A stretch of 63,060 nucleotides of DNA, from assembly GCA_002702895.1 (NCBI GenBank), contig PACX01000025.1, positions 11,695 through 74,754 on the forward strand. The letters run 5' to 3'. A model generated the notes under the pieces. The model was not told the origin of the DNA and ran no database searches. It worked only from the letters and a program-made list of their open reading frames with translations. This DNA comes from Flavobacteriaceae bacterium (GTDB lineage Bacteria; Bacteroidota; Bacteroidia; Flavobacteriales; Flavobacteriaceae). Positions within the stretch are counted from its first letter, which is position 1, and each line of letters opens with the position of its first letter. Below are positions 1 to 63,060 of this stretch, piece after piece. A program made the position numbers and the translations under genes.

Positions 1-494
1 TTTTCATTTGAAAATTGAAAAAAAACTCCACTCATTATAGGTCTTAAGTCATCATTTCCAGATGCAAAAATTGTTGTATTTATAGCTTGAAATAAAACTT
101 GAGAGGAAATGCTTGAGTTCGATGCGTCGCTTATTGATACTGTCTTTGGAAATTCATCTCCATTTGCATAAGCTAGTGCATATTTACCATGATTTGAACT
201 TATTTCAATTGTATTATTTTCTAGAATTTTAAATGTTAATGGCTGTTCAGGAAAAGTTTTTAAAGTATCAATCAATAGCTTAGCAGGAATAGCAATAGAA
301 TTTATTTCATTTGATTCAATTTCAATATCTGCAGATAATATTGTTTCTAAATCAGATGCAGTAATTTTTAAAAGGTTTTTAGATATGTCAAAAAGAAAGT
401 AATCAAGTATGGGTAATGTATTATTGGTGCTTAAAATACCACCTAAGACTTGAATATTTTTTAATAATAGAGAGCTTGAAACAATGAATTTCAT
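1..494 (-). CDS. dnaN: DNA polymerase III subunit beta (sliding clamp), N-terminal part
   Basis: This is the N-terminal 164 residues of the ring-shaped clamp that tethers DNA polymerase III to DNA. The gene starts at an ATG (492-494) and is cut by the left window edge, so domain III and most of domain II are missing. The visible protein begins MKFIVSSSLLLKNIQ and contains the family segments LPILDYFLFDI, ITASDLETILSA and FPEQPLTF, which are typical of flavobacterial DnaN. The reading frame is open throughout, so nothing suggests a pseudogene. The divergent neighbours to the right are a SAM hydroxide adenosyltransferase and phoH. The truncation is an artefact of the window, not biological. Confidence 0.95.
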   Translation of the reverse strand, partial: MKFIVSSSLLLKNIQVLGGILSTNNTLPILDYFLFDISKNLLKITASDLETILSADIEIESNEINSIAIPAKLLIDTLKTFPEQPLTFKILENNTIEISSNHGKYALAYANGDEFPKTVSISDASNSSISSQVLFQAINTTIFASGNDDLRPIMSGVFFQFSNE

Positions 495-572
495 AAACAA
501 ATAAATAGGGTTGTAAATATATTAGAATATAATGTTAAAATAAAACAATTTTATTAACAGTTTATACATTAA

Positions 573-1403
573 TTAATTAAACTTAATAGTAACAACATCT
601 CTAAATTTTAAACCAAACAAACTACTAGCCCCACCAGTTATTAACGCATTACTTTTATAAATAGCTAATTCGAGAAGATTAGCTTTATTAAATAATGCAA
701 TTTTTTTACCTTCTTCTTTTCTTAATTCTTTTTTAACATCAAATTTTATTGAATTACTGTATGAATTTACTATTGAATTAAATTGAAAATTTCTAGCATT
801 TATTATAAATGGTCTAGATTTTCCAAATTCTTCAAAAACTAACTTTGAAATATTTGTAACAATATTTTCATAATTATCAATATATAATACATTTCCTATT
901 ATTTCTTTGTTCTTTTCGTTTAAAATAGGGTTGATATCATAAAGTTCTTTTAGTTGATTTATTTTTTTTCCAACTAAGTCAATTGATCCCCCTCGATAGA
1001 TATGTGCTGCTACTTTCACAAAAACATCTAAAACTGTAAAACTAGAAGTAGAGGAATTATGAATATTAATTTCTATAATTTTTTCAGGTTTAATTTTATT
1101 AGCAATCAAAGACATTATTCCATTATCTGCACATATAAAAAAATGACCATCCAATTTTATGACTAAATGTTTTTTTTCAGGTGTTTTCTCAGAATCAACT
1201 CCAATGATATGAATAGATCCTTCAGGAAAATTTTTATAAGAATTTTCAATAATATAAGCTCCTTCAATAATATTAAAAGGTGATATTTCATTTGAAATAT
1301 CAACAATATTTACATTAGAGATTTCACTATATAATGCTCCCTTTACAGAACCAATGAAGTGGTCTTTAGTTCCAAAATCAGTTGTTAAAGTAATAACAGA
1401 CAT
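573..1403 (-). CDS. S-adenosyl-L-methionine hydroxide adenosyltransferase (DUF62/SAM hydrolase family)
   Basis: A 276-residue member of the PF01887 family, whose characterised members split S-adenosylmethionine into adenosine and methionine using a water-derived hydroxide. The N-terminal signature TTDFGTKDHFIG (about residues 7-18) and the segment CADNGIMSLI, which lies near the nucleotide site, are both present. Length is normal for the family (about 260-290). The start is an ATG at 1401-1403. It is divergent from phoH, with about 79 bases between the starts. There is no signal peptide, so it is cytosolic. The physiological role (SAM turnover or methionine recycling) is inferred from characterised relatives. 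Confidence 0.9.
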   Translation of the reverse strand: MSVITLTTDFGTKDHFIGSVKGALYSEISNVNIVDISNEISPFNIIEGAYIIENSYKNFPEGSIHIIGVDSEKTPEKKHLVIKLDGHFFICADNGIMSLIANKIKPEKIIEINIHNSSTSSFTVLDVFVKVAAHIYRGGSIDLVGKKINQLKELYDINPILNEKNKEIIGNVLYIDNYENIVTNISKLVFEEFGKSRPFIINARNFQFNSIVNSYSNSIKFDVKKELRKEEGKKIALFNKANLLELAIYKSNALITGGASSLFGLKFRDVVTIKFN

Positions 1404-1482
1404 TTGTTAATAGAAAACTTATATTTAGGATTAAAAATTACATAAATTTACAACTTGCCAATAAATAAGTAACTAACCAATA

Positions 1483-2433
1483 GTGAAAAAACTAGAATAT
1501 TTTATTAAAAATATACATCCAATGGATTTTTTTGATAAAAAGAAATATGATATAACTAAATTAATTAAGGAAAACTTCCCTAAAGTAAAAATAATTTTTA
1601 AAGGGGATAGGATAATTGCTAACGGAGAAGATTCTCTTATAATTCTTCTGAAAAATAGACTTGATTCTTTAATTTTCTTAATTAAAGAAAATGACAACAT
1701 TAATGAAAAAATAATTAATTCAATCATGTCTGGAAATGGTGATAAATTAATTGCTTCTATTTATGAAAAAGTAATATTGTATGGTGTTAAAAAGAAAAAA
1801 ATTAAAGCTCATACTGTTAATCAAATTAAAATTGTTAATGCTTTTGAAAATAATGATATGGTGTTTGCGATTGGGCCAGCTGGTACGGGAAAGACCTATA
1901 CTGGAATTGCTGTAGCAGTTAAAGCTTTAAAAGACAAACTAGTAAATAAAATAATTTTGACAAGCCCTGCCATAGAAGCTGGAGAAAGTTTAGGGTATCT
2001 TCCTGGTGACATGAAAGACAAATTAGATCCGTATATGCAACCTCTTTATGATGCGCTAAGAGAAATGATTACAATTGAAAAACTAAATGATTATATAAAT
2101 AGAGAAATAATTGAAATTGCTCCTTTAGCATTTATGAGAGGAAGAACATTAGATAATGCATTTGTAATATTAGATGAAGGACAGAATACTACACATAATC
2201 AAATGAAAATGTTTCTAACAAGAATGGGAAATAATGCTAAATTTATGATTAATGGTGATCCTGGTCAAATTGACCTTCCATATGGAACAAGATCTGGGTT
2301 AAAAGAAGCTAATGATATTCTTAAAGATATTGATGGGATTAAGATAATTTATTTGGACGATTCAGATGTTATTAGACATAGAGTTGTAAAAAAAATAATT
2401 AATGCATATAAAGATAGAAAACATCTTAATTAA
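1483..2433 (+). CDS. phoH: PhoH family ATPase
   Basis: A 316-residue PhoH-like P-loop ATPase. Walker A GPAGTGKT lies at residues 131-138 and the Walker B-like DEGQN at 231-235; GESLGYLPGD and the GDPGQIDLPYG segment are also family hallmarks. In other bacteria PhoH proteins are linked to phosphate starvation and RNA metabolism, but their precise activity is poorly defined. The start is GTG at 1483: the next in-frame ATG (residue 14) would remove the conserved N-terminal stretch (KLEYFIKNI...FPKVKIIFKGD), so GTG is preferred. purC starts 5 bases downstream on the same strand, so the two are probably cotranscribed. Confidence 0.93.
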   Translation: MKKLEYFIKNIHPMDFFDKKKYDITKLIKENFPKVKIIFKGDRIIANGEDSLIILLKNRLDSLIFLIKENDNINEKIINSIMSGNGDKLIASIYEKVILYGVKKKKIKAHTVNQIKIVNAFENNDMVFAIGPAGTGKTYTGIAVAVKALKDKLVNKIILTSPAIEAGESLGYLPGDMKDKLDPYMQPLYDALREMITIEKLNDYINREIIEIAPLAFMRGRTLDNAFVILDEGQNTTHNQMKMFLTRMGNNAKFMINGDPGQIDLPYGTRSGLKEANDILKDIDGIKIIYLDDSDVIRHRVVKKIINAYKDRKHLN

Positions 2434-2438
2434 TTTAT

Positions 2439-3389
2439 ATGAATACAATTACCAGAACAGATTTTAATTTTCCAAATCAAATTTCAAAATATTCAGGAAA
2501 AGTAAGAGACGTTTATAATATTGATAATAAATTACTAATTATGATTGCATCAGATAGACTTTCTGCATTTGATGTTATACTTCCAAGAGGAATACCTTTT
2601 AAAGGACAAATTTTAAATCAAATTGCATCTAAAATGTTAAATGCAACATCTCATATTGTTCCAAATTGGTTAGAAAGCTCACCTGATCCCAATGTTTCAA
2701 TTGGAGAAATTTGTGTACCATTTAAAATTGAAATGGTAATTAGAGGATATCTTTCAGGTCATGCAGCTAGATTATATAATTCAGGTTTTAGAAAAATATG
2801 TGGAGTGAATATGCCCGATAGGATGAAAGAAAATGATAAATTTCCAAATCCTATAATTACTCCTACGACAAAAGCCGTTGATGGTAATCATGATCATGAT
2901 ATTTCAAAAGAAGATATTTTAAAAAATAATATAATTTCTAAAAACGAATATTCGATGCTTGAAGAATATACCTATAAACTTTATAAAGAAGGATGTAGGA
3001 TTGCTCATGATCAAGGACTTATTTTAGTAGACACAAAATATGAATTTGGTAAAAATTCTAATGGAAAAATAATGCTAATTGATGAAATACATACTCCTGA
3101 TTCGTCAAGATATTTCTATCTTGACTCATATACAGAACTTCAAAAAATAAAATCTCCTCAAAAACAACTTTCAAAGGAGTTTGTAAGACAATGGCTAATA
3201 AGTAATGGTTTTCAAGGGAAAGATGGTCAGAAAATTCCTAAAATGAACGATGATTATATAAATGGAGTTTCTGAAAGATATATAGAGTTATTTGAAAAAA
3301 TAACAGGATCTAAATTTATAAAGGGAAATACTAAAAATATTCAAAAAAGGATAGAGGAAAATGTAAAAAATTATTTAAAATCAAGGTAA
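2439..3389 (+). CDS. purC: Phosphoribosylaminoimidazole-succinocarboxamide synthase (SAICAR synthetase)
   Basis: Joins CAIR and aspartate with ATP to form SAICAR, a late step of de novo purine synthesis. The signatures SGKVRDVY (19-26) and SDRLSAFD (38-45), the later VDTKYEFG and the DEIHTPDSSR segment are intact. At 316 residues it is the long form (yeast-like), common in Bacteroidota, rather than the roughly 240-residue enterobacterial form. It follows phoH by 5 bases. The 3' end overlaps the convergent miaA by 19 bases (3371-3389), so the last codons of both genes share DNA. Confidence 0.97.
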   Translation: MNTITRTDFNFPNQISKYSGKVRDVYNIDNKLLIMIASDRLSAFDVILPRGIPFKGQILNQIASKMLNATSHIVPNWLESSPDPNVSIGEICVPFKIEMVIRGYLSGHAARLYNSGFRKICGVNMPDRMKENDKFPNPIITPTTKAVDGNHDHDISKEDILKNNIISKNEYSMLEEYTYKLYKEGCRIAHDQGLILVDTKYEFGKNSNGKIMLIDEIHTPDSSRYFYLDSYTELQKIKSPQKQLSKEFVRQWLISNGFQGKDGQKIPKMNDDYINGVSERYIELFEKITGSKFIKGNTKNIQKRIEENVKNYLKSR

Positions 3390-4273
3390 CTTTTTATAAT
3401 ATCTTTATGATCTGATTTATTATCAATCCAAAAAATATCTTTCCTTTTTCTTAACCATGTCATCTGTCTTTTGGAAAATCTTCTAGTATTTTTTTTTATT
3501 TCTTCAATAGATTGTTTAAAAGTTACCTTTTTTTCTAAAAAAAGAAATAATTCTTTATAACCAAGAGTGTTTAATGCATTTAATTCTTTATTGTTAATCA
3601 AAGTTTTTACTTCTTCTAAAAAACCATTCTCTATCATTTTGTCAACTCTTGAATTTATTTTTTGATATAGCAACTCTCTATTTATATCAATTCCTATATG
3701 AAATAAATTAAAACTATGAATAGTTTTTTTCTTTCCAATAAATGAAGAATAAGGTTTTTTAGATGAAATAGATATTTCTAAGGCTCTAATTAATCTTCTA
3801 GGATTTTGTTTATCTACATTGTTATAATACACTGGATCTATCTTTTTTAATTCTTTTTGAAGATATTCAATTCCAAATTTCTCAAATTTTAAATTTAAAT
3901 CTCTACGAACTTGATGGTTAATATCAGGAAAGTTGTCCAGACCATTAATTACAGAATCCATGTATAAGCCTGAGCCTCCTACCATAATTATATAGTCATT
4001 GATCTTTAATTTATCTTTAATTATAGACAATGCTTCATCATGAAAATCTTTAATTGTGTAGATATCAAATATAGATTTATGCTGTATACAATGATGCGTT
4101 ACAGATTTTAATTGTTTTTTAGTAGGTACAGCAGTTCCAATAGACATTTCTTTATAAAACTGCCTAGAATCAGAAGAAATTATATCGCAATTTAATTCTT
4201 TAGCTAATTTTATACTAAACTTTGTTTTTCCTGAGGCTGTAGGTCCTGAAACAGTAATTAGTGTTTTTTTCAT
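3371..4273 (-). CDS. miaA: tRNA dimethylallyltransferase
   Basis: Transfers a dimethylallyl group to N6 of A37 in tRNAs that read UNN codons. The P-loop GPTASGKT (residues 10-17) and the catalytic DSRQFY motif (35-40) are present, as are the NPRRLIRALEI segment and the basic C-terminal FSKRQMTWLRKR. The 300-residue length is normal. It is the last gene of a minus-strand run (oxidoreductase, YggS, exonuclease, miaA), and its ATG overlaps the end of the exonuclease gene by 4 bases, suggesting translational coupling. It converges on and overlaps purC. Confidence 0.97.
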   Translation of the reverse strand: MKKTLITVSGPTASGKTKFSIKLAKELNCDIISSDSRQFYKEMSIGTAVPTKKQLKSVTHHCIQHKSIFDIYTIKDFHDEALSIIKDKLKINDYIIMVGGSGLYMDSVINGLDNFPDINHQVRRDLNLKFEKFGIEYLQKELKKIDPVYYNNVDKQNPRRLIRALEISISSKKPYSSFIGKKKTIHSFNLFHIGIDINRELLYQKINSRVDKMIENGFLEEVKTLINNKELNALNTLGYKELFLFLEKKVTFKQSIEEIKKNTRRFSKRQMTWLRKRKDIFWIDNKSDHKDIIKSYLDFK

Positions 4274-5559
4274 TTTAAATATTCAATATTGACTATTTTT
4301 TCAACACTATTTTTTTTTAAATAATTATTAATTAATTTATTGTAAACCTCATTTGGCTTAACTTTTGAAATTAATGATTCTAAAATGTTATAATTAGTTA
4401 TTTGATGATTTAAATTAAAATATCCAAAACCAATATAATTAGAGTGTTTTATTAAAATAACACTTTTTTCATCTATACTTCTTCCATTGTCTACAATAAT
4501 CATGTTTTTATGTGGATATGAAATTTCTTTTAAAAAATGATCAATCTTTATTGAGTTCAGATTATTTTTCTGACTTTCCCTAACATCATACTTATCATAA
4601 ATACTAAATAATCTTTTATTAGCATTTTTTAGAGAACTATAGGTTTCTAGATATTTGACATTGCTTTCAAAATGAGAAATTCTTAAAAATTTATTTTCTT
4701 TAGAATCAAAACATAATTCTAACCCAAATTTAGATACATCTTTTTTCATAAGTTTATTAAATTTTGGTTTATGTTCCATAATTTCATCGGTCTCTTTTAA
4801 AATAGAGATTAACTCATTACCACATTTCTCATAGGAAACTGAACTTGTTTCAAGTTGTATCTTTAATGATTTATTAGTTTTTCCAGTTAAATGTTGATTA
4901 ATTCTATTTTTGATATTTTTACTTTTTCCTATGTAGATAATTTTACCCTCATCATTATGGATGTAATAAATTCCACATTCATTTGTAAGATTTTCAATTA
5001 TTTTATAAAATTTTGTTTTTTTTATAATTGTTTTTTTTAAAAATTCATTTATTATAATTTTCTTTTTGTCTTTATTAAGTAATAATTTAAATAACTCTAC
5101 TGTAGCCAAAGCATCCCCTGCAGCACGGTGTCTGTTAGAAATAGGAATACCCAGGGATTTAACTAATTTACCAAGTTTATAAGAGTTTTTATTTGGAATT
5201 AATTTTTTAGATAATTTTACTGTACATAATTGAGGAATTGAAAAATCATATCCTAGTCTTTTAAACTCTATTCTTAAAAGCCTGTAATCAAAAGATGAAT
5301 TGTGAGCAACTAAAATAGACTGTTCAGTAATTTCTAAAATTCTTTTTGCAATTTCAAAAAACTTTGGTGCTCTAGTCAGCATTTTATTGTTAATACCTGT
5401 TAATTTTTGAACATATGGTTGAATTGGAATTTCAGGATTAACCAAACTTATAAATTGATCTATTATTTTAATTCCATCAAATTTATAAATAGCAATTTCA
5501 GTTATTCCCTCTTCATTAAACTTTCCTCCAGTGGTTTCTACATCTATTATTGAATACAA
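4270..5559 (-). CDS. DEDDh 3'-5' exonuclease fused to GIY-YIG endonuclease domain
   Basis: A 429-residue two-nuclease protein. Residues 1-165 form a DnaQ-like exonuclease: the acidic pair in DVETTGG (D6, E8), VAHNSSFDYRL (84-94) and the final HRAAGDA (H144, D149) give a DEDDh set. Residues 195-280 form a GIY-YIG domain like that of UvrC or Cho, with GIYYI (196-200) and IIYIGKS (207-213), plus a downstream Glu in ETDEIMEHKPKFN. The last 140 residues match nothing I recognise. The start is TTG at 5557-5559, giving MYSIIDVETTGG, which fits the domain exactly. A DNA-repair role is inferred from the domains. Confidence 0.9.
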   Translation of the reverse strand: MYSIIDVETTGGKFNEEGITEIAIYKFDGIKIIDQFISLVNPEIPIQPYVQKLTGINNKMLTRAPKFFEIAKRILEITEQSILVAHNSSFDYRLLRIEFKRLGYDFSIPQLCTVKLSKKLIPNKNSYKLGKLVKSLGIPISNRHRAAGDALATVELFKLLLNKDKKKIIINEFLKKTIIKKTKFYKIIENLTNECGIYYIHNDEGKIIYIGKSKNIKNRINQHLTGKTNKSLKIQLETSSVSYEKCGNELISILKETDEIMEHKPKFNKLMKKDVSKFGLELCFDSKENKFLRISHFESNVKYLETYSSLKNANKRLFSIYDKYDVRESQKNNLNSIKIDHFLKEISYPHKNMIIVDNGRSIDEKSVILIKHSNYIGFGYFNLNHQITNYNILESLISKVKPNEVYNKLINNYLKKNSVEKIVNIEYLK

Positions 5560-5569
5560 ACTGTTTTAT

Positions 5570-6220
5570 TTAAGATCTTTTTCCAAAAATGTTACTCCCT
5601 AATCTAATAATATTACTATTTTCATCAATAGCTATTTTATAATCTGAACTCATTCCCATTGATAAAAATTTAAATGAATAATTACTTTTAAATTTTTCAT
5701 ATATGGTATTCAAGTTTTTAAATTGTTTTCTGATTATTTTTTGATTGGATGTAAAACTAGCCATTCCCATTAGACCTAATACAGAAATATTTTTAAATTC
5801 TTTAATTTTTTCTGATAATAATAATTTATTTATTTCTTCATATGAAAAGCCAAATTTTGTTAAATCATGAGAGATGTCAACTTGAATTAATACATTAATA
5901 TTTCTGTTATTTTTAAGAGCCTGTTTATTAATTTCTTCTAATAATTTTAAACTATGAACACTATGAATCATGTATATAAAATCAGCTATATATTTAACTT
6001 TATTTCTTTGTAAATGACCAATCATATGCCATTTTATATTTTTTGGAAGTTTTTCAGCTTTTTTAACAAGTTCTTGAGTTTTATTTTCTCCAAAATGTAA
6101 TTGTCCATTTTGATAAGCAACTTTAATATCATTAATGGGTTTTGTTTTTGAAACAGCAACAAGTAAAACATCATCAGGTATTTCAGTATTTATTTTATTT
6201 AAATTTAATGAGATATTCAT
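5570..6220 (-). CDS. YggS/PLPBP family pyridoxal phosphate homeostasis protein
   Basis: A 216-residue single-barrel PLP-binding protein of the YggS/PROSC family, which buffers free PLP and has no well-established catalytic activity. Lys25 in VAVSKTKPI is the expected Schiff-base residue. HFGENKTQELVKKA, WHMIGHLQRNKVK and LSMGMSSDYKIAI are the other family blocks, and the C-terminal RLGSNIFGKR is intact. Its ATG overlaps the stop of the upstream oxidoreductase by 4 bases, and it lies 10 bases before the exonuclease gene, so it is mid-operon. Confidence 0.94.
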   Translation of the reverse strand: MNISLNLNKINTEIPDDVLLVAVSKTKPINDIKVAYQNGQLHFGENKTQELVKKAEKLPKNIKWHMIGHLQRNKVKYIADFIYMIHSVHSLKLLEEINKQALKNNRNINVLIQVDISHDLTKFGFSYEEINKLLLSEKIKEFKNISVLGLMGMASFTSNQKIIRKQFKNLNTIYEKFKSNYSFKFLSMGMSSDYKIAIDENSNIIRLGSNIFGKRS

Positions 6221-7167
6221 TTCATCTTTTTTAGAATTTCATTAGCAAGTTTTAATGCATTTAAACCATCTTCTAAACTTACTATTGGAGTAGAACCTTC
6301 TAAAATAGATTTAGCAAAGGCATTATGTTCTTCTACTATAGCATTCTTATCTTCTATTTCTGGGTTATTATAAAAAATTTCTTTTTTCTTTCCAGTCGAG
6401 TTTTCAATAACCATAGCATATTTATCATCATTTTTTATTACATCTTTTATCTCAACTATTTCTGTTTTCTTTTCTAAAAAATCAATTGAGATATATGAAT
6501 TTGATTGAAATAATCTTGTTTTTCTCATATTTTTTAACGAAATCCTGCTCGCTGTAAAGTTTGCTACACATCCATTTTCAAATTCAACTCTTGCATTACA
6601 TATATCAGGTGTTTCATTTATAACACATACTCCATTTGCATTTATATCTTTAGGATTGGATTTAACAAGACTTAAAACAATATCTATATCATGAATCATT
6701 AAGTCTAATATTACAGAAACATCATTTCCTCGAGGATTAAATTCAGCTAATCTATGACACTCAATGAATTTGGGGTTTTTAATAATATCGTTTAAACATG
6801 TAAAAGCACTATTAAATCTTTCAACGTGTCCAACTTGTCCTTTAGAATTATTCCTTTTAGACAAATTAACTAAATCAGTAGCTTGACTAACAGTTTCTGT
6901 TATTGGTTTTTCAATAAAAACATGCTTAGAATTTTCAATACATTTTTTGGCGATTTTATAATGATTAGGAGTATTAGTACAAATAAATACAGCTTCAATA
7001 GAATTAATTAATTCATTAATATTGTCAAAAAACAATAATTTATCATGATTTGTAGGTTTTTTATTTATGTCGTAATAACCTATTAGTTTAAAAAAATTAG
7101 ATTCTTTAAGAAGTTTTAGATGAATTGAACCAAGGTGTCCAATACCAATTACACCAGCTTTAATCAT
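6217..7167 (-). CDS. Gfo/Idh/MocA family NAD(P)-dependent oxidoreductase
   Basis: The N-terminal Rossmann fold has GVIGIGHLGSIH (GxGxxG at 8-13 counting from the chosen start), and the catalytic-type EKPIT motif follows. The C-terminal half is the usual alpha/beta dimerisation domain. Substrate cannot be read from sequence; relatives act on sugars, inositols or biliverdin-like compounds. I place the start at the ATG 7165-7167 (316 residues). An in-frame TTG at 7180-7182 would add five residues (MKKNK), but it coincides with a promoter-like TATTTTTG box (7180-7187, minus strand). It is the first gene of a four-gene run ending in miaA. Confidence 0.88.
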   Translation of the reverse strand: MIKAGVIGIGHLGSIHLKLLKESNFFKLIGYYDINKKPTNHDKLLFFDNINELINSIEAVFICTNTPNHYKIAKKCIENSKHVFIEKPITETVSQATDLVNLSKRNNSKGQVGHVERFNSAFTCLNDIIKNPKFIECHRLAEFNPRGNDVSVILDLMIHDIDIVLSLVKSNPKDINANGVCVINETPDICNARVEFENGCVANFTASRISLKNMRKTRLFQSNSYISIDFLEKKTEIVEIKDVIKNDDKYAMVIENSTGKKKEIFYNNPEIEDKNAIVEEHNAFAKSILEGSTPIVSLEDGLNALKLANEILKKMK

Positions 7168-7225
7168 TTTATTTTTTTTCAAAAATACAATACTTATTGT
7201 TATTTTTATTTTTATTTATTCATAT

Positions 7226-7867
7226 TTGATAGATACTTCTAAACACAAAGGATTAAGAAAAAAATTAGTTGACAAACTTATCCAAAAAGGTATTGATTCA
7301 AAAGAAGTTTTAAATGCTATTAATAGTATTCCTAGACACCTGTTTATGGATAAAGATTTTGAATCTCATGCATATATTGATAAGGCATTTCCAATTGGAT
7401 CGAATCAAACTATTTCTCAGCCCTACACAGTTGCACTTCAAACCTCTTTATTAAAATTAAAACCAAACCAAAAAGTTTTAGAAATTGGAACTGGATCAGG
7501 ATATCAAACGGCAATTTTAGTAAAATTAAAAGCAAAAGTTTATACAATTGAAAGACAACATAATTTATATAGAAAGGCAATAAAAAAATTGCCTATTTTG
7601 GGTTTTAAACCTGAATTAATTAAATATGGTGACGGATATCTAGGAATTAAAGACTATGCTCCTTATGACAAAATTTTAATAACTGCTGGGGCAGCTGATG
7701 TTCCAAAAAAATTATTATTACAACTTAAGATAGGAGGGGAAATGGTAATTCCAGTTGGTAAAAATATACAAGAAATGACATGTATTAAAAGAGTAAGTAA
7801 AAATAAATTTGAAAAAGAAATGATGGGTAAATTTAGTTTCGTTCCTATGTTAAAAAATACAAATTAA
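7226..7867 (+). CDS. pcm: Protein-L-isoaspartate O-methyltransferase
   Basis: Methylates isoaspartyl residues in damaged proteins to start their repair. The SAM-binding motif I is VLEIGTGSGYQTAIL, preceded by the family block IGSNQTISQPYTVALQT; the later motif GDGYLGIKDYAPYDKILIT is also present. The 213-residue length is normal. The only plausible start is TTG at 7226, giving MIDTSKHKGLRKKLV, which matches family N-termini; no in-frame ATG lies upstream of the conserved block. It converges on smpB, and both genes stop within the same TTAA (7864-7867). Confidence 0.94.
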   Translation: MIDTSKHKGLRKKLVDKLIQKGIDSKEVLNAINSIPRHLFMDKDFESHAYIDKAFPIGSNQTISQPYTVALQTSLLKLKPNQKVLEIGTGSGYQTAILVKLKAKVYTIERQHNLYRKAIKKLPILGFKPELIKYGDGYLGIKDYAPYDKILITAGAADVPKKLLLQLKIGGEMVIPVGKNIQEMTCIKRVSKNKFEKEMMGKFSFVPMLKNTN

Positions 7868-8325
7868 TTATTGTTTTCTTTTTTAATTCTGTCAAGTTGA
7901 ATTTTATTTTCCCTTTTTTTTATTGATTCTCTTTTATCATAAATCTTTTTACCTTTAGCCAATGATATCAATACTTTTGCATATCCTTTTTCGTTAATAA
8001 ACACTTTTAAAGGTATAATTGTTAAACCAGTATTTTTCACTTCTTTATAAAGTTTGTTTAATTCAGTTTTGTTTAATAAGAGTTTTCGCTGACTTCTTGT
8101 TTTGTGGTTGAATTGATTTCCATAAGAATATTCATCAATAAACATGTTTATAATAAATAATTCACCATAGTTATTAAATTCACAGAAACTCTCTGAGATA
8201 GAAGCTTTGTTCGCTCTAATTGATTTTATTTCAGTTCCTGTTAATACAATTCCAGCTGAAAATTGATCCATTAAAGTATATTCAAACTTAGCTTTTTTAT
8301 TAATTATGTTTACCCTTTTATTCAC
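7864..8325 (-). CDS. smpB: SsrA-binding protein SmpB
   Basis: Binds tmRNA and brings it to stalled ribosomes for trans-translation. The signature AGIVLTGTEIKSIRANKASISESFC is present and the C-terminal tail is basic (KKIYDKRESIKKRE). The 153-residue length is normal. The start is GTG at 8323-8325 (MNKRVNIINKKAKFEY); the next methionine is inside the fold, so GTG is preferred. tmRNA itself is not in this window. It is divergent from glyA across a 142-base gap. Confidence 0.95.
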   Translation of the reverse strand: MNKRVNIINKKAKFEYTLMDQFSAGIVLTGTEIKSIRANKASISESFCEFNNYGELFIINMFIDEYSYGNQFNHKTRSQRKLLLNKTELNKLYKEVKNTGLTIIPLKVFINEKGYAKVLISLAKGKKIYDKRESIKKRENKIQLDRIKKENNN

Positions 8326-8418
8326 TATGCAAAGTTAAGAAGTATATTTAATTTACAATCTCCAATTAAAATTGTTAATTCTTTATTGATAATTAATTGA
8401 TTTTATTTATTAAATACG

Positions 8419-8449
8419 TTGTTAACCATTTTATTGATCATTAAATTTG
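8419..8449 (+). promoter_or_regulatory. Bacteroidota-type promoter of glyA
   Basis: A TTG (8419-8421) lies 20 bases before TAAATTTG (8442-8449). This matches the known Bacteroidota promoter pattern of a -33 TTTG-like and a -7 TAnnTTTG box. The glyA ATG begins 18 bases after the box, giving a leader of roughly 12-14 bases. It is the best-formed promoter in the window. Confidence 0.6.
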
Positions 8450-8467
8450 ATTTCCTAAACAAAAATT

Positions 8468-9742
8468 ATGCAGATTGATAATGAAATTTTTCAGCTTATA
8501 AATAAAGAAGAGAATAGACAGTTAACTGGAATTGAATTAATCGCTTCAGAGAATTTTACTAGTCCTGCAGTAATGAAAGCAACGGGATCAATTCTTACGA
8601 ATAAATATGCTGAGGGTTACCCGGGAAAAAGATATTATGGTGGATGTGAAGTTGTTGATGAAATAGAAGATATTGCAATTAATCGAGCCAAAGATTTGTT
8701 TGGAGCATCATATGCTAATGTTCAGCCTCATTCAGGTTCACAAGCAAACTCGTCTGTTTATCATGCTTTCTTAAATCCAGGTGATAAAATTTTGGGATTT
8801 GATTTATCTCACGGAGGTCATTTAACTCATGGATCACCTGTTAATTTTAGTGGAAGATTGTACAATCCTGTTTTTTATGGTGTGGAGAGAGAAACTGGCA
8901 TCTTAAATTATGATAAAATAATGATGATAGCCAAAAAAGAAAAACCAAAATTAATTATTGCAGGAGCTTCAGCTTACTCAAGAGATATTGATTATAAGAA
9001 ATTCCGTGAAATAGCGGATAGTATCAACGCTTTTTTAATGGCAGACATATCACATCCTTCAGGACTTATTGCTAAGGGAATACTTAATGACCCTATTCCA
9101 CACTGTCATGTAGTTACAACAACTACTCATAAAACTCTAAGAGGTCCAAGAGGTGGTTTAATATTAATGGGTGAGGACTTTGAAAATCCATTTGGTCAAA
9201 AATTAAAGAATGGATCATTAAAAAAGATGTCTTCATTAATTAACCTAGCTGTCTTTCCAGGAAATCAAGGTGGACCGCTTGAACATGTCATTGCAGGAAA
9301 AGCAATTGCTTTTAGAGAAGCTCTGACCGATGATTTTATGAATTATATAGTTCAGGTTAGACAAAATGCTAAATCAATGGCTAAAGAGTTTGTTAAAAGA
9401 GATTATAATATCATTTCAGGAGGAACAGATAATCATATGATGTTAATAGATTTAAGAAATAAGAATATTTCTGGAAAAGATGCCGAAATAGCTCTTGTAA
9501 ATGCTGATATAACTGCAAATAAGAACATGGTACCATTTGATGATAAGTCTCCATTTATAACTTCTGGAATTCGTTTTGGCACACCTGCAATTACTACAAG
9601 AGGATTAAATCATACTGAAATGAAATCAATAGTAGATTTTATAGATAGGGTAATAGTAAATCATGATAATGAAAATGAAATAAATAAAGTTAAGAATGAT
9701 GTAAATAAATTAATGAAAGGAAGATTATTATTTAATTATTGA
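8468..9742 (+). CDS. glyA: Serine hydroxymethyltransferase
   Basis: PLP enzyme interconverting serine and glycine with tetrahydrofolate, the main source of one-carbon units. The Schiff-base lysine is K222 in [39 protein letters not shown], the [10 protein letters not shown] loop and PAITTRG are conserved. The 424-residue length is normal. It has its own promoter upstream. Its 3' end overlaps the convergent glutaminyl cyclase gene by 7 bases. Confidence 0.98.
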
Positions 9743-10767
9743 TTCTCAAATATTTTAATTTCAAATAATTTATTCCAATTTTTTCCTGTTACAAAAAAGG
9801 TTTTTCTTTTTTTATGAAAAGCTATACCGTTTTGAACATCTAATTTATCATGTTGTTTCACTTTATCCTTTAAACCTTTAAAATCTATAACACCATCAAC
9901 ACTTCCAGTTTTTGGATCAATTATTATACCTACTTCTTTATTAAACTGATATGTATTTGCATATATTTTACCACCATACCATTCTAGTTCATTTATATTT
10001 TTAATAATTTTATTATTAGTAACAACACTAATGCTATAAAGTTCTTCTAAAGACTCTGGATCTAGAATCCATATCTTTTCAGTTCCATCAGATTTATATA
10101 AAAATTTTCCATCATTACATAGGCCCCAACCTTCTTTACTTATATTATAATTAAACGATTCTATTAACTCAAAATTACTTTTATCATATACAAATCCAAT
10201 ATTTTCTTTCCAAGTAAGTTGAAATAATTTATTATTTAAAATAGTTATTCCTTCTCCAAAAAAAGATTTATCAAGAAATAATTTATTTAATACTTTTCCA
10301 GTTTTAAAATCAATTTTTTTTAATGATGAATATCCATACTGACCTGTACTTTCGTATAAAAAATATTTATCATCAAATTCTAATCCTTGAGTGTATGATG
10401 ATATGTCATGTTTAAATTCATTAATTATTTTATAGGTATATAATTTTGGTGTATTCGAGGAAAAGATTGTTATATCCTTACTTAGGTTAATTAATTTTCC
10501 ATTTATTGTAAATGATGAGTATACAGTATTTATTCCAAGTTTATTATTTAAAACATATTCATTTTCAATTGGAATATTATTAATATTAAATTCAAGGTTT
10601 TCAATCTTTTTATTTGAAGGGTTCTTTATTTTAAGTGATATTTTATCTCCATTTTTTGAAAACTCTGATTTTTTTGAAATAATTATTGAATAACCAGAAT
10701 CAACATTAGATCCACATGAGTATATAAATAAATATATTATTAGGAGAAATGATCTTATTATTGTCAT
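9736..10767 (-). CDS. Glutaminyl-peptide cyclotransferase (beta-propeller type) lipoprotein
   Basis: A 343-residue protein with a lipoprotein signal: a hydrophobic stretch then LFIYSC, with C18 as the lipidation site. Residues 110-343 resemble the plant/bacterial glutamine cyclotransferase family (PF05096): [58 protein letters not shown] and [17 protein letters not shown]. Family enzymes turn N-terminal glutamine into pyroglutamate, here probably on envelope proteins exposed after signal peptide cleavage. Residues 20-100 form a beta-rich N-terminal domain of unknown role. The start is the ATG at 10765-10767, with a promoter-like box 18 bases upstream. Confidence 0.88.
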
Positions 10768-10784
10768 TATTTTTATTTATTTAT

Positions 10785-10792
10785 CAAATTTA
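10785..10792 (-). promoter_or_regulatory. -7 box (TAAATTTG) of the glutaminyl cyclase gene
   Basis: The minus strand reads TAAATTTG, a perfect match to TAnnTTTG, 17 bases before the ATG. No clear -33 TTTG is seen at the usual spacing, so the call rests on the -7 box and its position. Confidence 0.4.
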
Positions 10793-10835
10793 AATATTAA
10801 TAATTAACACTACACATAAATTATAAAAACATATT

Positions 10836-10843
10836 TATATTTG
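10836..10843 (+). promoter_or_regulatory. -7 box (TATATTTG) of the SRP RNA gene
   Basis: A perfect TAnnTTTG match ends 4 bases before the GGGCAAG that opens the SRP RNA terminal stem. Transcription starting at about +1 = 10848 would give an RNA whose 5' end is already base-paired. No clear -33 box is visible. Confidence 0.6.
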
Positions 10844-10847
10844 CTAC

Positions 10848-10943
10848 GGGCAAGTCTTATACAACCAGCTCCTATTTAATCCCCCAGGGTGGGAACGCAG
10901 CAAGGGTCAATGGTCGTAGCGGTGTGATATAAATAGCTTGCCC
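10848..10943 (+). ncRNA. ffs: Signal recognition particle RNA, small (4.5S-like) type
   Basis: The 96-base RNA is closed by GGGCAAG (10848-10854) pairing with CTTGCCC (10937-10943). The middle has the conserved apical domain: CCAGGGTGGGAACGCAGCAA, followed by GGGTCAATGG. This is the asymmetric-loop and tetraloop region that binds Ffh, in the version typical of Bacteroidota. With Ffh and FtsY it targets nascent membrane proteins to the translocon. A T-run follows directly. The promoter-like box and the terminator frame the RNA closely, so it is probably an independent unit just upstream of the dehydrogenase gene. Confidence 0.93.
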
Positions 10944-10949
10944 TTTTTT
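10937..10949 (+). terminator. T-run after the SRP RNA closing stem
   Basis: The 3' arm of the SRP RNA terminal helix (CTTGCCC) is followed by TTTTTT (10944-10949). The helix plus U-tract should act as the RNA's own intrinsic terminator. The downstream ATG at 10959 would then need read-through or a separate promoter. Confidence 0.6.
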
Positions 10950-10958
10950 ATTGAAATA

Positions 10959-11762
10959 ATGTCTAAAATTATTATAGTAACAGGGGCTTCTTCTGGTATA
11001 GGTAAATCTATAGCTAAACATTTGTCGATTAATGGTTTTACAGTTTACGGCACATGTAGAGATCCAAAAAAATATAATATTTCTGATTTTAATCTTTTAA
11101 AATGTGATATTAATAATATTAATGAAATCAATGATTTTATTAATTATGTTTTAGAGAAAGAAGGAAAAATTGATGTCTTAATTAATAATGCAGGAATAGG
11201 AATTACTGGTCCTCTTGAGGAAACATCACAGAATGATATGAAAAAAGCATTTCAGACTAATTTATTTGGTCCAATAGAAATGACAAAAAAATGTATTCCT
11301 GTAATGAGAGAAAATATGGATGGTTTAATAATTAATATAACTTCTATTTTAGGATATTTTGGTATTCCATACAGAGGAATTTATTCTGCAACAAAAAGCT
11401 CAATGGAAATAATTGGAGAAGTTTTTAGCATGGAATTAAAACAATTTAATATAAGAGTAGTTAATATAGCTCCTGGAGACTTTAAAACAGATATTATTTC
11501 TAGAAGAATAGATTCAATTCAAAATAATTCTTCCATTTATAAAAAGGACTATTTAAAAAGTATTAAGTCTGCTAATAATCACGTTAATAATGCTCAATCT
11601 CCTGAAATAATTTCTAAGTTAATTTTGAATATAATTAATTCAGGTAATAATAAAATTCATTATAAAATAGGTTCATTTATTCAAAAATTTTCAATAGTTT
11701 TAAAAAGAATTTTACCAGATAAATTATTTGAAAAAATATTATTACATTATAGTAAAAATTAA
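10959..11762 (+). CDS. Short-chain dehydrogenase/reductase
   Basis: A 267-residue classical SDR. The cofactor motif TGASSGIG is at residues 8-15, followed by NNAGIGITG. The catalytic triad is S129 (INITS), Y142 and K146 (YSATK). The substrate cannot be predicted. An in-frame upstream ATG at 10938 exists, but it lies inside the SRP RNA closing stem and would add seven residues absent from SDR N-termini. The ATG at 10959 (MSKIIIVTGASSGIG) is therefore chosen. Transaldolase starts 9 bases downstream. Confidence 0.9.
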   Translation: MSKIIIVTGASSGIGKSIAKHLSINGFTVYGTCRDPKKYNISDFNLLKCDINNINEINDFINYVLEKEGKIDVLINNAGIGITGPLEETSQNDMKKAFQTNLFGPIEMTKKCIPVMRENMDGLIINITSILGYFGIPYRGIYSATKSSMEIIGEVFSMELKQFNIRVVNIAPGDFKTDIISRRIDSIQNNSSIYKKDYLKSIKSANNHVNNAQSPEIISKLILNIINSGNNKIHYKIGSFIQKFSIVLKRILPDKLFEKILLHYSKN

Positions 11763-11771
11763 AGAATAATT

Positions 11772-12425
11772 ATGAAGTTTTTTATTGATACCGCAAACCT
11801 TGAACAAATAAAAGAAGCACAGGATTTAGGAGTTTTAGATGGGGTCACTACAAACCCATCCTTGATGGCTAAAGAAGGAATAACAGGCCATCAAAATATT
11901 ATTGATCATTATGTTAAAATTTGTAAAATTGTTGATGGTGATGTTTCTGCAGAAGTAATTTCTACTGATTTTAAAGGCATGATAAAAGAAGGTGAAGCTT
12001 TATCAAAACTTCACCCTCAAATTGTAGTTAAAATTCCTATGATATTAGAAGGAGTAAAGGCTATCAAATATTTTTCTAATAAATCTATAAAAACAAATTG
12101 TACATTAGTTTTCTCTGTTGGCCAAGCACTAATAGCAGCAAAAGCAGGAGCTACATATGTTTCTCCTTTTATTGGAAGATTAGATGATGTTTCAACTGAC
12201 GGTTTGAATTTGATTTCAGAAATTGTTACTGTTTATGAAAATTATGGTTTTAAAACACAAATTCTAGCAGCTTCAATAAGACATACAATGCATATCATCG
12301 ATTGTGCAAAAATTGGTGCAGATGTAATGACAGGGCCATTATCTTCAATAAAAGGCTTGTTAAAACATCCACTAACGGATATAGGTCTTGAAAAGTTTTT
12401 AGCTGATTTTAAAAAAGGAAATTAA
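11772..12425 (+). CDS. tal: Transaldolase (short, FSA-like subfamily)
   Basis: Transfers dihydroxyacetone units in the non-oxidative pentose phosphate pathway; relatives of this 217-residue form act as transaldolase or fructose-6-phosphate aldolase, and sequence alone does not separate the two. The Schiff-base lysine is K87 in [17 protein letters not shown] (D6), DGVTTNPSL and ILAASIRH are conserved. It follows the SDR gene by 9 bases. It converges on the thioredoxin-like gene, and both stop inside one TTAA (12422-12425). Confidence 0.93.
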
Positions 12426-13810
12426 TCTAACACTATTGAATTCTCTAATTTCATAATATCAGAAATTGAAGTAATTTCTCCTTTGTTATCAGTTAAAATT
12501 ACTTTGTTAAGATTATTTAGTATCATTTTTTTACTCATTGATTTAAAATCATAAACCATGAAATGATGAATATTATTCATGCTTTTAATTTTTTTTAATG
12601 ACTCAATCCACCTTTTTTTGTTTGAATTAATATTTATACACAAGAAATTGTAATTCTTGTTTATATTAAGTATTCTAAAAATCCTATTAAATAAACTCAT
12701 CTGATGTGAGTTTTGCTCATATGACCAAAAAACATAAATTATTGACTTATTAGAGTAAAAATCTCTATTAGAAATAGTTTTAAAATTATTATCTATAATC
12801 TTAATGTTTGGAATAAAATTTCCTTCCTGAAGTGCAGTGATATTTAAATAAAGTTGCTCAATTTCTAAATTAGTCATTTTATCTTCTGAAATTTCTAAAA
12901 AAATATTTAAAAATGAATCAATATCAATTAGTAAATTTTCTTTTAATAAATATTCAAAAGCTATATATCTTAAAATTTTAGACTTTACTACTGTATTAGA
13001 GATTGTTTTATCAACAAATTTAATCCTGTCTAAATTAAATTGTAAAGCTAAATTTGAATATGAATTATAGTCAATACCAGATTCATTTATTGTTCTTGAT
13101 ACTATATAGTCTAAATAAGGTTTAAAATTTGATAATTCTTCGATATTTAAATCAATATTATTTCTATATTCATAAAATTCATTATTAATTTCACTTAATC
13201 TATTTGTTTGTTTATATATAGATAAATATGTTTCTATTTTAGAATAGAGTGGAAGGCTAATAGCATATTCCAAAATCAATTCGCTGATATTATTTAAGCT
13301 ATTAGTTTTTTTAAAATCATTGAATCTATTTATTTTAAAATTCAATAAAGAGTCAATATTTTTTTTAAATATCATAGGATTTTCTTTAAGACTAGTATTA
13401 AGAAAATCCTCTTCTTTTTCATGATTTAAAAAAATATCAATGAGATAATTGTTTTTTGATGCTCCAACTCCGTTAAAAACTAATGATTCGTCAAAATCTA
13501 ATGCATTTAATCTTAATACTAGGCTATCTCCATTTTCCAATATTAAATACTGAAATTCAGGAAGATGTTTAAAGTTGTATAACCCATTTTTTATACTATC
13601 TAGTTGTAATAGAAAGTTTCCGTTTTCAGAAATTAGAGTTTCATTTATTATTTTTTCATCTTTTAAAACAGAAATTTTATCATTTGTTTTTTTAAGTATT
13701 TTACCGACTAAATATGTGTTTTTATTATTAAACAAATCACAAGAAATGAATAATGTCAAGAATATAAATATTATAATTCTTTCAAAAAAAATAAATTTAA
13801 AGAAATTCAT
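12422..13810 (-). CDS. Thioredoxin-fold lipoprotein lacking the CxxC motif
   Basis: A 462-residue lipoprotein; the signal ends LFISC with C24 as lipidation site. The N-terminal part (30-120) is beta-rich, like the domain found before TlpA thioredoxins in Bacteroidota, followed by a long helical region (about 120-310). The C-terminal 140 residues have a thioredoxin-like pattern ([14 protein letters not shown], then [13 protein letters not shown]), but the position where WCxxC belongs reads WSYEQ, so there is no redox pair. It is probably a periplasmic structural or binding protein, not an oxidoreductase. Its function is unknown. It shares its stop tetramer with transaldolase. Confidence 0.7.
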
Positions 13811-13862
13811 AGCTTCACTTAATTTAAAGATAAAATTAGAATAATCATAAATTTGAATTTAT

Positions 13863-13870
13863 TAAATTTG
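13863..13870 (+). promoter_or_regulatory. Possible -7 box (TAAATTTG) of the ABC-F gene
   Basis: TAAATTTG matches TAnnTTTG and ends 20 bases before the ATG at 13891. A second identical octamer lies at 13848-13855. There is no good -33 element for either, so which one is used (if any) is unclear. Confidence 0.35.
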
Positions 13871-13890
13871 CGAACTTATTATATTTTAAA

Positions 13891-15513
13891 ATGTTAAATG
13901 TTTCTAATCTTTCAGTTCAATTTGGAAAAAGAATTTTGTTTGATGATGTAAATACATCTTTTACAAGGGGTAATTGTTATGGGATTATAGGAGCAAATGG
14001 CGCAGGTAAATCTACCTTTCTTAAAATTTTATCAAATAAATTAGATCCCAATTCAGGGTCTGTACATCTAGAACAAGGTAAAAGAATGTCTGTATTAGAA
14101 CAAGATCATTTTGCTTTTGATGAAAAACAGGTTTTAGAAACTGTTATAGCGGGTAATAAATTATTATTTAGTATAAAGAAGGAAATGGATCAAATTTATT
14201 CTAAAGCTGATTTTTCAGATAAAGATAGCGATCGAGTAGGGGTTCTTCAATTAGAATACGAAGAAATGGATGGTTGGAATGCTGAAAGTGATGCTGCTGC
14301 ACTTTTATCAAATTTAGAAATTAAAGAGGATCTTCATTATAAATTAATGAATGAATTAGATGGGATCCAAAAAGTTAAAGTATTATTAGCTCAAGCTTTA
14401 TTTGGAAACCCTGATGTACTAATAATGGATGAACCTACCAATGATCTTGATTTTGAAACAATAAAATGGTTAGAAAATTTTATTGCAAATTATGATAATA
14501 CTGTTATTGTAGTTTCACATGACAGATATTTTTTAGACTCAGTTTGTACTCATATTTCTGATATAGATTTTGGAAAAATAAACCATTTTTCAGGAAATTA
14601 TACATTTTGGTATGAATCAAGTCAGTTAGCTCTTAGACAAAAAACTCAACAAAATAAAAAAGCTGAAGAGAAGAAAAAGGAATTAGAAGATTTTATCGCT
14701 AGATTTAGTGCTAACGCTTCAAAATCTAAACAAGCAACATCAAGAAAAAAGATGTTAGATAATCTAAATATTGAAGATATTAAGCCTTCATCTAGGAGAT
14801 ATCCAGCTATTATTTTTAATTCTGAAAGAGAAGCAGGAGATCAAATCTTAAATGTTGATAATATATCATTTTCTGATTCATCTGGTTTCTTATTTCAAAA
14901 TATTAGTTTTAATCTTAATAAAGGTGAAAAGGTTATTTTATATTCAAAAGATTCAAAAGCAACTACAGCTTTTTATCAAATAATTAATAATGAAATTAAA
15001 CCTGATTCTGGAAAATTTAATTGGGGAATTACCACATCACAATCATATTTACCCTTAGATAATAGCTCTTTTTTTATTAATAAACTATCTCTAGTTGACT
15101 GGTTGAGACAATGGGCCAAAACCGATGAGGAAAGAGAAGAAGTTAATATAAGAGGTTTTTTAGGCAAAATGATTTTTAGTGGAGAAGAAGCTTTAAAAAC
15201 ATCTGATGTTCTTTCAGGTGGTGAAAAAGTAAGATGTATGTTGTCAAGAATGATGATGTTAAGATGTAATGTTATAATGTTTGACGAACCTACAAGTCAT
15301 TTAGATTTAGAATCAATTACTGCATTAAATAATTCAATTAAAAAATTCAATGGAAATGTTATTTTAAGCACCCATGATTTCGAATTTGCTAAATCAGTTG
15401 GAGATAGGATTATAGAATTAACTCCAAATGGATTAATTGATAGATTTAGTACTTTTGACAACTATATTATTGACAAAAAGGTAAAAGATTTAAGAGATAA
15501 GCTATATTCTTAA
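13891..15513 (+). CDS. ABC-F family ATPase (YbiT-like) with one degenerate ATP site
   Basis: A 540-residue soluble protein with two ABC domains and no membrane segments; ABC-F proteins act on ribosomes during translation. Domain 1 has Walker A GANGAGKS (34-41) and Walker B VLIMDEPTNDLD, but its signature is LDGIQ (156-160) instead of LSGGQ. Domain 2 has an intact signature LSGGE (441-445) and Walker B VIMFDEPTSHLD, but its Walker A position reads YSKDSKATT (351-359). Because each site pairs the Walker A of one domain with the signature of the other, one site is canonical and the other is degenerate on both faces. The linker (about 250-295) is Lys-rich. The 3' end overlaps the DUF2007 gene by 12 bases. 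Confidence 0.92.
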   Translation: MLNVSNLSVQFGKRILFDDVNTSFTRGNCYGIIGANGAGKSTFLKILSNKLDPNSGSVHLEQGKRMSVLEQDHFAFDEKQVLETVIAGNKLLFSIKKEMDQIYSKADFSDKDSDRVGVLQLEYEEMDGWNAESDAAALLSNLEIKEDLHYKLMNELDGIQKVKVLLAQALFGNPDVLIMDEPTNDLDFETIKWLENFIANYDNTVIVVSHDRYFLDSVCTHISDIDFGKINHFSGNYTFWYESSQLALRQKTQQNKKAEEKKKELEDFIARFSANASKSKQATSRKKMLDNLNIEDIKPSSRRYPAIIFNSEREAGDQILNVDNISFSDSSGFLFQNISFNLNKGEKVILYSKDSKATTAFYQIINNEIKPDSGKFNWGITTSQSYLPLDNSSFFINKLSLVDWLRQWAKTDEEREEVNIRGFLGKMIFSGEEALKTSDVLSGGEKVRCMLSRMMMLRCNVIMFDEPTSHLDLESITALNNSIKKFNGNVILSTHDFEFAKSVGDRIIELTPNGLIDRFSTFDNYIIDKKVKDLRDKLYS

Positions 15514-15726
15514 ATTTTTAATAATTTCTTTAGATTTATTAACCTGATCTTTATGTACATATAATTTTATGTCTTGATTTGAAGTAATTCCAAAGCCAGC
15601 TAACCTAGCGGAATTTGACTCATTTTTGATAATTGGATTTACATTTTTTTGTTTAAGCTCAAATATCAGTTGATTTACATTAATTGTTGAACCAGTATAT
15701 ATTAATATAAAATCAACACTAGTCAT
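15502..15726 (-). CDS. DUF2007 domain protein (putative signal-transducing protein)
   Basis: A 74-residue protein made of one DUF2007 domain, a small alpha/beta fold related in shape to ferredoxin-like PII folds. Its role is unknown. The family features are the N-terminal FILIYTGSTINVNQLIFELK, the central NPIIKNESNSARLAGFG and the C-terminal IKLYVHKDQVNKSKEIIKNL. It has no signal peptide. It is the last gene of the recG-pheT-unknown run, 2 bases after the preceding membrane protein gene, and overlaps the end of the ABC-F gene by 12 bases. Confidence 0.8.
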   Translation of the reverse strand: MTSVDFILIYTGSTINVNQLIFELKQKNVNPIIKNESNSARLAGFGITSNQDIKLYVHKDQVNKSKEIIKNLRI

Positions 15727-15728
15727 AT

Positions 15729-16367
15729 TTAATTAAAATACTTTCTATTCCAAATCTCTGTATTAAAATTCTTTCCAAGAGAAAATCCAAAAAATATAAA
15801 AACAGCTATAATTGATTTTAAAATAAAAAGATATGTAATAAAAAACTCAGTTAATGGAGAATTTTGATAAACAAAAACGCCATTTGGAATTAATAAAGTA
15901 GTAATAAAACTTAAAATGATTAAAAAAATAAGAATATTTGTGAAGTTTTTAAAAGGCCACATAAAAATTTTTCTAAAAAAATTTAAATCATTTCCCCATT
16001 TGTCAATTAAATAAAAATAGTCATTTCCAAGAGAACAGAAGAGCAAAGGATCATCTGCATTTTCTAATTTAAAAAGTTTAGATGGAGCCATAACTTTTAA
16101 ATCTAAATTATTTAACCTGTGAGTGTATTTAAAATTATTAATTTTTTCTTTTGTTTCTAGAGGAAAATTTCCCTTAAAATATTTTGAATTTAGAAATCTA
16201 AGCCTGTAATCAATACATGTTTTTTTAATATCATTAATGTGAAAAATATTTTTTGATTCTAATAAGTTTAGATTGAAATCATAAAATGAATCAATTTTAA
16301 ATTTATAATTTATAGAAGATTGACTTTTTATCTTTTTTAGTTCTTTTTCAATATTTGTTAAATACAT
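15729..16367 (-). CDS. Unknown protein with two C-terminal membrane segments
   Basis: I do not recognise this 212-residue protein. Residues 1-135 are hydrophilic and include the segment DDPLLFCSLGNDYFYLIDKW (about 106-125), which looks domain-like. Two hydrophobic spans follow (about 142-162 and 174-196), joined by a short loop, so the N-terminal domain and the short C-terminal tail should both be cytosolic. There is no signal peptide. It sits 3 bases after pheT and 2 bases before the DUF2007 gene, so all three are probably cotranscribed. The start is the ATG at 16365-16367. Confidence 0.75.
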   Translation of the reverse strand: MYLTNIEKELKKIKSQSSINYKFKIDSFYDFNLNLLESKNIFHINDIKKTCIDYRLRFLNSKYFKGNFPLETKEKINNFKYTHRLNNLDLKVMAPSKLFKLENADDPLLFCSLGNDYFYLIDKWGNDLNFFRKIFMWPFKNFTNILIFLIILSFITTLLIPNGVFVYQNSPLTEFFITYLFILKSIIAVFIFFGFSLGKNFNTEIWNRKYFN

Positions 16368-16370
16368 ATT

Positions 16371-18785
16371 TTACTTATCTCTTAATATACCATTAAACTT
16401 AGTTTCAATATTTTTTTGAATTTTATTCATTATTTCATGTATTTCTTTATCATTTAGGGTTTTTTCATTATTTGAAATAGAAAAATTCATAGCATAAGAT
16501 TTTTTTTCATTAGGAATTTTTTCACCTTCGTAAACATCAAATAATTTCATATCAACTAAATTTTTTATTCCACTTTTAAATAGGAGTTCTTTAATTTCTG
16601 AATAAGTAATATTCTTATCTAGAATAAATGCAAGATCTCTATAAACTATTGGAAATTTAGAAAACGGTTCATATTTTTTAAAATTTGATGATAATAATTT
16701 TAATAAATAATCTATATCAATTGATGCATAATATACATCCTGATTTATATCAAATTCTGATTTTATTTTTTCAGAAATAGATCCAATAATTGCTAATCTA
16801 TTATTATTGAAATACAATCCTAAAGCAGAACTAAATCCATCAGAATCAATAATCCTTTCTTTGTAATTAATAGAAAGCTTTAAAAGCAAATTAACCACTA
16901 TATTTTTTAAGGAATAAAAATCAGCATTTAATGATTTTTGTTTCCATGAATTAGAAACAACCTCGCCAGAATACAAAATAGATAATCTTCTTTTTTCTAA
17001 ATTATTGTTACCAATCTTCTCATAAATTTTACCAAATTCAAAAAATTTAGTGTTTTTGTTATTCCTATTGATATTATATTTTAATGTTTTTAGAGAAGAT
17101 TCTAGAAGTGTAGTTCTTAATTTGGAAATATCTGAACTAATAGAATTAATAATTTTAATATCTTTTCTATCAAATAGATTTAAATTATTATTTGTCAATG
17201 AATTATTCATTATTTCATTAAAACCTAATGAATTTAGATATGATGAGATAGATTCTTCAGTTTTATAATAAAGGTTTTTATCTACAGAATTTATTGATAT
17301 AGATAATTTATTTGAAAGTTTAATTTCATTAAAGCCATATATTCTTAATATTTCTTCTACAACATCGCATTCTCTGGTAACATCATGTCTGTATGAGGGT
17401 ACAGTAATTCCTACACCTGTCTCCGTAATATTATTTATTTTAAAATCCAGAGAAGTTAAAATAGATTTCATTTTTTCTGAAGGTATTGTTTGTCCAATAA
17501 GATTATTTGTTTTTTCGTAATTAAGAACAATAGATTTAAGTTCTAATCTTTTGGGATATTCATCAATTATATCACTACAAATATTACCTCCACATATCTC
17601 ACAAATTAAAATTGCAGCTCTTTTAAGAGCATAATCAACCATTTCTATATCAATCCCTCTTTCAAATCTAAAAGAAGCATCACTGTTAATTAAATGAGAT
17701 TTTGCAGTTTTTCTAATAGAAACTGGATTAAAAAAAGCACTTTCTAAAAAAATTGAATTGGTTTCATTTGTAATTCCATGATTTTCTCCACCAAAAACTC
17801 CAGCAATACACATTGGAGTATTTTTATCACATATAACTAAGTCAGTTGAATTTAATTTTCTTTCAATGCCATCGAGTGTTTTAAAGGACGTATTTTTTTT
17901 TAATCTTTTGACTTCAATAGTATTTGATTTAATTTTCTCAAGATCATATGCATGTAAAGGCTGTCCAATTTCATGTAATACATAATTTGTTATATCTACA
18001 ACATTATTAATAGGAGAAAGGCCTATTGATTTAAGTTTGTTTTGTAACCAAACCGGAGATGTATTAATTTTAATATTCTCAATACATAAACCAGAAAACC
18101 TTGGACATAATTCATTGTCTTTTACAATTACACTAATTCTTTTTGTTCTAGAATTTATATAAAAAGAGGATATTGAAGGAGAAATTAACTCTGTTTTATA
18201 TCCTTTATTCATTAAAGCAGCTCTTAAATCTCTTGCAACACCATAATGACTCATTGCATCTGAACGGTTTGGAGTTAAGGCTAAGTCAAAAATAATATCT
18301 TCATATGAATCATAAATCTTAGAAATTTTTTTTCCTGCTTTATGTTTATCTTCAAGAACAATTATTCCGTCATGAGATTCACCTATTCCAATTTCATCCT
18401 CAGCACATATCATTCCCTCACTTATTTCACCTCTGATTTTACTTTTACTAATCTTAAATTCATCACCATTTATGTTAAATAAAATAGTCCCTACAGTAGC
18501 AACTACAACAGTCTGATTAACATCAACATTTGGTGCACCACAGACAATTTGAAGAGGTTTTTCATTTCCAATATCTACAGTCGTTAATTTTAATCTATCA
18601 GCATTAGAATGTTTAATACATTTTAGAACTTTTCCTACAACTAAACCTTTTAAACCACCTTTAAATCTTTCGTATTTATTAATACCCTCAACCTCTAAAC
18701 CAATATCTGTCAAAATTTCAGAAATTTCATCAACTTTAAGGTCAAAATCTAGAAATTCTTTTAACCAACTATAGGATATATTCAT
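16371..18785 (-). CDS. pheT: Phenylalanine--tRNA ligase subunit beta
   Basis: The beta subunit of the (alpha-beta)2 synthetase charging tRNA-Phe. Domain order is normal: an EMAP-type tRNA-binding domain (about 40-150, with VGKVLKCIKHSNADRLKLT and QIVCGAPNV), the B3/B4 editing region (EIGQPLHAYDLEKI), B5, the catalytic-core-like domain and the C-terminal ferredoxin-fold anticodon-binding domain (FPIVYRDLAFILD onward, about 715-804). The 804-residue length is standard. The alpha subunit gene is not in this window, so the two subunits are encoded apart. It lies 62 bases after recG and 3 before a membrane protein gene. Confidence 0.97.
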   Translation of the reverse strand: MNISYSWLKEFLDFDLKVDEISEILTDIGLEVEGINKYERFKGGLKGLVVGKVLKCIKHSNADRLKLTTVDIGNEKPLQIVCGAPNVDVNQTVVVATVGTILFNINGDEFKISKSKIRGEISEGMICAEDEIGIGESHDGIIVLEDKHKAGKKISKIYDSYEDIIFDLALTPNRSDAMSHYGVARDLRAALMNKGYKTELISPSISSFYINSRTKRISVIVKDNELCPRFSGLCIENIKINTSPVWLQNKLKSIGLSPINNVVDITNYVLHEIGQPLHAYDLEKIKSNTIEVKRLKKNTSFKTLDGIERKLNSTDLVICDKNTPMCIAGVFGGENHGITNETNSIFLESAFFNPVSIRKTAKSHLINSDASFRFERGIDIEMVDYALKRAAILICEICGGNICSDIIDEYPKRLELKSIVLNYEKTNNLIGQTIPSEKMKSILTSLDFKINNITETGVGITVPSYRHDVTRECDVVEEILRIYGFNEIKLSNKLSISINSVDKNLYYKTEESISSYLNSLGFNEIMNNSLTNNNLNLFDRKDIKIINSISSDISKLRTTLLESSLKTLKYNINRNNKNTKFFEFGKIYEKIGNNNLEKRRLSILYSGEVVSNSWKQKSLNADFYSLKNIVVNLLLKLSINYKERIIDSDGFSSALGLYFNNNRLAIIGSISEKIKSEFDINQDVYYASIDIDYLLKLLSSNFKKYEPFSKFPIVYRDLAFILDKNITYSEIKELLFKSGIKNLVDMKLFDVYEGEKIPNEKKSYAMNFSISNNEKTLNDKEIHEIMNKIQKNIETKFNGILRDK

Positions 18786-18847
18786 TCTTTAAGATTAAAT
18801 GTAAAGATACAATTATGAAATTTTAATTTTCAATATTTTTAAAATAA

Positions 18848-20953
18848 TTAACTTATGTGTTTCCAAAGAATACTATTTTTATTAATTCTTAAATATTCTT
18901 CTTTGATTTCTTTATTATTAACATGTTTTAATTGAGGATCATTTTCAATTATATTTTTTGCATCTTCTCTTGCTAAATTTAATATGGTTTTATCTTTTAT
19001 TAAATCTGCAATTTTAAAATTTAATAATCCACTTTGTTGAGTTCCAAGAATGTTGCCAGGTCCTCTTAAATTCATATCTACTTCAGCTATTTTAAATCCA
19101 TCATTTGTGCTCGTCATAGTTTTAATTCTTGTTTTAGCATCATTGCTAATTCTATCTTTTGACATTAATATACAATAACTGTTTTCTGATCCTCTTCCAA
19201 CTCTTCCTCTTAACTGATGTAATTGAGATAAACCAAATCTTTCTGCACTTTCGATAACCATAACAGAAGCATTAGGAATATTTACACCTACTTCTATAAC
19301 AGTAGTTGAAACCATAATTTGTGTTTTACCATTTTTAAATCTATTCATCTCATAATTTTTGTCATTTGTTTTCATTCTTCCGTGTAAAATACTGATCTGA
19401 TATTCATCTTTGGAAAATTCCCTTTCAATACTTTCATAACCATCCATTAGGTCTTTGTAATCCATTTTTTTAGATTCTTCAATTAAAGGATAAACTATAT
19501 ATATCTGTCTTCCTTTTTTTATTTCATCTTTTAAAAATTTAAACACTTGTAGTCTTTTCTTATCTGTTCTATGAACAGTTTTGACAGGTATTCTTCCAGG
19601 AGGCAACTCATCAATTATTGAAATATCGAGGTCTCCATATACACTCATTGCAAGAGTTCGAGGAATTGGTGTAGCTGTCATTACTAAAATATGAGGAGGT
19701 GTAATATTTTTTTTCCATAATTTTGACCTTTGAGCAACACCAAACCTATGTTGTTCATCTATTATTGCTAATCCTAAATTTTTAAAAATAACTTTATCCT
19801 CCAATATTGCGTGAGTACCAATCAAAATATTAATTTGTCCTTCTCTTAATTCTTTAAATAAAATCTCCCTTTCCTTTTTTGTTGTAGATCCTGTAAGGAT
19901 TTTTACTTTTAAATTAATCCCAATTAATGAATTAGATATACTGTTAAAATGTTGTTGCGCCAATATCTCGGTTGGAGCAATTATAGAAGACTGAAAAGAA
20001 TTATCAATTGCGATTAAGCATGATAGTAATGCAACAATAGTTTTTCCAGATCCAACATCTCCTTGAAGTAATCTGTTCATTTGTGCATTACTTGAAAAAT
20101 CTTTTCTGATTTCTTTTATAACAGACTTTTGAGCATTAGTAAGGCTAAAAGCAAGGTTATTTTTATAAAAAGAATTGAAGAAAAATCCAACTTTAGAAAA
20201 TTTAAAACCCTTAAATTTATTTTTATTAATTAAATTCTTAAACAAAAATTGTAATTGAATAAAAAAGAACTCTTCATATTTTAATCTAAACTGAGCTTTA
20301 CTTAATAGTTTTTGATTTTGTGGAAAATGAATGTTGTATAAAGCTTCATATTTTGAAATAAAATTATGTTTTTCATTTATTACTCTATTTAAATTTTCTT
20401 TAAAAGAATTGTTTGATTTATTAAAAATATTATAAATCAAATCAGTGAATAATTTATTATTAATACCTTTAGAAAGAAGGGACTCTGTTGAGCTATATAT
20501 TGGGAGTAAATTATTTTTTATTGATATTTTATGTTTTTCTAAAAGTTCAATTTCAGGATGTATTATTGAAAATTTATTGTTAAACCAATTTAATTTTCCA
20601 TAAATAACATATTCTTGATTAATTTTTATTGATTTTTCTATCCATTTAATTCCTCTAAACCATATTATCTCTATTTCTCCATTATTATCTGTAAACATGC
20701 CAATTAATCTCTTTTTCTTTAGATTATCTGAATGTCTAAAGTCTATAAATTTTCCAATTATTTGAACATATGAACTAGTATTTTCTAGATCTGAAATTTT
20801 ATGATATTTTGTTCTATCAATATATCTAAAAGGAAAAAAATTTAATAAATCTTCATAAGTGAAAATTTTTAATTGCGATTTTAATAAATCTGCTCTATTT
20901 GGACCAACTCCTTTTAAATAATCAATAGGTGTAAATAAATAATTTTGTTTCAC
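18848..20953 (-). CDS. recG: ATP-dependent DNA helicase RecG
   Basis: Branch-migration helicase that remodels stalled forks and Holliday junctions. The N-terminal wedge/OB region (DYLKGVGPNRADLL, FPFRYIDRTKYH) precedes the helicase core: GDVGSGKT (motif I), DEQHRFG (DExH), MTATPIPRT and the C-terminal QLRGRVGRG. I choose GTG at 20951-20953 (MKQNYLFTPIDYLKGVG), giving 701 residues, the usual flavobacterial length. An in-frame GTG at 21005-21007 would add an 18-residue hydrophobic tail not expected in the family. It is divergent from the UvrD-type helicase gene. Confidence 0.95.
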   Translation of the reverse strand: MKQNYLFTPIDYLKGVGPNRADLLKSQLKIFTYEDLLNFFPFRYIDRTKYHKISDLENTSSYVQIIGKFIDFRHSDNLKKKRLIGMFTDNNGEIEIIWFRGIKWIEKSIKINQEYVIYGKLNWFNNKFSIIHPEIELLEKHKISIKNNLLPIYSSTESLLSKGINNKLFTDLIYNIFNKSNNSFKENLNRVINEKHNFISKYEALYNIHFPQNQKLLSKAQFRLKYEEFFFIQLQFLFKNLINKNKFKGFKFSKVGFFFNSFYKNNLAFSLTNAQKSVIKEIRKDFSSNAQMNRLLQGDVGSGKTIVALLSCLIAIDNSFQSSIIAPTEILAQQHFNSISNSLIGINLKVKILTGSTTKKEREILFKELREGQINILIGTHAILEDKVIFKNLGLAIIDEQHRFGVAQRSKLWKKNITPPHILVMTATPIPRTLAMSVYGDLDISIIDELPPGRIPVKTVHRTDKKRLQVFKFLKDEIKKGRQIYIVYPLIEESKKMDYKDLMDGYESIEREFSKDEYQISILHGRMKTNDKNYEMNRFKNGKTQIMVSTTVIEVGVNIPNASVMVIESAERFGLSQLHQLRGRVGRGSENSYCILMSKDRISNDAKTRIKTMTSTNDGFKIAEVDMNLRGPGNILGTQQSGLLNFKIADLIKDKTILNLAREDAKNIIENDPQLKHVNNKEIKEEYLRINKNSILWKHIS

Positions 20954-21032
20954 AACACTAATATAATTTATTAACTTTATAAGGTAAAATACCTTTAAAA
21001 AAATCACTAATCAAGACAAACACTTATTTTAG

Positions 21033-23291
21033 TTGGAAGACTACCTAGCTCAATTAAACGAATCTCAAAAATTACCTACAATACATAAAAATGGTCCTGT
21101 TATGGTAATTGCTGGTGCCGGGTCAGGAAAAACTAGAGTTTTGACCTACAGGATTGCCTATTTAATTGAAATGGGAGTAGACCCATTTTCAATTTTAGCA
21201 TTAACATTTACCAATAAAGCTGCTAGGGAAATGAAATCTAGGATTTCCCAAATTGTAGGAGATAGTGAAGCAAAAAGTTTATGGATGGGAACATTTCATT
21301 CTGTTTTTGCTAGAATTTTAAGATCTGAATCGGAACATTTAGGTTATTCTTCGAATTTCACAATATATGATACACAAGATTCAGATAGATTAATTGCATC
21401 AATTATTAAAGAATTAAAATTAGATAAGGATTTATATAAATTTAAAAGTATTAGAAACAGGATATCATCTATGAAAAATAGTCTTGTAACAGTTAAAGCT
21501 TATTTAAATAATCATGAGCTTGTAGAGCAGGACAATGAATCAAGAAGGCCTATGTTTGGAAAAGTTTATCAAACTTATGTAAATAGATGTTTTAAGGCAT
21601 CTGCTATGGATTTTGATGACCTTTTATTAAAAACAAATGAATTACTTAATAGATTTCCTCAAATTTTATCAAAATATCAAGAAAGATTTAAGTATATACA
21701 TGTTGATGAGTATCAAGACACAAATCATTCTCAATATCTAATTGTTAAAGCTCTAGCAGATAAATATGAAAATTTATGTGTTGTTGGTGATGATGCTCAA
21801 AGTATATATGGTTTTAGAGGAGCGAATATTGAAAATATATTAAGTTTTCAAAAAGACTATCCAAATTCTGCTGTTTATAGACTAGAACAAAATTACAGGT
21901 CTACTAAAAATATAGTTAATGCTGCAAATTCAGTAATCAGTAAAAACATAAATAAACTTGATAAAAAAGTATGGACGGAAAATAAGAGTGGTGAAAAAAT
22001 TCAAATAAACCAATCAATTACAGATTCAGAGGAGGGTAGATTTGTTGCATCAAATATTTTTGAAAATAAAAACAATTTTCAATTAGAGAATGATTCTTTT
22101 GCTGTTTTGTATAGGACAAATGCACAATCAAGATCTATTGAAGATGCATTAAGAAGAAAGAATATTTTATATCAAGTTTATGGTGGGCTTTCTTTTTACC
22201 AAAGAAAAGAGATTAAGGACATATTAGCATATTTAAGAGTAATTATTAATCCAAATGACGAAGAAAGTATTAAAAGAATAATTAATTTTCCTACTAGAGG
22301 GATAGGTCAAACAACAGTTGATAAATTATTACTTTATTCAAATGAAAAGGAAATTAGTTTGTATAAAACTTTAGAGAATTTAAACTCAACAGATATTAAT
22401 ATAAATTCTGGAACTAGAAACAAACTAAATGAATTTTTATTGTTATTAAAAAATTTTGAATTATTAAATGAAAGATTAAATGCATTAGAAATAGTGGAGG
22501 AGATTCTAAAAAGAATTGGAATAATAAATATTTTAAAATCTGAAGGAACACCTGAATCAATCAGTAGAATTGAAAATATTGAAGAATTAATTAATGGTGT
22601 AAAAGATTTTATTGAAGGTCAAGAGGAAGTAGTAGGTGCAAAAAGGAATTTAAGTGAATTTTTAGAAGACATTGCTTTGGTATCAGAATTAGACAAGGAT
22701 ATTGTCGAATCTGAAAAAAGAGTATCATTAATGACTATCCATTTAGCTAAAGGTCTTGAATTTAATCATGTATATGTAGTAGGTTTAGAAGAGGATCTTT
22801 TTCCATCTGCTTTAAGTTCAACAACTAGGTCAGATCTAGAAGAAGAAAGAAGGTTATTTTATGTAGCAATTACTAGAGCTAAAAGAAAATTAACAATATC
22901 ATTTGCTAAAACTAGGTATAGATGGGGGAAATTAAATGATTGTGAACCAAGTAGATTTATAAATGAAATAGATCAAAAATATACAAACTTTATTGTTTCG
23001 GATTTTTCAACTTCATTTTCGTCCAAAAAAATAAAAAAAGATAATTTCAGATTTAAAAAACCTAAAATAAAAAAAAGACTAAAGTTATTAGGAGATAATC
23101 CAAAATCAAACTATAATAACTTGAATTTTATAGATCTTGAAAAAGGAGATGTTATAATTCACAATCGATTTGGAAGAGGAAACGTAATATCTACTGAAGG
23201 TTCAGGTCCAGATAAAAAGGCAGAGGTAGAGTTTGAAACTAGTGGAAATAAAAAAATATTGTTAAAGTTTGCAAAATACGAGAAGAAATAA
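21033..23291 (+). CDS. UvrD/PcrA-type superfamily 1 DNA helicase
   Basis: A 752-residue 3'-5' helicase. The motif I AGAGSGKT (27-34), the DEYQDTN Walker B, VVGDDAQSIYGFRGA, LEQNYRST, and the C-terminal VSLMTIHLAKGLEFNHVYV with RRLFYVAITRAKRKL are all present. The C-terminus ends with a Tudor-like segment (GDVIIHNRFGRGNVIS) like that which contacts RNA polymerase in PcrA. It probably works in repair and replication restart. The start is TTG at 21033 (MEDYLAQLNESQK); no in-frame ATG precedes motif I closely enough. It ends 5 bases from the convergent DEAD-box gene. Confidence 0.94.
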   Translation: MEDYLAQLNESQKLPTIHKNGPVMVIAGAGSGKTRVLTYRIAYLIEMGVDPFSILALTFTNKAAREMKSRISQIVGDSEAKSLWMGTFHSVFARILRSESEHLGYSSNFTIYDTQDSDRLIASIIKELKLDKDLYKFKSIRNRISSMKNSLVTVKAYLNNHELVEQDNESRRPMFGKVYQTYVNRCFKASAMDFDDLLLKTNELLNRFPQILSKYQERFKYIHVDEYQDTNHSQYLIVKALADKYENLCVVGDDAQSIYGFRGANIENILSFQKDYPNSAVYRLEQNYRSTKNIVNAANSVISKNINKLDKKVWTENKSGEKIQINQSITDSEEGRFVASNIFENKNNFQLENDSFAVLYRTNAQSRSIEDALRRKNILYQVYGGLSFYQRKEIKDILAYLRVIINPNDEESIKRIINFPTRGIGQTTVDKLLLYSNEKEISLYKTLENLNSTDININSGTRNKLNEFLLLLKNFELLNERLNALEIVEEILKRIGIINILKSEGTPESISRIENIEELINGVKDFIEGQEEVVGAKRNLSEFLEDIALVSELDKDIVESEKRVSLMTIHLAKGLEFNHVYVVGLEEDLFPSALSSTTRSDLEEERRLFYVAITRAKRKLTISFAKTRYRWGKLNDCEPSRFINEIDQKYTNFIVSDFSTSFSSKKIKKDNFRFKKPKIKKRLKLLGDNPKSNYNNLNFIDLEKGDVIIHNRFGRGNVISTEGSGPDKKAEVEFETSGNKKILLKFAKYEKK

Positions 23292-23296
23292 TTGAA

Positions 23297-25036
23297 TTAA
23301 AATCGATTTTTTTTTCTCTTCTTTTTTTTACGTCTTGTAAAAGCTTTATTTGAGTCTTTATTATTAAATCTATTATTTCTTTTCTTTTTAAAAGGAGAGA
23401 TTTTCTTTTTTTTTCTTTTTGAAAACTTTTTTTCAATTATTTCTTTGGTTTCATTTAATTTTAAATTAACATCATTATAATTTATTTTATTAAAATTATT
23501 GATTAAATCTGATTTAACTTTACTGTCAATTTCAAAAACTGTATATGATTCCCTAATATCTATTCCACCAATTTTAATTTCATTAGATTTTAGAACTCTA
23601 TTTATTATTGATATCAATTCAACTGGAGAAATACCATGTTTTCTTCCAACATTTAAGGAAAAGTTTAAAAAAGTTTTTTTATTGAATTTCTTATCATTAT
23701 TATTTAAAAATTTATTATTAATATCTTTAGAATCTTTATAATAATCTAAAAATCTATTAAATTCTGCTGAAACGAAATGTTTAATTAATTCCTCCCTATT
23801 TAATTTCTCTAGTTTTTTATAAATATCATTTAGAAATGGTTCAATTTGTTTTTCATCAACTTCAACATTTTTAATTTTTTCAATCAAATTGAGTAATTGT
23901 TTTGAGCAAATAAATTTTCCAGAGGGAATATCTTTTCTTATAAATTTAATTTGAGATTTATTTTCAATTAATTTTATTTTTCTTCCTTCTCTGCTATTTG
24001 CTATTGCTATAGAAATTCCATGTTTTCCAGCTCTTCCAGTTCTTCCACTACGATGAACGTATACTTCAGGATCATCTGGAAGTGAGTAGTTTATAATATG
24101 TGTAAGATCATCCACATCTAATCCTCTTGCAGCAACGTCAGTAGCAATCAAAAGTTGCAATGATTTATCTCTGAATCTAGACATTACGTCATCTCTTTGG
24201 TTTTGTGATAAATCTCCATGAATAGCATCTGCATTATAACCTTCATTAATAAATTTATTTGCAATATCTTTAGTTTCACGTCTAGTCCTACAAAAAATTA
24301 TTCCATAGATATTAGGGTTATAATCAGAAATTCTTTTTAGAGCTTCATATTTAAATTTGGAGTTTATATTATAGATATGATGTTCTACATTTTTTGCTCC
24401 AGAATTAATTTTAGACACACTTATTTCCTTTGCTCCTTTCATGTACTTTTTTGAAATAGATAAAACCTCTTTAGACATAGTAGCTGAAAACAACATAGTT
24501 TGTCTTTTCTTCGATGTCTTATCTAATATAAAATCTAGGTCATCTTTAAATCCCATACTTAACATTTCATCAGCTTCATCTAAAACAACTCTATCAACAA
24601 CATTTAATTTTAAAACTTTTCTTTTAATTAAGTCCTTGGTTCTTCCTGGTGTACCTATGATAATTTGTGCTCCTTTTTTAATTGATTTTATTTGGTTTTC
24701 TATACTTACTCCACCATATACTGAAACAACCTGAATATTCTTTATATATTTAGAATATAAAATAAGATCTTTAGAAATTTGAATACACAATTCTCTAGTT
24801 GGGCATAGAACTATTAACTGAACTTGTTTAAGTTTATAATCTATTTGTTGAATAGATGGTAAACCAAATGCAGCTGTTTTACCAGTTCCTGTTTGAGAAA
24901 GAGCAATTAAATCTTTTTTATTTTCTAATAAATGAGGAATACATTTTTTTTGAATTGGAGTAGGGGTTTTAAAACCTAATTCCTCAACTGATTTAATCAA
25001 TTCATTGTTTAACCCTATTTTCTTAAAATCAACCAT
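23297..25036 (-). CDS. deaD: DEAD-box ATP-dependent RNA helicase (DeaD/CsdA-like)
   Basis: A 579-residue RNA helicase. The Q motif (FKTPTPIQKKCIP), motif I SQTGTGKT, motif II VLDEADEML, SAT, and motif VI HRSGRTGRAG are intact. Residues 440-530 form a DbpA-like RNA-binding domain (NFSLNVGRKHGISPVELI). The last 60 residues are a Lys/Arg/Asn tail. The length and the C-terminal domain fit the DeaD group, which helps ribosome assembly and mRNA decay, often in the cold. The ATG is at 25034-25036. Confidence 0.93.
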   Translation of the reverse strand: MVDFKKIGLNNELIKSVEELGFKTPTPIQKKCIPHLLENKKDLIALSQTGTGKTAAFGLPSIQQIDYKLKQVQLIVLCPTRELCIQISKDLILYSKYIKNIQVVSVYGGVSIENQIKSIKKGAQIIIGTPGRTKDLIKRKVLKLNVVDRVVLDEADEMLSMGFKDDLDFILDKTSKKRQTMLFSATMSKEVLSISKKYMKGAKEISVSKINSGAKNVEHHIYNINSKFKYEALKRISDYNPNIYGIIFCRTRRETKDIANKFINEGYNADAIHGDLSQNQRDDVMSRFRDKSLQLLIATDVAARGLDVDDLTHIINYSLPDDPEVYVHRSGRTGRAGKHGISIAIANSREGRKIKLIENKSQIKFIRKDIPSGKFICSKQLLNLIEKIKNVEVDEKQIEPFLNDIYKKLEKLNREELIKHFVSAEFNRFLDYYKDSKDINNKFLNNNDKKFNKKTFLNFSLNVGRKHGISPVELISIINRVLKSNEIKIGGIDIRESYTVFEIDSKVKSDLINNFNKINYNDVNLKLNETKEIIEKKFSKRKKKKISPFKKKRNNRFNNKDSNKAFTRRKKKKRKKNRF

Positions 25037-25121
25037 TCAATAATTTTGGCTGCAAATGTCGACTATTAAATTGGGTAATAAATATATTTTTTTAAGTTTT
25101 TTGAATATGTAATATTTATTA

Positions 25122-25153
25122 AAAAAAAAACACACCATTTAGATGTGTTTTTT
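25122..25153 (-). terminator. Intrinsic terminator of the OmpA-family gene
   Basis: On the minus strand the stem CACATC/GGTGTG (six pairs including one T-G wobble) has the five-base loop TAAAT, is flanked by A and T runs, and is followed by a run of nine Ts. It lies 20 bases after the OmpA gene stop. The wobble becomes an A-C mismatch on the plus strand, so the minus direction is favoured. Confidence 0.75.
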
Positions 25154-25172
25154 AATAGTTAAAATTCAATTA

Positions 25173-26033
25173 TTAATTACCAGCTGCTTTCATGCCTTGT
25201 TCAATTAGGTCATAAAACTGATCAAGTTTTGGAAGAACAACAATTCTTGTTCTTCTGTTTTTAGATCTATTTTCTGGAGAATCATTTTCAGCAACAGGAA
25301 CATAATAGCTTCTTCCTGCAGCAGTCATTCTCTCTGGTTGAACTCCAAAGTCGTTCTGTAAAACTCTAACAACTGATGTTGCTCTTTTGACACTTAAATC
25401 CCAGTTGTCTAAAAGAACTTCGTTTTGAATAGATTGATCATCTGTATGACCCTCAACTAAAAATTCAATTTCAGGTTTTTCAAGAACAACTTTAGCAACT
25501 TTTCCTAAAACTTCTTTGGCTCTTTCAGAAACAACATAACTACCACTATTAAATAGTAATTTGTCTGAAATAGAAATAAAAACAACTCCTTTTTCGACAT
25601 TAACTTCAATATCTTTATCATTAATGTCTATGAAAGTTCCTTTTAAGCTAGTTACTAAGGCTAGTGTAACAGAATCTCTTCTTGTCACAGCATCTCTCAT
25701 AGTGTTAATTGTTAAGTCCTTTTCTTTCATGCTTTCAAGTGACTTTTCAAGATTTTCAGCACCTTTTTGAGAAAGGGTAGTAAGGTCACCCATGGTGTTA
25801 ATAAGATCTTGATTGTTATTACTCAAAAATGTAACCTGTTCCTTAAGGGACTTTAATTCTGCTTCAGCTCCAGCTTTTTCATCAATACAACTATTAAGCT
25901 TAACAGTTGCAGAATTTAGCAGATCTTTGCTCTGTTGGTTCATTGCTTCTAGTGCTGCATATTTCTTTTGTGAAACACAAGAAGGAAGTAAAAAAGATAC
26001 TGTTAGTATCAGTAAAAAAAATTTTTTCATCAT
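25173..26033 (-). CDS. OmpA-family peptidoglycan-binding lipoprotein
   Basis: A 286-residue outer-membrane lipoprotein: the signal ends FLLPSC with C19 lipidated. Residues 25-115 form a predicted coiled coil (KKYAALEAMNQQSKDL, then long Glu/Leu/Lys helices). Residues 145-275 form an OmpA C-terminal domain (VEGHTDDQS, LSVKRATSVVRVLQ, GRSYYVPVAENDSPENRSKN) that binds peptidoglycan diaminopimelate. It therefore tethers the outer membrane to the wall. Base composition is richer in GC than its neighbours, which suggests strong codon bias and high expression. It has its own promoter and terminator. The start is either of two adjacent ATGs. Confidence 0.93.
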   Translation of the reverse strand: MMKKFFLLILTVSFLLPSCVSQKKYAALEAMNQQSKDLLNSATVKLNSCIDEKAGAEAELKSLKEQVTFLSNNNQDLINTMGDLTTLSQKGAENLEKSLESMKEKDLTINTMRDAVTRRDSVTLALVTSLKGTFIDINDKDIEVNVEKGVVFISISDKLLFNSGSYVVSERAKEVLGKVAKVVLEKPEIEFLVEGHTDDQSIQNEVLLDNWDLSVKRATSVVRVLQNDFGVQPERMTAAGRSYYVPVAENDSPENRSKNRRTRIVVLPKLDQFYDLIEQGMKAAGN

Positions 26034-26059
26034 TATTAATTTATTTTATTATAATTATT

Positions 26060-26067
26060 CAAATTTA
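26060..26067 (-). promoter_or_regulatory. -7 box (TAAATTTG) of the OmpA-family gene
   Basis: The minus strand reads TAAATTTG, a perfect TAnnTTTG match, ending 26 bases before the first ATG. No convincing -33 TTTG is seen. Confidence 0.5.
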
Positions 26068-26095
26068 GTAAAATATTAATACTAAAGTTATTAAT

Positions 26096-27139
26096 TTAAC
26101 TCTTATTTAAATCCGAAAACTTTCTTTTTTTTAGGATTAAATAATTGTATATAATTGAATATATAACGTAATGTTTAGGTTTTTTATTGTTTGATCTTAA
26201 TAGGTAATAATTGTTATCTAAATTAATCTTCTTTCCATCTTTATAACCATGAACTGAGAACAAACCTTTTAGAATTTCTATAAAGTGATTAAATTTTAGA
26301 CTAAATAAATTATAAAATGCGAAAAGTATGGTAATCCATGTAATTATTTTAAATACTGAAAAGGGATTAAAATTAAAAAGAATATTTTCATTAGTATTTT
26401 TTATAATCATCCATTTATGATTTCTAATATTATAAAAAAGTTTTTTGGGATCATTGTAGTTTAAAGAGGCGCCACCTAGGTGATAAACAATGCTCTTGTG
26501 AATAAATCTTTTTTTATAGTTTTTATTTAAATTTTCAATTCTCCAACATAAATCTATTTCTTCCATGTGATTGCAAAAATTTTCATCAAATCCTCCAACT
26601 TCATTAAATACAGATTTCCTAATAAAAAAACATGCTCCCGAGGCCCAAAAAATTTCAATATCATTGTTATATTGGCCATTATCTTCTTCAATTTCACTAA
26701 AGATTCTTCCTCTACAATATGGATATCCATAATAATCAATAAATCCACCTGCTGCTCCAGCATATTCAAATTTATTTTTGTTTTTATAATCTAATATTTT
26801 TGGCTGAACAACAGTTAAAGATTTATTAGATTCAAATTCTTTTACAATTGGATTTAACCATCCCTTAGTAACTTCAATATCATTATTTAATAAACAAAAA
26901 ACATCTTCATTAACATGTTTTAATCCTTCATTATATCCCTTTGCATATCGATAGTTATTATCATTTTGTATAATCTTTAGATTAGGGTAGTTTTCATTTA
27001 AAAAATTTATTGATTTATCATTAGAATTATTGTCTATAATATAAACTGGATTATCCCCAGAATGGTTAACTACACTAGGTAAAAATGTTTTTAATAATTC
27101 ATAACCGTTCCAATTTAATATTACTATAGCTATTTTCAT
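26096..27139 (-). CDS. Family 2 glycosyltransferase
   Basis: A 347-residue GT-A fold enzyme. It begins IAIVILNWNGYELLKTFLPS, then VYIIDNNSNDKSI and FCLLNNDIEV, which carries the DxD-equivalent. The acceptor region FWASGACFFIRKSVFNEVGGFDENF and EEIDLCWRI are typical of rhamnosyl/galactofuranosyl-type GT2 enzymes. A hydrophobic span near 255-275 suggests membrane association. It probably builds envelope polysaccharide; donor and acceptor are unknown. Its ATG overlaps the end of the HsdR_N gene by 4 bases. Confidence 0.9.
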   Translation of the reverse strand: MKIAIVILNWNGYELLKTFLPSVVNHSGDNPVYIIDNNSNDKSINFLNENYPNLKIIQNDNNYRYAKGYNEGLKHVNEDVFCLLNNDIEVTKGWLNPIVKEFESNKSLTVVQPKILDYKNKNKFEYAGAAGGFIDYYGYPYCRGRIFSEIEEDNGQYNNDIEIFWASGACFFIRKSVFNEVGGFDENFCNHMEEIDLCWRIENLNKNYKKRFIHKSIVYHLGGASLNYNDPKKLFYNIRNHKWMIIKNTNENILFNFNPFSVFKIITWITILFAFYNLFSLKFNHFIEILKGLFSVHGYKDGKKINLDNNYYLLRSNNKKPKHYVIYSIIYNYLILKKRKFSDLNKS

Positions 27140-27573
27140 TTCAATGGAAAATTCTTTACAAAGCTATAAGTTTTATTTTTCTGATTTACTTTAAAGTAAA
27201 AATGATTTAAACCATTAGTAATCATCATATATTTAGATTTCAAATATCTATTATAAATTAAAGTTTGATCAAACACCTTTTGATTAATTTTTATATTAGG
27301 AGCTTTGCACTCAACTAATAACAAAACATCACTATTTCTATCAAATATTACTAGATCAAATCTCTTTGTCATTTTATTGATAATAATTTTTTTTTCAACT
27401 GCAATATGATTTTTTGAAATGTTATGAGAAATTAAAAATTTTATAACGTGTTGTCTTACCCATTCTTCGGGAGTTAATAAAATTAGTTTTTTTCTTAAAA
27501 TATCAAATATATGAGGTTTATTATCTTTATTTTTAAAGATAAATTTAAAATCAGGAAAATTTAATTTTATCAT
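27136..27573 (-). CDS. Solo type I restriction enzyme HsdR N-terminal domain protein (PD-(D/E)xK nuclease fold)
   Basis: A 145-residue single-domain protein. It has D73 (RFDLVIFD), E88-C-K90 (LLVECKAP) and the QxxxY motif of type I endonucleases (Q103 to Y107 in FDQTLIYNRYLK), so the catalytic set looks intact. There is no translocase, specificity or methylase gene nearby, so this is not a restriction system. It lies head-to-head with holA, with 15 bases between the starts, and overlaps the glycosyltransferase gene by 4 bases. The function is unknown; a repair or replication role is an inference from its position next to holA. Confidence 0.85.
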   Translation of the reverse strand: MIKLNFPDFKFIFKNKDNKPHIFDILRKKLILLTPEEWVRQHVIKFLISHNISKNHIAVEKKIIINKMTKRFDLVIFDRNSDVLLLVECKAPNIKINQKVFDQTLIYNRYLKSKYMMITNGLNHFYFKVNQKNKTYSFVKNFPLK

Positions 27574-27588
27574 AAAATATGTCTCAAA

Positions 27589-28599
27589 ATGAATTTACAG
27601 GAAATTAATAGTATAATTTCAAAGATTAAAAATAAAGTTTATTCTCCAATATATTTTTTAATGGGTGAGGAAACATATTATATTGATTTTATTACTAATC
27701 TATTGGATATAGAAGTTTTAACAGATGATGAAAAAAACTTTAATAAAACAGTACTCTATGGAAAGGAAACATCCGTTGATGAATTAGTTTCTCATTGCAA
27801 AAGATATCCTGTCATGAGTAAATTCCAGATTGTAATATTAAAAGAAGCACAAGATTTATCAAGAAGAATTGAAAACCTTTCTAATTACGCCTTAAAGCCT
27901 TCATTAAATACTATTCTAATAATTAATTACAAATACAAAACTTTAGATAAAAGAAAGAAACTTTATAAAAACATTCAGAAATTTGGAATTGTACTTGACT
28001 GTAAAAAAATTTATGAAGATCGTGTTCCTCAATGGATAATTAATCAGTTAAAGATTGACAATTATTCAATAGAACATAAAGCTTGTTCAATGTTAGTTGA
28101 TTATTTAGGAAATGATCTTAATAAGATAAATAACCAATTAAATAAACTGAAAATTATAAGTGATAAAGAAAAAAAAATAACTCCTGTTTTAATTGAAAAA
28201 AATATTGGTATAAGTAAAGATTATAATGTTTTTGAATTAAGAAATGCTATTGGCAAAAAAAATCTATCAAAAGCTCTAATTATTTGTGATTACTTGTCCT
28301 CAAATTCAAGTAAACATCCTATTCAAATGACATTATCATCTCTTTTTAATTATTTTATTCAAATTTTTCAATATCATAGTATTTCAAATAAATCTCAAAA
28401 TAATGTAGCAATTATTCTAGGTATAAACCCCTTCTTTTTAAAAGATTATATCACTGCATCTAAAAACTATTCAATGAAAAATATCAGCAATATAATTAGC
28501 TTGATTAAGGATTTTGATTTAAAAAGTAAAGGTCTGGGGGTATCCAACATTTCTAATCATGATTTATTAAGACAATTAGTAATTCAAATTATTAATTAA
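27589..28599 (+). CDS. holA: DNA polymerase III subunit delta
   Basis: The clamp-loader subunit that opens the DnaN ring. The 336-residue protein has the AAA+-like N-terminal region (YFLMGEETYYIDFITNLL), QIVILKEAQDLSRRIENL, the central LVDYLGNDLNKINNQLNKL and the C-terminal collar helices. As is normal for delta, it lacks a functional P-loop. It is divergent from the HsdR_N gene and converges on the E1 gene, both stopping in one TTAA (28596-28599). Confidence 0.93.
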   Translation: MNLQEINSIISKIKNKVYSPIYFLMGEETYYIDFITNLLDIEVLTDDEKNFNKTVLYGKETSVDELVSHCKRYPVMSKFQIVILKEAQDLSRRIENLSNYALKPSLNTILIINYKYKTLDKRKKLYKNIQKFGIVLDCKKIYEDRVPQWIINQLKIDNYSIEHKACSMLVDYLGNDLNKINNQLNKLKIISDKEKKITPVLIEKNIGISKDYNVFELRNAIGKKNLSKALIICDYLSSNSSKHPIQMTLSSLFNYFIQIFQYHSISNKSQNNVAIILGINPFFLKDYITASKNYSMKNISNIISLIKDFDLKSKGLGVSNISNHDLLRQLVIQIIN

Positions 28600-30995
28600 A
28601 AAAGGTCAGGATAATTTTGTGGATTATATTCATTCATTATTTGATAAGACTTTTCAATAATATCATCAGAAGAGGGTTTTGAAAAATAATCCCCATCAGT
28701 TCCATATGCAGGTCTATGAGCTTTTGCAGTTAATGTAATTGGGTTACTATCTAGTAAGTTAAAACACTTCTGATCTTCAATAATTTTTTGTAAAATATAT
28801 GCAGAAGCTCCACCTGGTAAATCTTCATCAACAATAAGTAATCGATTAGTTTTTTTTAAACTCTCTCTTATCAAGCTTTCAATATCAAAAGGTATTAATG
28901 TTTGTAAATCAATTATTTCAACATCAATATTTAATTGTTTAAGTTCAATAGCAGCTTTTTCAACAAGTCTTAACGTAGATCCATAGGATACTATTGTAAT
29001 ATCTTTTCCTTGTCTTAAAATTTCTGATTTACCTAATAAAACAGTAAACTTAGAAAGATTTGTAGGTTCTTTTTCTTTTAATCTATATCCATTTAAAGAT
29101 TCTATTAAAATAGCAGGTTCTTCACATTGTAATAAAGTATTATACATTCCTGATGCCTGTACCATATTTCTTGGAACAAGAATGTTAATTCCTCTTAATG
29201 TAGAAAGTAAAGCTCCCATTGGAGATCCAGAGTGCCAAATCCCTTCTAATCTATGTCCTCTTGTTCGTATAATTAAGGGAGCAATTTGCCTTCCAAATGT
29301 TCTATAATGTAAAGTAGCTAAATCATCGCTTAAAATTTGTAATGCATATAATACGTAATCTAAATATTGGATTTCAGCTATTGGACGAAAACCTCTTAAA
29401 GACAAACCAATACCTTCACCAATAATTGATGCTTCTCTAATTCCTCTATCTCCAACTCTTTCCTTACCATAAATATCTTGTAGCCCTTCTAAGCCTTGAT
29501 TAACATCACCTATTTTTCCAGAATCCTCACCAAAAATTAATAAATTATTATACTCATTTAAAAGTTCTTTAAAGTTATTTTTAAGTACAATTCTTCCATC
29601 TACTTTTTTTGAATTATTATATAATGGTTTTATTTCAACAACACTTGAAGCATTTGAAGAAGATTCATTATAAAGTTTTGAACTATATTTATTTTGATTT
29701 GATGAACTAAATACATTAATCCAATCTTTTAAACGATCTATATTATCACTTTTTTCATATAAAAGGATTCTTAATATTTTTCTTGAGCATGATAATAAAT
29801 CTTTATTGTTAGGTTCTTTAATTCTCTGTAAATTATCAATAATTTCATTTATTCCATCTTCATTGTAATCATCATTTAATGTTAATAATATGTCCAGTAA
29901 ATTTGATCTTGATTTAAGTATTGGCTTTTGGTATGTTTTCCAGGCGTCTGACTTAGCTTTTTTTATTTCTTCTTTGGCATTTTTTTCTATATCCTCTAAT
30001 TCAATTTTATCTGCAATATTATTACTTAATATCCAATCTCTCATTTTTAAATTACAATCATTATTTTTTTCCCAAATTAATCTTTCTTGTGATTTATATC
30101 TTTCATGTGATCCAGATGTAGAATGCCCAATTGGCTGAGTTAGTTCTTTAACGTGAATTAGAACAGGAATATGTTCTTCTCTAGCAATATCATTAGCTTT
30201 TTGATAAGTGTTTATTAAACCTGGGTAATCCCAACCATTAACTGTTAGTATTTCAAAGCCCTTATCCTCATTCGTTCTTTTAAAACCAGATAAAGCATCG
30301 GAGATACTTTGTTTAATAGTCTGGTCTTTATTTTCTACAGAAATTCCATAATTATCATCCCATACACTAATAACCATTGGAACTTGATGCACACCTGCAG
30401 CATTTAATACTTCAAAAAACATCCCTTCACTTGTACTTGCGTTACCAATAGTTCCCCATGCTATTTCATTTCCAGTATTAGAAAATTTGTTTTTAATTTT
30501 AAATTTTCTGTATAATTTTGATGCTTGAGCTAAACCAAGTAATCTTGGCATTTGAGAAGCAGTACATGAAACATCTGAGCTAGAATTCTTTTGATTAATT
30601 AAATCTTTCCAAGATCCATCTTCATTCAAGCTGACAGTATTAAAATGTGCACCCATTTGTCTCCCAGCTGACATAGGTTCTTCATTTATATCTGTGTTTG
30701 CATATAAACCAGAAAACAATTGCTTTGGAGTTAACTCATTTATAGCCATCATGAAGGTTTGATCACGATAATAACCAGATCTAAAATCGCCATTTTGAAA
30801 AACTTTTGCTAAAGCTATTTGAGGAAGTTCCTTTCCATCTCCAAATATTCCAAATTTTGCTTTTCCATTCAAAACCTCTCTTCTTCCAAGTAAACTGGCT
30901 TCTCTACTAGTAATTATAAGCTTATAATCCTTTAAAATTTGATCTTTAAAGGATTCAAAGGATATTTCTTTTTTAAGATCTAGATCGCTTTGCAT
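28596..30995 (-). CDS. 2-oxo acid dehydrogenase E1 component, alpha and beta subunits fused
   Basis: A 799-residue thiamine-diphosphate enzyme that decarboxylates a 2-oxo acid and passes the acyl group to lipoyl-E2. Residues about 30-340 form the alpha part (FRSGYYRDQTFMMAI, the TPP-binding AWGTIGNASTSEG region, WDDNYGISV). A helical linker (about 340-460) joins the beta part (GEDSGKIGDVNQGLEGLQ, then LDYVLYALQILSDDLATLHYR, GHRLEGIWHSG). The fused layout is common in Bacteroidota, where it is annotated as branched-chain or generic 2-oxo acid dehydrogenase E1. The substrate (branched-chain 2-oxo acids or pyruvate) is not certain. E2 and E3 are not in this window. Confidence 0.92.
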   Translation of the reverse strand: MQSDLDLKKEISFESFKDQILKDYKLIITSREASLLGRREVLNGKAKFGIFGDGKELPQIALAKVFQNGDFRSGYYRDQTFMMAINELTPKQLFSGLYANTDINEEPMSAGRQMGAHFNTVSLNEDGSWKDLINQKNSSSDVSCTASQMPRLLGLAQASKLYRKFKIKNKFSNTGNEIAWGTIGNASTSEGMFFEVLNAAGVHQVPMVISVWDDNYGISVENKDQTIKQSISDALSGFKRTNEDKGFEILTVNGWDYPGLINTYQKANDIAREEHIPVLIHVKELTQPIGHSTSGSHERYKSQERLIWEKNNDCNLKMRDWILSNNIADKIELEDIEKNAKEEIKKAKSDAWKTYQKPILKSRSNLLDILLTLNDDYNEDGINEIIDNLQRIKEPNNKDLLSCSRKILRILLYEKSDNIDRLKDWINVFSSSNQNKYSSKLYNESSSNASSVVEIKPLYNNSKKVDGRIVLKNNFKELLNEYNNLLIFGEDSGKIGDVNQGLEGLQDIYGKERVGDRGIREASIIGEGIGLSLRGFRPIAEIQYLDYVLYALQILSDDLATLHYRTFGRQIAPLIIRTRGHRLEGIWHSGSPMGALLSTLRGINILVPRNMVQASGMYNTLLQCEEPAILIESLNGYRLKEKEPTNLSKFTVLLGKSEILRQGKDITIVSYGSTLRLVEKAAIELKQLNIDVEIIDLQTLIPFDIESLIRESLKKTNRLLIVDEDLPGGASAYILQKIIEDQKCFNLLDSNPITLTAKAHRPAYGTDGDYFSKPSSDDIIEKSYQIMNEYNPQNYPDLF

Positions 30996-31046
30996 AATAA
31001 ATAAGGGGGTTAAATTTAAGAAAAATAGAATTTTTTTCCTAAATAA

Positions 31047-33938
31047 TTAGAACCATCTTCTTGTAAATAACCCTGAAACTGTATTTGGATCAAAAGTAAT
31101 TTTAAATCTAATTTTATCAGAATAATTAGATTGTTTTAGTTCATTTCCTAAACTTGAATAAAAAGGGAAATATAATTCGAAATAATCTGTAAGAATATTT
31201 AATCTTATACCTGAATCATAGGCTGTTTTAATATTTTTATTTTTATTTTTTATAAAAGCTAGATCATAATAACCTTCAATCCATTGCCATAATGTAATTC
31301 CAGAATTAAAGGATATTATCCAATCATTTGAATATGCAGGATCAACCTTTGATTTAAATGCACCCTCTGAAGTAATAAATTGTTGACTGTAAAAACCTGT
31401 AGTTTCTGATCTGCCAAGTAAATTATAATTGAACATATAATCTCTAGCTCTATAGGTTGAAAAACTAAAATAATCATCATCAGTTGAATTATATAAAAAT
31501 TTTCCTATAAATAGTCTAAAATTATACTGTCTATTGTCTTTATAATAATTTCTAAACATTCCAGTAAATGAAGATTTTACAAAAGATTCATTGATCTGTA
31601 AATCAGAATTTAAAGTAAAGCCTTTTCCTCCATTTGAGTTAGTTAAGATGTATTTTGTGTTAAAAATATTATAGTTTGGATATTTTTGTTGATCAATGTT
31701 TTCTTCCCTGTAGATGCTTACATATCTAAAATTCAAAAATTGTCTAAAATTTGATCTTAAATCAGAATTTCTAAAAGTAAATGTTATTGAGGGAAAAAAA
31801 CTTGTATAAGAAAGGTTTTCTTTATAATGGAAAGTTGAAGCACTTATAAAATATTGTGTACTAAACAGTTTTTTATCTTCATTATATTTTGTGTATTTCA
31901 TATTCATACTTCCCAAAATATTTTTTTGTTTTGAAGAGTAAAATGGTTTAACCTTATAAGTAAATGGTTTTTTTATTAAAGTTATGTTTGTCAAAGTTAA
32001 ACCAGGCATAAGACCATCATATAAGTTGTAACCTAACAATGGAATATAGTTTAGTTGTTTATGATAAGTGCTTTCAAAATCATTAAATAAAATTAATTTA
32101 AAGGGTTTTTTATATTTTTTAAATGATGCTAAATTATTTCTATAATTTCTTTCAGTAATATACTTGTTTTTATTTATTTCAATAAAATCATACAGATTTG
32201 ATTTATAATAAATTACACTATCTTTTTTATTAAGAACAATCCAATCTTCTTTTAATATTTTTTTATCTTTTATTAGAGATAATTGAATTGGTAAATCAGA
32301 ACTAGAATCATAAAAATTAGATAATTTAAAATATGTTAATTTATTTGATTCGTTTATTTTCTTAATTGTAAAATCTTTGAATGTATTTCTTTTTAAAAAA
32401 TCATTAAAAAACCAACTAAAATTATTTGTAGAATTTTTTTCTATAATTTTTTGCAAACTAATAGATTCATTATTTATTAAGTTATTTTTTTTATAATATT
32501 CTTTTATTGAATTGTTGATCATTTTTTTATTGGATGTTTTTGACAACATTTTTATTCCTAAACCTGCTTTGTATGGATTAATAATTTTTTGATTTATTCT
32601 TGTTAATGAGTCTAGTGATAAATCTATAGGTTGATTAATATTTCTGCTAGAAATAATATTCTCAAACAAACGATATTGTTCATTGAAAGAATATTTAGCA
32701 TAATTTCTATTTTTCAATATTTTTAAATCACCATATTTTCCTATTAATTTTAATTCAGGATAATGCAGTTCTATATATTCCATTAATAGGTAAATTACAA
32801 TTCCTTCCGTTTCCCAATAATTTTTTCTTTTATGCATTAAAATAGATTCCTCTAAATAGGTATGTAAAAATTCTTTTAAAAAATTAAACTCAAAAAGAAA
32901 TGATTGATTAAAGGGACTTATAATTTTTGGAAGATTATTAATTCCATATATTGGCCTTCTGGATTGGTTTTTTTTAGAAATAACCATTTTTTTAAATGGA
33001 TAATTGCCAATTTTTTTTTCAGTATAATTTAATATTTTAGTTATAATGGAATCTTTATTAATAATTTTATTATTAACATTATTTAATGGTATTCTATTTC
33101 CTGTTTTATTATCAACAAATGAAAATATTTTATTTACAAGTGAATCGGCTTTGTCCTCATAATTGTCAATGTCAGAATAAATTTTAATGTCATTAATTTC
33201 ATATTCAATATAATTAGATTTTTTAGTAAGGATTAGATTTGAATTTTTTCTTATCTCCTTTGAAGAGACAAAGTTTTTTAAATTTAATTTCTCATTAAAT
33301 TTAAGTTGAGATATATCAGAAATTAAATGGTATTCTTTGGGAAAATTAATATTAAATTTAAAATATGCACGATCATGAGTAAGATCGTTTAAATCTAAAT
33401 TACTTTCTTCAATCCACTTTTTATCCTTGATTTTAGCAAATGTTAAATACCAGTCTCTAATATTAATCTCATCAGATCTATTAATTCCATATCCTGTAAA
33501 AGTATCATCAGGAATGATTATTTCATAATTTATATCAAAACTAATAGAATCACCTTTTTTTAACGGTTTAAAAAGATTTATTTTAATTAGATCTATATTA
33601 TTTATAAGTCTTGAAAAGTTCAAATTATTATTATTCTGAGATATTTTTTTTATTAATGTATAACCTCTTTGATTTTTTGTAGATCTTTGAAAAGCTAAAG
33701 CATATTCCTCAGAAAGCCTATATCCTAAATTTGTATTTGAATTTGAGTAGGAGTGAGCCCAATCATTTAATATCAAGTGATTTAGTTCGACATCATAATT
33801 ATTATAAAAAAGTAATTTTTGAGATATACTAATTTTTTTATTTTCAATATCAAAATCAGCATTTATAATATATTCATTCACCTGTGAGTTAATCGAAATT
33901 GATGATAATATTATTGCAGATAAAATGAAGAATCTCAT
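31047..33938 (-). CDS. M1-like gluzincin peptidase homologue with C-terminal outer-membrane barrel; zinc motif altered
   Basis: A 963-residue secreted protein with a signal peptide ending near residue 18 (SINSQ). Residues 19-600 resemble M1 family metallopeptidases. At the HExxH-x18-E site it reads KEFLH (355-359), then exactly 18 residues, then E378: spacing and three of the four ligand/catalytic positions survive, but the first zinc-binding His is Lys. Residues about 640-963 are alternating aromatic/polar strands ending in a terminal aromatic (RRWF), as in an outer-membrane beta-barrel. It may be an inactive peptidase or use a different metal site. It lies 18 bases after the LOG-family gene. 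Confidence 0.78.
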   Translation of the reverse strand: MRFFILSAIILSSISINSQVNEYIINADFDIENKKISISQKLLFYNNYDVELNHLILNDWAHSYSNSNTNLGYRLSEEYALAFQRSTKNQRGYTLIKKISQNNNNLNFSRLINNIDLIKINLFKPLKKGDSISFDINYEIIIPDDTFTGYGINRSDEINIRDWYLTFAKIKDKKWIEESNLDLNDLTHDRAYFKFNINFPKEYHLISDISQLKFNEKLNLKNFVSSKEIRKNSNLILTKKSNYIEYEINDIKIYSDIDNYEDKADSLVNKIFSFVDNKTGNRIPLNNVNNKIINKDSIITKILNYTEKKIGNYPFKKMVISKKNQSRRPIYGINNLPKIISPFNQSFLFEFNFLKEFLHTYLEESILMHKRKNYWETEGIVIYLLMEYIELHYPELKLIGKYGDLKILKNRNYAKYSFNEQYRLFENIISSRNINQPIDLSLDSLTRINQKIINPYKAGLGIKMLSKTSNKKMINNSIKEYYKKNNLINNESISLQKIIEKNSTNNFSWFFNDFLKRNTFKDFTIKKINESNKLTYFKLSNFYDSSSDLPIQLSLIKDKKILKEDWIVLNKKDSVIYYKSNLYDFIEINKNKYITERNYRNNLASFKKYKKPFKLILFNDFESTYHKQLNYIPLLGYNLYDGLMPGLTLTNITLIKKPFTYKVKPFYSSKQKNILGSMNMKYTKYNEDKKLFSTQYFISASTFHYKENLSYTSFFPSITFTFRNSDLRSNFRQFLNFRYVSIYREENIDQQKYPNYNIFNTKYILTNSNGGKGFTLNSDLQINESFVKSSFTGMFRNYYKDNRQYNFRLFIGKFLYNSTDDDYFSFSTYRARDYMFNYNLLGRSETTGFYSQQFITSEGAFKSKVDPAYSNDWIISFNSGITLWQWIEGYYDLAFIKNKNKNIKTAYDSGIRLNILTDYFELYFPFYSSLGNELKQSNYSDKIRFKITFDPNTVSGLFTRRWF

Positions 33939-33956
33939 GAAAGAAACTTTAGTTGA

Positions 33957-34643
33957 TCAAAAATTAGGTCTTATTGATTTTTTATTATAGAAATCAGAAA
34001 GAATTTTAATTACGTCATCAGAATTATCAACAATTGAAATAAGATTCAATTCTTTGGGGGATATATAATTATATTTTATTACTAATTCATCTTTTATCCA
34101 CTCATAACATTTGTTCCAAAATTCCGATCCAACTAAAATAATGGGAAATCTTTCTGCTTTCTTTGTCTGAATTAATGTGATTGCTTCAAAAAGTTCATCA
34201 AGTGTACCAAACCCCCCAGGCATAACAACAAAACCCTGAGAATATTTCATAAACATAACTTTTCTAACAAAGAAATAATCAAAATCAAGAGATTTATCTT
34301 CATCTATATAAGAATTATCATGCTGTTCAAATGGGAGTTCAATATTCAAACCTACTGAAGAACCTAAGGCTTCCTTAGCACCTTTATTTGCTGCCTCCAT
34401 AATTCCAGGACCTCCACCAGTTATAACACCAAATCCAAGGTCAACAATCTTTTTTGCAATTTCAGTTGTTAATTTATAGTAATTATCATCGGAATTTGTT
34501 CTTGCAGACCCAAAAATTGATACACAGGGGCCTATTTTACTCATTTTTTCATATCCATCAACAAATTCTCCCATAATCTTAAAAACAGACCAAGAATCAT
34601 TTGTTTTAATTTCATTCCAGTTTTTTAAGTCCTTTCTGTGCAT
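33957..34643 (-). CDS. LOG family protein (TIGR00730, Rossmann fold nucleosidase-like)
   Basis: A 228-residue protein of the group once labelled lysine decarboxylase. It has the motifs GGGPGIMEAANKGA and PGGFGTLDE, which mark phosphoribohydrolases releasing a base from nucleoside 5'-monophosphates. The N-terminal VSIFGSARTN is also conserved. The actual bacterial substrate is uncertain. It starts 4 bases after uvrA on the same strand and precedes the peptidase homologue, so the three are probably in one transcript. Confidence 0.9.
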   Translation of the reverse strand: MHRKDLKNWNEIKTNDSWSVFKIMGEFVDGYEKMSKIGPCVSIFGSARTNSDDNYYKLTTEIAKKIVDLGFGVITGGGPGIMEAANKGAKEALGSSVGLNIELPFEQHDNSYIDEDKSLDFDYFFVRKVMFMKYSQGFVVMPGGFGTLDELFEAITLIQTKKAERFPIILVGSEFWNKCYEWIKDELVIKYNYISPKELNLISIVDNSDDVIKILSDFYNKKSIRPNF

Positions 34644-34647
34644 AAAT

Positions 34648-37476
34648 TTAGATCGAAGTTAGTTCTTTTTTTAAATATTTTGATGTAGGATTTTTTAAGT
34701 TTTTAATTAATTCTTCTGGACTTCCATTAAAAATAATTTCTCCACCATATTTACCGCCATTTGGACCGATTTCAATAATATAATCGACAGTTTTAATTAC
34801 ATCCATATTGTGTTCTATAATTATAATTGAATTACCCTTATTTGCTAATTTATTAATCATTTCTAAAAGAACTTTTATATCTTGAAAATGAAGACCTGTG
34901 GTGGGTTCATCTAATATGTATAATGTATTTCCAGTATCCTTCTTAGATAATTCAGTCGCAAGTTTAATTCTCTGAGCTTCTCCTCCAGATAAAGTGGTGG
35001 ACTGTTGACCCAATGTAATGTAACCAAGACCTACATCCCTAATAGTTGTTAATTTTCTCAAAATCTTAGGAAAATTATTAAAAAATGTACATGCTTCATT
35101 AATAGTCATATTAAGAACATCAGAAATTGATTTTCCCTTATATCTTATTTCAAGTGTTTCTCTATTAAATCTCTTCCCATTACAATTATCACAATTAATA
35201 TAGACATCAGGAAGAAAATTCATTTCTATTTTTTTTAAACCTGCACCTTGGCAAGTTTCACATCTTCCTCCAATAACATTAAAACTAAATCTTCCAGGTT
35301 TATATCCTCTAATTAAAGATTCAGGTGTCATTGTAAATAATGTTCTAATATCGCTGTAAACACCAGTATAAGTAGCTGGATTGCTACGAGGAGTTCTACC
35401 AATTGGAGATTGATTTATCTCAATAACTTTGTCAATGTATTCAATACCTGTAATTTTTTTATATGGTAGTGGTTCTTTAACTCCATTAAAAAAATAATTA
35501 TTTAATATTGGATACAATGTTTCATTAATAAGAGTTGATTTACCACTTCCTGAAACACCTGTTATGCCAATAATCATTCCAAGAGGGAACTCGACATCAA
35601 CATTTTTTAGATTATTTCCAGTACATCCAGTAATATTTAATTTTTTTTCAGATTTCTGACGTCTTTTTTTAGGAACTTCAATTCTTTTTAATCCATTTAA
35701 ATATTGTGATGTTAGAGTTTTCTTTTTTGTCATTTTCTCAAATGATCCTTCAAAAATTATTTCACCACCATTTTTACCTGCATTTGGTCCAATATCAATT
35801 ATATGATCTGATTTTTCCATAATTTCCTTATCATGCTCAACAACAATTATAGAATTTCCAATGTCTCTTAAACCCTTCAAAGATTCAATTAGTTTTGAAT
35901 TATCTCTTTGGTGAAGACCAATGCTTGGTTCATCTAAAATATATAACACTCCAACTAATTGAGATCCAATTTGAGTTGCTAACCTTATTCTTTGTGATTC
36001 TCCACCAGAAAGTGATTTGGATGGTCTATTTAATGATAAATAATCTAGTCCAACATTTAGTAAAAATTCTAGTCTTTTATTTAATTCTTTAATAATTTCA
36101 GAGGCTATTATTTTTTTTCTTTTATTGAGTTTTGATTCAATTTTAGAAAACCAATCTTTTAAAACAATAATATCCATTTTAGACAAATCTGAAATATTCT
36201 TTGAGTCTATATAAAAATGCATAGATTCTCTGTTGAGCCTAGATCCTAAACAAGTTGAACATTCAACTTTGTCCATGAATCCTTTTGCCCATCTTTTTAT
36301 TCTAGATGAATAGTTTTCATTATATTGATTTTCAATAAAAGGAATAATCCCTTCAAAATCAATTTCATATTTTCTGGTTAGACCTAAAGTCTTTGATTCA
36401 ACTGAAAAAGTTTCATTACCTCCATATAAAATTATTTCAAATGCATCTTTAGGAATATTTTTAATTGGATCCTTTAAACTAAAATTGTATCTATCAGAAA
36501 TTGTATTAAGTTGCTTAAAAATCCAAGAGTTTTTATAAGTTCCAATAGGTATAATTCCTCCTGAATATATTGATATGTTTTTGTCTGGAATAATACTTTC
36601 GATATTGATTTTATTTACAGATCCAAGGCCATTACATTTATTACACATTCCTTTGGGTGAATTAAATGAAAATGAATTTGGCTCAGGTTTTTCATAAGAA
36701 ATTCCACTTTCAGGGCAAACTAGATTTCGACTAAGATATTTTGTCTTATTATCGTCTTCGTTTATTAAAATAATAGACTCATTTCCATGATATAATGCAG
36801 TTAATATGCTTTCTTTTAATCTTTTTAAAGAAGATGAATTATTGTCTACTAAAATTCTATCAATAACTATTTCAATATCATGTATTTTGTATCTGTCTAG
36901 TTTTAAATTAGAAACAAGATCTTTAATTTCTCCATCAATTCTAACTTTTAAAAATCCTTGTTTTCTAATTGTTACAAATAATTCTCTATAATGTCCTTTT
37001 CTAGATTTTACTACAGGAGATAAAATTGTTATTTTTTTATTAAAATAATTTTTTATTATTAATTCAATTATTTCTTCATCATTATAACTTACCATTTTTT
37101 TATTAGAAATATAGCTGTAAGCATCGCCTATTCTTGAATAAAGTAGTCTTAAATAATCATAAATTTCAGTTATTGTTCCAACAGTAGATCTGGGATTTTT
37201 TGATGTTGTCTTTTGCTCAATTGCAATTACTGGAGATAATCCATCTATTTTATCAACATCAGGTCTTTCTAAACCTCCTATAAAATTTCTAGCATATGCT
37301 GAAAAAGTTTCTATATATCTTCTTTGTCCTTCCGCATAAATTGTATCAAAAGCTAAAGATGATTTTCCACTTCCAGAAATTCCAGTAATTACAACAAGTT
37401 TATTTCTTGGAATATTTAAATCAATATTTTTTAGATTGTGAACTTTTGCGCCATTGATTGAAATTACATCATTCAT
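34648..37476 (-). CDS. uvrA: Excinuclease ABC subunit A
   Basis: The damage-sensing ATPase of nucleotide excision repair. The 942-residue protein has two ABC modules: Walker [10 protein letters not shown] near residue 34 and GVSGSGKST near 640, signatures [13 protein letters not shown] and [13 protein letters not shown], and Walker B LYILDEPS and [11 protein letters not shown]. The Cys motifs (CPESG...[14 protein letters not shown] and CETCQGAG...CDNCNG) bind zinc. Length is normal. It lies 61 bases after ggt and 4 before the LOG gene. Confidence 0.98.
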
Positions 37477-37537
37477 TTAAAAAAAAATCAATCACGCAAA
37501 TTACAATTTTTAAACTAGATTTAAGTAGTATGTAGAA

Positions 37538-39217
37538 CTAAAATCCTACTGATTTATCATCTCCTCTTTTATCTGCCGCTCCAAATATAATTCCATCTTC
37601 ATTAACATATATAGCATCAACTCTTCCAATTGAATTAGGATAATCATTAAAATAATAACCTTTTTCAATTAACAACTGCTTGTCTTTGTTGATTATGGCA
37701 TTTGGTTCATAATGGATTAAGTCAGGTAACCAAATATGATAAAACCTTGGAGAATTTACAGCTTTATTAATATTAAAATTAAAATCTTCAAAGTTTAATA
37801 TAGTCTGTAAAACAGATGTAATAATTGTTGGACCCCCTGGACTTCCTAAAACCAAATGTAATTTGTTATTTTTTTCAACAATAGTAGGAGTCATAGAGCT
37901 TAACATTCTTTTATTGGGTTCGATAGAATTTATTTCTCCACCTGTTAAGCCAAACATATTTGGGGAACCTGGTTTAATAGAAAAATCATCCATCTCATTA
38001 TTTAAAAAAAATCCTAATTTAGGTGGAAAGATTTTAGAACCATAATTTCCATTCAAAGTTGTAGTAACTGAGACTGCATTTCCAAATCCGTCTACTATCG
38101 AATAATGGGTGGTTTCTTCACTTTCTCTAAAATTAATTTCACCAGGAGATATAGTTTCTGATTTAGTAGAACTTTCAAAAGAGAAATTATTCATTCTGTC
38201 TTCTAAATAAATATTTGAAAGGAGTGTATCAGTAGGGATATGATTAAAGTCAGGATCTCCGAGATATTTACTTCTATCTGCAAATGCGCGACGTTCAGCT
38301 TCAACCAACAATTGAATATATTTAGTTTTGTTATGGTTAAATTGTGAAATTTTGAAAGGCTCAATCATTTTAAAAATTTGCCCCAAAACAATTCCGCCAG
38401 AGGAGGGAGGACCCATTGAAATTATATTAAGATCTTTATACTTAAAAGTAATTGGCTTTCTCCATTTTGCTGTATAATTTTCAAAATCTTCCTTCTTTAA
38501 AATACCATTTCTTTCATTAACATAATTAATTATCTCTTTACTTATGGACCCTTCATAAAATTCATTTCTTCCATTTTTTAAAATCAATTTTAAAGATTTT
38601 GATAAAGATTTATTAACAAACAAATCACCTTCTTTAAAATTCTTATTAAATAGAAATAATGAATCATTAATAGAATTAATTAAATTCTTTGAAGAATTTA
38701 GTGAATTTGCTTGTCTTTTAGTTAGATGAAAACCCTCTTCAGCAAGTTTAATTGCTGGAGCAAATAGTGTTTCTAAGGGTAATGATCCAAATTTATTATA
38801 AACCTCAAATAATCCAGCAACAGTTCCTGGTATTCCAATAGCTAAAGCTCCGTTAATACTTAATCCATTTATTTCATTTCCATTTTCATCTAAGTACATA
38901 TCCTTAGTTGAAAGACTTGGAGATTTTTCTCTGAAATCCAATGAACCTATTGAATTATCAGATAATCTATATACCATAAATCCACCTCCACCCAAATTAC
39001 CCGCATTTGGATAAACTACTGATAAAGCTAAATCTGTAGCAATCATTGCATCAAATGCATTGCCGCCAAGTTTTAATATACTTAAACCTGCCTGTGAAGC
39101 TTCAATTTTTGCAGAAACAACAACTCCATTTTTATAACCATTTTCATTATTATTATTATTACATGAAAAAAGTATTACTGATAATAAAATTAAAGGAGAT
39201 ATGTTTTTAAAATACAT
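37538..39217 (-). CDS. ggt: Gamma-glutamyltransferase, lipoprotein form
   Basis: An N-terminal-nucleophile hydrolase that cleaves or transfers the gamma-glutamyl group of glutathione and related peptides. The 559-residue precursor self-cleaves before the nucleophile T369, in EETTHYSIVD, giving large and small subunits. NAGNLGGGGFMVYR and the C-terminal SPGGPTIITSVLQ oxyanion segments are conserved. The signal ends VILFSC, so it is an outer-membrane or periplasmic lipoprotein. It probably salvages cysteine, glutamate or glycine from extracellular glutathione. It is divergent from glmM. Confidence 0.95.
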   Translation of the reverse strand: MYFKNISPLILLSVILFSCNNNNNENGYKNGVVVSAKIEASQAGLSILKLGGNAFDAMIATDLALSVVYPNAGNLGGGGFMVYRLSDNSIGSLDFREKSPSLSTKDMYLDENGNEINGLSINGALAIGIPGTVAGLFEVYNKFGSLPLETLFAPAIKLAEEGFHLTKRQANSLNSSKNLINSINDSLFLFNKNFKEGDLFVNKSLSKSLKLILKNGRNEFYEGSISKEIINYVNERNGILKKEDFENYTAKWRKPITFKYKDLNIISMGPPSSGGIVLGQIFKMIEPFKISQFNHNKTKYIQLLVEAERRAFADRSKYLGDPDFNHIPTDTLLSNIYLEDRMNNFSFESSTKSETISPGEINFRESEETTHYSIVDGFGNAVSVTTTLNGNYGSKIFPPKLGFFLNNEMDDFSIKPGSPNMFGLTGGEINSIEPNKRMLSSMTPTIVEKNNKLHLVLGSPGGPTIITSVLQTILNFEDFNFNINKAVNSPRFYHIWLPDLIHYEPNAIINKDKQLLIEKGYYFNDYPNSIGRVDAIYVNEDGIIFGAADKRGDDKSVGF

Positions 39218-39261
39218 ATTTAAAATTTTTATAAATGTAAGTTAAAAAGTTATTCTAATTG

Positions 39262-39269
39262 TATATTTG
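39262..39269 (+). promoter_or_regulatory. -7 box (TATATTTG) directly before glmM
   Basis: A perfect TAnnTTTG match ends 4 bases before the glmM ATG. If initiation follows the SRP RNA example (start 5 bases after the box), the transcript would begin at or very near the A of the ATG, making the mRNA leaderless or nearly so. No clear -33 element is seen. Confidence 0.4.
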
Positions 39270-39273
39270 TTTT

Positions 39274-40659
39274 ATGACATTAATTAAATCAATTTCAGGT
39301 ATAAGAGGAACTATTGGTGGAAAGCCAGGTGAAAGTTTATCTCCAATTGATGCTGTCAAATTTGGTTGTGCATATGGAACATGGATTAAAAACAACTCAA
39401 ATGATTCTAATATTTCAGTAGTTATAGGTAGAGATGCAAGAATTTCAGGTGAAATGATCCAAAATTTAGTTCAAAATTCACTTGTATCGTTAGGAATAAA
39501 TGTTATTGATTTAGGATTATCAACTACTCCAACTGTAGAATTAATGGTTAAGAAATACAATGCTAATGGTGGAATTGTTATTACTGCTAGTCATAATCCA
39601 TCTAATTGGAATGCTTTAAAATTATTAGATAAAAATGGAGAGTTTTTAAATAATAAATCAGGACAAGAAATTATTAAAATTTCTGAATCTAATTCTTATT
39701 TATTTTCTAAGATTATTGATTTAGGTAAAATTTCTAAAAAAAAAGACTCCATGTCTATACATATAAATTCAATTCTTAATCTAGATATTGTCAATACTGA
39801 TTTAATTAAAAAGTCAAGGCTTAAAGTAGTTGTTGATGGCGTAAATTCCACTGGAGGAATAATTGTCCCAATGTTATTGAATGAATTAAATATAAATTTT
39901 AAAACAATTTATTGTGATCCAAGTGGAGATTTTAATCATAATCCCGAACCACTTAAGAAAAACCTAAAAGATTTATGTAAAAAAGTCTTGGATGAAAAGG
40001 CAGATTTAGGAATAGCTGTTGATCCAGATGTAGACAGACTTGTTTTTATTTGTGAAAATGGTGAAGTATTTGGGGAAGAAAATACTTTAGTGGCATGTGC
40101 TGACTATGTTTTAAGTAAAAACCCTGGTCCAACTGTATCAAATCTATCATCAACAAGAGCTTTAAATGATATTACAAAATCATATAATCAATCTTACTAT
40201 TCTTGTGCTGTTGGAGAAGTTAATGTAGTTGCTAAAATGAAATCTAAACATGCAGTAATAGGAGGAGAAGGAAATGGAGGAGTTATTTATCCTAAAAGTC
40301 ACTATGGAAGAGATGCAATAGTTGGAATAGGATTATTTCTTTCTCTTTTGTGTGAAAGAAAAATTAAGGTAAGTGAGTTGCTTTCTAAATATCCAAAATA
40401 TTACATGACTAAAGAAAAAATTACAATATCAGGAAAAAACAACTTAGATTTTATATTAACAGAAATGTCTAAAAAATATAAGAATGAAGACATCAGTGTA
40501 ATTGATGGTTTAAAAATTGATTTTAAAGATAGCTGGATACACTTGAGGAAATCTAACACAGAACCTATAATTAGAATCTATAGCGAAGCTAAAACACAAG
40601 AAAAAAGTTTAGATCTAGTTAATAAATTTCAAACAGAAATTAATTCCCTAATAAAATAA
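39274..40659 (+). CDS. glmM: Phosphoglucosamine mutase / phosphohexomutase
   Basis: A 461-residue alpha-D-phosphohexomutase: the catalytic phosphoserine is S106 in TASHNPSNWN, the metal loop is DPDVDR and the sugar-binding loop is GEGNGG. In Bacteroidota this type is usually annotated as phosphoglucosamine mutase, converting glucosamine-6-phosphate to the 1-phosphate for cell-wall precursors; phosphomannomutase activity is an alternative. I choose the ATG at 39274 (MTLIKSISGIRGTIGG). An in-frame upstream TTG at 39259 would add five residues and overlaps the promoter-like box. Confidence 0.93.
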   Translation: MTLIKSISGIRGTIGGKPGESLSPIDAVKFGCAYGTWIKNNSNDSNISVVIGRDARISGEMIQNLVQNSLVSLGINVIDLGLSTTPTVELMVKKYNANGGIVITASHNPSNWNALKLLDKNGEFLNNKSGQEIIKISESNSYLFSKIIDLGKISKKKDSMSIHINSILNLDIVNTDLIKKSRLKVVVDGVNSTGGIIVPMLLNELNINFKTIYCDPSGDFNHNPEPLKKNLKDLCKKVLDEKADLGIAVDPDVDRLVFICENGEVFGEENTLVACADYVLSKNPGPTVSNLSSTRALNDITKSYNQSYYSCAVGEVNVVAKMKSKHAVIGGEGNGGVIYPKSHYGRDAIVGIGLFLSLLCERKIKVSELLSKYPKYYMTKEKITISGKNNLDFILTEMSKKYKNEDISVIDGLKIDFKDSWIHLRKSNTEPIIRIYSEAKTQEKSLDLVNKFQTEINSLIK

Positions 40660-40726
40660 AAAAATCCTACTTTTTTTATTAAAATAAACTCTTTTTTACT
40701 ATTTTAATATACCCTAAATCATAGTT

Positions 40727-42766
40727 ATGAAAAAAATATTTTTTACATCCCTTCTAATTTGTTTTATTATTAAGCTAAATGCTCAAGATAAAGCTATTGT
40801 TTCGGATCTTGATGGACTTACTTTGAATATTGGTGATACATATATTCCAAGCACTTATGTTTCAGATGCTAATGGAGTTAAATCTGATTGTCAGAACATT
40901 ATCTATTATAATAAAAAAGGTGTTTTTAGTTCTGCTAATTCAATCTCAGTTGATTCTCAAAATGGTACTATAAAAGCAAATGAACCCGGAAATCATGAAG
41001 TTGTTGCAATATGTATTGGAGATGGAGGTAAAAGACATAGTAAAACTTTTGAAGTTTTTGTCAATTATCCAAAAATTAAGAAAGTTGAGTTAAAACTAGA
41101 TAACAATTTAGTATATGAGGGAAATTATATTCCTCTCATTTACGAAATAACAGATGAATTAGATGTTAAAAGAGTAATTGATTATTGGAGTACAGATATT
41201 GCATCTAAGTATTTTTCAAATATTAGTTTTTCTCTAAAAGCACAAAATGATAAAATCAATATTGATAAATCAAACAATATTCTTGCTGTTAGAGTTGGAG
41301 TTTCAACAATTGAAGCTAATATTGATGGAGTTACTGGAAGTATTGATGTAAAAATTTTAAAAAATCCCACTTCAAAAATTGAATTAGTTTCTAATAATGA
41401 TAATGTTAAAACTGGTGACGTAATTCAATTTAACACAATAGCTTATGATAAAAAGGGTAAAATTTTAAATGATTTACCTGTTAATTTTTCATTCACTGGA
41501 AAATCATTTGATAAAAGTAATACTGCATCAGGATTAATATTGCAAGATGGAAGATTTGTTGGTGATGTTGCTGGGAAATATATTATTTCAGCAAGAATTG
41601 GTAACATAACTTCTTCAAAAGTTGTAAATATTTTTGAAAGAGATGTAAAAAGAGAAGTTAAAACCATAGGAACTGGACTAGTTAATGATAAACACACCTC
41701 TGATTTTTGGGTTTTTGAAGGTGTTGATGGAAATGATTACGCTGTGACCGGAACTTGGGGAGCAGATGGAACATCTTATTTTTGGGATGTAACATCACCT
41801 TCTAACATAAAGAAAATTGACAGTGTTCAGGTTGATGCAAGGACAGTTAATGACGTAAAAGTCTCAGCAGATGGAAAAATCTGTATAATTAGTAGAGAAG
41901 GTGCCTCAAACAGAAAAAATGGCATCATAATTATAGATGTTTCAAACCCATATGATGTTAAAATAATTTCTGAGTATACAAAAAATTTAACAGGAGGAGT
42001 TCATAATGTTTTTATATATGAAGATCATGTTTATGCATTGAGTAATGGACAAAAATATTATATAATAAATATTGAAGATCCAAAGAATCCATATGAGGTA
42101 GGTATGTTTGAAATTGGAAAAGAAGGTCAATCTATTCATGATGTCTGGATTGAAGACGGAATTGCTTATTCTTCAAACTGGAGAGATGGGGTTTACTTAG
42201 TTGATATAGGTAATGGTATTGTTGGAGGTTCAACATCTAAACCTATCGCTTTTGGTAACTACACATACGATAGTGGTGCAAATCATGCTGCTTTTCCATT
42301 TAAAAGCAAATCTACTGGAAAATTTTATACAGTACTTGGCGATGAAATTTTTCCAAATGGTGTAAATCCAAATGGTTTAAATGAAACTGCAGGATTTCTT
42401 CACTTTGTTGATTTTAGTGACTTAAATAATCCCAAAGAAGTTGCTAGATATGAACTTCCTGGTCATGGATCACATAATTATTGGATTGAAGATGATATAC
42501 TATATGTAGCTATGTATTCTGGAGGGGTAAGAGTTGTAGATATAAGTGGAGACTTATTGGGAGATTTATATAAGCAGGGAAGAGAGATTGGTTATATCTT
42601 GCCAAGTAGTCCTAAAGGCTATATTGCAAATGCTACTATGGTTTGGGGAGCACAACTTTATAAAGGTCATGTTTTTTATTCAGATTTTAATACTGGAATT
42701 GGAGCTGCTAAAGTTGCAAAAGTAAAACCAGATAATTCAAAAACAAACCAACATTTAGTAGATTAA
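40727..42766 (+). CDS. Secreted Ig-like plus LVIVD-repeat beta-propeller protein
   Basis: A 679-residue secreted protein with a signal peptide (cleavage near A19, KLNAQ). Residues 20-310 look like three Ig-like (bacterial Big-type) beta-sandwich domains, each with a pattern such as LNIGDTYIPSTYVSDANGV. Residues 310-679 form an LVIVD-repeat propeller (PF08309): IIIDVSNPYDVKIISEY, YIINIEDPKNPYEVGMF, LVDIGNG, HFVDFSDLNNPKEVARYE, VRVVDISGD. LVIVD proteins are surface-exposed but without a defined activity. The stop TAA shares one base with the ATG of the next gene, so the pair is probably co-translated. Confidence 0.85.
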   Translation: MKKIFFTSLLICFIIKLNAQDKAIVSDLDGLTLNIGDTYIPSTYVSDANGVKSDCQNIIYYNKKGVFSSANSISVDSQNGTIKANEPGNHEVVAICIGDGGKRHSKTFEVFVNYPKIKKVELKLDNNLVYEGNYIPLIYEITDELDVKRVIDYWSTDIASKYFSNISFSLKAQNDKINIDKSNNILAVRVGVSTIEANIDGVTGSIDVKILKNPTSKIELVSNNDNVKTGDVIQFNTIAYDKKGKILNDLPVNFSFTGKSFDKSNTASGLILQDGRFVGDVAGKYIISARIGNITSSKVVNIFERDVKREVKTIGTGLVNDKHTSDFWVFEGVDGNDYAVTGTWGADGTSYFWDVTSPSNIKKIDSVQVDARTVNDVKVSADGKICIISREGASNRKNGIIIIDVSNPYDVKIISEYTKNLTGGVHNVFIYEDHVYALSNGQKYYIINIEDPKNPYEVGMFEIGKEGQSIHDVWIEDGIAYSSNWRDGVYLVDIGNGIVGGSTSKPIAFGNYTYDSGANHAAFPFKSKSTGKFYTVLGDEIFPNGVNPNGLNETAGFLHFVDFSDLNNPKEVARYELPGHGSHNYWIEDDILYVAMYSGGVRVVDISGDLLGDLYKQGREIGYILPSSPKGYIANATMVWGAQLYKGHVFYSDFNTGIGAAKVAKVKPDNSKTNQHLVD

Positions 42767-43851
42767 TGAGATTATTCATATTAGTTTTTTTCTTTTTTGG
42801 ATATATTCATGCCCAAAGTTATTTTGTTTATGTCGCAGCTGAATCTGATGATACAGTTTCTCTAATCAGATTTGCTAACAATAAAGCTGAGGAAATTGAA
42901 AGAATTGATGTTGGATTATTACCCACTGAAATAGAGGGTCCTCATGGAATAACTGTTGACCCTAATGGTAAATACTGGTATTTATCTTTAGCACATGGGA
43001 ATCCTTATGGGAAGCTAATTAAATACTCAACAGAAAACAATGAACTAATTAATCAAACCGATTTAGGATTATTTCCTGCATCAATGCAGATTTCGACAGT
43101 AACTGGATTATTATATTGTGTTAATTTCAATCTTCATGGTGAAATGAAGCCAAGTAGTGTTTCTGTTGTTGATCCAGAAACAATGACTGAAATAAAAAGA
43201 ATTAAAACTGGTACGATGCCTCACGGATCCAGATTATCCTCTGATGGTTTAAAACAATATTCTGTTACTATGATGTCATCTGAACTTTATGAAATTGATG
43301 CAATAGGTTTGAAAGTTTCTAGAAAACTAAGTTTAGACAATAAGATGAAAATGGATATGAATAAATCCATGGATAAAAAAATGAAGATGATGAAAGAAAT
43401 GAGTCACTCTAAAGTTAAACCCACTTGGGTAATTCCTCACCCATCAAAAAACATTGCTTACATCGCTGGAAATGGGTCAAATGAGATAATTGAAGTAGAT
43501 TTGATAAACTGGAAAATTAGTAATAGAATTTCAACTGGTAAAGGCCCTTATAATGTTGAAATTTCTCCAGATGGCAAATTCCTAATTGCTACTTTAAAAG
43601 GCGAGGGTAGTACTGCTATTTTTGATTTAGAAAATAATTTAAAATCTAAAACAATTAAAAATTCAACCAGTGTTTCACATGGAATTGCAATTTCTTCAGA
43701 TAGCAAATATGCTTTTATCTCTGTTGAGGGTATAGGAGGAGAAGCCGGAGTAGTAGATATAATTAGTCTTAAAAATTTAAAAAAAGTTTCTTCAGTAAAC
43801 ATTGGTAAACAAGCAGGAGGGATTGCATTTTGGAGAATGGAAAAAAAATAA
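42766..43851 (+). CDS. Secreted YncE-like seven-bladed propeller protein with Met-rich loop
   Basis: A 361-residue secreted propeller with a signal peptide ending YIHAQ. YVTN/YncE-like repeats are clear: EGPHGITVDPNGKYWYLS, TMPHGSRLSSDGLKQYS, PYNVEISPDGKFLIAT and VSHGIAISSDSKYAFIS. His follows Pro or Ser in several blades (PHG, SHG). Between blades, residues 194-212 hold eight methionines, then H214; this is unlike the rest of the propeller and could bind soft metals such as copper(I). It overlaps the LVIVD gene by one base. The specific function is unknown. Confidence 0.83.
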   Translation: MRLFILVFFFFGYIHAQSYFVYVAAESDDTVSLIRFANNKAEEIERIDVGLLPTEIEGPHGITVDPNGKYWYLSLAHGNPYGKLIKYSTENNELINQTDLGLFPASMQISTVTGLLYCVNFNLHGEMKPSSVSVVDPETMTEIKRIKTGTMPHGSRLSSDGLKQYSVTMMSSELYEIDAIGLKVSRKLSLDNKMKMDMNKSMDKKMKMMKEMSHSKVKPTWVIPHPSKNIAYIAGNGSNEIIEVDLINWKISNRISTGKGPYNVEISPDGKFLIATLKGEGSTAIFDLENNLKSKTIKNSTSVSHGIAISSDSKYAFISVEGIGGEAGVVDIISLKNLKKVSSVNIGKQAGGIAFWRMEKK

Positions 43852-43858
43852 GAATTTA

Positions 43859-44743
43859 CTAATCTGTTGGAGCTTTATCTTTATGCTTAAATCTATTATG
43901 TGTCCAAAAATATAATTCAGGACATTCTTTAATTTGTTTTTCAACTTTTGAAAGATATGTATCTGTAATTTCAAAATCCTTGTGTTCATTTGGAAATTCT
44001 GAAATTATTTCAACAAAAATCTTATAATATCCTCTTTTAATTTTTTTCATTTGAGCAAATGCTACAGGTATATTATGCTCTTTTGCTATTCTTTCAGAAC
44101 CAGTAAAGACTGGAACTTTTATTCCGAGAAATTCTTTCCAATAAGTTATTGATCTTATTTGGGCAGATTGATCTGCTGCCATGCCATAAAGAAAAAGTTT
44201 ATTTTCTTTAATTTGATTCTTTATGTATTGCGAAGTTTCATATCGAGAAATAAGTCTAGCACCATGTTTCAATCTTATTTTTTTAACTAGATTATCTAAA
44301 TATTTATTTGATAAAGGAGTATAAACTGCAAAAGGATGATGGGGTACGTGATATCCAATAGACATAAAATATTCAAAACCACCATGATGACCAACCATCA
44401 ATATTACATTTTTATTCTTTTTTGCTAATTCATTAATAATTTCTTTGTTCTCTAAAACAAATCTTTTTTGAATCTCCTTTGAGGATATTGTAAAAAACTT
44501 AAACATTTCAAAAAAAACATCTGTTATATGTCTATAAAATTTTTTTTCTATCTCAATAAGTTCCTTTTTTGAATTTGAAATTTTTGAAACTTTTAAATTA
44601 AATCTAACTATTCTCCTTCTATATCTAAAAATATAGTAAAGAAGATAATATGTAATATCAGAACAGAAATATAATATTCTAAAAGGAAGATAAGAAATAG
44701 TTAAAATTATTGGATAAATTATTAAATATGCAACTAATTTCAT
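43859..44743 (-). CDS. LpxL/HtrB-like lipid A acyltransferase family protein
   Basis: A 294-residue inner-membrane acyltransferase. The N-terminus is hydrophobic (about 1-35, with LPFRILYFCSDITYYLLYYIF). The HX4E catalytic motif is present in LMVGHHGGFEYFMSIG (His then Glu five positions on). YKIFVEIISEFPNEH and the C-terminal CPELYFWTHNRFKHK are family traits. It probably adds a secondary acyl chain to lipid A from acyl-ACP. It converges on the propeller gene with 7 bases between. Confidence 0.9.
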   Translation of the reverse strand: MKLVAYLIIYPIILTISYLPFRILYFCSDITYYLLYYIFRYRRRIVRFNLKVSKISNSKKELIEIEKKFYRHITDVFFEMFKFFTISSKEIQKRFVLENKEIINELAKKNKNVILMVGHHGGFEYFMSIGYHVPHHPFAVYTPLSNKYLDNLVKKIRLKHGARLISRYETSQYIKNQIKENKLFLYGMAADQSAQIRSITYWKEFLGIKVPVFTGSERIAKEHNIPVAFAQMKKIKRGYYKIFVEIISEFPNEHKDFEITDTYLSKVEKQIKECPELYFWTHNRFKHKDKAPTD

Positions 44744-44811
44744 TTATGTAAATATATTCAATTATATCTGGTATTTCTTATTTTATCAGGTTATATTTAA
44801 ACAAAAAAAAC

Positions 44812-45447
44812 ATTTATACATTCTTAATAATTTTAGCGACAGTTTTTGTTTCTTTAAAAGGCTTTAAAGATCAGGTTTTTTTTAATAAATATAAATTTGA
44901 AGTAAAGTCAATTTTAAAGGGAGATAAAATAAGAATGTTCTCTTCTGGTTTTTTACATGTAGACTATAACCATCTTTTTTTAAATCTTTTTACTTTATAT
45001 ATTTTTTCTAATCAAGTAATTGGAAGAGTAGGTGCAATCAACTATTTAATTATATATATAATAAGTCTTTATATTGGAAATTATTTTTCATTAAAATTTC
45101 ATAAAAAAGAACCTTTTTATTCGGCTGTAGGTGCAAGTGGGGCTGTAACTGGAATAGTTTATTCTTCAATAATACTTTACCCTGAAATGAAACTTATAAT
45201 GCTTTTTTTTCCTATTCCTTTACCTGCATATATATTTGGAATTGCTTATTTATTATATAGTATTTATGGAATGAATAAAAATTTAGGAAATATTGGTCAT
45301 ACTGCTCATTTTGGAGGAGCAATCGCAGGACTATGTATGACTATTATTATAAAACCTCAGATTGTTAATGAAAATTTTTGGATTATAATTTTAATGATTT
45401 CACCTATAGTTCTGTATCTGTATAATTTAAAGAAAAAGATATTTTAA
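44812..45447 (+). CDS. Rhomboid family intramembrane serine protease, non-canonical start likely
   Basis: Rhomboid core: catalytic S109 in VGASGAV and H166 in TAHFGGAIAG (counted from 44812), with the family segment MFSSGFLHVDYNHLFLNLFTLYIF. The first ATG in frame is 44935, but the frame is open back to about 44752. The upstream part encodes a likely first membrane helix (YTFLIILATVFVSL, 44815-44856) followed by KGFKDQVFFNKYKFEV, which belongs to flavobacterial rhomboids. No ATG, GTG or TTG occurs in that stretch; ATT at 44812 is my best guess. It gives 211 residues. Starting at 44935 would drop a helix (170 residues). Confidence 0.72.
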   Translation: MYTFLIILATVFVSLKGFKDQVFFNKYKFEVKSILKGDKIRMFSSGFLHVDYNHLFLNLFTLYIFSNQVIGRVGAINYLIIYIISLYIGNYFSLKFHKKEPFYSAVGASGAVTGIVYSSIILYPEMKLIMLFFPIPLPAYIFGIAYLLYSIYGMNKNLGNIGHTAHFGGAIAGLCMTIIIKPQIVNENFWIIILMISPIVLYLYNLKKKIF

Positions 45448-45449
45448 AA

Positions 45450-46571
45450 CTATTTAGACAGCAAAACTGAAATCCTTTTATCTAATTCTGAACCTTTAAC
45501 ATCAATTCCGATAATTTTTTTATCCGAATTTAAAAGATATGATGTAGGCATCTTTGTTATATTATAAAGTCGAGCAATTGGTTCATTCCAAAATTTAATA
45601 TGAGAAATGTGAACCCAATCAGTTAATTTATCTTCATTTATAGCATTTTCCCATGATTCTTTATCTCTATCCAAAGAAATTCCTATAATTTGAAATTGAT
45701 CAGTAGTATATTTTGTATTTAAAGCAACTAAATCAGGGTTTTCAACTCTACATGGAAGGCACCAAGATGCCCAAAAATCTATCATAATAACTTTAGAATT
45801 AATATCATCAAATTCTATAGTATTTCCATTTAAATCAGGACCACTAAAATTAGGAGCCAAAGAGCCTATTGACGGAGATTCTTTTTTCTGTCTATTGAAT
45901 TCTTCTATAACTTTTTTAATTTCTAATGAAGAGGAAGTTTGCTGTATTAGGTTAGTGAAATTTTTAAAAATTTCTTCAGCTTTTAAAGGTTCGATTTCTT
46001 GTTGTAGGATCATTCTTTGAAGAATTAATGAAGAAATATAAGAATCATTATTTTTAGTTATAAACATCATTTCATAATCAGTAAGTTTAGATCTCATTTG
46101 TTCGAATTGTTGATTCAAATCAGAGATGATCAAAGAATCATTAACAATAGAAGCATTTCTAGCTTCAATTTGAATTTTATTTAATTCTTTATAAAAGTTG
46201 TTAGTTTCTTTTAAATATTTATTAAAATCTAAATTAGATTTTGTTCCAGAGATTTTAGAACTTCTTACACTATCTTTGTATATTTTAATCTTAATAGAAC
46301 CTGGTTCCAAAACAACTGGAATATTTTCTCTTTCATTTTCAAAAAGGACATAGTGCATTTCAGGAACTACAATAGAATCAGAAAAAGAAAATTTTCCTTC
46401 AACAACTTCAGTTGAATCAATAGGTGCGGGTCTATTATTTTGACCTACTTTAATTAGATAGACTTTTTTATTATTTGGATGATCAGTAGTTGCCTCAATT
46501 GTAAATTTTGAGTTGTTTGAACAACTTAATGAAGTAAAACAAATTAAAAGCAAAAGAAGTATTCTTTTCAT
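45450..46571 (-). CDS. TlpA-like thioredoxin-family lipoprotein with N-terminal DUF4369-like domain
   Basis: A 373-residue lipoprotein (SLSC, C17 lipidated). Residues 22-110 match the DUF4369-type beta domain found ahead of Bacteroidota TlpA proteins. Residues 125-230 are helical. The C-terminal AhpC/TlpA thioredoxin domain starts at SLAPNFSGPDLNGN and has the redox motif CLPC (C271, C274) in WASWCLPCRVENP, and the cis-Pro MPTSYLL. It probably reduces disulfides in the periplasm. It converges on the rhomboid gene, 2 bases apart. It differs from the 12422-13810 relative, which has lost its cysteines. Confidence 0.9.
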   Translation of the reverse strand: MKRILLLLLICFTSLSCSNNSKFTIEATTDHPNNKKVYLIKVGQNNRPAPIDSTEVVEGKFSFSDSIVVPEMHYVLFENERENIPVVLEPGSIKIKIYKDSVRSSKISGTKSNLDFNKYLKETNNFYKELNKIQIEARNASIVNDSLIISDLNQQFEQMRSKLTDYEMMFITKNNDSYISSLILQRMILQQEIEPLKAEEIFKNFTNLIQQTSSSLEIKKVIEEFNRQKKESPSIGSLAPNFSGPDLNGNTIEFDDINSKVIMIDFWASWCLPCRVENPDLVALNTKYTTDQFQIIGISLDRDKESWENAINEDKLTDWVHISHIKFWNEPIARLYNITKMPTSYLLNSDKKIIGIDVKGSELDKRISVLLSK

Positions 46572-46639
46572 AATAAATTATATTTGGATAAATATTGAGC
46601 AAATATATAATAATTTAATTCCTTAAATTTTAAAAATAG

Positions 46640-48331
46640 ATGAACTTTAAAAATAAACTGGTTCACGATTTAAAAGCCATTTCAGGAGATAAACATATAC
46701 TAACTACTCTGTGGAGAAAGGAAAAATATTGTAAGGGATGGCGATACGGAGAAGGAAAAGCATTAGCTGTTGCTAGACCAGGTACATTACTTGAAATTTG
46801 GAAGATTTTAAAGATTTGTGTTAAAAAAGACATTATTGTTATTGTGCAAGCTGCTAATACGGGTTTGACAGGGGGATCAACACCATATGGTGATGATTAT
46901 GATCGTTCTATTGTAATTATAAATACAATGCGAATCGACAATATTCAAATAATAAATAATGGAAAACAAATTATAGGATTAGCTGGAAGTACTTTATATG
47001 ATTTAGAAAAAAAATTAAAACCATTTAAGAGAGAACCGCATTCAGTAATTGGATCAACATCAATTGGAGCATCTATTGTTGGGGGAGTTTGTAATAACTC
47101 AGGTGGATCTTTAGTTCATAGGGGGCCTGCATATACTGAATTAGCATTATATGCTAAGGTAAATACAGAGGGAGAATTAGAATTGGTTAATGAATTGGAG
47201 ATTAATTTAGGAGAAAATCCAAAGGAAATTTTAAATAATCTACAAAAAGCAAATTATAATGAATCTGATATTATAAAATCTAATAAACTAGCCTCTGATA
47301 ATAAGTACTCAGAAATTGTTAGAGAAATTGATTCAAATACACCAGCAAGGTTCAATGCTGATAAAAGATTGTTATACAATGCATCGGGAAGTGCTGGAAA
47401 AATAGTTGTTTTTGCAGTAAGATTAGACACCTATCCTGAACCACAGAAAAAGCAAGTTTTTTATGTTGGATCCAATAAACCAGATGACTTTTGGCAAATT
47501 AGAAGAGATATTCTTAAAACATTTAAATCGCTTCCTAGATTAGGGGATTATGTACATAGAGGGTGTTATGATGCAGCTAAAAAATATAGTAAAGATAATT
47601 TTATAGTTATTGAGAGGCTAGGTACAAACTTTCTTCCAACACTTTTTGAGTTAAAAAGATATGTTGATATTATCTCAAGCAAATTGAAGTTTTTTCCTGA
47701 TTATTTTTCAGATAGATTAATGCAATTTTTAAGTAATTTTTGGCCTAATCATTTGCCTAAAAGAATGGAAAATTTTAGAGATTTATATGAACATCATTGG
47801 ATTATAGAAATGACAGATGATGGAATTGATGAAGCAAACAAATATTTTAAACAATTTTTTAAAGATAAAAAGGGTGATTATTTTGAATGTAATGAATATG
47901 AGGGAAAAAAGGCTATGCTTCATAGGTTTGTTTCTGCAAGTGCAATTGGAAGATATCATGCATTAAATGGAAAAAATTCTGGAGAAATAATGTCTATGGA
48001 CATTGCTTTTCCAAGGAATGAGAAAGAATGGTTTGAAAAACTTCCCCCTGAAATTGACAAATTAATTGAAGTAAAATTTTACTACGGTCATTTGTTTTGC
48101 CACGTTCAACATCAAAATTATATATTAAAAAAAGGAATTGATTCAGAAAAATTAAAAGAAAAACTTTTAAAAATATATGACCAAAGAGGAGCAGAGTACC
48201 CGGCAGAACACAATGTTGGTCATGAATATTTTGCTAAACCAATTCTTACTGATTTTTATAAAAAACTGGATCCAAAAAATATTTTTAACCCTGGAATTGG
48301 ACGTACTAGTAAGTTTAAAAACTGGAAATAA
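46640..48331 (+). CDS. dld: Quinone-dependent D-lactate dehydrogenase
   Basis: A 563-residue FAD enzyme oxidising D-lactate to pyruvate and passing electrons to the quinone pool. The N-terminal FAD_binding_4 domain (ARPGTLLEIWKILK, NTGLTGGSTPYG, SIVIINTMRID, IGASIVGGVCNNSGG) is followed by the membrane-binding D-lactate domain (about 270-560: DDFWQIRRDI, HHWIIEMTDDG, HVQHQNYILKK, EHNVGHEYF). Length matches the enterobacterial Dld. It starts at an ATG 68 bases from the divergent TlpA gene. It probably supports energy conservation from D-lactate. Confidence 0.94.
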   Translation: MNFKNKLVHDLKAISGDKHILTTLWRKEKYCKGWRYGEGKALAVARPGTLLEIWKILKICVKKDIIVIVQAANTGLTGGSTPYGDDYDRSIVIINTMRIDNIQIINNGKQIIGLAGSTLYDLEKKLKPFKREPHSVIGSTSIGASIVGGVCNNSGGSLVHRGPAYTELALYAKVNTEGELELVNELEINLGENPKEILNNLQKANYNESDIIKSNKLASDNKYSEIVREIDSNTPARFNADKRLLYNASGSAGKIVVFAVRLDTYPEPQKKQVFYVGSNKPDDFWQIRRDILKTFKSLPRLGDYVHRGCYDAAKKYSKDNFIVIERLGTNFLPTLFELKRYVDIISSKLKFFPDYFSDRLMQFLSNFWPNHLPKRMENFRDLYEHHWIIEMTDDGIDEANKYFKQFFKDKKGDYFECNEYEGKKAMLHRFVSASAIGRYHALNGKNSGEIMSMDIAFPRNEKEWFEKLPPEIDKLIEVKFYYGHLFCHVQHQNYILKKGIDSEKLKEKLLKIYDQRGAEYPAEHNVGHEYFAKPILTDFYKKLDPKNIFNPGIGRTSKFKNWK

Positions 48332-48401
48332 TCTTTCGATAATTTTTAATTACCAAAAGTTTTATTGAAAATAAAGAGTTATTTTTGTCAAAATTTTTTT
48401 A

Positions 48402-49466
48402 ATGGCAGGTAATACTATTGGACATATTTTTAAGTTAACTACATTTGGAGAATCTCATGGACCTGCAATTGGTGGAGTTATTGATGGATGTCCATCTGGA
48501 TTAAAAATTGATTTAGATGGGATTGAAAAAGAAATGCAAAGAAGAAAACCTGGTCAGTCAGCTATTGTTACTCAAAGAAAAGAAGAAGATATCGTTACTT
48601 TTTACTCTGGCATATTTGAAGGAGAAACTACAGGAACTCCAATTGGTTTTTTAATACATAATAAGGATCAGAAATCTAAAGACTATTCTCATATTAAGGA
48701 TACATATAGACCTTCTCATGCCGATTTTGTATATGACAAGAAATATTCTAAAAGAGATTACAGGGGAGGTGGAAGAAGCTCAGCAAGAGAAACTGCATGT
48801 AGGGTAGTAGCCGGTGCAATTGCTAAACAAATACTTTCTGATGTAAAGATAACTGCATTTGTATCTTCTGTTGGTAATATTAAAGTAGACTCTCATTATT
48901 CCAGTTTAAATTTTTTAGAAATTGAAAATAATCCCGTTAGATGTGCAGATCCTATTGTTGCTAGAAAAATGGAAGATCACATCAAAGAAATCAGAAAAGA
49001 AGGAGATACAATTGGTGGAGTTATTTCTTGTGTAATAGAAAATACACCTATTGGACTAGGAGAACCTGTTTTTGACAAACTTCATGCAAATCTTGGAAAA
49101 GCAATGTTATCCATTAATGCAGTTAAGGGTTTTGAATATGGAAGTGGATTTAATGGAACAAAATTGAGGGGAAGTGCCCATAATGATTCTTTTGATTCAG
49201 ATGGTAAAACTAGAAGTAATAATTCTGGTGGAGTTCAAGGAGGGATAAGTAATGGTATGGATATTTATTTTAATGTAGCTTTTAAACCTGTTGCAACTAT
49301 TATGAAAGCTCAACAGACTATAGATTCTGAGAATAATGTTGTGGAAATGAAAGGAAAGGGTAGACATGATCCTTGTGTTGTTCCTAGAGCAGTTCCCATT
49401 GTTGAAGCAATGGCTGCATTAGTTTTAGTAGATTTTTACTTAATTAATAAAACTATAAAGATTTAG
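48402..49466 (+). CDS. aroC: Chorismate synthase
   Basis: Makes chorismate from EPSP, the last shikimate step; needs reduced FMN. The 354-residue protein has the N-terminal [19 protein letters not shown], the [14 protein letters not shown] loop, [20 protein letters not shown], and the C-terminal [19 protein letters not shown]; catalytic histidines are present in the GESHG and GRHDPC motifs. Length is normal. It lies 70 bases after dld with its own ATG. Confidence 0.98.
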
Positions 49467-49508
49467 TTATTCCCTTATTTACTGGTTTAAAACAGAATAA
49501 AATTCATT

Positions 49509-49937
49509 TTAATCGATAAATTGACCTGGCCTATTAAATTTAGATATATCACATTGATCTAATTTTCCAAAAATTTTAAATCTCTTTTTTGCAATATATC
49601 TATAAATTAAATCTGAAAATGAAGTAGGTAATAATTTTAAAATTAAAAATATTTTCCAAAACCCTCCTATAGTTTTAAAAATTTCAAAAACAGCCGTTGA
49701 TTTAGTATAAACCTGATCATTTTTTTGAAATATAACAGTATCAAAAATTGTATTATTAAAATTTAATTTTTTAAGTAATTCCTGACCTTTTTCACCTTGA
49801 AGGGTAGCAAATCTTAATTTATAATTTCTATCTATTTTAACTAAAAAACCAGTTAATGAATTACATAAACCACAAATACCATCAAAATAAATTATGTTAT
49901 TGTTAGCTTCATTAAAATTTTCTCTGGGAATTGACAA
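49509..49937 (-). CDS. DCC family thiol-disulfide oxidoreductase-like protein (DUF393)
   Basis: A 142-residue DUF393 protein named for its DxxCxxC motif: YFDGICGLCNSL, with C22 and C25. The rest (LRFATLQGEKGQELLKKL, FQKNDQVYTKSTAVFEIFKTIGGFWKI) is typical. Relatives have a thioredoxin-like fold, but substrate is unknown. No signal peptide. The start is TTG at 49935-49937; the first ATG would fall past the CxxC motif, so TTG is needed. It is divergent from ung, whose start is also TTG, 40 bases away. Confidence 0.88.
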   Translation of the reverse strand: MSIPRENFNEANNNIIYFDGICGLCNSLTGFLVKIDRNYKLRFATLQGEKGQELLKKLNFNNTIFDTVIFQKNDQVYTKSTAVFEIFKTIGGFWKIFLILKLLPTSFSDLIYRYIAKKRFKIFGKLDQCDISKFNRPGQFID

Positions 49938-49977
49938 AGTAATTATATATATTAAAACGTAAAAATAAACATTTTCA

Positions 49978-50646
49978 TTGAAGATAAATATTGAAGAAAG
50001 TTGGTATAAAGTATTAAGTAATGAATTTAGTAAAGAATATTTTCATAATCTTTCATATTTTGTTAAAAAACAATACAAAACAAAAAAATGCTATCCCCCT
50101 GGAAAATTAATCTTTTCTGCATTTGATAATTGCAATTTTAATAACTTGAAAGTAGTAATATTAGGACAAGATCCATATCATGGTCCATTTCAGGCAAATG
50201 GCCTGTGTTTTTCTGTTGATTCAAAGGTTGTTAACCCACCTTCATTAAAAAATATATTTAAAGAAATTTCCCTAGACTTAGATTGCGATTTAAGAACCAA
50301 TGGTAACCTTATTGATTGGTCTAATCAAGGAATAATGTTATTAAATTCTGTACTAACTGTTCAAAATAAATTACCTGGAAGTCATGTTAAAAAGGGATGG
50401 GAGAAGTTTACAGATAATGTGATACAAATAATTTCTGAAAAAAAAGATAATGTAGTTTTTATGTTGTGGGGAGGATACGCTAAAAAGAAAGAATCTTTAA
50501 TAGCAAAAAACAAACATCTGATATTAAAATCAGGGCATCCCTCGCCATTAAGTGCAAATAAAGGTTATTGGTTTGGAAATCAGCATTTTAGTAAATGTAA
50601 TAGGTACTTAATTAAGAACAATTTAACAGCTATTAAATGGGTTTAA
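49978..50646 (+). CDS. ung: Uracil-DNA glycosylase
   Basis: Removes uracil from DNA to start base excision repair. The water-activating motif GQDPYHGP (63-70, D65 catalytic), FSVDSKVVNPPSL, the central LLNSVLTVQ, VVFMLWGGYAKKK and the His-containing SGHPSPLSA loop are conserved. The 222-residue length is normal. Start is TTG at 49978 (MKINIEESWYKVLS), matching family N-termini. The stop codon lies in the 5' arm of an intrinsic terminator hairpin (50643-50669). Confidence 0.96.
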   Translation: MKINIEESWYKVLSNEFSKEYFHNLSYFVKKQYKTKKCYPPGKLIFSAFDNCNFNNLKVVILGQDPYHGPFQANGLCFSVDSKVVNPPSLKNIFKEISLDLDCDLRTNGNLIDWSNQGIMLLNSVLTVQNKLPGSHVKKGWEKFTDNVIQIISEKKDNVVFMLWGGYAKKKESLIAKNKHLILKSGHPSPLSANKGYWFGNQHFSKCNRYLIKNNLTAIKWV

Positions 50647-50669
50647 CTCAATTTATTTGAGTTAATTTT
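50643..50669 (+). terminator. Intrinsic terminator of ung
   Basis: A perfect nine-base stem TTAACTCAA/TTGAGTTAA with a five-base loop (TTTAT), followed by TTTT. The ung stop TAA (50644-50646) is part of the 5' arm, so the hairpin begins inside the gene. Confidence 0.75.
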
Positions 50670-50671
50670 CA

Positions 50672-50679
50672 TAAATTTG
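50672..50679 (+). promoter_or_regulatory. -7 box (TAAATTTG) of the YbjQ gene
   Basis: A perfect TAnnTTTG match ending 20 bases before the ATG at 50700, just after the ung terminator. A TTTG at 50656-50659 is too close for a -33 element. Confidence 0.45.
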
Positions 50680-50699
50680 CATATTAAATTAAAATATTT

Positions 50700-51014
50700 A
50701 TGTTAATAACTACAACAGAAACAATTCCAGGTAAAAATATTTCTGAAATATTAGGTATAGCTAGAGGATCTACTGTTAGAGCTAGAAATGTCGGAAAAGA
50801 TATTTTTGCTTCTTTCAAAAATTTAATTGGAGGTGAAATTGAAGAATATACTAAACTTCAAGCAGATTCAAGAGAACAAGCTTTATCAAGAATGATTGAA
50901 GATGCAGAGAAAATAGGTGCTAACGCAGTTGTAAATGTAAGATTTATGACCTCTGTTATTTCCCAAGGAGCTGCTGAAGTATTGGCTTATGGAACAGGAG
51001 TTAAAACTACTTAA
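50700..51014 (+). CDS. YbjQ/UPF0145 family protein
   Basis: A 104-residue cytosolic protein of the UPF0145 (heavy-metal-binding-domain-labelled) family: TTTETIPGKNISEILGIARG, SREQALSRMIEDAEKIGANAVVNVRF and the C-terminal EVLAYGTGV. The metal-binding label is historical; no cysteines are present here, so a metal role is doubtful. It forms oligomers in known structures. It is followed 3 bases later by a small membrane protein ORF and 171 bases later by a DUF805 gene, suggesting a small membrane-stress-type cluster. Confidence 0.9.
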   Translation: MLITTTETIPGKNISEILGIARGSTVRARNVGKDIFASFKNLIGGEIEEYTKLQADSREQALSRMIEDAEKIGANAVVNVRFMTSVISQGAAEVLAYGTGVKTT

Positions 51015-51017
51015 ACT

Positions 51018-51125
51018 ATGTGGAATTTCATTTTTTGGGGAATCTGTTTAATTTTAGTTATTGCTGCTATTATTAATAGAGTTTCGAAATCTGATAAAGA
51101 GAAATTTGATAAAAGAAAGAATTGA
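51018..51125 (+). CDS. 35-residue single-span membrane protein
   Basis: An ATG at 51018 follows the YbjQ stop by 3 bases and opens a 35-residue frame: MWNFIFWGICLILVIAAIIN, then a highly charged tail (RVSKSDKEKFDKRKN). One N-terminal membrane helix plus a basic/acidic cytosolic tail is a plausible small membrane protein. I recognise no family. Support comes from the tight spacing, the sensible hydrophobic/charged layout and the otherwise empty gap before the DUF805 gene. A chance ORF cannot be excluded. Confidence 0.55.
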   Translation: MWNFIFWGICLILVIAAIINRVSKSDKEKFDKRKN

Positions 51126-51185
51126 TTTACACATACTAAGTAGAATGTAATAATATATTTTTATATTGCATTAAAATAAATTAAT

Positions 51186-51704
51186 ATGACGAAATTCTTT
51201 CAGTTTTCAGGAACAATAAGCGGAACAACATATTTCTTAAGAATGTTGTTTACTATATTACTTGTAATACCAGGAATAATATTACTTTTTTCTTTTTTTG
51301 GTAGTTATATGATGAATGAGGGTTTTATAGACATGAATAACCCTGAAGGTTTTGATCAATTAGCTTTTCAAGAAAAAATTGAAGATAATCCTGAAGAATT
51401 TTTCGGTAATCTATGGTCTTCTTTATCATCAGGATGGATCATTAGTCTTATTATTGCTTTTTTACCCGCTCTATGGTTTTCTTTAGCTTCTTATTACAAA
51501 AGAATTTCTGCTTTATTTTATAAAAATAGAAATAACATATTTGCTATTTTTATTGGCTATGAAATTATTGCTGATTTAACACAATTTGGAATATTAGATT
51601 CGATAAGCTTTCTTAATACTCCTTTTTCTATAATATCCACTTTGATATTTTTATTTTTAATTTTTAAAAACTCAGATACAGATAAGGATGATCATGAGGG
51701 TTAA
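51186..51704 (+). CDS. DUF805-like integral membrane protein
   Basis: A 172-residue membrane protein resembling DUF805: an N-terminal segment FFQFSGTISGTTYFLRMLF leads into the first span (about 15-42), then a hydrophilic acidic loop (50-78), a second span (about 80-102), a short SYYKRISAL stretch, and two further spans (about 115-160). It ends in an acidic tail (NSDTDKDDHEG). The function is unknown. Compared with typical DUF805 proteins (about 110-140 residues), the acidic loop between spans 1 and 2 is an insertion. It shares its stop tetramer TTAA with the convergent SUI1 gene. Confidence 0.72.
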   Translation: MTKFFQFSGTISGTTYFLRMLFTILLVIPGIILLFSFFGSYMMNEGFIDMNNPEGFDQLAFQEKIEDNPEEFFGNLWSSLSSGWIISLIIAFLPALWFSLASYYKRISALFYKNRNNIFAIFIGYEIIADLTQFGILDSISFLNTPFSIISTLIFLFLIFKNSDTDKDDHEG

Positions 51705-52042
51705 CCACCAATTCTTTTTACAGAATGTCCCATTTCTGTAAGTATTGAAGTAATCTTATCTCTATACTTACCTTGTATTATTATCTCTGAATTTTTAATC
51801 GATCCACCAACTCCACATTTATTTTTAAGGAGTTTGGCTAAATCCTTTATTTCATTTTTTGTTCCTTCGAAGCCTTTAATAATAGTAACAGGTTTTCCTG
51901 CACGACCTTTTATACTATAATGCGCCTCTAGAGATTGTATCTTTAATTTACTTTTTGTATTAGCTGGACTAGAATTATCAGAAGATAATCCCGAATTATT
52001 TATTAAAGATTTAAGATCAGAAAGTGAAGAGAATTTTTTCAT
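51701..52042 (-). CDS. SUI1/YciH family translation initiation factor-like protein
   Basis: A 113-residue protein of the eIF1/YciH family: GRAGKPVTIIKGFEGTK, LAKLLKNKCGVGGSIKN, and EIIIQGKYRDKITSILTEMG form the single SUI1 domain (about 40-110). In bacteria YciH may help select initiator tRNA or inhibit initiation under stress. The N-terminal 35 residues are Ser/Asn-rich and likely flexible. Its ATG overlaps the oxygenase stop by 4 bases. Convergent with the DUF805 gene. Confidence 0.93.
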   Translation of the reverse strand: MKKFSSLSDLKSLINNSGLSSDNSSPANTKSKLKIQSLEAHYSIKGRAGKPVTIIKGFEGTKNEIKDLAKLLKNKCGVGGSIKNSEIIIQGKYRDKITSILTEMGHSVKRIGG

Positions 52043-52986
52043 TCTTTTTTCATAACTCCGATATCAATCAACCTATTAATTAAAAAATCATGTGCTGTGA
52101 TATCATCAAATTTTTTAGGATTATCATTATCTATACAATTTTCTAAAACATTAAGGTTCATTGATCCAATAGGATGTAAGAAAAAAGGTATAGAATATCT
52201 TGATTTTCCCCATAATTCTTTCGGAGGATTAACAACTCTATGAATAGTAGATTTTAATTTATCATTAGTATATCTCGAAAGCATATCACCTACATTAATT
52301 ACAATTTCATCTTCAGCAGCAATTGCATCAATCCATTCTCCTTTGTTATTTTTAACTTGTAAACCCTTTCCATGTGCACCCATTAAAAGAGTAATGAGAT
52401 TTATATCTCCGTGAGCAGCTGCTCTAACAGCTTTTTCTGGTTCTTTTTTAATAGGAGGGTAGTGAATAGGTCTTAATATACTATTGCCATTTATAACAAA
52501 TTTGTCGAAATGGTCTTCTTGTAACTTTAAAAATATAGAAATTGCTCTTAATACATAAACAGCCGTTTTTTCTAATGCTTTAAAAGTTTCTCTTCCAACT
52601 GAATTAAATTCAGGAATTTCATTAACAATAATATTTTCAGGATAATTATAATTATTAGGATTCTCTAAAAACTGTCCAAAATGCCAGAATTCTTTTAAAT
52701 CTCCTTCTTTTTTACCTTTTGCATGTTCTTTTCCAAAAGAAGTATAACCTCTTTGTCCTTTATAACCTTCAAATTCATATTTATTTTTAATTTCTTGAGG
52801 TAAATCAAAAAACTTTTTTATCTGTAGATATAAATTATCTATATTATCTTTTGTTAGAAAATGTCCCTTCAAGGCAATAAAACCAATTTCTTGATACGCT
52901 TTACCAATTCTTTTTACAAAATCTTTTTTTAAAGTATCATTATTTGATAAAAAATTAGATAAGTCTAATGAGGGGATGTTAGGCAT
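52039..52986 (-). CDS. Isopenicillin N synthase-like 2-oxoglutarate/Fe(II) dioxygenase
   Basis: A 315-residue double-stranded beta-helix oxygenase. Fe(II) ligands are H192 and D194 (AAHGDINLITLLMG) and H249 (STIHRVVN); R263 and S265 in SRYSIPFF are the usual 2-oxoglutarate anchor. The N-terminal half is the DIOX_N domain (IGKAYQEIGFIALKGHFL). Despite the family name, nothing suggests antibiotic synthesis; the substrate is unknown. I prefer the ATG at 52984-52986 (MPNIPSLDLSNFLS) to the TTG two codons earlier. It starts 2 bases after the alanine dehydrogenase stop. Confidence 0.9.
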   Translation of the reverse strand: MPNIPSLDLSNFLSNNDTLKKDFVKRIGKAYQEIGFIALKGHFLTKDNIDNLYLQIKKFFDLPQEIKNKYEFEGYKGQRGYTSFGKEHAKGKKEGDLKEFWHFGQFLENPNNYNYPENIIVNEIPEFNSVGRETFKALEKTAVYVLRAISIFLKLQEDHFDKFVINGNSILRPIHYPPIKKEPEKAVRAAAHGDINLITLLMGAHGKGLQVKNNKGEWIDAIAAEDEIVINVGDMLSRYTNDKLKSTIHRVVNPPKELWGKSRYSIPFFLHPIGSMNLNVLENCIDNDNPKKFDDITAHDFLINRLIDIGVMKKE

Positions 52987-52988
52987 AA

Positions 52989-54101
52989 TCAAATAATTTT
53001 ATTTAAGTCTGTGTACTCAAAATTAAAAGCATCTGCTACAGCCTTATAAACAATTTTACCATTAATTATATTTAAACCTAACAATAAAGAATTATCTTCT
53101 TTACAAGCATCTTTCCAACCTTTATTAGCAATTGATAATCCTCTACTTATGGTGGCATTAGTTAGTGCTTCTGTTGAGGTTACAGGTACTGCCCCAGGCA
53201 TGTTTGCTACACTGTAATGTAAAACATTATCAATGATATATGTAGGTTCTTTGTGTGTTGTTGGATGTGTAGTCTCAAAACAACCACCTTGATCAACAGC
53301 TACATCTACTAAAACAGTACCTTTTTTAAGTTGTTTTAACATTTTTTTGGTAATAAGATTTGGTGCTTTTGCTCCTGGAATTAATACTGCTCCAATAATT
53401 AAATGAGCACTTTTAATAGATTCTAGTATATTATAAGTATTTGAAAATTGAGTATTAACATTTTTAGGCATGATATCATCTAATTTTCTTAACCTATCTA
53501 AACTGATATCAAAAATTGTGACATTTGCACCCAATCCTGCAGCCATTTTAGCAGCTTGTGTACCAACAACTCCACCTCCTAATACAATTACATTGGCTGG
53601 TTTAACCCCAGGAACTCCACCTAATAAAATACCATACCCATTTTGAGGTTTTTCTAAAAATTTAGCGCCTTGTTGAGTAGCCATCCTTCCAGCAACTTCA
53701 GACATTGGGGTTAAAAGAGGAAGGGTATAATCATCATTTTGGACAGTCTCGTAAGCTATACAAATCGCCCCGGTATTTATCATAGCCTCTGTTAATTCTT
53801 TAGAAGAAGCAAAATGAAAAAAAGTATATATTATTTGATCTTTTTTAATTAAAGAATATTCTTCTTTTAGAGGTTCTTTGACCTTAATTATCATTTCTGA
53901 TTTTGAATAAACTTCTTCAATAGAATTACATATTTTAGCTCCAACTTTTGAATATAGATCATCTCTAAATCCACTTCCTAATCCAGCATCTTTTTCTACA
54001 TAAACCGTATGTCCATTTCTTATAAAAGAATTCACACCAGAGGGAGTCATGCCAACTCTAAATTCGTTGTTTTTTATTTCTTTTGGGATTCCAATTATCA
54101 T
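52989..54101 (-). CDS. ald: Alanine dehydrogenase
   Basis: NAD-dependent interconversion of alanine with pyruvate and ammonia. The 370-residue protein has the N-terminal IGIPKEIKNNEFRVGMTPSG, the VKVKEP-like MIIKVKEPLKEEY, the Rossmann motif LGGGVVGTQAAKMAAGLGA, and DVAVDQGGCFETTHPTTHKEP. The length is standard. It could also be read as the related pyridine-nucleotide transhydrogenase alpha, but the length and DQGG segment favour alanine dehydrogenase. It is first in a run with the oxygenase and SUI1 genes. Confidence 0.95.
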   Translation of the reverse strand: MIIGIPKEIKNNEFRVGMTPSGVNSFIRNGHTVYVEKDAGLGSGFRDDLYSKVGAKICNSIEEVYSKSEMIIKVKEPLKEEYSLIKKDQIIYTFFHFASSKELTEAMINTGAICIAYETVQNDDYTLPLLTPMSEVAGRMATQQGAKFLEKPQNGYGILLGGVPGVKPANVIVLGGGVVGTQAAKMAAGLGANVTIFDISLDRLRKLDDIMPKNVNTQFSNTYNILESIKSAHLIIGAVLIPGAKAPNLITKKMLKQLKKGTVLVDVAVDQGGCFETTHPTTHKEPTYIIDNVLHYSVANMPGAVPVTSTEALTNATISRGLSIANKGWKDACKEDNSLLLGLNIINGKIVYKAVADAFNFEYTDLNKII

Positions 54102-54179
54102 TTTAATATTTATAATTATGCATAGTTAATCACAATTAATCAATTTACAAAAATATTATTTGGAGAAAGAACATAAAGA

Positions 54180-55355
54180 TTATTCAAATAAATCTTTATC
54201 AATAGAGGGGAATAATTTTAATGCATTTTTATAATATATTTTTTTTAACACATTATCAGGAAGATTAAGACCATACATTTTCCAAAGACCATGTCTTTTT
54301 CTGTAATAGTCAAAGTATTCATCCTTAGTTTCTAATACCCTAAAATAAACATCAAATTCAGACTTTTTATAAATGTCTTTTCCAAACATAATTCTATCTT
54401 GATAATCTATAAAAAATTGTCTAGCCATTCTTGGTTGCCTGCCTAATTCTCCAATGACTGCCCCAATTTCCGTATATACATTTGGAAGATCATCCAAATG
54501 TTTTCCAAGTTTATCTAAGTTATTTGCCATCCAACCCATGTGTGCATTAATAAATATTGTTCTTGGATTACTTTTAAACATCCTGTACTGTTCATTCATT
54601 ACTGTCTCAAATGATGGATATTTATTTGGAGGTCTAAAACTTTTTGGTTTTTGTCTAGCGTGAAGCCATCTTTCATTGAATTTATCAATCGGATCAAAGA
54701 AAGGGGAGGGCTCTCCTGAATGAATTAGTACTGGAATACTTAAATCTGCACAAGTTTCCCATACGACAGATAATCTTTTATCATCAACTTTTACTCTCTC
54801 GCCTTTGGAATCTTTAACATCTAATCCTAGATTTTTATAAATTTTTAAACCAATAGCTCCATCTTTAACTGCATTGTTTAAAATTTGAACAGTATTATTA
54901 GCAAAATTCTTGTCATCAATATTTTTAAAGTTTAGATTAACAAAAACACCAAATCTTTTTGGAAAATTTTTATTAACATTTTCTAGAGATTTTCTAAGAT
55001 TTAAGTCCATTAAAGATTGATTTCCAGAGAATGCTGCAAATCCTGACCCGCTCAGATTAATCATAAATTTCATGTTTAAACTATCCATTTCTTTGACAAT
55101 ATTTGTAAAATCTTTAACAGGCATATTCCAATGATGACTATGAACGTCAATAAAAGGAAATTTTGATTTTTTTATTGGATTTTGTGGTACAACTAAACTG
55201 GAAACCGGCGAATACTCTTCAATATCCATTAAATTATTCTTTTTTTGAACTTTATCAATGACGTAATAAGAAATACCACCAAAAAATAAAATAATTATTA
55301 GAATAGAAAAAAGAAAGAGTAGGGCTTTTAAAAAATTTTTAAAAGAAAAAAACAT
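54180..55355 (-). CDS. Membrane-anchored amidohydrolase family protein (PF04909)
   Basis: A 391-residue protein: an N-terminal membrane anchor (about 10-32, LLFLFSILIIILFFGGISYY) then an extracytoplasmic amidohydrolase_2 domain. Metal-site clues are FIDVHSHHWN (the HxH pair), the conserved Lys in AIGLKIYKN, IPVLIHSGEPSPF and FINAHMGWMA, and MFGKDIYKK near the C-terminus (Asp equivalent). Substrate is unknown. Two bases separate it from the DUF2911 gene upstream, so the two are probably co-expressed. Confidence 0.88.
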   Translation of the reverse strand: MFFSFKNFLKALLFLFSILIIILFFGGISYYVIDKVQKKNNLMDIEEYSPVSSLVVPQNPIKKSKFPFIDVHSHHWNMPVKDFTNIVKEMDSLNMKFMINLSGSGFAAFSGNQSLMDLNLRKSLENVNKNFPKRFGVFVNLNFKNIDDKNFANNTVQILNNAVKDGAIGLKIYKNLGLDVKDSKGERVKVDDKRLSVVWETCADLSIPVLIHSGEPSPFFDPIDKFNERWLHARQKPKSFRPPNKYPSFETVMNEQYRMFKSNPRTIFINAHMGWMANNLDKLGKHLDDLPNVYTEIGAVIGELGRQPRMARQFFIDYQDRIMFGKDIYKKSEFDVYFRVLETKDEYFDYYRKRHGLWKMYGLNLPDNVLKKIYYKNALKLFPSIDKDLFE

Positions 55356-55357
55356 GA

Positions 55358-55906
55358 TTAGTTAAATGGTATTACTACCTCAGTCAAATCCCACCTTAAT
55401 CTTATAGATGAGAAAGAGGGACCATCTGGTGGAGAGGGAATAAAGTCAATAGTAAATTGTTCAATTGATTCATTTAATTGATTCGAAGGAACTGTAATAG
55501 TAAAAAGATCTTTTTCAGAATCAGGTTTTGAAATACCAAAAAATGCATTTGTGCTATTAAAAGTAATATCCCAAGAATCTAATCCTGGTGTTGTATAGAG
55601 AGAATATTCACCTGCAGAAAGCATATTGTCTTTAAAATTTAAATCAGAGTTAGTATTAATAACAGTATGTCTATTAGCTCCAGTTCTCCAATATTTATCA
55701 AATGGAACTAAAGCAGATTCAGATTCATTACCAAAAATTAATCTTCCCTTTTTAAATGGTCTACTATAGGTAATTGAAATTTCTTTATCGTTGATATTAT
55801 AAGTTACCGTCTCAAGTGGACTTACTGGGTTACTAATAACGTAAGCAGCATAAACAAAAAACAATGCTAAAAGCGACAGTAGGGTATATATAATTTTTTT
55901 CTTCAT
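55358..55906 (-). CDS. DUF2911 family protein
   Basis: A 182-residue secreted or membrane-anchored protein: an N-terminal hydrophobic segment (IIYTLLSLLALFFVYAAYV) then a DUF2911 domain (SITYSRPFKKGRLIFG, PFDKYWRTGANRHTVI, AGEYSLYTTPGLDSWDI). The family is common in Bacteroidota and has no known activity. The tracked start at 55915 is a TTG; I prefer the ATG at 55904-55906 (MKKKIIYTLL), a standard signal/anchor start. The amidohydrolase gene follows by 2 bases. Confidence 0.88.
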   Translation of the reverse strand: MKKKIIYTLLSLLALFFVYAAYVISNPVSPLETVTYNINDKEISITYSRPFKKGRLIFGNESESALVPFDKYWRTGANRHTVINTNSDLNFKDNMLSAGEYSLYTTPGLDSWDITFNSTNAFFGISKPDSEKDLFTITVPSNQLNESIEQFTIDFIPSPPDGPSFSSIRLRWDLTEVVIPFN

Positions 55907-55970
55907 TATTAACAATAATTAGTTATCTAAAATACGATTTAACATAATATAAATTATAGTTCATTTATAC

Positions 55971-56417
55971 TTAAACCTTCTTTACTTTACACGCATTCAT
56001 TCCTTTAGCACCGCGAATTGTATCAAACTCAACCTTATCACCTTCTGTAATTTCATCAATACATTCGCTAATATGCACAAAATACTTTTCTTGTGTTTCA
56101 GGATCAATTATAAAACCAAAACCTTTAGAATGATCAAAGAAATTAACTTTTCCAATAAAACCACTTGTTTTTACTTCTGCACGTTTTGGAACACCAATTA
56201 CAATGCTTTCTGCACTTATTCTTTCTTTTTCAGCTGGATCTGGTGGTGTATCAGTGAAATTTCCGTTATAATCAACATAAACGAACTCGTTTGTTACTAG
56301 TTCTCCACTTTCCTTAGCTTCTTTACGAGCCAACATCTTCTTTCTCTTATCCTCCTTCTTCTTTTTACGTTTCTTTTCTTTTTCTAATTTATTAAAGGTT
56401 TGTTGTGATTTTGCCAT
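55971..56417 (-). CDS. Cold-shock domain protein with Lys-rich N-terminal extension
   Basis: A 148-residue protein. Residues 1-38 are strongly basic and probably helical (LEKEKKRKKKKEDKRKKM); the middle is flexible. The C-terminal cold-shock domain (about 84-148) has RNP1-like KGFGFII and RNP2-like KYFVHISE, which bind single-stranded RNA/DNA. The basic N-terminal half is a Bacteroidota form absent from the 70-residue CspA type and likely adds nucleic acid affinity. The codons are richer in GC than those of neighbouring genes, suggesting high expression. The gap before it (56418-56540) holds no clear feature. Confidence 0.92.
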   Translation of the reverse strand: MAKSQQTFNKLEKEKKRKKKKEDKRKKMLARKEAKESGELVTNEFVYVDYNGNFTDTPPDPAEKERISAESIVIGVPKRAEVKTSGFIGKVNFFDHSKGFGFIIDPETQEKYFVHISECIDEITEGDKVEFDTIRGAKGMNACKVKKV

Positions 56418-56540
56418 ATATAATTTTAAAAAATGTAAAAATACATGATTTGTAGTTTATATTAAAATTAGACAAATAAAATTATTAAATACGAGTCACA
56501 ATTAAACTAATTGTTAGATATTTTTTAAAAAAAATATGCT

Positions 56541-57143
56541 TTAGTACTTATAGTAAAGCTCAACTCTAGATAGGTTATTATTTATATTTGCTGCTTCAGA
56601 CCACATATCTTTGGGAGATGTGGTTTTTAAATTAAACTGCATACCTGTTCTTTTAAGAATAACAGACTGACCGCCTATAGCAGATGGATAATCTTGAGGA
56701 CTTCCATAAGAACTAACGCAGTTATCATTGCCACAACCTAAGATACCTACAATATCTCCCTGAGAAATTTGAATATCAACAATAATTTTTCCGACAGCAA
56801 CCCCAGCACTATAATGAAGGACAGTAAAATTATTTGTTGTTGAAGAATAAGCTGGAGGAGTTTGATTTAATTTAACGACTGCTACACTTTGATTGCTAGT
56901 AGCTACTGTTGGATCAACTTTTAATCCAGTTATACAAAAGTCTATTGGTGCAGTAAAATAGTATCCTCTTACGTTATTAGGGAAAGTACCAGCTTGGTTT
57001 GGAAGTGCTAGTTGAGTTTCAGATGAACTACAGCTTGCCTCATCTTTTTTATAATGTACCCCTTGTTGGCTTGGTAATATTCCTGTCTGGGAGTATGAAC
57101 TAAAATGAAAAAATATTATTAATAAAAAGAGAAATAATTTCAA
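56541..57143 (-). CDS. Unknown secreted protein
   Basis: I do not recognise this 200-residue protein. It has a signal peptide (hydrophobic to SSYS, cleavage near residue 19) and a beta-rich, Ser/Thr/Asn-rich body: GYYFTAPIDFCITGLKVD, SVAVVKLNQ, NNFTVLHYSAG and SQGDIVGILGCGNDNCVSSY. The four cysteines (38, 69 and a close pair CGNDNC) could form disulfides. The layout resembles adhesion or surface domains in T9SS cargo, but no C-terminal sorting domain is seen. Start is TTG at 57141-57143. It is divergent from the ion-channel gene with 110 bases between. Confidence 0.75.
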   Translation of the reverse strand: MKLFLFLLIIFFHFSSYSQTGILPSQQGVHYKKDEASCSSSETQLALPNQAGTFPNNVRGYYFTAPIDFCITGLKVDPTVATSNQSVAVVKLNQTPPAYSSTTNNFTVLHYSAGVAVGKIIVDIQISQGDIVGILGCGNDNCVSSYGSPQDYPSAIGGQSVILKRTGMQFNLKTTSPKDMWSEAANINNNLSRVELYYKY

Positions 57144-57253
57144 AATAAAATTTAAATTTTAATAATATTAAATCTAAAGTAAACAATGATTTAATATATT
57201 TTTAATGAATTATGATTTTATTAATAAGTTTGTAATACGTTATTATCTTTAAT

Positions 57254-58402
57254 ATGTATAAGATTTTAAAGTTTTTTATCTATTTTTTAATAATTTCAAA
57301 TTTTTCATTTGGTCAAACAAATGATTCTATTCCAGATATAGATTATAAAAGATATGGTACTCCATACTATCCAGAAGTTAAACTAGTTGAAGAAGATTCT
57401 TTAGAGTGGCCAATGCTATTTGATGTGTCAATGGATTTTAAAGACATTAAAGATCTGGATGTAAAAAACAATTTCTTTATTGGCAAATTTGTTTTCGACA
57501 TTTATTCTAAATATGATTTAGAATATAACTCTATTAGTGGAGATTCACTTGATCTATCTCATCCAGAGTGGGTTCAATTATATTTAAAAGAAAGTGAAAT
57601 AAGGTATTTTGGTGACCTTGTATATGCAAAAAGAGATATTATTGAAGATTCTGTATTGTTTTATGACGATAAATTTACAAAGAGTTCAATGTACGTTGAA
57701 AATGAATTTGATCACAGTTGGGATTTAGGAAATTACCCTTTTGATACTCAGAAATTATTATTTGAATTTCAAAGCACAGTGGATACATCATTAGTCAAAA
57801 TCCAGCCTAGCTTGAAATACAAAAGTACATTTGAAACAAATATGAGAAATCTTACCGAAGGATATGAAATAAAAGATGTTACCTATAGAAGTGATTATAA
57901 AACTAGTATGTCAACTGTATTACAGATGACACCAACATTAAAAAGACCAGAAGTAACTCAAACCTTTATAGTTGAGTTAAACATAAAAAGAAAAGGTGGT
58001 GTTTTATTTTTTAAAATCTTTACTGGTGGAATTTTGTCTTATTTTATTTCCTGTATGGTATTTCTAATTCCACTCAGAGAACTAGAATCAAGAATTAACC
58101 TTGCAGTTGGTGGTATTTTTGGAGCAATTGGAAGTAGTGCATTTGTTTATGAGGTCCTTCCAGTAGTAAATGTCTTTACAAAAGCAGATGCTATCAATAA
58201 TTTGATAATTGGAATGGTTGTTTTTAATATTTTAATACTTCTTCTACAACAGGGAACTTTTAAAAGAATTAATGTTGATGGAAAATATTTATACCAAGCG
58301 AATGAAATAAAATGGTTTAGAAATTTACAGGATAGTAAATTCTCTTTCTTTTATTCAATTTTTGCGTTTTTTGTTTTATTATTCGCAATACTATTATGGT
58401 AA
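57254..58402 (+). CDS. Prokaryotic pentameric ligand-gated ion channel (Cys-loop receptor superfamily) homologue
   Basis: A 382-residue protein laid out like GLIC/ELIC. There is a signal peptide (1-20, FSFG then Q). A beta-rich extracellular domain (21-248) carries the superfamily loop WDLGNYPFDTQ (156-166); the cysteines that give the family its name are absent, as in other bacterial members. Four helices follow: M1 about 249-274, M2 281-303, M3 312-333, M4 363-382. M2 ends in EVLP (300-303), like the M2-M3 turn of known channels. The M3-M4 loop is short (about 30 residues), as in bacteria. Counting back from P303 puts Glu278 at -2', Arg280 at 0' and Phe289 at 9'. Ligand is unknown. It overlaps the sulfatase region by 7 bases if that gene's first ATG is used. 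Confidence 0.85.
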   Translation: MYKILKFFIYFLIISNFSFGQTNDSIPDIDYKRYGTPYYPEVKLVEEDSLEWPMLFDVSMDFKDIKDLDVKNNFFIGKFVFDIYSKYDLEYNSISGDSLDLSHPEWVQLYLKESEIRYFGDLVYAKRDIIEDSVLFYDDKFTKSSMYVENEFDHSWDLGNYPFDTQKLLFEFQSTVDTSLVKIQPSLKYKSTFETNMRNLTEGYEIKDVTYRSDYKTSMSTVLQMTPTLKRPEVTQTFIVELNIKRKGGVLFFKIFTGGILSYFISCMVFLIPLRELESRINLAVGGIFGAIGSSAFVYEVLPVVNVFTKADAINNLIIGMVVFNILILLLQQGTFKRINVDGKYLYQANEIKWFRNLQDSKFSFFYSIFAFFVLLFAILLW

Positions 58403-58437
58403 AACAAATTTTAACTACTCCCCCTACTCTTATTACT

Positions 58438-59913
58438 ATGAAAAATAAATACCTAAAAATTCTTTTGTTATTTATATTAATAATATCCTATTCGTGTAAA
58501 AAAGAGAATTTAAATCAACCTAATATTATAGTTTTTATTGCTGATGATGTTAGTTGGGATGATATTGGTTCTTATGGAAATAATTTTGTAAAAACACCCA
58601 ATATAGACAAATTAGCAAATGATGGTATTAGATTCACAAATACTTACCTAACAACTAGTTCATGTAGTCCGAGCAGAAACTCAATAATTACAGGTCGCTA
58701 TCCTCATAATACAGGTGCTGCTGAACTTCATACTGAACCGCCATTAGATATGATTTCATTACCTGAGATTCTAAAAGAAAATGGATATTATACTCTGCAA
58801 GCAGGGAAATTTCATATGGGAGAATATGCCAAAAGAGGATTTGATAAAGTTCATGATAAAAAAAAAGTTAATGGTTTAGGAGGAGAAGATTATTGGGTTA
58901 AAGCTGTTGAAAACCGACCAAAAGATAAACCTTTTTTTATGTGGCTTGCTTCTTACGATGCTCACCGAATATGGGGAGAAAATGATTTTTCTGGAACCCA
59001 CAATCCTGATGAAATTAATGTACCTGAATACCTTATTGATGGTCCCTTAACAAGAAAAGATCTAGCTGATTACTATGATGAAATAACTCGATTTGACTTT
59101 CATATTGGTAAAGTTGTAGAACTATTAAAAAAACAAAATAAATTTGAAGAAACAATAATCATCGTAATGGCTGATAACGGAAGACCCTTTCCACATAGTA
59201 AAACGAGATTAAATGACCAGGGTATTAAAACTCCTTTTATTATTCACTATCCCAAGATAAATTCATTAAATAATAAAGTAAACAATAGTTTAATAAGTTC
59301 TATAGACATAGCACCTACTTTAATTGATTTGGCTAACATAGATACTTTTGAAAGATTTCAAGGATTTAGTTTTAAAAGAGTTCTATTAGAACCGTCGAAA
59401 GAGTTTAGAAATTATGTTTTTGCTGAACATAATTGGCATGATTATGAAGCATATCAAAGAATGGTAAGGGATGAACGTTATTTATATATAGTGAATTCCC
59501 GCCCTGAATTTCCTCAATTAGGGCCATTAGATGCAATTAATAGCAAAACTTATATAGAACTTAGAGAAGCTTATAAAAAAGGTCTTATAAGTGATAGGCA
59601 ATCTGATATATTTACTAGTCCTCGACCAAATGAAGAACTTTATGATTTAGATAATGACCCATACCAGTTCAATAACTTAATCAATAGTCAAAATCTACCT
59701 AAAAACTATGAAATATTAAAAAGTAAGCTTAATGATTGGATTATAAATACTGGTGATGACCTTCCTAATTCAATAACAAAAGATTGGTATCTAAAAGAAC
59801 AGGAACCCTATAACGAAACTTCATTGTTAAAAACTAAAGATCACGGAGTTCGAGGAATTATGCCTGGTAGTTTATCCAATGCTGTTAAAAATAACAACAA
59901 AGGACCCTTTTAA
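58438..59913 (+). CDS. Sulfatase (heparan N-sulfatase-like), lipoprotein
   Basis: A 491-residue type I sulfatase. The formylglycine motif CSPSR lies at 76-80 (C76 is oxidised by a maturase encoded elsewhere); ADD (35-37) gives two calcium ligands, and DNGRPFPHSKTR carries further active-site residues. GRYPHNTGAAELH resembles the sulfamidase/S1_8 group, which acts on sulfated glycans. I choose the ATG at 58438: it gives a clean lipoprotein signal (ILIISYSC, C20). An earlier ATG at 58396 overlaps the channel gene stop by 7 bases and would add 14 residues. It is probably surface-exposed, acting on algal or animal sulfated polysaccharide. Confidence 0.9.
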   Translation: MKNKYLKILLLFILIISYSCKKENLNQPNIIVFIADDVSWDDIGSYGNNFVKTPNIDKLANDGIRFTNTYLTTSSCSPSRNSIITGRYPHNTGAAELHTEPPLDMISLPEILKENGYYTLQAGKFHMGEYAKRGFDKVHDKKKVNGLGGEDYWVKAVENRPKDKPFFMWLASYDAHRIWGENDFSGTHNPDEINVPEYLIDGPLTRKDLADYYDEITRFDFHIGKVVELLKKQNKFEETIIIVMADNGRPFPHSKTRLNDQGIKTPFIIHYPKINSLNNKVNNSLISSIDIAPTLIDLANIDTFERFQGFSFKRVLLEPSKEFRNYVFAEHNWHDYEAYQRMVRDERYLYIVNSRPEFPQLGPLDAINSKTYIELREAYKKGLISDRQSDIFTSPRPNEELYDLDNDPYQFNNLINSQNLPKNYEILKSKLNDWIINTGDDLPNSITKDWYLKEQEPYNETSLLKTKDHGVRGIMPGSLSNAVKNNNKGPF

Positions 59914-59998
59914 ATACACAGGTATAAATTCAATTTAAAATCAGGCTTAACTCTTGATTTAAAAAAGAAACTATTCTTAAGATAAAACTAATTGATAT

Positions 59999-60817
59999 TT
60001 ATTGATTTCCTAATATTATAGGTAACCCATCTTTTCCACTACCAATTATAACAACTTTAGAATTTGGAGATTCAGCTAATTTAGTAGTAGCCTCTATTCC
60101 TTTATCTCTTAAAATATTTGTTGTTAAAGAAGAATTAAGAATTCTATTTGCATCTGCTTTACCTTTGGCATCAATTCTAACTTTTTCTGCTTCTTTTCTC
60201 GCTGATTCAAGTTTAAATTCATATTCAAGAGCCATTTGTTCTTGACTAAGTTTTCTTTCAATTGCTTGCTTTATTGTATTAGGTAAAGTAACATCTCTAA
60301 CTAAAACATCATTGATCTGAACATACTGTTGTTCAACTCCTTTTTTTAATTCATCAAAAATCTCACTTTCTATAGCATCTCTTTTTGTAGAATAAAGTTG
60401 TTCAGGAGTGTATCTACCAACTACACTTCTGGCGACAGCCCTAATATTAGGAACAATAACTATATCTAAATAATTCGATCCCTTTGTTTGATGTAATAAT
60501 CCTAACTGATCTGCTTTAGGTTGATATAATACTGAAACATCAAGAGATATTTCTAAACCATTTGATGAAAGTACTTGCATCTGACTTTCAAAGACTTCTT
60601 GTTGTTTTACATTATAAAGATAAACCTTGTTCCATGGTGCTATAATATGAAAACCTTCACCTAAAGGAGGTTCATCTGTAACAGTACCAACTCCAAAAGT
60701 TTTAAAGAGTACACCTGCTTCTCCATAACCAATATTAACTGCTGATTTTACTAATACTATAAAAGTTACCATTATTATTACAACAACTGGTAATCCGATT
60801 TTGTTTAATTTTTCCAT
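59999..60817 (-). CDS. Prohibitin-like SPFH domain protein
   Basis: A 272-residue single-span membrane protein: an N-terminal anchor (about 8-26, LPVVVIIMVTFIVLVKSAV) then the SPFH/Band 7 domain (GYGEAGVLFKTFG, NGLEISLDVSVLYQP, VVGRYTPEQLYSTKRDAI, VLVRDVTLP). The C-terminal third is a coiled coil (ERKLSQEQMALEYEFKLESARKEAE). Family members form ring assemblies that hold membrane proteases or organise membrane domains; the partner here is unknown. It lies 26 bases after fabG. Confidence 0.92.
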   Translation of the reverse strand: MEKLNKIGLPVVVIIMVTFIVLVKSAVNIGYGEAGVLFKTFGVGTVTDEPPLGEGFHIIAPWNKVYLYNVKQQEVFESQMQVLSSNGLEISLDVSVLYQPKADQLGLLHQTKGSNYLDIVIVPNIRAVARSVVGRYTPEQLYSTKRDAIESEIFDELKKGVEQQYVQINDVLVRDVTLPNTIKQAIERKLSQEQMALEYEFKLESARKEAEKVRIDAKGKADANRILNSSLTTNILRDKGIEATTKLAESPNSKVVIIGSGKDGLPIILGNQ

Positions 60818-60843
60818 TTTTATTTGTTTTTAATTTAATTTAT

Positions 60844-61590
60844 TTATGTTAACATGCCACCATCGACATTTATTACTTGACCTGTTATAAAGCTAGATAG
60901 ATCAGATGAAAGAAACAAGCAAAGATTTGCAACGTCTTCAGGTTTACCTCCCCTTTTAAGAGGAATTCCTTCAATCCATTTATTAAGTACATCTTCATTT
61001 AATTCACTTGTCATTTCAGTTTCAATAAATCCAGGAGCTACAACATTTGATCGAATATTTCTAGATCCTAATTCTAAAGCAATAGATTTAGAAAAACCTA
61101 CTATACCAGCTTTAGAAGCAGCATAATTTGATTGACCAGCATTTCCCTTTAAACCTACTATTGAGCTTATATTAATAATACTACCAGATTTTTGTTTAAG
61201 AAAAACACTTTGACATGCTTTAACCATATTAAAAACTGATTTCAAATTAACCTCAATTACTTTGTCAAAATCTTCTTCGCTCATTCTCATAAGTAAATTA
61301 TCTTTAGTTATACCAGCATTATTAATCAAAACATCAAAAGAATTAAAGTCATTTAAAATATTTTCAATCAAAGATTTAGATTCTTCAAATTTAGCTGCAT
61401 TACTTTGATAAGATTTACATTTAACTCCGAAATTAGAAATTTCTTTTAGAAGTTTATCGGCAGCTTCTATTGATTTACTGTAAGTGAAGGCTATATTCGC
61501 ACCATTTTTGGCTAATGTCAATGCAATCCTCTTTCCTATTCCTCTACTTGCACCAGTAACAATTACAGTTTTTCCTTTTAACAAATTCAT
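60844..61590 (-). CDS. fabG: 3-oxoacyl-[acyl-carrier-protein] reductase
   Basis: NADPH-dependent reductase of the fatty acid elongation cycle. Cofactor motif TGASRGIG near residue 13, LINNAGITKDNL, the catalytic IINISSIVG Ser and NYAASKAG Tyr/Lys, then PGFIETEMT and the C-terminal ITGQVINVDGGM. The 248-residue length and these blocks fit FabG rather than a generic SDR. The gene is in a run after efp and sucD (30 bases after sucD). Confidence 0.94.
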   Translation of the reverse strand: MNLLKGKTVIVTGASRGIGKRIALTLAKNGANIAFTYSKSIEAADKLLKEISNFGVKCKSYQSNAAKFEESKSLIENILNDFNSFDVLINNAGITKDNLLMRMSEEDFDKVIEVNLKSVFNMVKACQSVFLKQKSGSIINISSIVGLKGNAGQSNYAASKAGIVGFSKSIALELGSRNIRSNVVAPGFIETEMTSELNEDVLNKWIEGIPLKRGGKPEDVANLCLFLSSDLSSFITGQVINVDGGMLT

Positions 61591-61620
61591 AATCTAAAAA
61601 TGCTTTTGCAAAAATACTAA

Positions 61621-62493
61621 TTATAGTAGAATCTCTGCTACTTTCTTTCCTATTTCTGCAGGGGAATCTACAACATGAATTCCACATTCTCTCATAACCT
61701 TTTTTTTCGCTTCAGCTGTATCATCTGTTCCACCAACAATTGCACCAGCATGTCCCATAGTTCTACCCTTTGGAGCAGTTTCTCCAGCTATAAAACCTAC
61801 AATAGGTTTCTTTTTTTTATATTTTGAAAACCATTGAGCAGCTTTTGTTTCAAGCTGACCCCCAATCTCACCTATTAATACTATACAATCTGTTTCTGGG
61901 TCATCATGAAATAATTCAATCGCATCTTTTATTGTAGTTCCGATAATTGGATCTCCTCCTATTCCAATTGCTGTTGAAATACCTAAACCTTCTTTAACTA
62001 CTTGATCTGCAGCTTCATAGGTAAGAGTACCTGATTTAGAAACTAAACCTACATTACCCCTTTTAAATACAAAGCCTGGCATTATACCAACCTTTGCTTC
62101 ATCTGGCGTAATTATCCCTGGGCAATTAGGACCTATAAGAACACAATCTTTATCTTTTAAATATTGATAAACCCTAGTCATATCTAAAATAGGGATTCCT
62201 TCAGTAATTGCTACTATTACTTTAATTCCAGAATCTGCAGACTCCATAATTGCATCAGCTGCAAAACCAGCTGGCACAAAAATAATTGAAGTATTTGCAT
62301 TTACTTTTAAAACAGCTTCTTTAACAGTATTAAAGACAGGTTTTCCTAAATGTTTTTGACCACCTTTTCCTGGAGTTACACCAGCTACAATATTAGTTCC
62401 ATAGGAAATCATTTGTTCAGAATGAAAAGTACCTTCACTTCCTGTAAACCCTTGTACAACAATTTTTGAATGCTTATTAACTAATATGCTCAT
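61621..62493 (-). CDS. sucD: Succinate--CoA ligase, alpha subunit
   Basis: The CoA-binding subunit of the TCA-cycle enzyme making ATP or GTP from succinyl-CoA. The phosphohistidine lies in the conserved GHAGAIVGG segment. VQGFTGSEGTFHSEQMI, GVTPGKGGQKHLGKPVF, GPNCPGIITP and GIGGDPIIGT are conserved. The 290-residue length is standard. The beta subunit (sucC) is not in this window. Its ATG overlaps the efp stop by 4 bases (ATGA), suggesting coupled translation. Confidence 0.97.
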   Translation of the reverse strand: MSILVNKHSKIVVQGFTGSEGTFHSEQMISYGTNIVAGVTPGKGGQKHLGKPVFNTVKEAVLKVNANTSIIFVPAGFAADAIMESADSGIKVIVAITEGIPILDMTRVYQYLKDKDCVLIGPNCPGIITPDEAKVGIMPGFVFKRGNVGLVSKSGTLTYEAADQVVKEGLGISTAIGIGGDPIIGTTIKDAIELFHDDPETDCIVLIGEIGGQLETKAAQWFSKYKKKKPIVGFIAGETAPKGRTMGHAGAIVGGTDDTAEAKKKVMRECGIHVVDSPAEIGKKVAEILL

Positions 62494-63059
62494 AAATTTT
62501 TTACTCTTTCTAAATAGGACCCTTTTTCAGGATCTATTTTAATTAAATCACCTTCATTTATAAATAACGGAACATTAATTGATGCTCCTGTTTCAAGTTT
62601 AGCAGGTTTAGTGGCATTTGTAGCTGTATTTCCCTTTAAACCAGGTTCTGTAGCTTGAACTTCCAAAGTCACACTTTGTGGCATTTCAACTGATAAACTT
62701 GTTCCATCCTCAGTATTTGTTAAAACAGTAACTATCTCACCTTCTTTCAAAAACTGAGAGGAGTCTAGCAAATTACTATCGACAGTTATTTGATTATAAT
62801 CATCAACGTTCATAAAATGATACATTGAACCATCTTTATATAAGTATTGAAATCTTTTGGTTTCTACTCTGACTTCATCAATTTTATGACCAGCAGAAAA
62901 TGTATTATCAACTACTTTTCCATTTGTAACACTTTTAAGTTTTGTTCTTACAAAAGCAGGACCTTTTCCAGGTTTAACATGAAGGAACTCAATAATTTTA
63001 TATATGTCGTTATTGTAATGAATACAAAGTCCTTTTCTAATGTCTGATGATGTCGCCAT
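62490..63059 (-). CDS. efp: Elongation factor P
   Basis: Relieves ribosome stalling at proline runs. The 189-residue protein has three beta domains: the N-terminal KOW-like domain with the tip loop KPGKGPAFVRTK (about 29-40, the Lys being the usual modification site), the middle FSAGHKIDEVRVE region, and the C-terminal OB domain ending GDLIKIDPEKGSYLERVK. The start ATG is at 63057-63059, so the gene is complete although it touches the right edge. It leads the efp-sucD-fabG-prohibitin run. Confidence 0.97.
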   Translation of the reverse strand: MATSSDIRKGLCIHYNNDIYKIIEFLHVKPGKGPAFVRTKLKSVTNGKVVDNTFSAGHKIDEVRVETKRFQYLYKDGSMYHFMNVDDYNQITVDSNLLDSSQFLKEGEIVTVLTNTEDGTSLSVEMPQSVTLEVQATEPGLKGNTATNATKPAKLETGASINVPLFINEGDLIKIDPEKGSYLERVKNL

Positions 63060-63060
63060 A

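Follow-up and report, generated by a model that had tools for sequence, protein, structure and literature searches.

The described pentameric ligand-gated ion channels (pLGICs) with which the locus reported here is compared are GLIC (Gloeobacter), sTeLIC and ELIC (Dickeya). Reasoning from an enzyme gene next door to the function of a pLGIC is already in print; presumably it was Zimmermann and Dutzler who made the suggestion for ELIC, whose gene adjoins that of a putative decarboxylase. Section 10 of PMC3119659 suggests that this enzyme processes the ligand. Tasneem et al. (PMC549065) describe pLGICs encoded in operons together with PBP-II proteins, a Cache domain and a Na+/H+ symporter; a role in chemoreception is their proposal. 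The locus analyzed here likewise has a pLGIC gene next to an enzyme gene, but the enzyme is a sulfatase, and one that is dispensable in close relatives. A flavobacterial pLGIC accompanied by a sulfatase is not reported among the open-access literature matches listed.

The locus lies in a 63,060-nucleotide stretch of DNA from a Flavobacteriaceae bacterium (referred to below as the window). Both ORFs named in the original prediction, 57254-58402 (+, 382 residues) and 58396-59913 (+), exist, and the receptor-channel plan that it had read from the first holds up. The N-terminus is signal peptide-like (residues 1-20, 57254-57313, assigned by inspection; the model shows a helix at 2-18). It is followed by a β-rich ectodomain (residues 52-246, 57407-57991) containing the Pro-loop WDLGNYPFDTQ (residues 156-166, 57719-57751). 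Four helices lie 3' of the ectodomain: M1 (residues 249-271, 57998-58066), the pore helix M2 (residues 274-301, 58073-58156), which is closed by EVLP, M3 (residues 310-335, 58181-58258) and M4 (residues 361-382, 58334-58399). All of these features are on the + strand. Just ahead of the channel gene, on the opposite strand, a secreted-looking 200-residue protein is encoded (56541-57143, -); it has no Pfam match above the cut-off, and tblastn at 1e-8 found no counterpart in the compared loci of relatives.

The protein is distant from every curated model searched. Used as a single query it gave no match to Pfam channel models and no pLGIC match among PDB sequences, and no PDB chains were found with the A1 profile alone. 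Its scores against the NCBIfam models LGIC_1 (NF033918; 18.0 bits, cut-off 500) and TIGR00860 (16.7 bits, cut-off 280.2) are both below threshold. Nine further relatives could be aligned with it (54-92% identity), and dN/dS is low (0.070 against G301 and 0.063 against G307); the ORF is therefore a conserved gene and not a chance one. An AF2 model from 10 alignment rows was poor (pLDDT 46.5). The pLGIC fold, a β-sandwich ectodomain plus four transmembrane helices, is nevertheless present in the channel model, in which residues 105-139 have pLDDT <50. As had been predicted, this model matches GLIC-type structures: the whole fold agrees with GLIC and sTeLIC over residues 49-382, with a sequence identity of only about 14-16% across the alignment.

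The residues that mark the family are in place. According to Table 1 of PMC4795631, pLGICs carry [F/Y]PxD in the β6-β7 loop, with an absolutely conserved Pro, an Arg before M1 (94%), a Pro in the M2-M3 loop (88%) and an aromatic residue in β9 (W 71%, F 16%, Y 11%). In the window protein these are YPFD 161-164, R246, P303 and Y204. Of these residues, P162, D164 and R246 do not vary among 69 rows and P303 is present in at least 90% of them, whereas Y204 aligns with W of several distant relatives and is invariant in the 10 genus rows. The Pro-loop motif, the pre-M1 Arg and the M2-M3 Pro are shared with GLIC and sTeLIC, all being of the Cys-less kind: the Pro-loop has no flanking cysteines, the metazoan Cys-loop pair is absent, the ectodomain is free of Cys and the sole Cys is C267 in M1. 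The Pro at M1 14' is missing, its place being taken by Gly258, 12 residues past the pre-M1 Arg and invariant in 17 rows, whereas GLIC has Pro. In the same table this Pro is common rather than defining (77%), and Gly (5%) is a listed substitution. Profile, conserved residues and predicted fold thus support the assignment of the protein to the prokaryotic pLGICs.

The M2 register is free of gaps when Pro303 is set to 23' and Arg280 to 0'. Glu278 then falls at -2', where all 10 rows have Glu or Asp; position 2' is Asn, Ser or Thr, 6' is Gly and 9' is Phe (Phe289). GLIC also has an acidic residue at -2', on the M2 numbering that we assume for it. In contrast to GLIC and sTeLIC, the window M2 is glycine-rich (G286, G287, G290 and G293), with a GG...G..G pattern and Phe at 9'; R280, L283, V285 and G286 each recur in at least 90% of 69 rows. 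With an acidic ring at -2' and one Phe ring at 9', the channel probably passes cations. Jaiteh et al. (PMC4795631, section 14) consider the M2 region generally insufficient to predict selectivity in prokaryotes. The nearest outgroup that we found consists of Bacteroidota pLGICs with an M2 of the R-GL-VGGLFAA-GNKY type (L031 and others). Their M2 register and Pro-loop equal those of the window protein, but they are only 17-21% identical to it in alignment A2 (13-22% in A3), have other neighbors and a shorter M3-M4 stretch.

The neighboring gene encodes an FGly-type S1 sulfatase. Its longest ORF begins at 58396, and the original prediction had allowed either an overlap with the channel stop or a 35-base gap. 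Orthologous sulfatases in two other loci (L005 and L044) start at the position equal to 58438, so that the genes do not overlap and the gap is the alternative that stands. The most likely start is therefore 58438, which gives a protein of 491 residues (58438-59913, +) with a lipoprotein-type signal (SYSC, assigned by inspection). The 35-base spacer (58403-58437, +) carries CCCTACTCT at 58422-58430, shortly before the sulfatase start. The protein scores 172.7 bits with PF00884 (cut-off 25) and 59.7 bits with SGSH_C, and its C-x-P-x-R motif is CSPSR (58663-58677, +), common to it and the two aligned orthologs. Sulfatases S1_8A, S1_8B and SGSH make up its first five PDB matches, and by these matches it appears closest to S1_8/SGSH. 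In SulfAtlas, S1_8 is the subfamily to which N-sulfoglucosamine sulfohydrolase is assigned (PMC5066984); one of its members, from Pedobacter heparinus, is described as converting N-sulfoglucosamine to glucosamine (PMC10154612). The window genome (G000; 1.87 Mb, 94% estimated completeness) has 30 PF00884 sulfatases in all, so one more of them beside a given gene is weak evidence of a tie. Eight relatives in the genus carry 15-25.

A channel match was found in 11 of 22 genomes of the genus; among 296 genomes drawn from the order there was one, the window's own. Five of the 22 have a close sulfatase (E<=1e-60), and all five have a channel match, compared to 6 of the 17 without the sulfatase (hypergeometric 0.018, uncorrected for kinship or incompleteness). 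The majority of these assemblies fall short of full completeness (51-94%), so absences of either gene are soft. The 3' flank can be read for 10 of the 11 channels (the G305 copy runs off its contig), and the sulfatase is the next gene in three of them: G000, G308 and G297. The three channel-adjacent sulfatases group together with modest support (0.835). The G297 channel frame (L004 8001-9233) has one internal stop, due to either decay or assembly error, and its sulfatase is cut by the contig end. The two nearest relatives lack a sulfatase beside the channel, one of them by a visible deletion. G298 and G305 have the sulfatase at another site, common to the two. Judging gene names by inspection of ORFs, a his-type operon comes after the channel in G311, and arg-type genes do so in G298 and G316; no long ORF separates the channel from Band7 in G301, G307, G315 and G312. 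In G300, which has no channel, a his-type operon lies between those same flanks. In G310 (L052 2348-11314) a 2,989-residue ORF adjoins the CSD gene, at the site that the channel occupies in relatives.

The deletion is seen in G301, whose channel is 92% identical to that of the window. The last 23 sulfatase codons have been kept there within the 102 bases that follow the channel (L001 8148-8249, between channel and Band7), with a score of 98 against a maximum of 36 in 60 shuffles. Because of this scar, the pair must predate the split of window and G301, the sulfatase having been deleted in the latter; it cannot have entered the window lineage by a recent insertion. No protein-level remnant was detected in the 73-base interval of G307 (best score 27, null maximum 33), which has the spacer motif only, or in G298, G316, G315 and G312 (scores below the null maximum); the G311 interval, 19 bases, is too short for the test. 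A CCTACTCT-type motif is common to window, G301, G307 and G308 at the spacer position, the hexamer CTACTC being expected 0.008 times in 60 bases. G312 carries a motif of this type 73 bases after the channel stop, and in the 160 bases read none was found in G298, G311, G315, G316 or G297, where the tandem is present. In the channel tree G316 joins G308 and G297 (support 1.000), whereas in the marker tree, which has 15 taxa without G297 and several weak nodes (0.000-0.51), it joins G305 (1.000). As the trees disagree in places, exchange of the locus from one lineage to another is possible. The tandem in G308 and G297 may thus be due to descent or to exchange, and its age beyond window and G301 is uncertain.

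The channel remains constrained where the sulfatase is missing. G301 and G307 both lack the sulfatase, and the channel dN/dS between them is 0.090, within the range of five neighboring genes compared in this pair (0.054-0.101). Since constraint was kept after the loss, the channel does not need this sulfatase. The adjacency seen in the window is thus real and older than the window-G301 split, but the expectation that it would be conserved across relatives was not borne out: the two closest relatives do without the sulfatase, and their channels are equally constrained. A tight partnership is not supported, and the proposed coupling of channel and sulfatase is weakened.

Beyond the genus, profile A2 detected pLGICs in one family (26 of 196 genomes) and in the class (34 of 395 genomes). 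A channel ORF was obtained from 62 of 73 loci (63 ORFs, duplicates removed), and 59 of the 63 were taken into A3, leaving out two truncated copies (L035 and L089) and two with long extra parts (L080 and L109). The latter are ORFs of 620 and 740 residues (L080 1069-2928 and L109 1273-3492) with an internal match to the pLGIC profile, which suggests additional N-terminal or other domains. G1156 has four matches, two of them in tandem genes 32 bases apart (L099 356-1345 and 1381-2394). Among viral contigs, 366 pattern stretches included none encoding a relative of the channel.

We surveyed the neighbors of distant channels in 60 regions with 879 called genes, excluding weak partial matches (such as G745, G1182, G1204, G1129, G968 and G1022) and some contig-end copies (G859 and G875). 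A close same-strand downstream gene is not commoner for channels (21/59) than for other genes (306/772). The single sulfatase among the 879 genes directly follows the channel of G548 (L034, -; pLGIC 2-1333, sulfatase 1363-2325, gap of 29 bases) and is the sole PF00884 match of that genome. The naive chance that a lone sulfatase is the gene after a channel is 20/818=0.024. The five sulfatases of the HMM include that of G548, so its detection was certain and other subfamilies may have been missed; plain blastp of the short flanks with the window sulfatase also returned the G548 enzyme only. Its nearest relatives are carrageenan-type and related sulfatases, not S1_8, and therefore no common product is implied. 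G631, a member of the G548 genus, carries the channel without any PF00884 sulfatase.

Ten of the 20 close downstream genes were scanned. They comprise penicillin amidase, PALP with a CBS domain, Amidohydro_3, CinA, S9 and S8 peptidases, a heparan-glucosaminide acetyltransferase (HGSNAT)-like membrane protein, the sulfatase, amine oxidase and one gene without a match. In L114, L125, L158, L167 and similar loci the pLGIC is followed after a short gap by penicillin amidase, Amidohydro_3, the HGSNAT-like protein or amine oxidase; several such enzymes act on amines or amides. With a first signal heuristic, 10 of 20 downstream neighbors appeared exported compared to 118 of 290 other genes (p=0.28), the CBS enzyme being mislabeled. 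A second heuristic, written after this outcome was known, gave 14/20 against 100/290 (p=0.0019), or 7/12 against 74/217 (34%) when collapsed by family (p=0.083). The enrichment is suggestive, a lead rather than a result.

The explanation that we favor, and consider reasonably probable, is that the window encodes a pLGIC with a periplasmic ectodomain, probably a homopentamer, beside an old but loosely linked and dispensable sulfatase. The subunits would most likely assemble in the inner membrane with their ectodomains in the periplasm, where a small solute may bind between ectodomains and open the M2-lined pore, probably to cations. The sulfatase would be a periplasmic lipoprotein, probably co-transcribed with the channel, and both genes would stem from an old two-gene unit, how far back being a matter of conjecture. 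The two genes are loosely linked in that a sister lineage deleted the sulfatase and others have it elsewhere or lack it beside the channel, while the channel itself remains under constraint.

Compatible with this explanation, and a possibility of some weight although clearly the less probable, is that the two genes are chance neighbors, the sulfatase having landed without functional tie in a rearrangement-prone 3' flank. The varied 3' genes (his-type, arg-type or none before Band7) and the abundance of sulfatases in the window genome fit this, but the G301 scar and the common spacer motif favor a single ancient arrangement over several independent arrivals; the grouping of the three adjacent sulfatases, with its modest support, and the short same-strand spacing also speak against chance. 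The coupling put forward in the original prediction, in which the ectodomain senses a product of the adjacent enzyme (sulfate, a sugar or, should the enzyme be an S1_8 N-sulfamidase, the amine set free on glucosamine) and ion flux reports sulfated-glycan breakdown, now appears unlikely. The tandem in three genomes and its age with respect to G301, the co-occurrence in 5/5 versus 6/17 genomes, the G548 pair and the precedent of ELIC speak for it; against it stand the 3/10 flanks, the two nearest relatives, which lack the sulfatase beside a channel no less constrained, the 30 sulfatases of the genome, the different subfamily of the G548 enzyme and the channel of G631 without any sulfatase.

A broader idea, which we hold to be quite improbable, is that pLGICs of this Bacteroidota clade form periplasmic receptor-enzyme pairs, an exported enzyme of the same operon making or removing the ligand, possibly a primary amine. 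The N-sulfamidase-subfamily sulfatase would play this part here, and penicillin amidase, amine oxidase, Amidohydro_3 or the HGSNAT-like membrane protein elsewhere; ELIC and its decarboxylase would be another case, and the whole a bacterial counterpart to the synaptic receptor and the enzyme that processes its transmitter. Finally, a pLGIC fold without a gated channel, either a fold-only sensor or a non-conducting relic, might be suspected from the glycine-rich M2, the Gly in place of the M1 proline and the distance to curated models, but is very improbable, since M1-M3 are the most conserved part (18/23, 16/28 and 21/26 columns, or 55/77, invariant among the 10 genus relatives, against 50/195 in the ectodomain), the four M2 residues named above persist in distant rows and dN/dS is very low, as expected if the pore matters.

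As of 2016, the pLGICs of unicellular organisms were all still without a known biological role (PMC4795631, section 14). The favored explanation adds to this family a divergent branch from marine flavobacteria, one that is missed by curated models. The deletion scar demonstrates that a neighboring enzyme can go without the channel losing its constraint, a caution against inferring function from a single neighbor. The pattern of exported-enzyme neighbors, if upheld in a larger test, would provide concrete ligand candidates.
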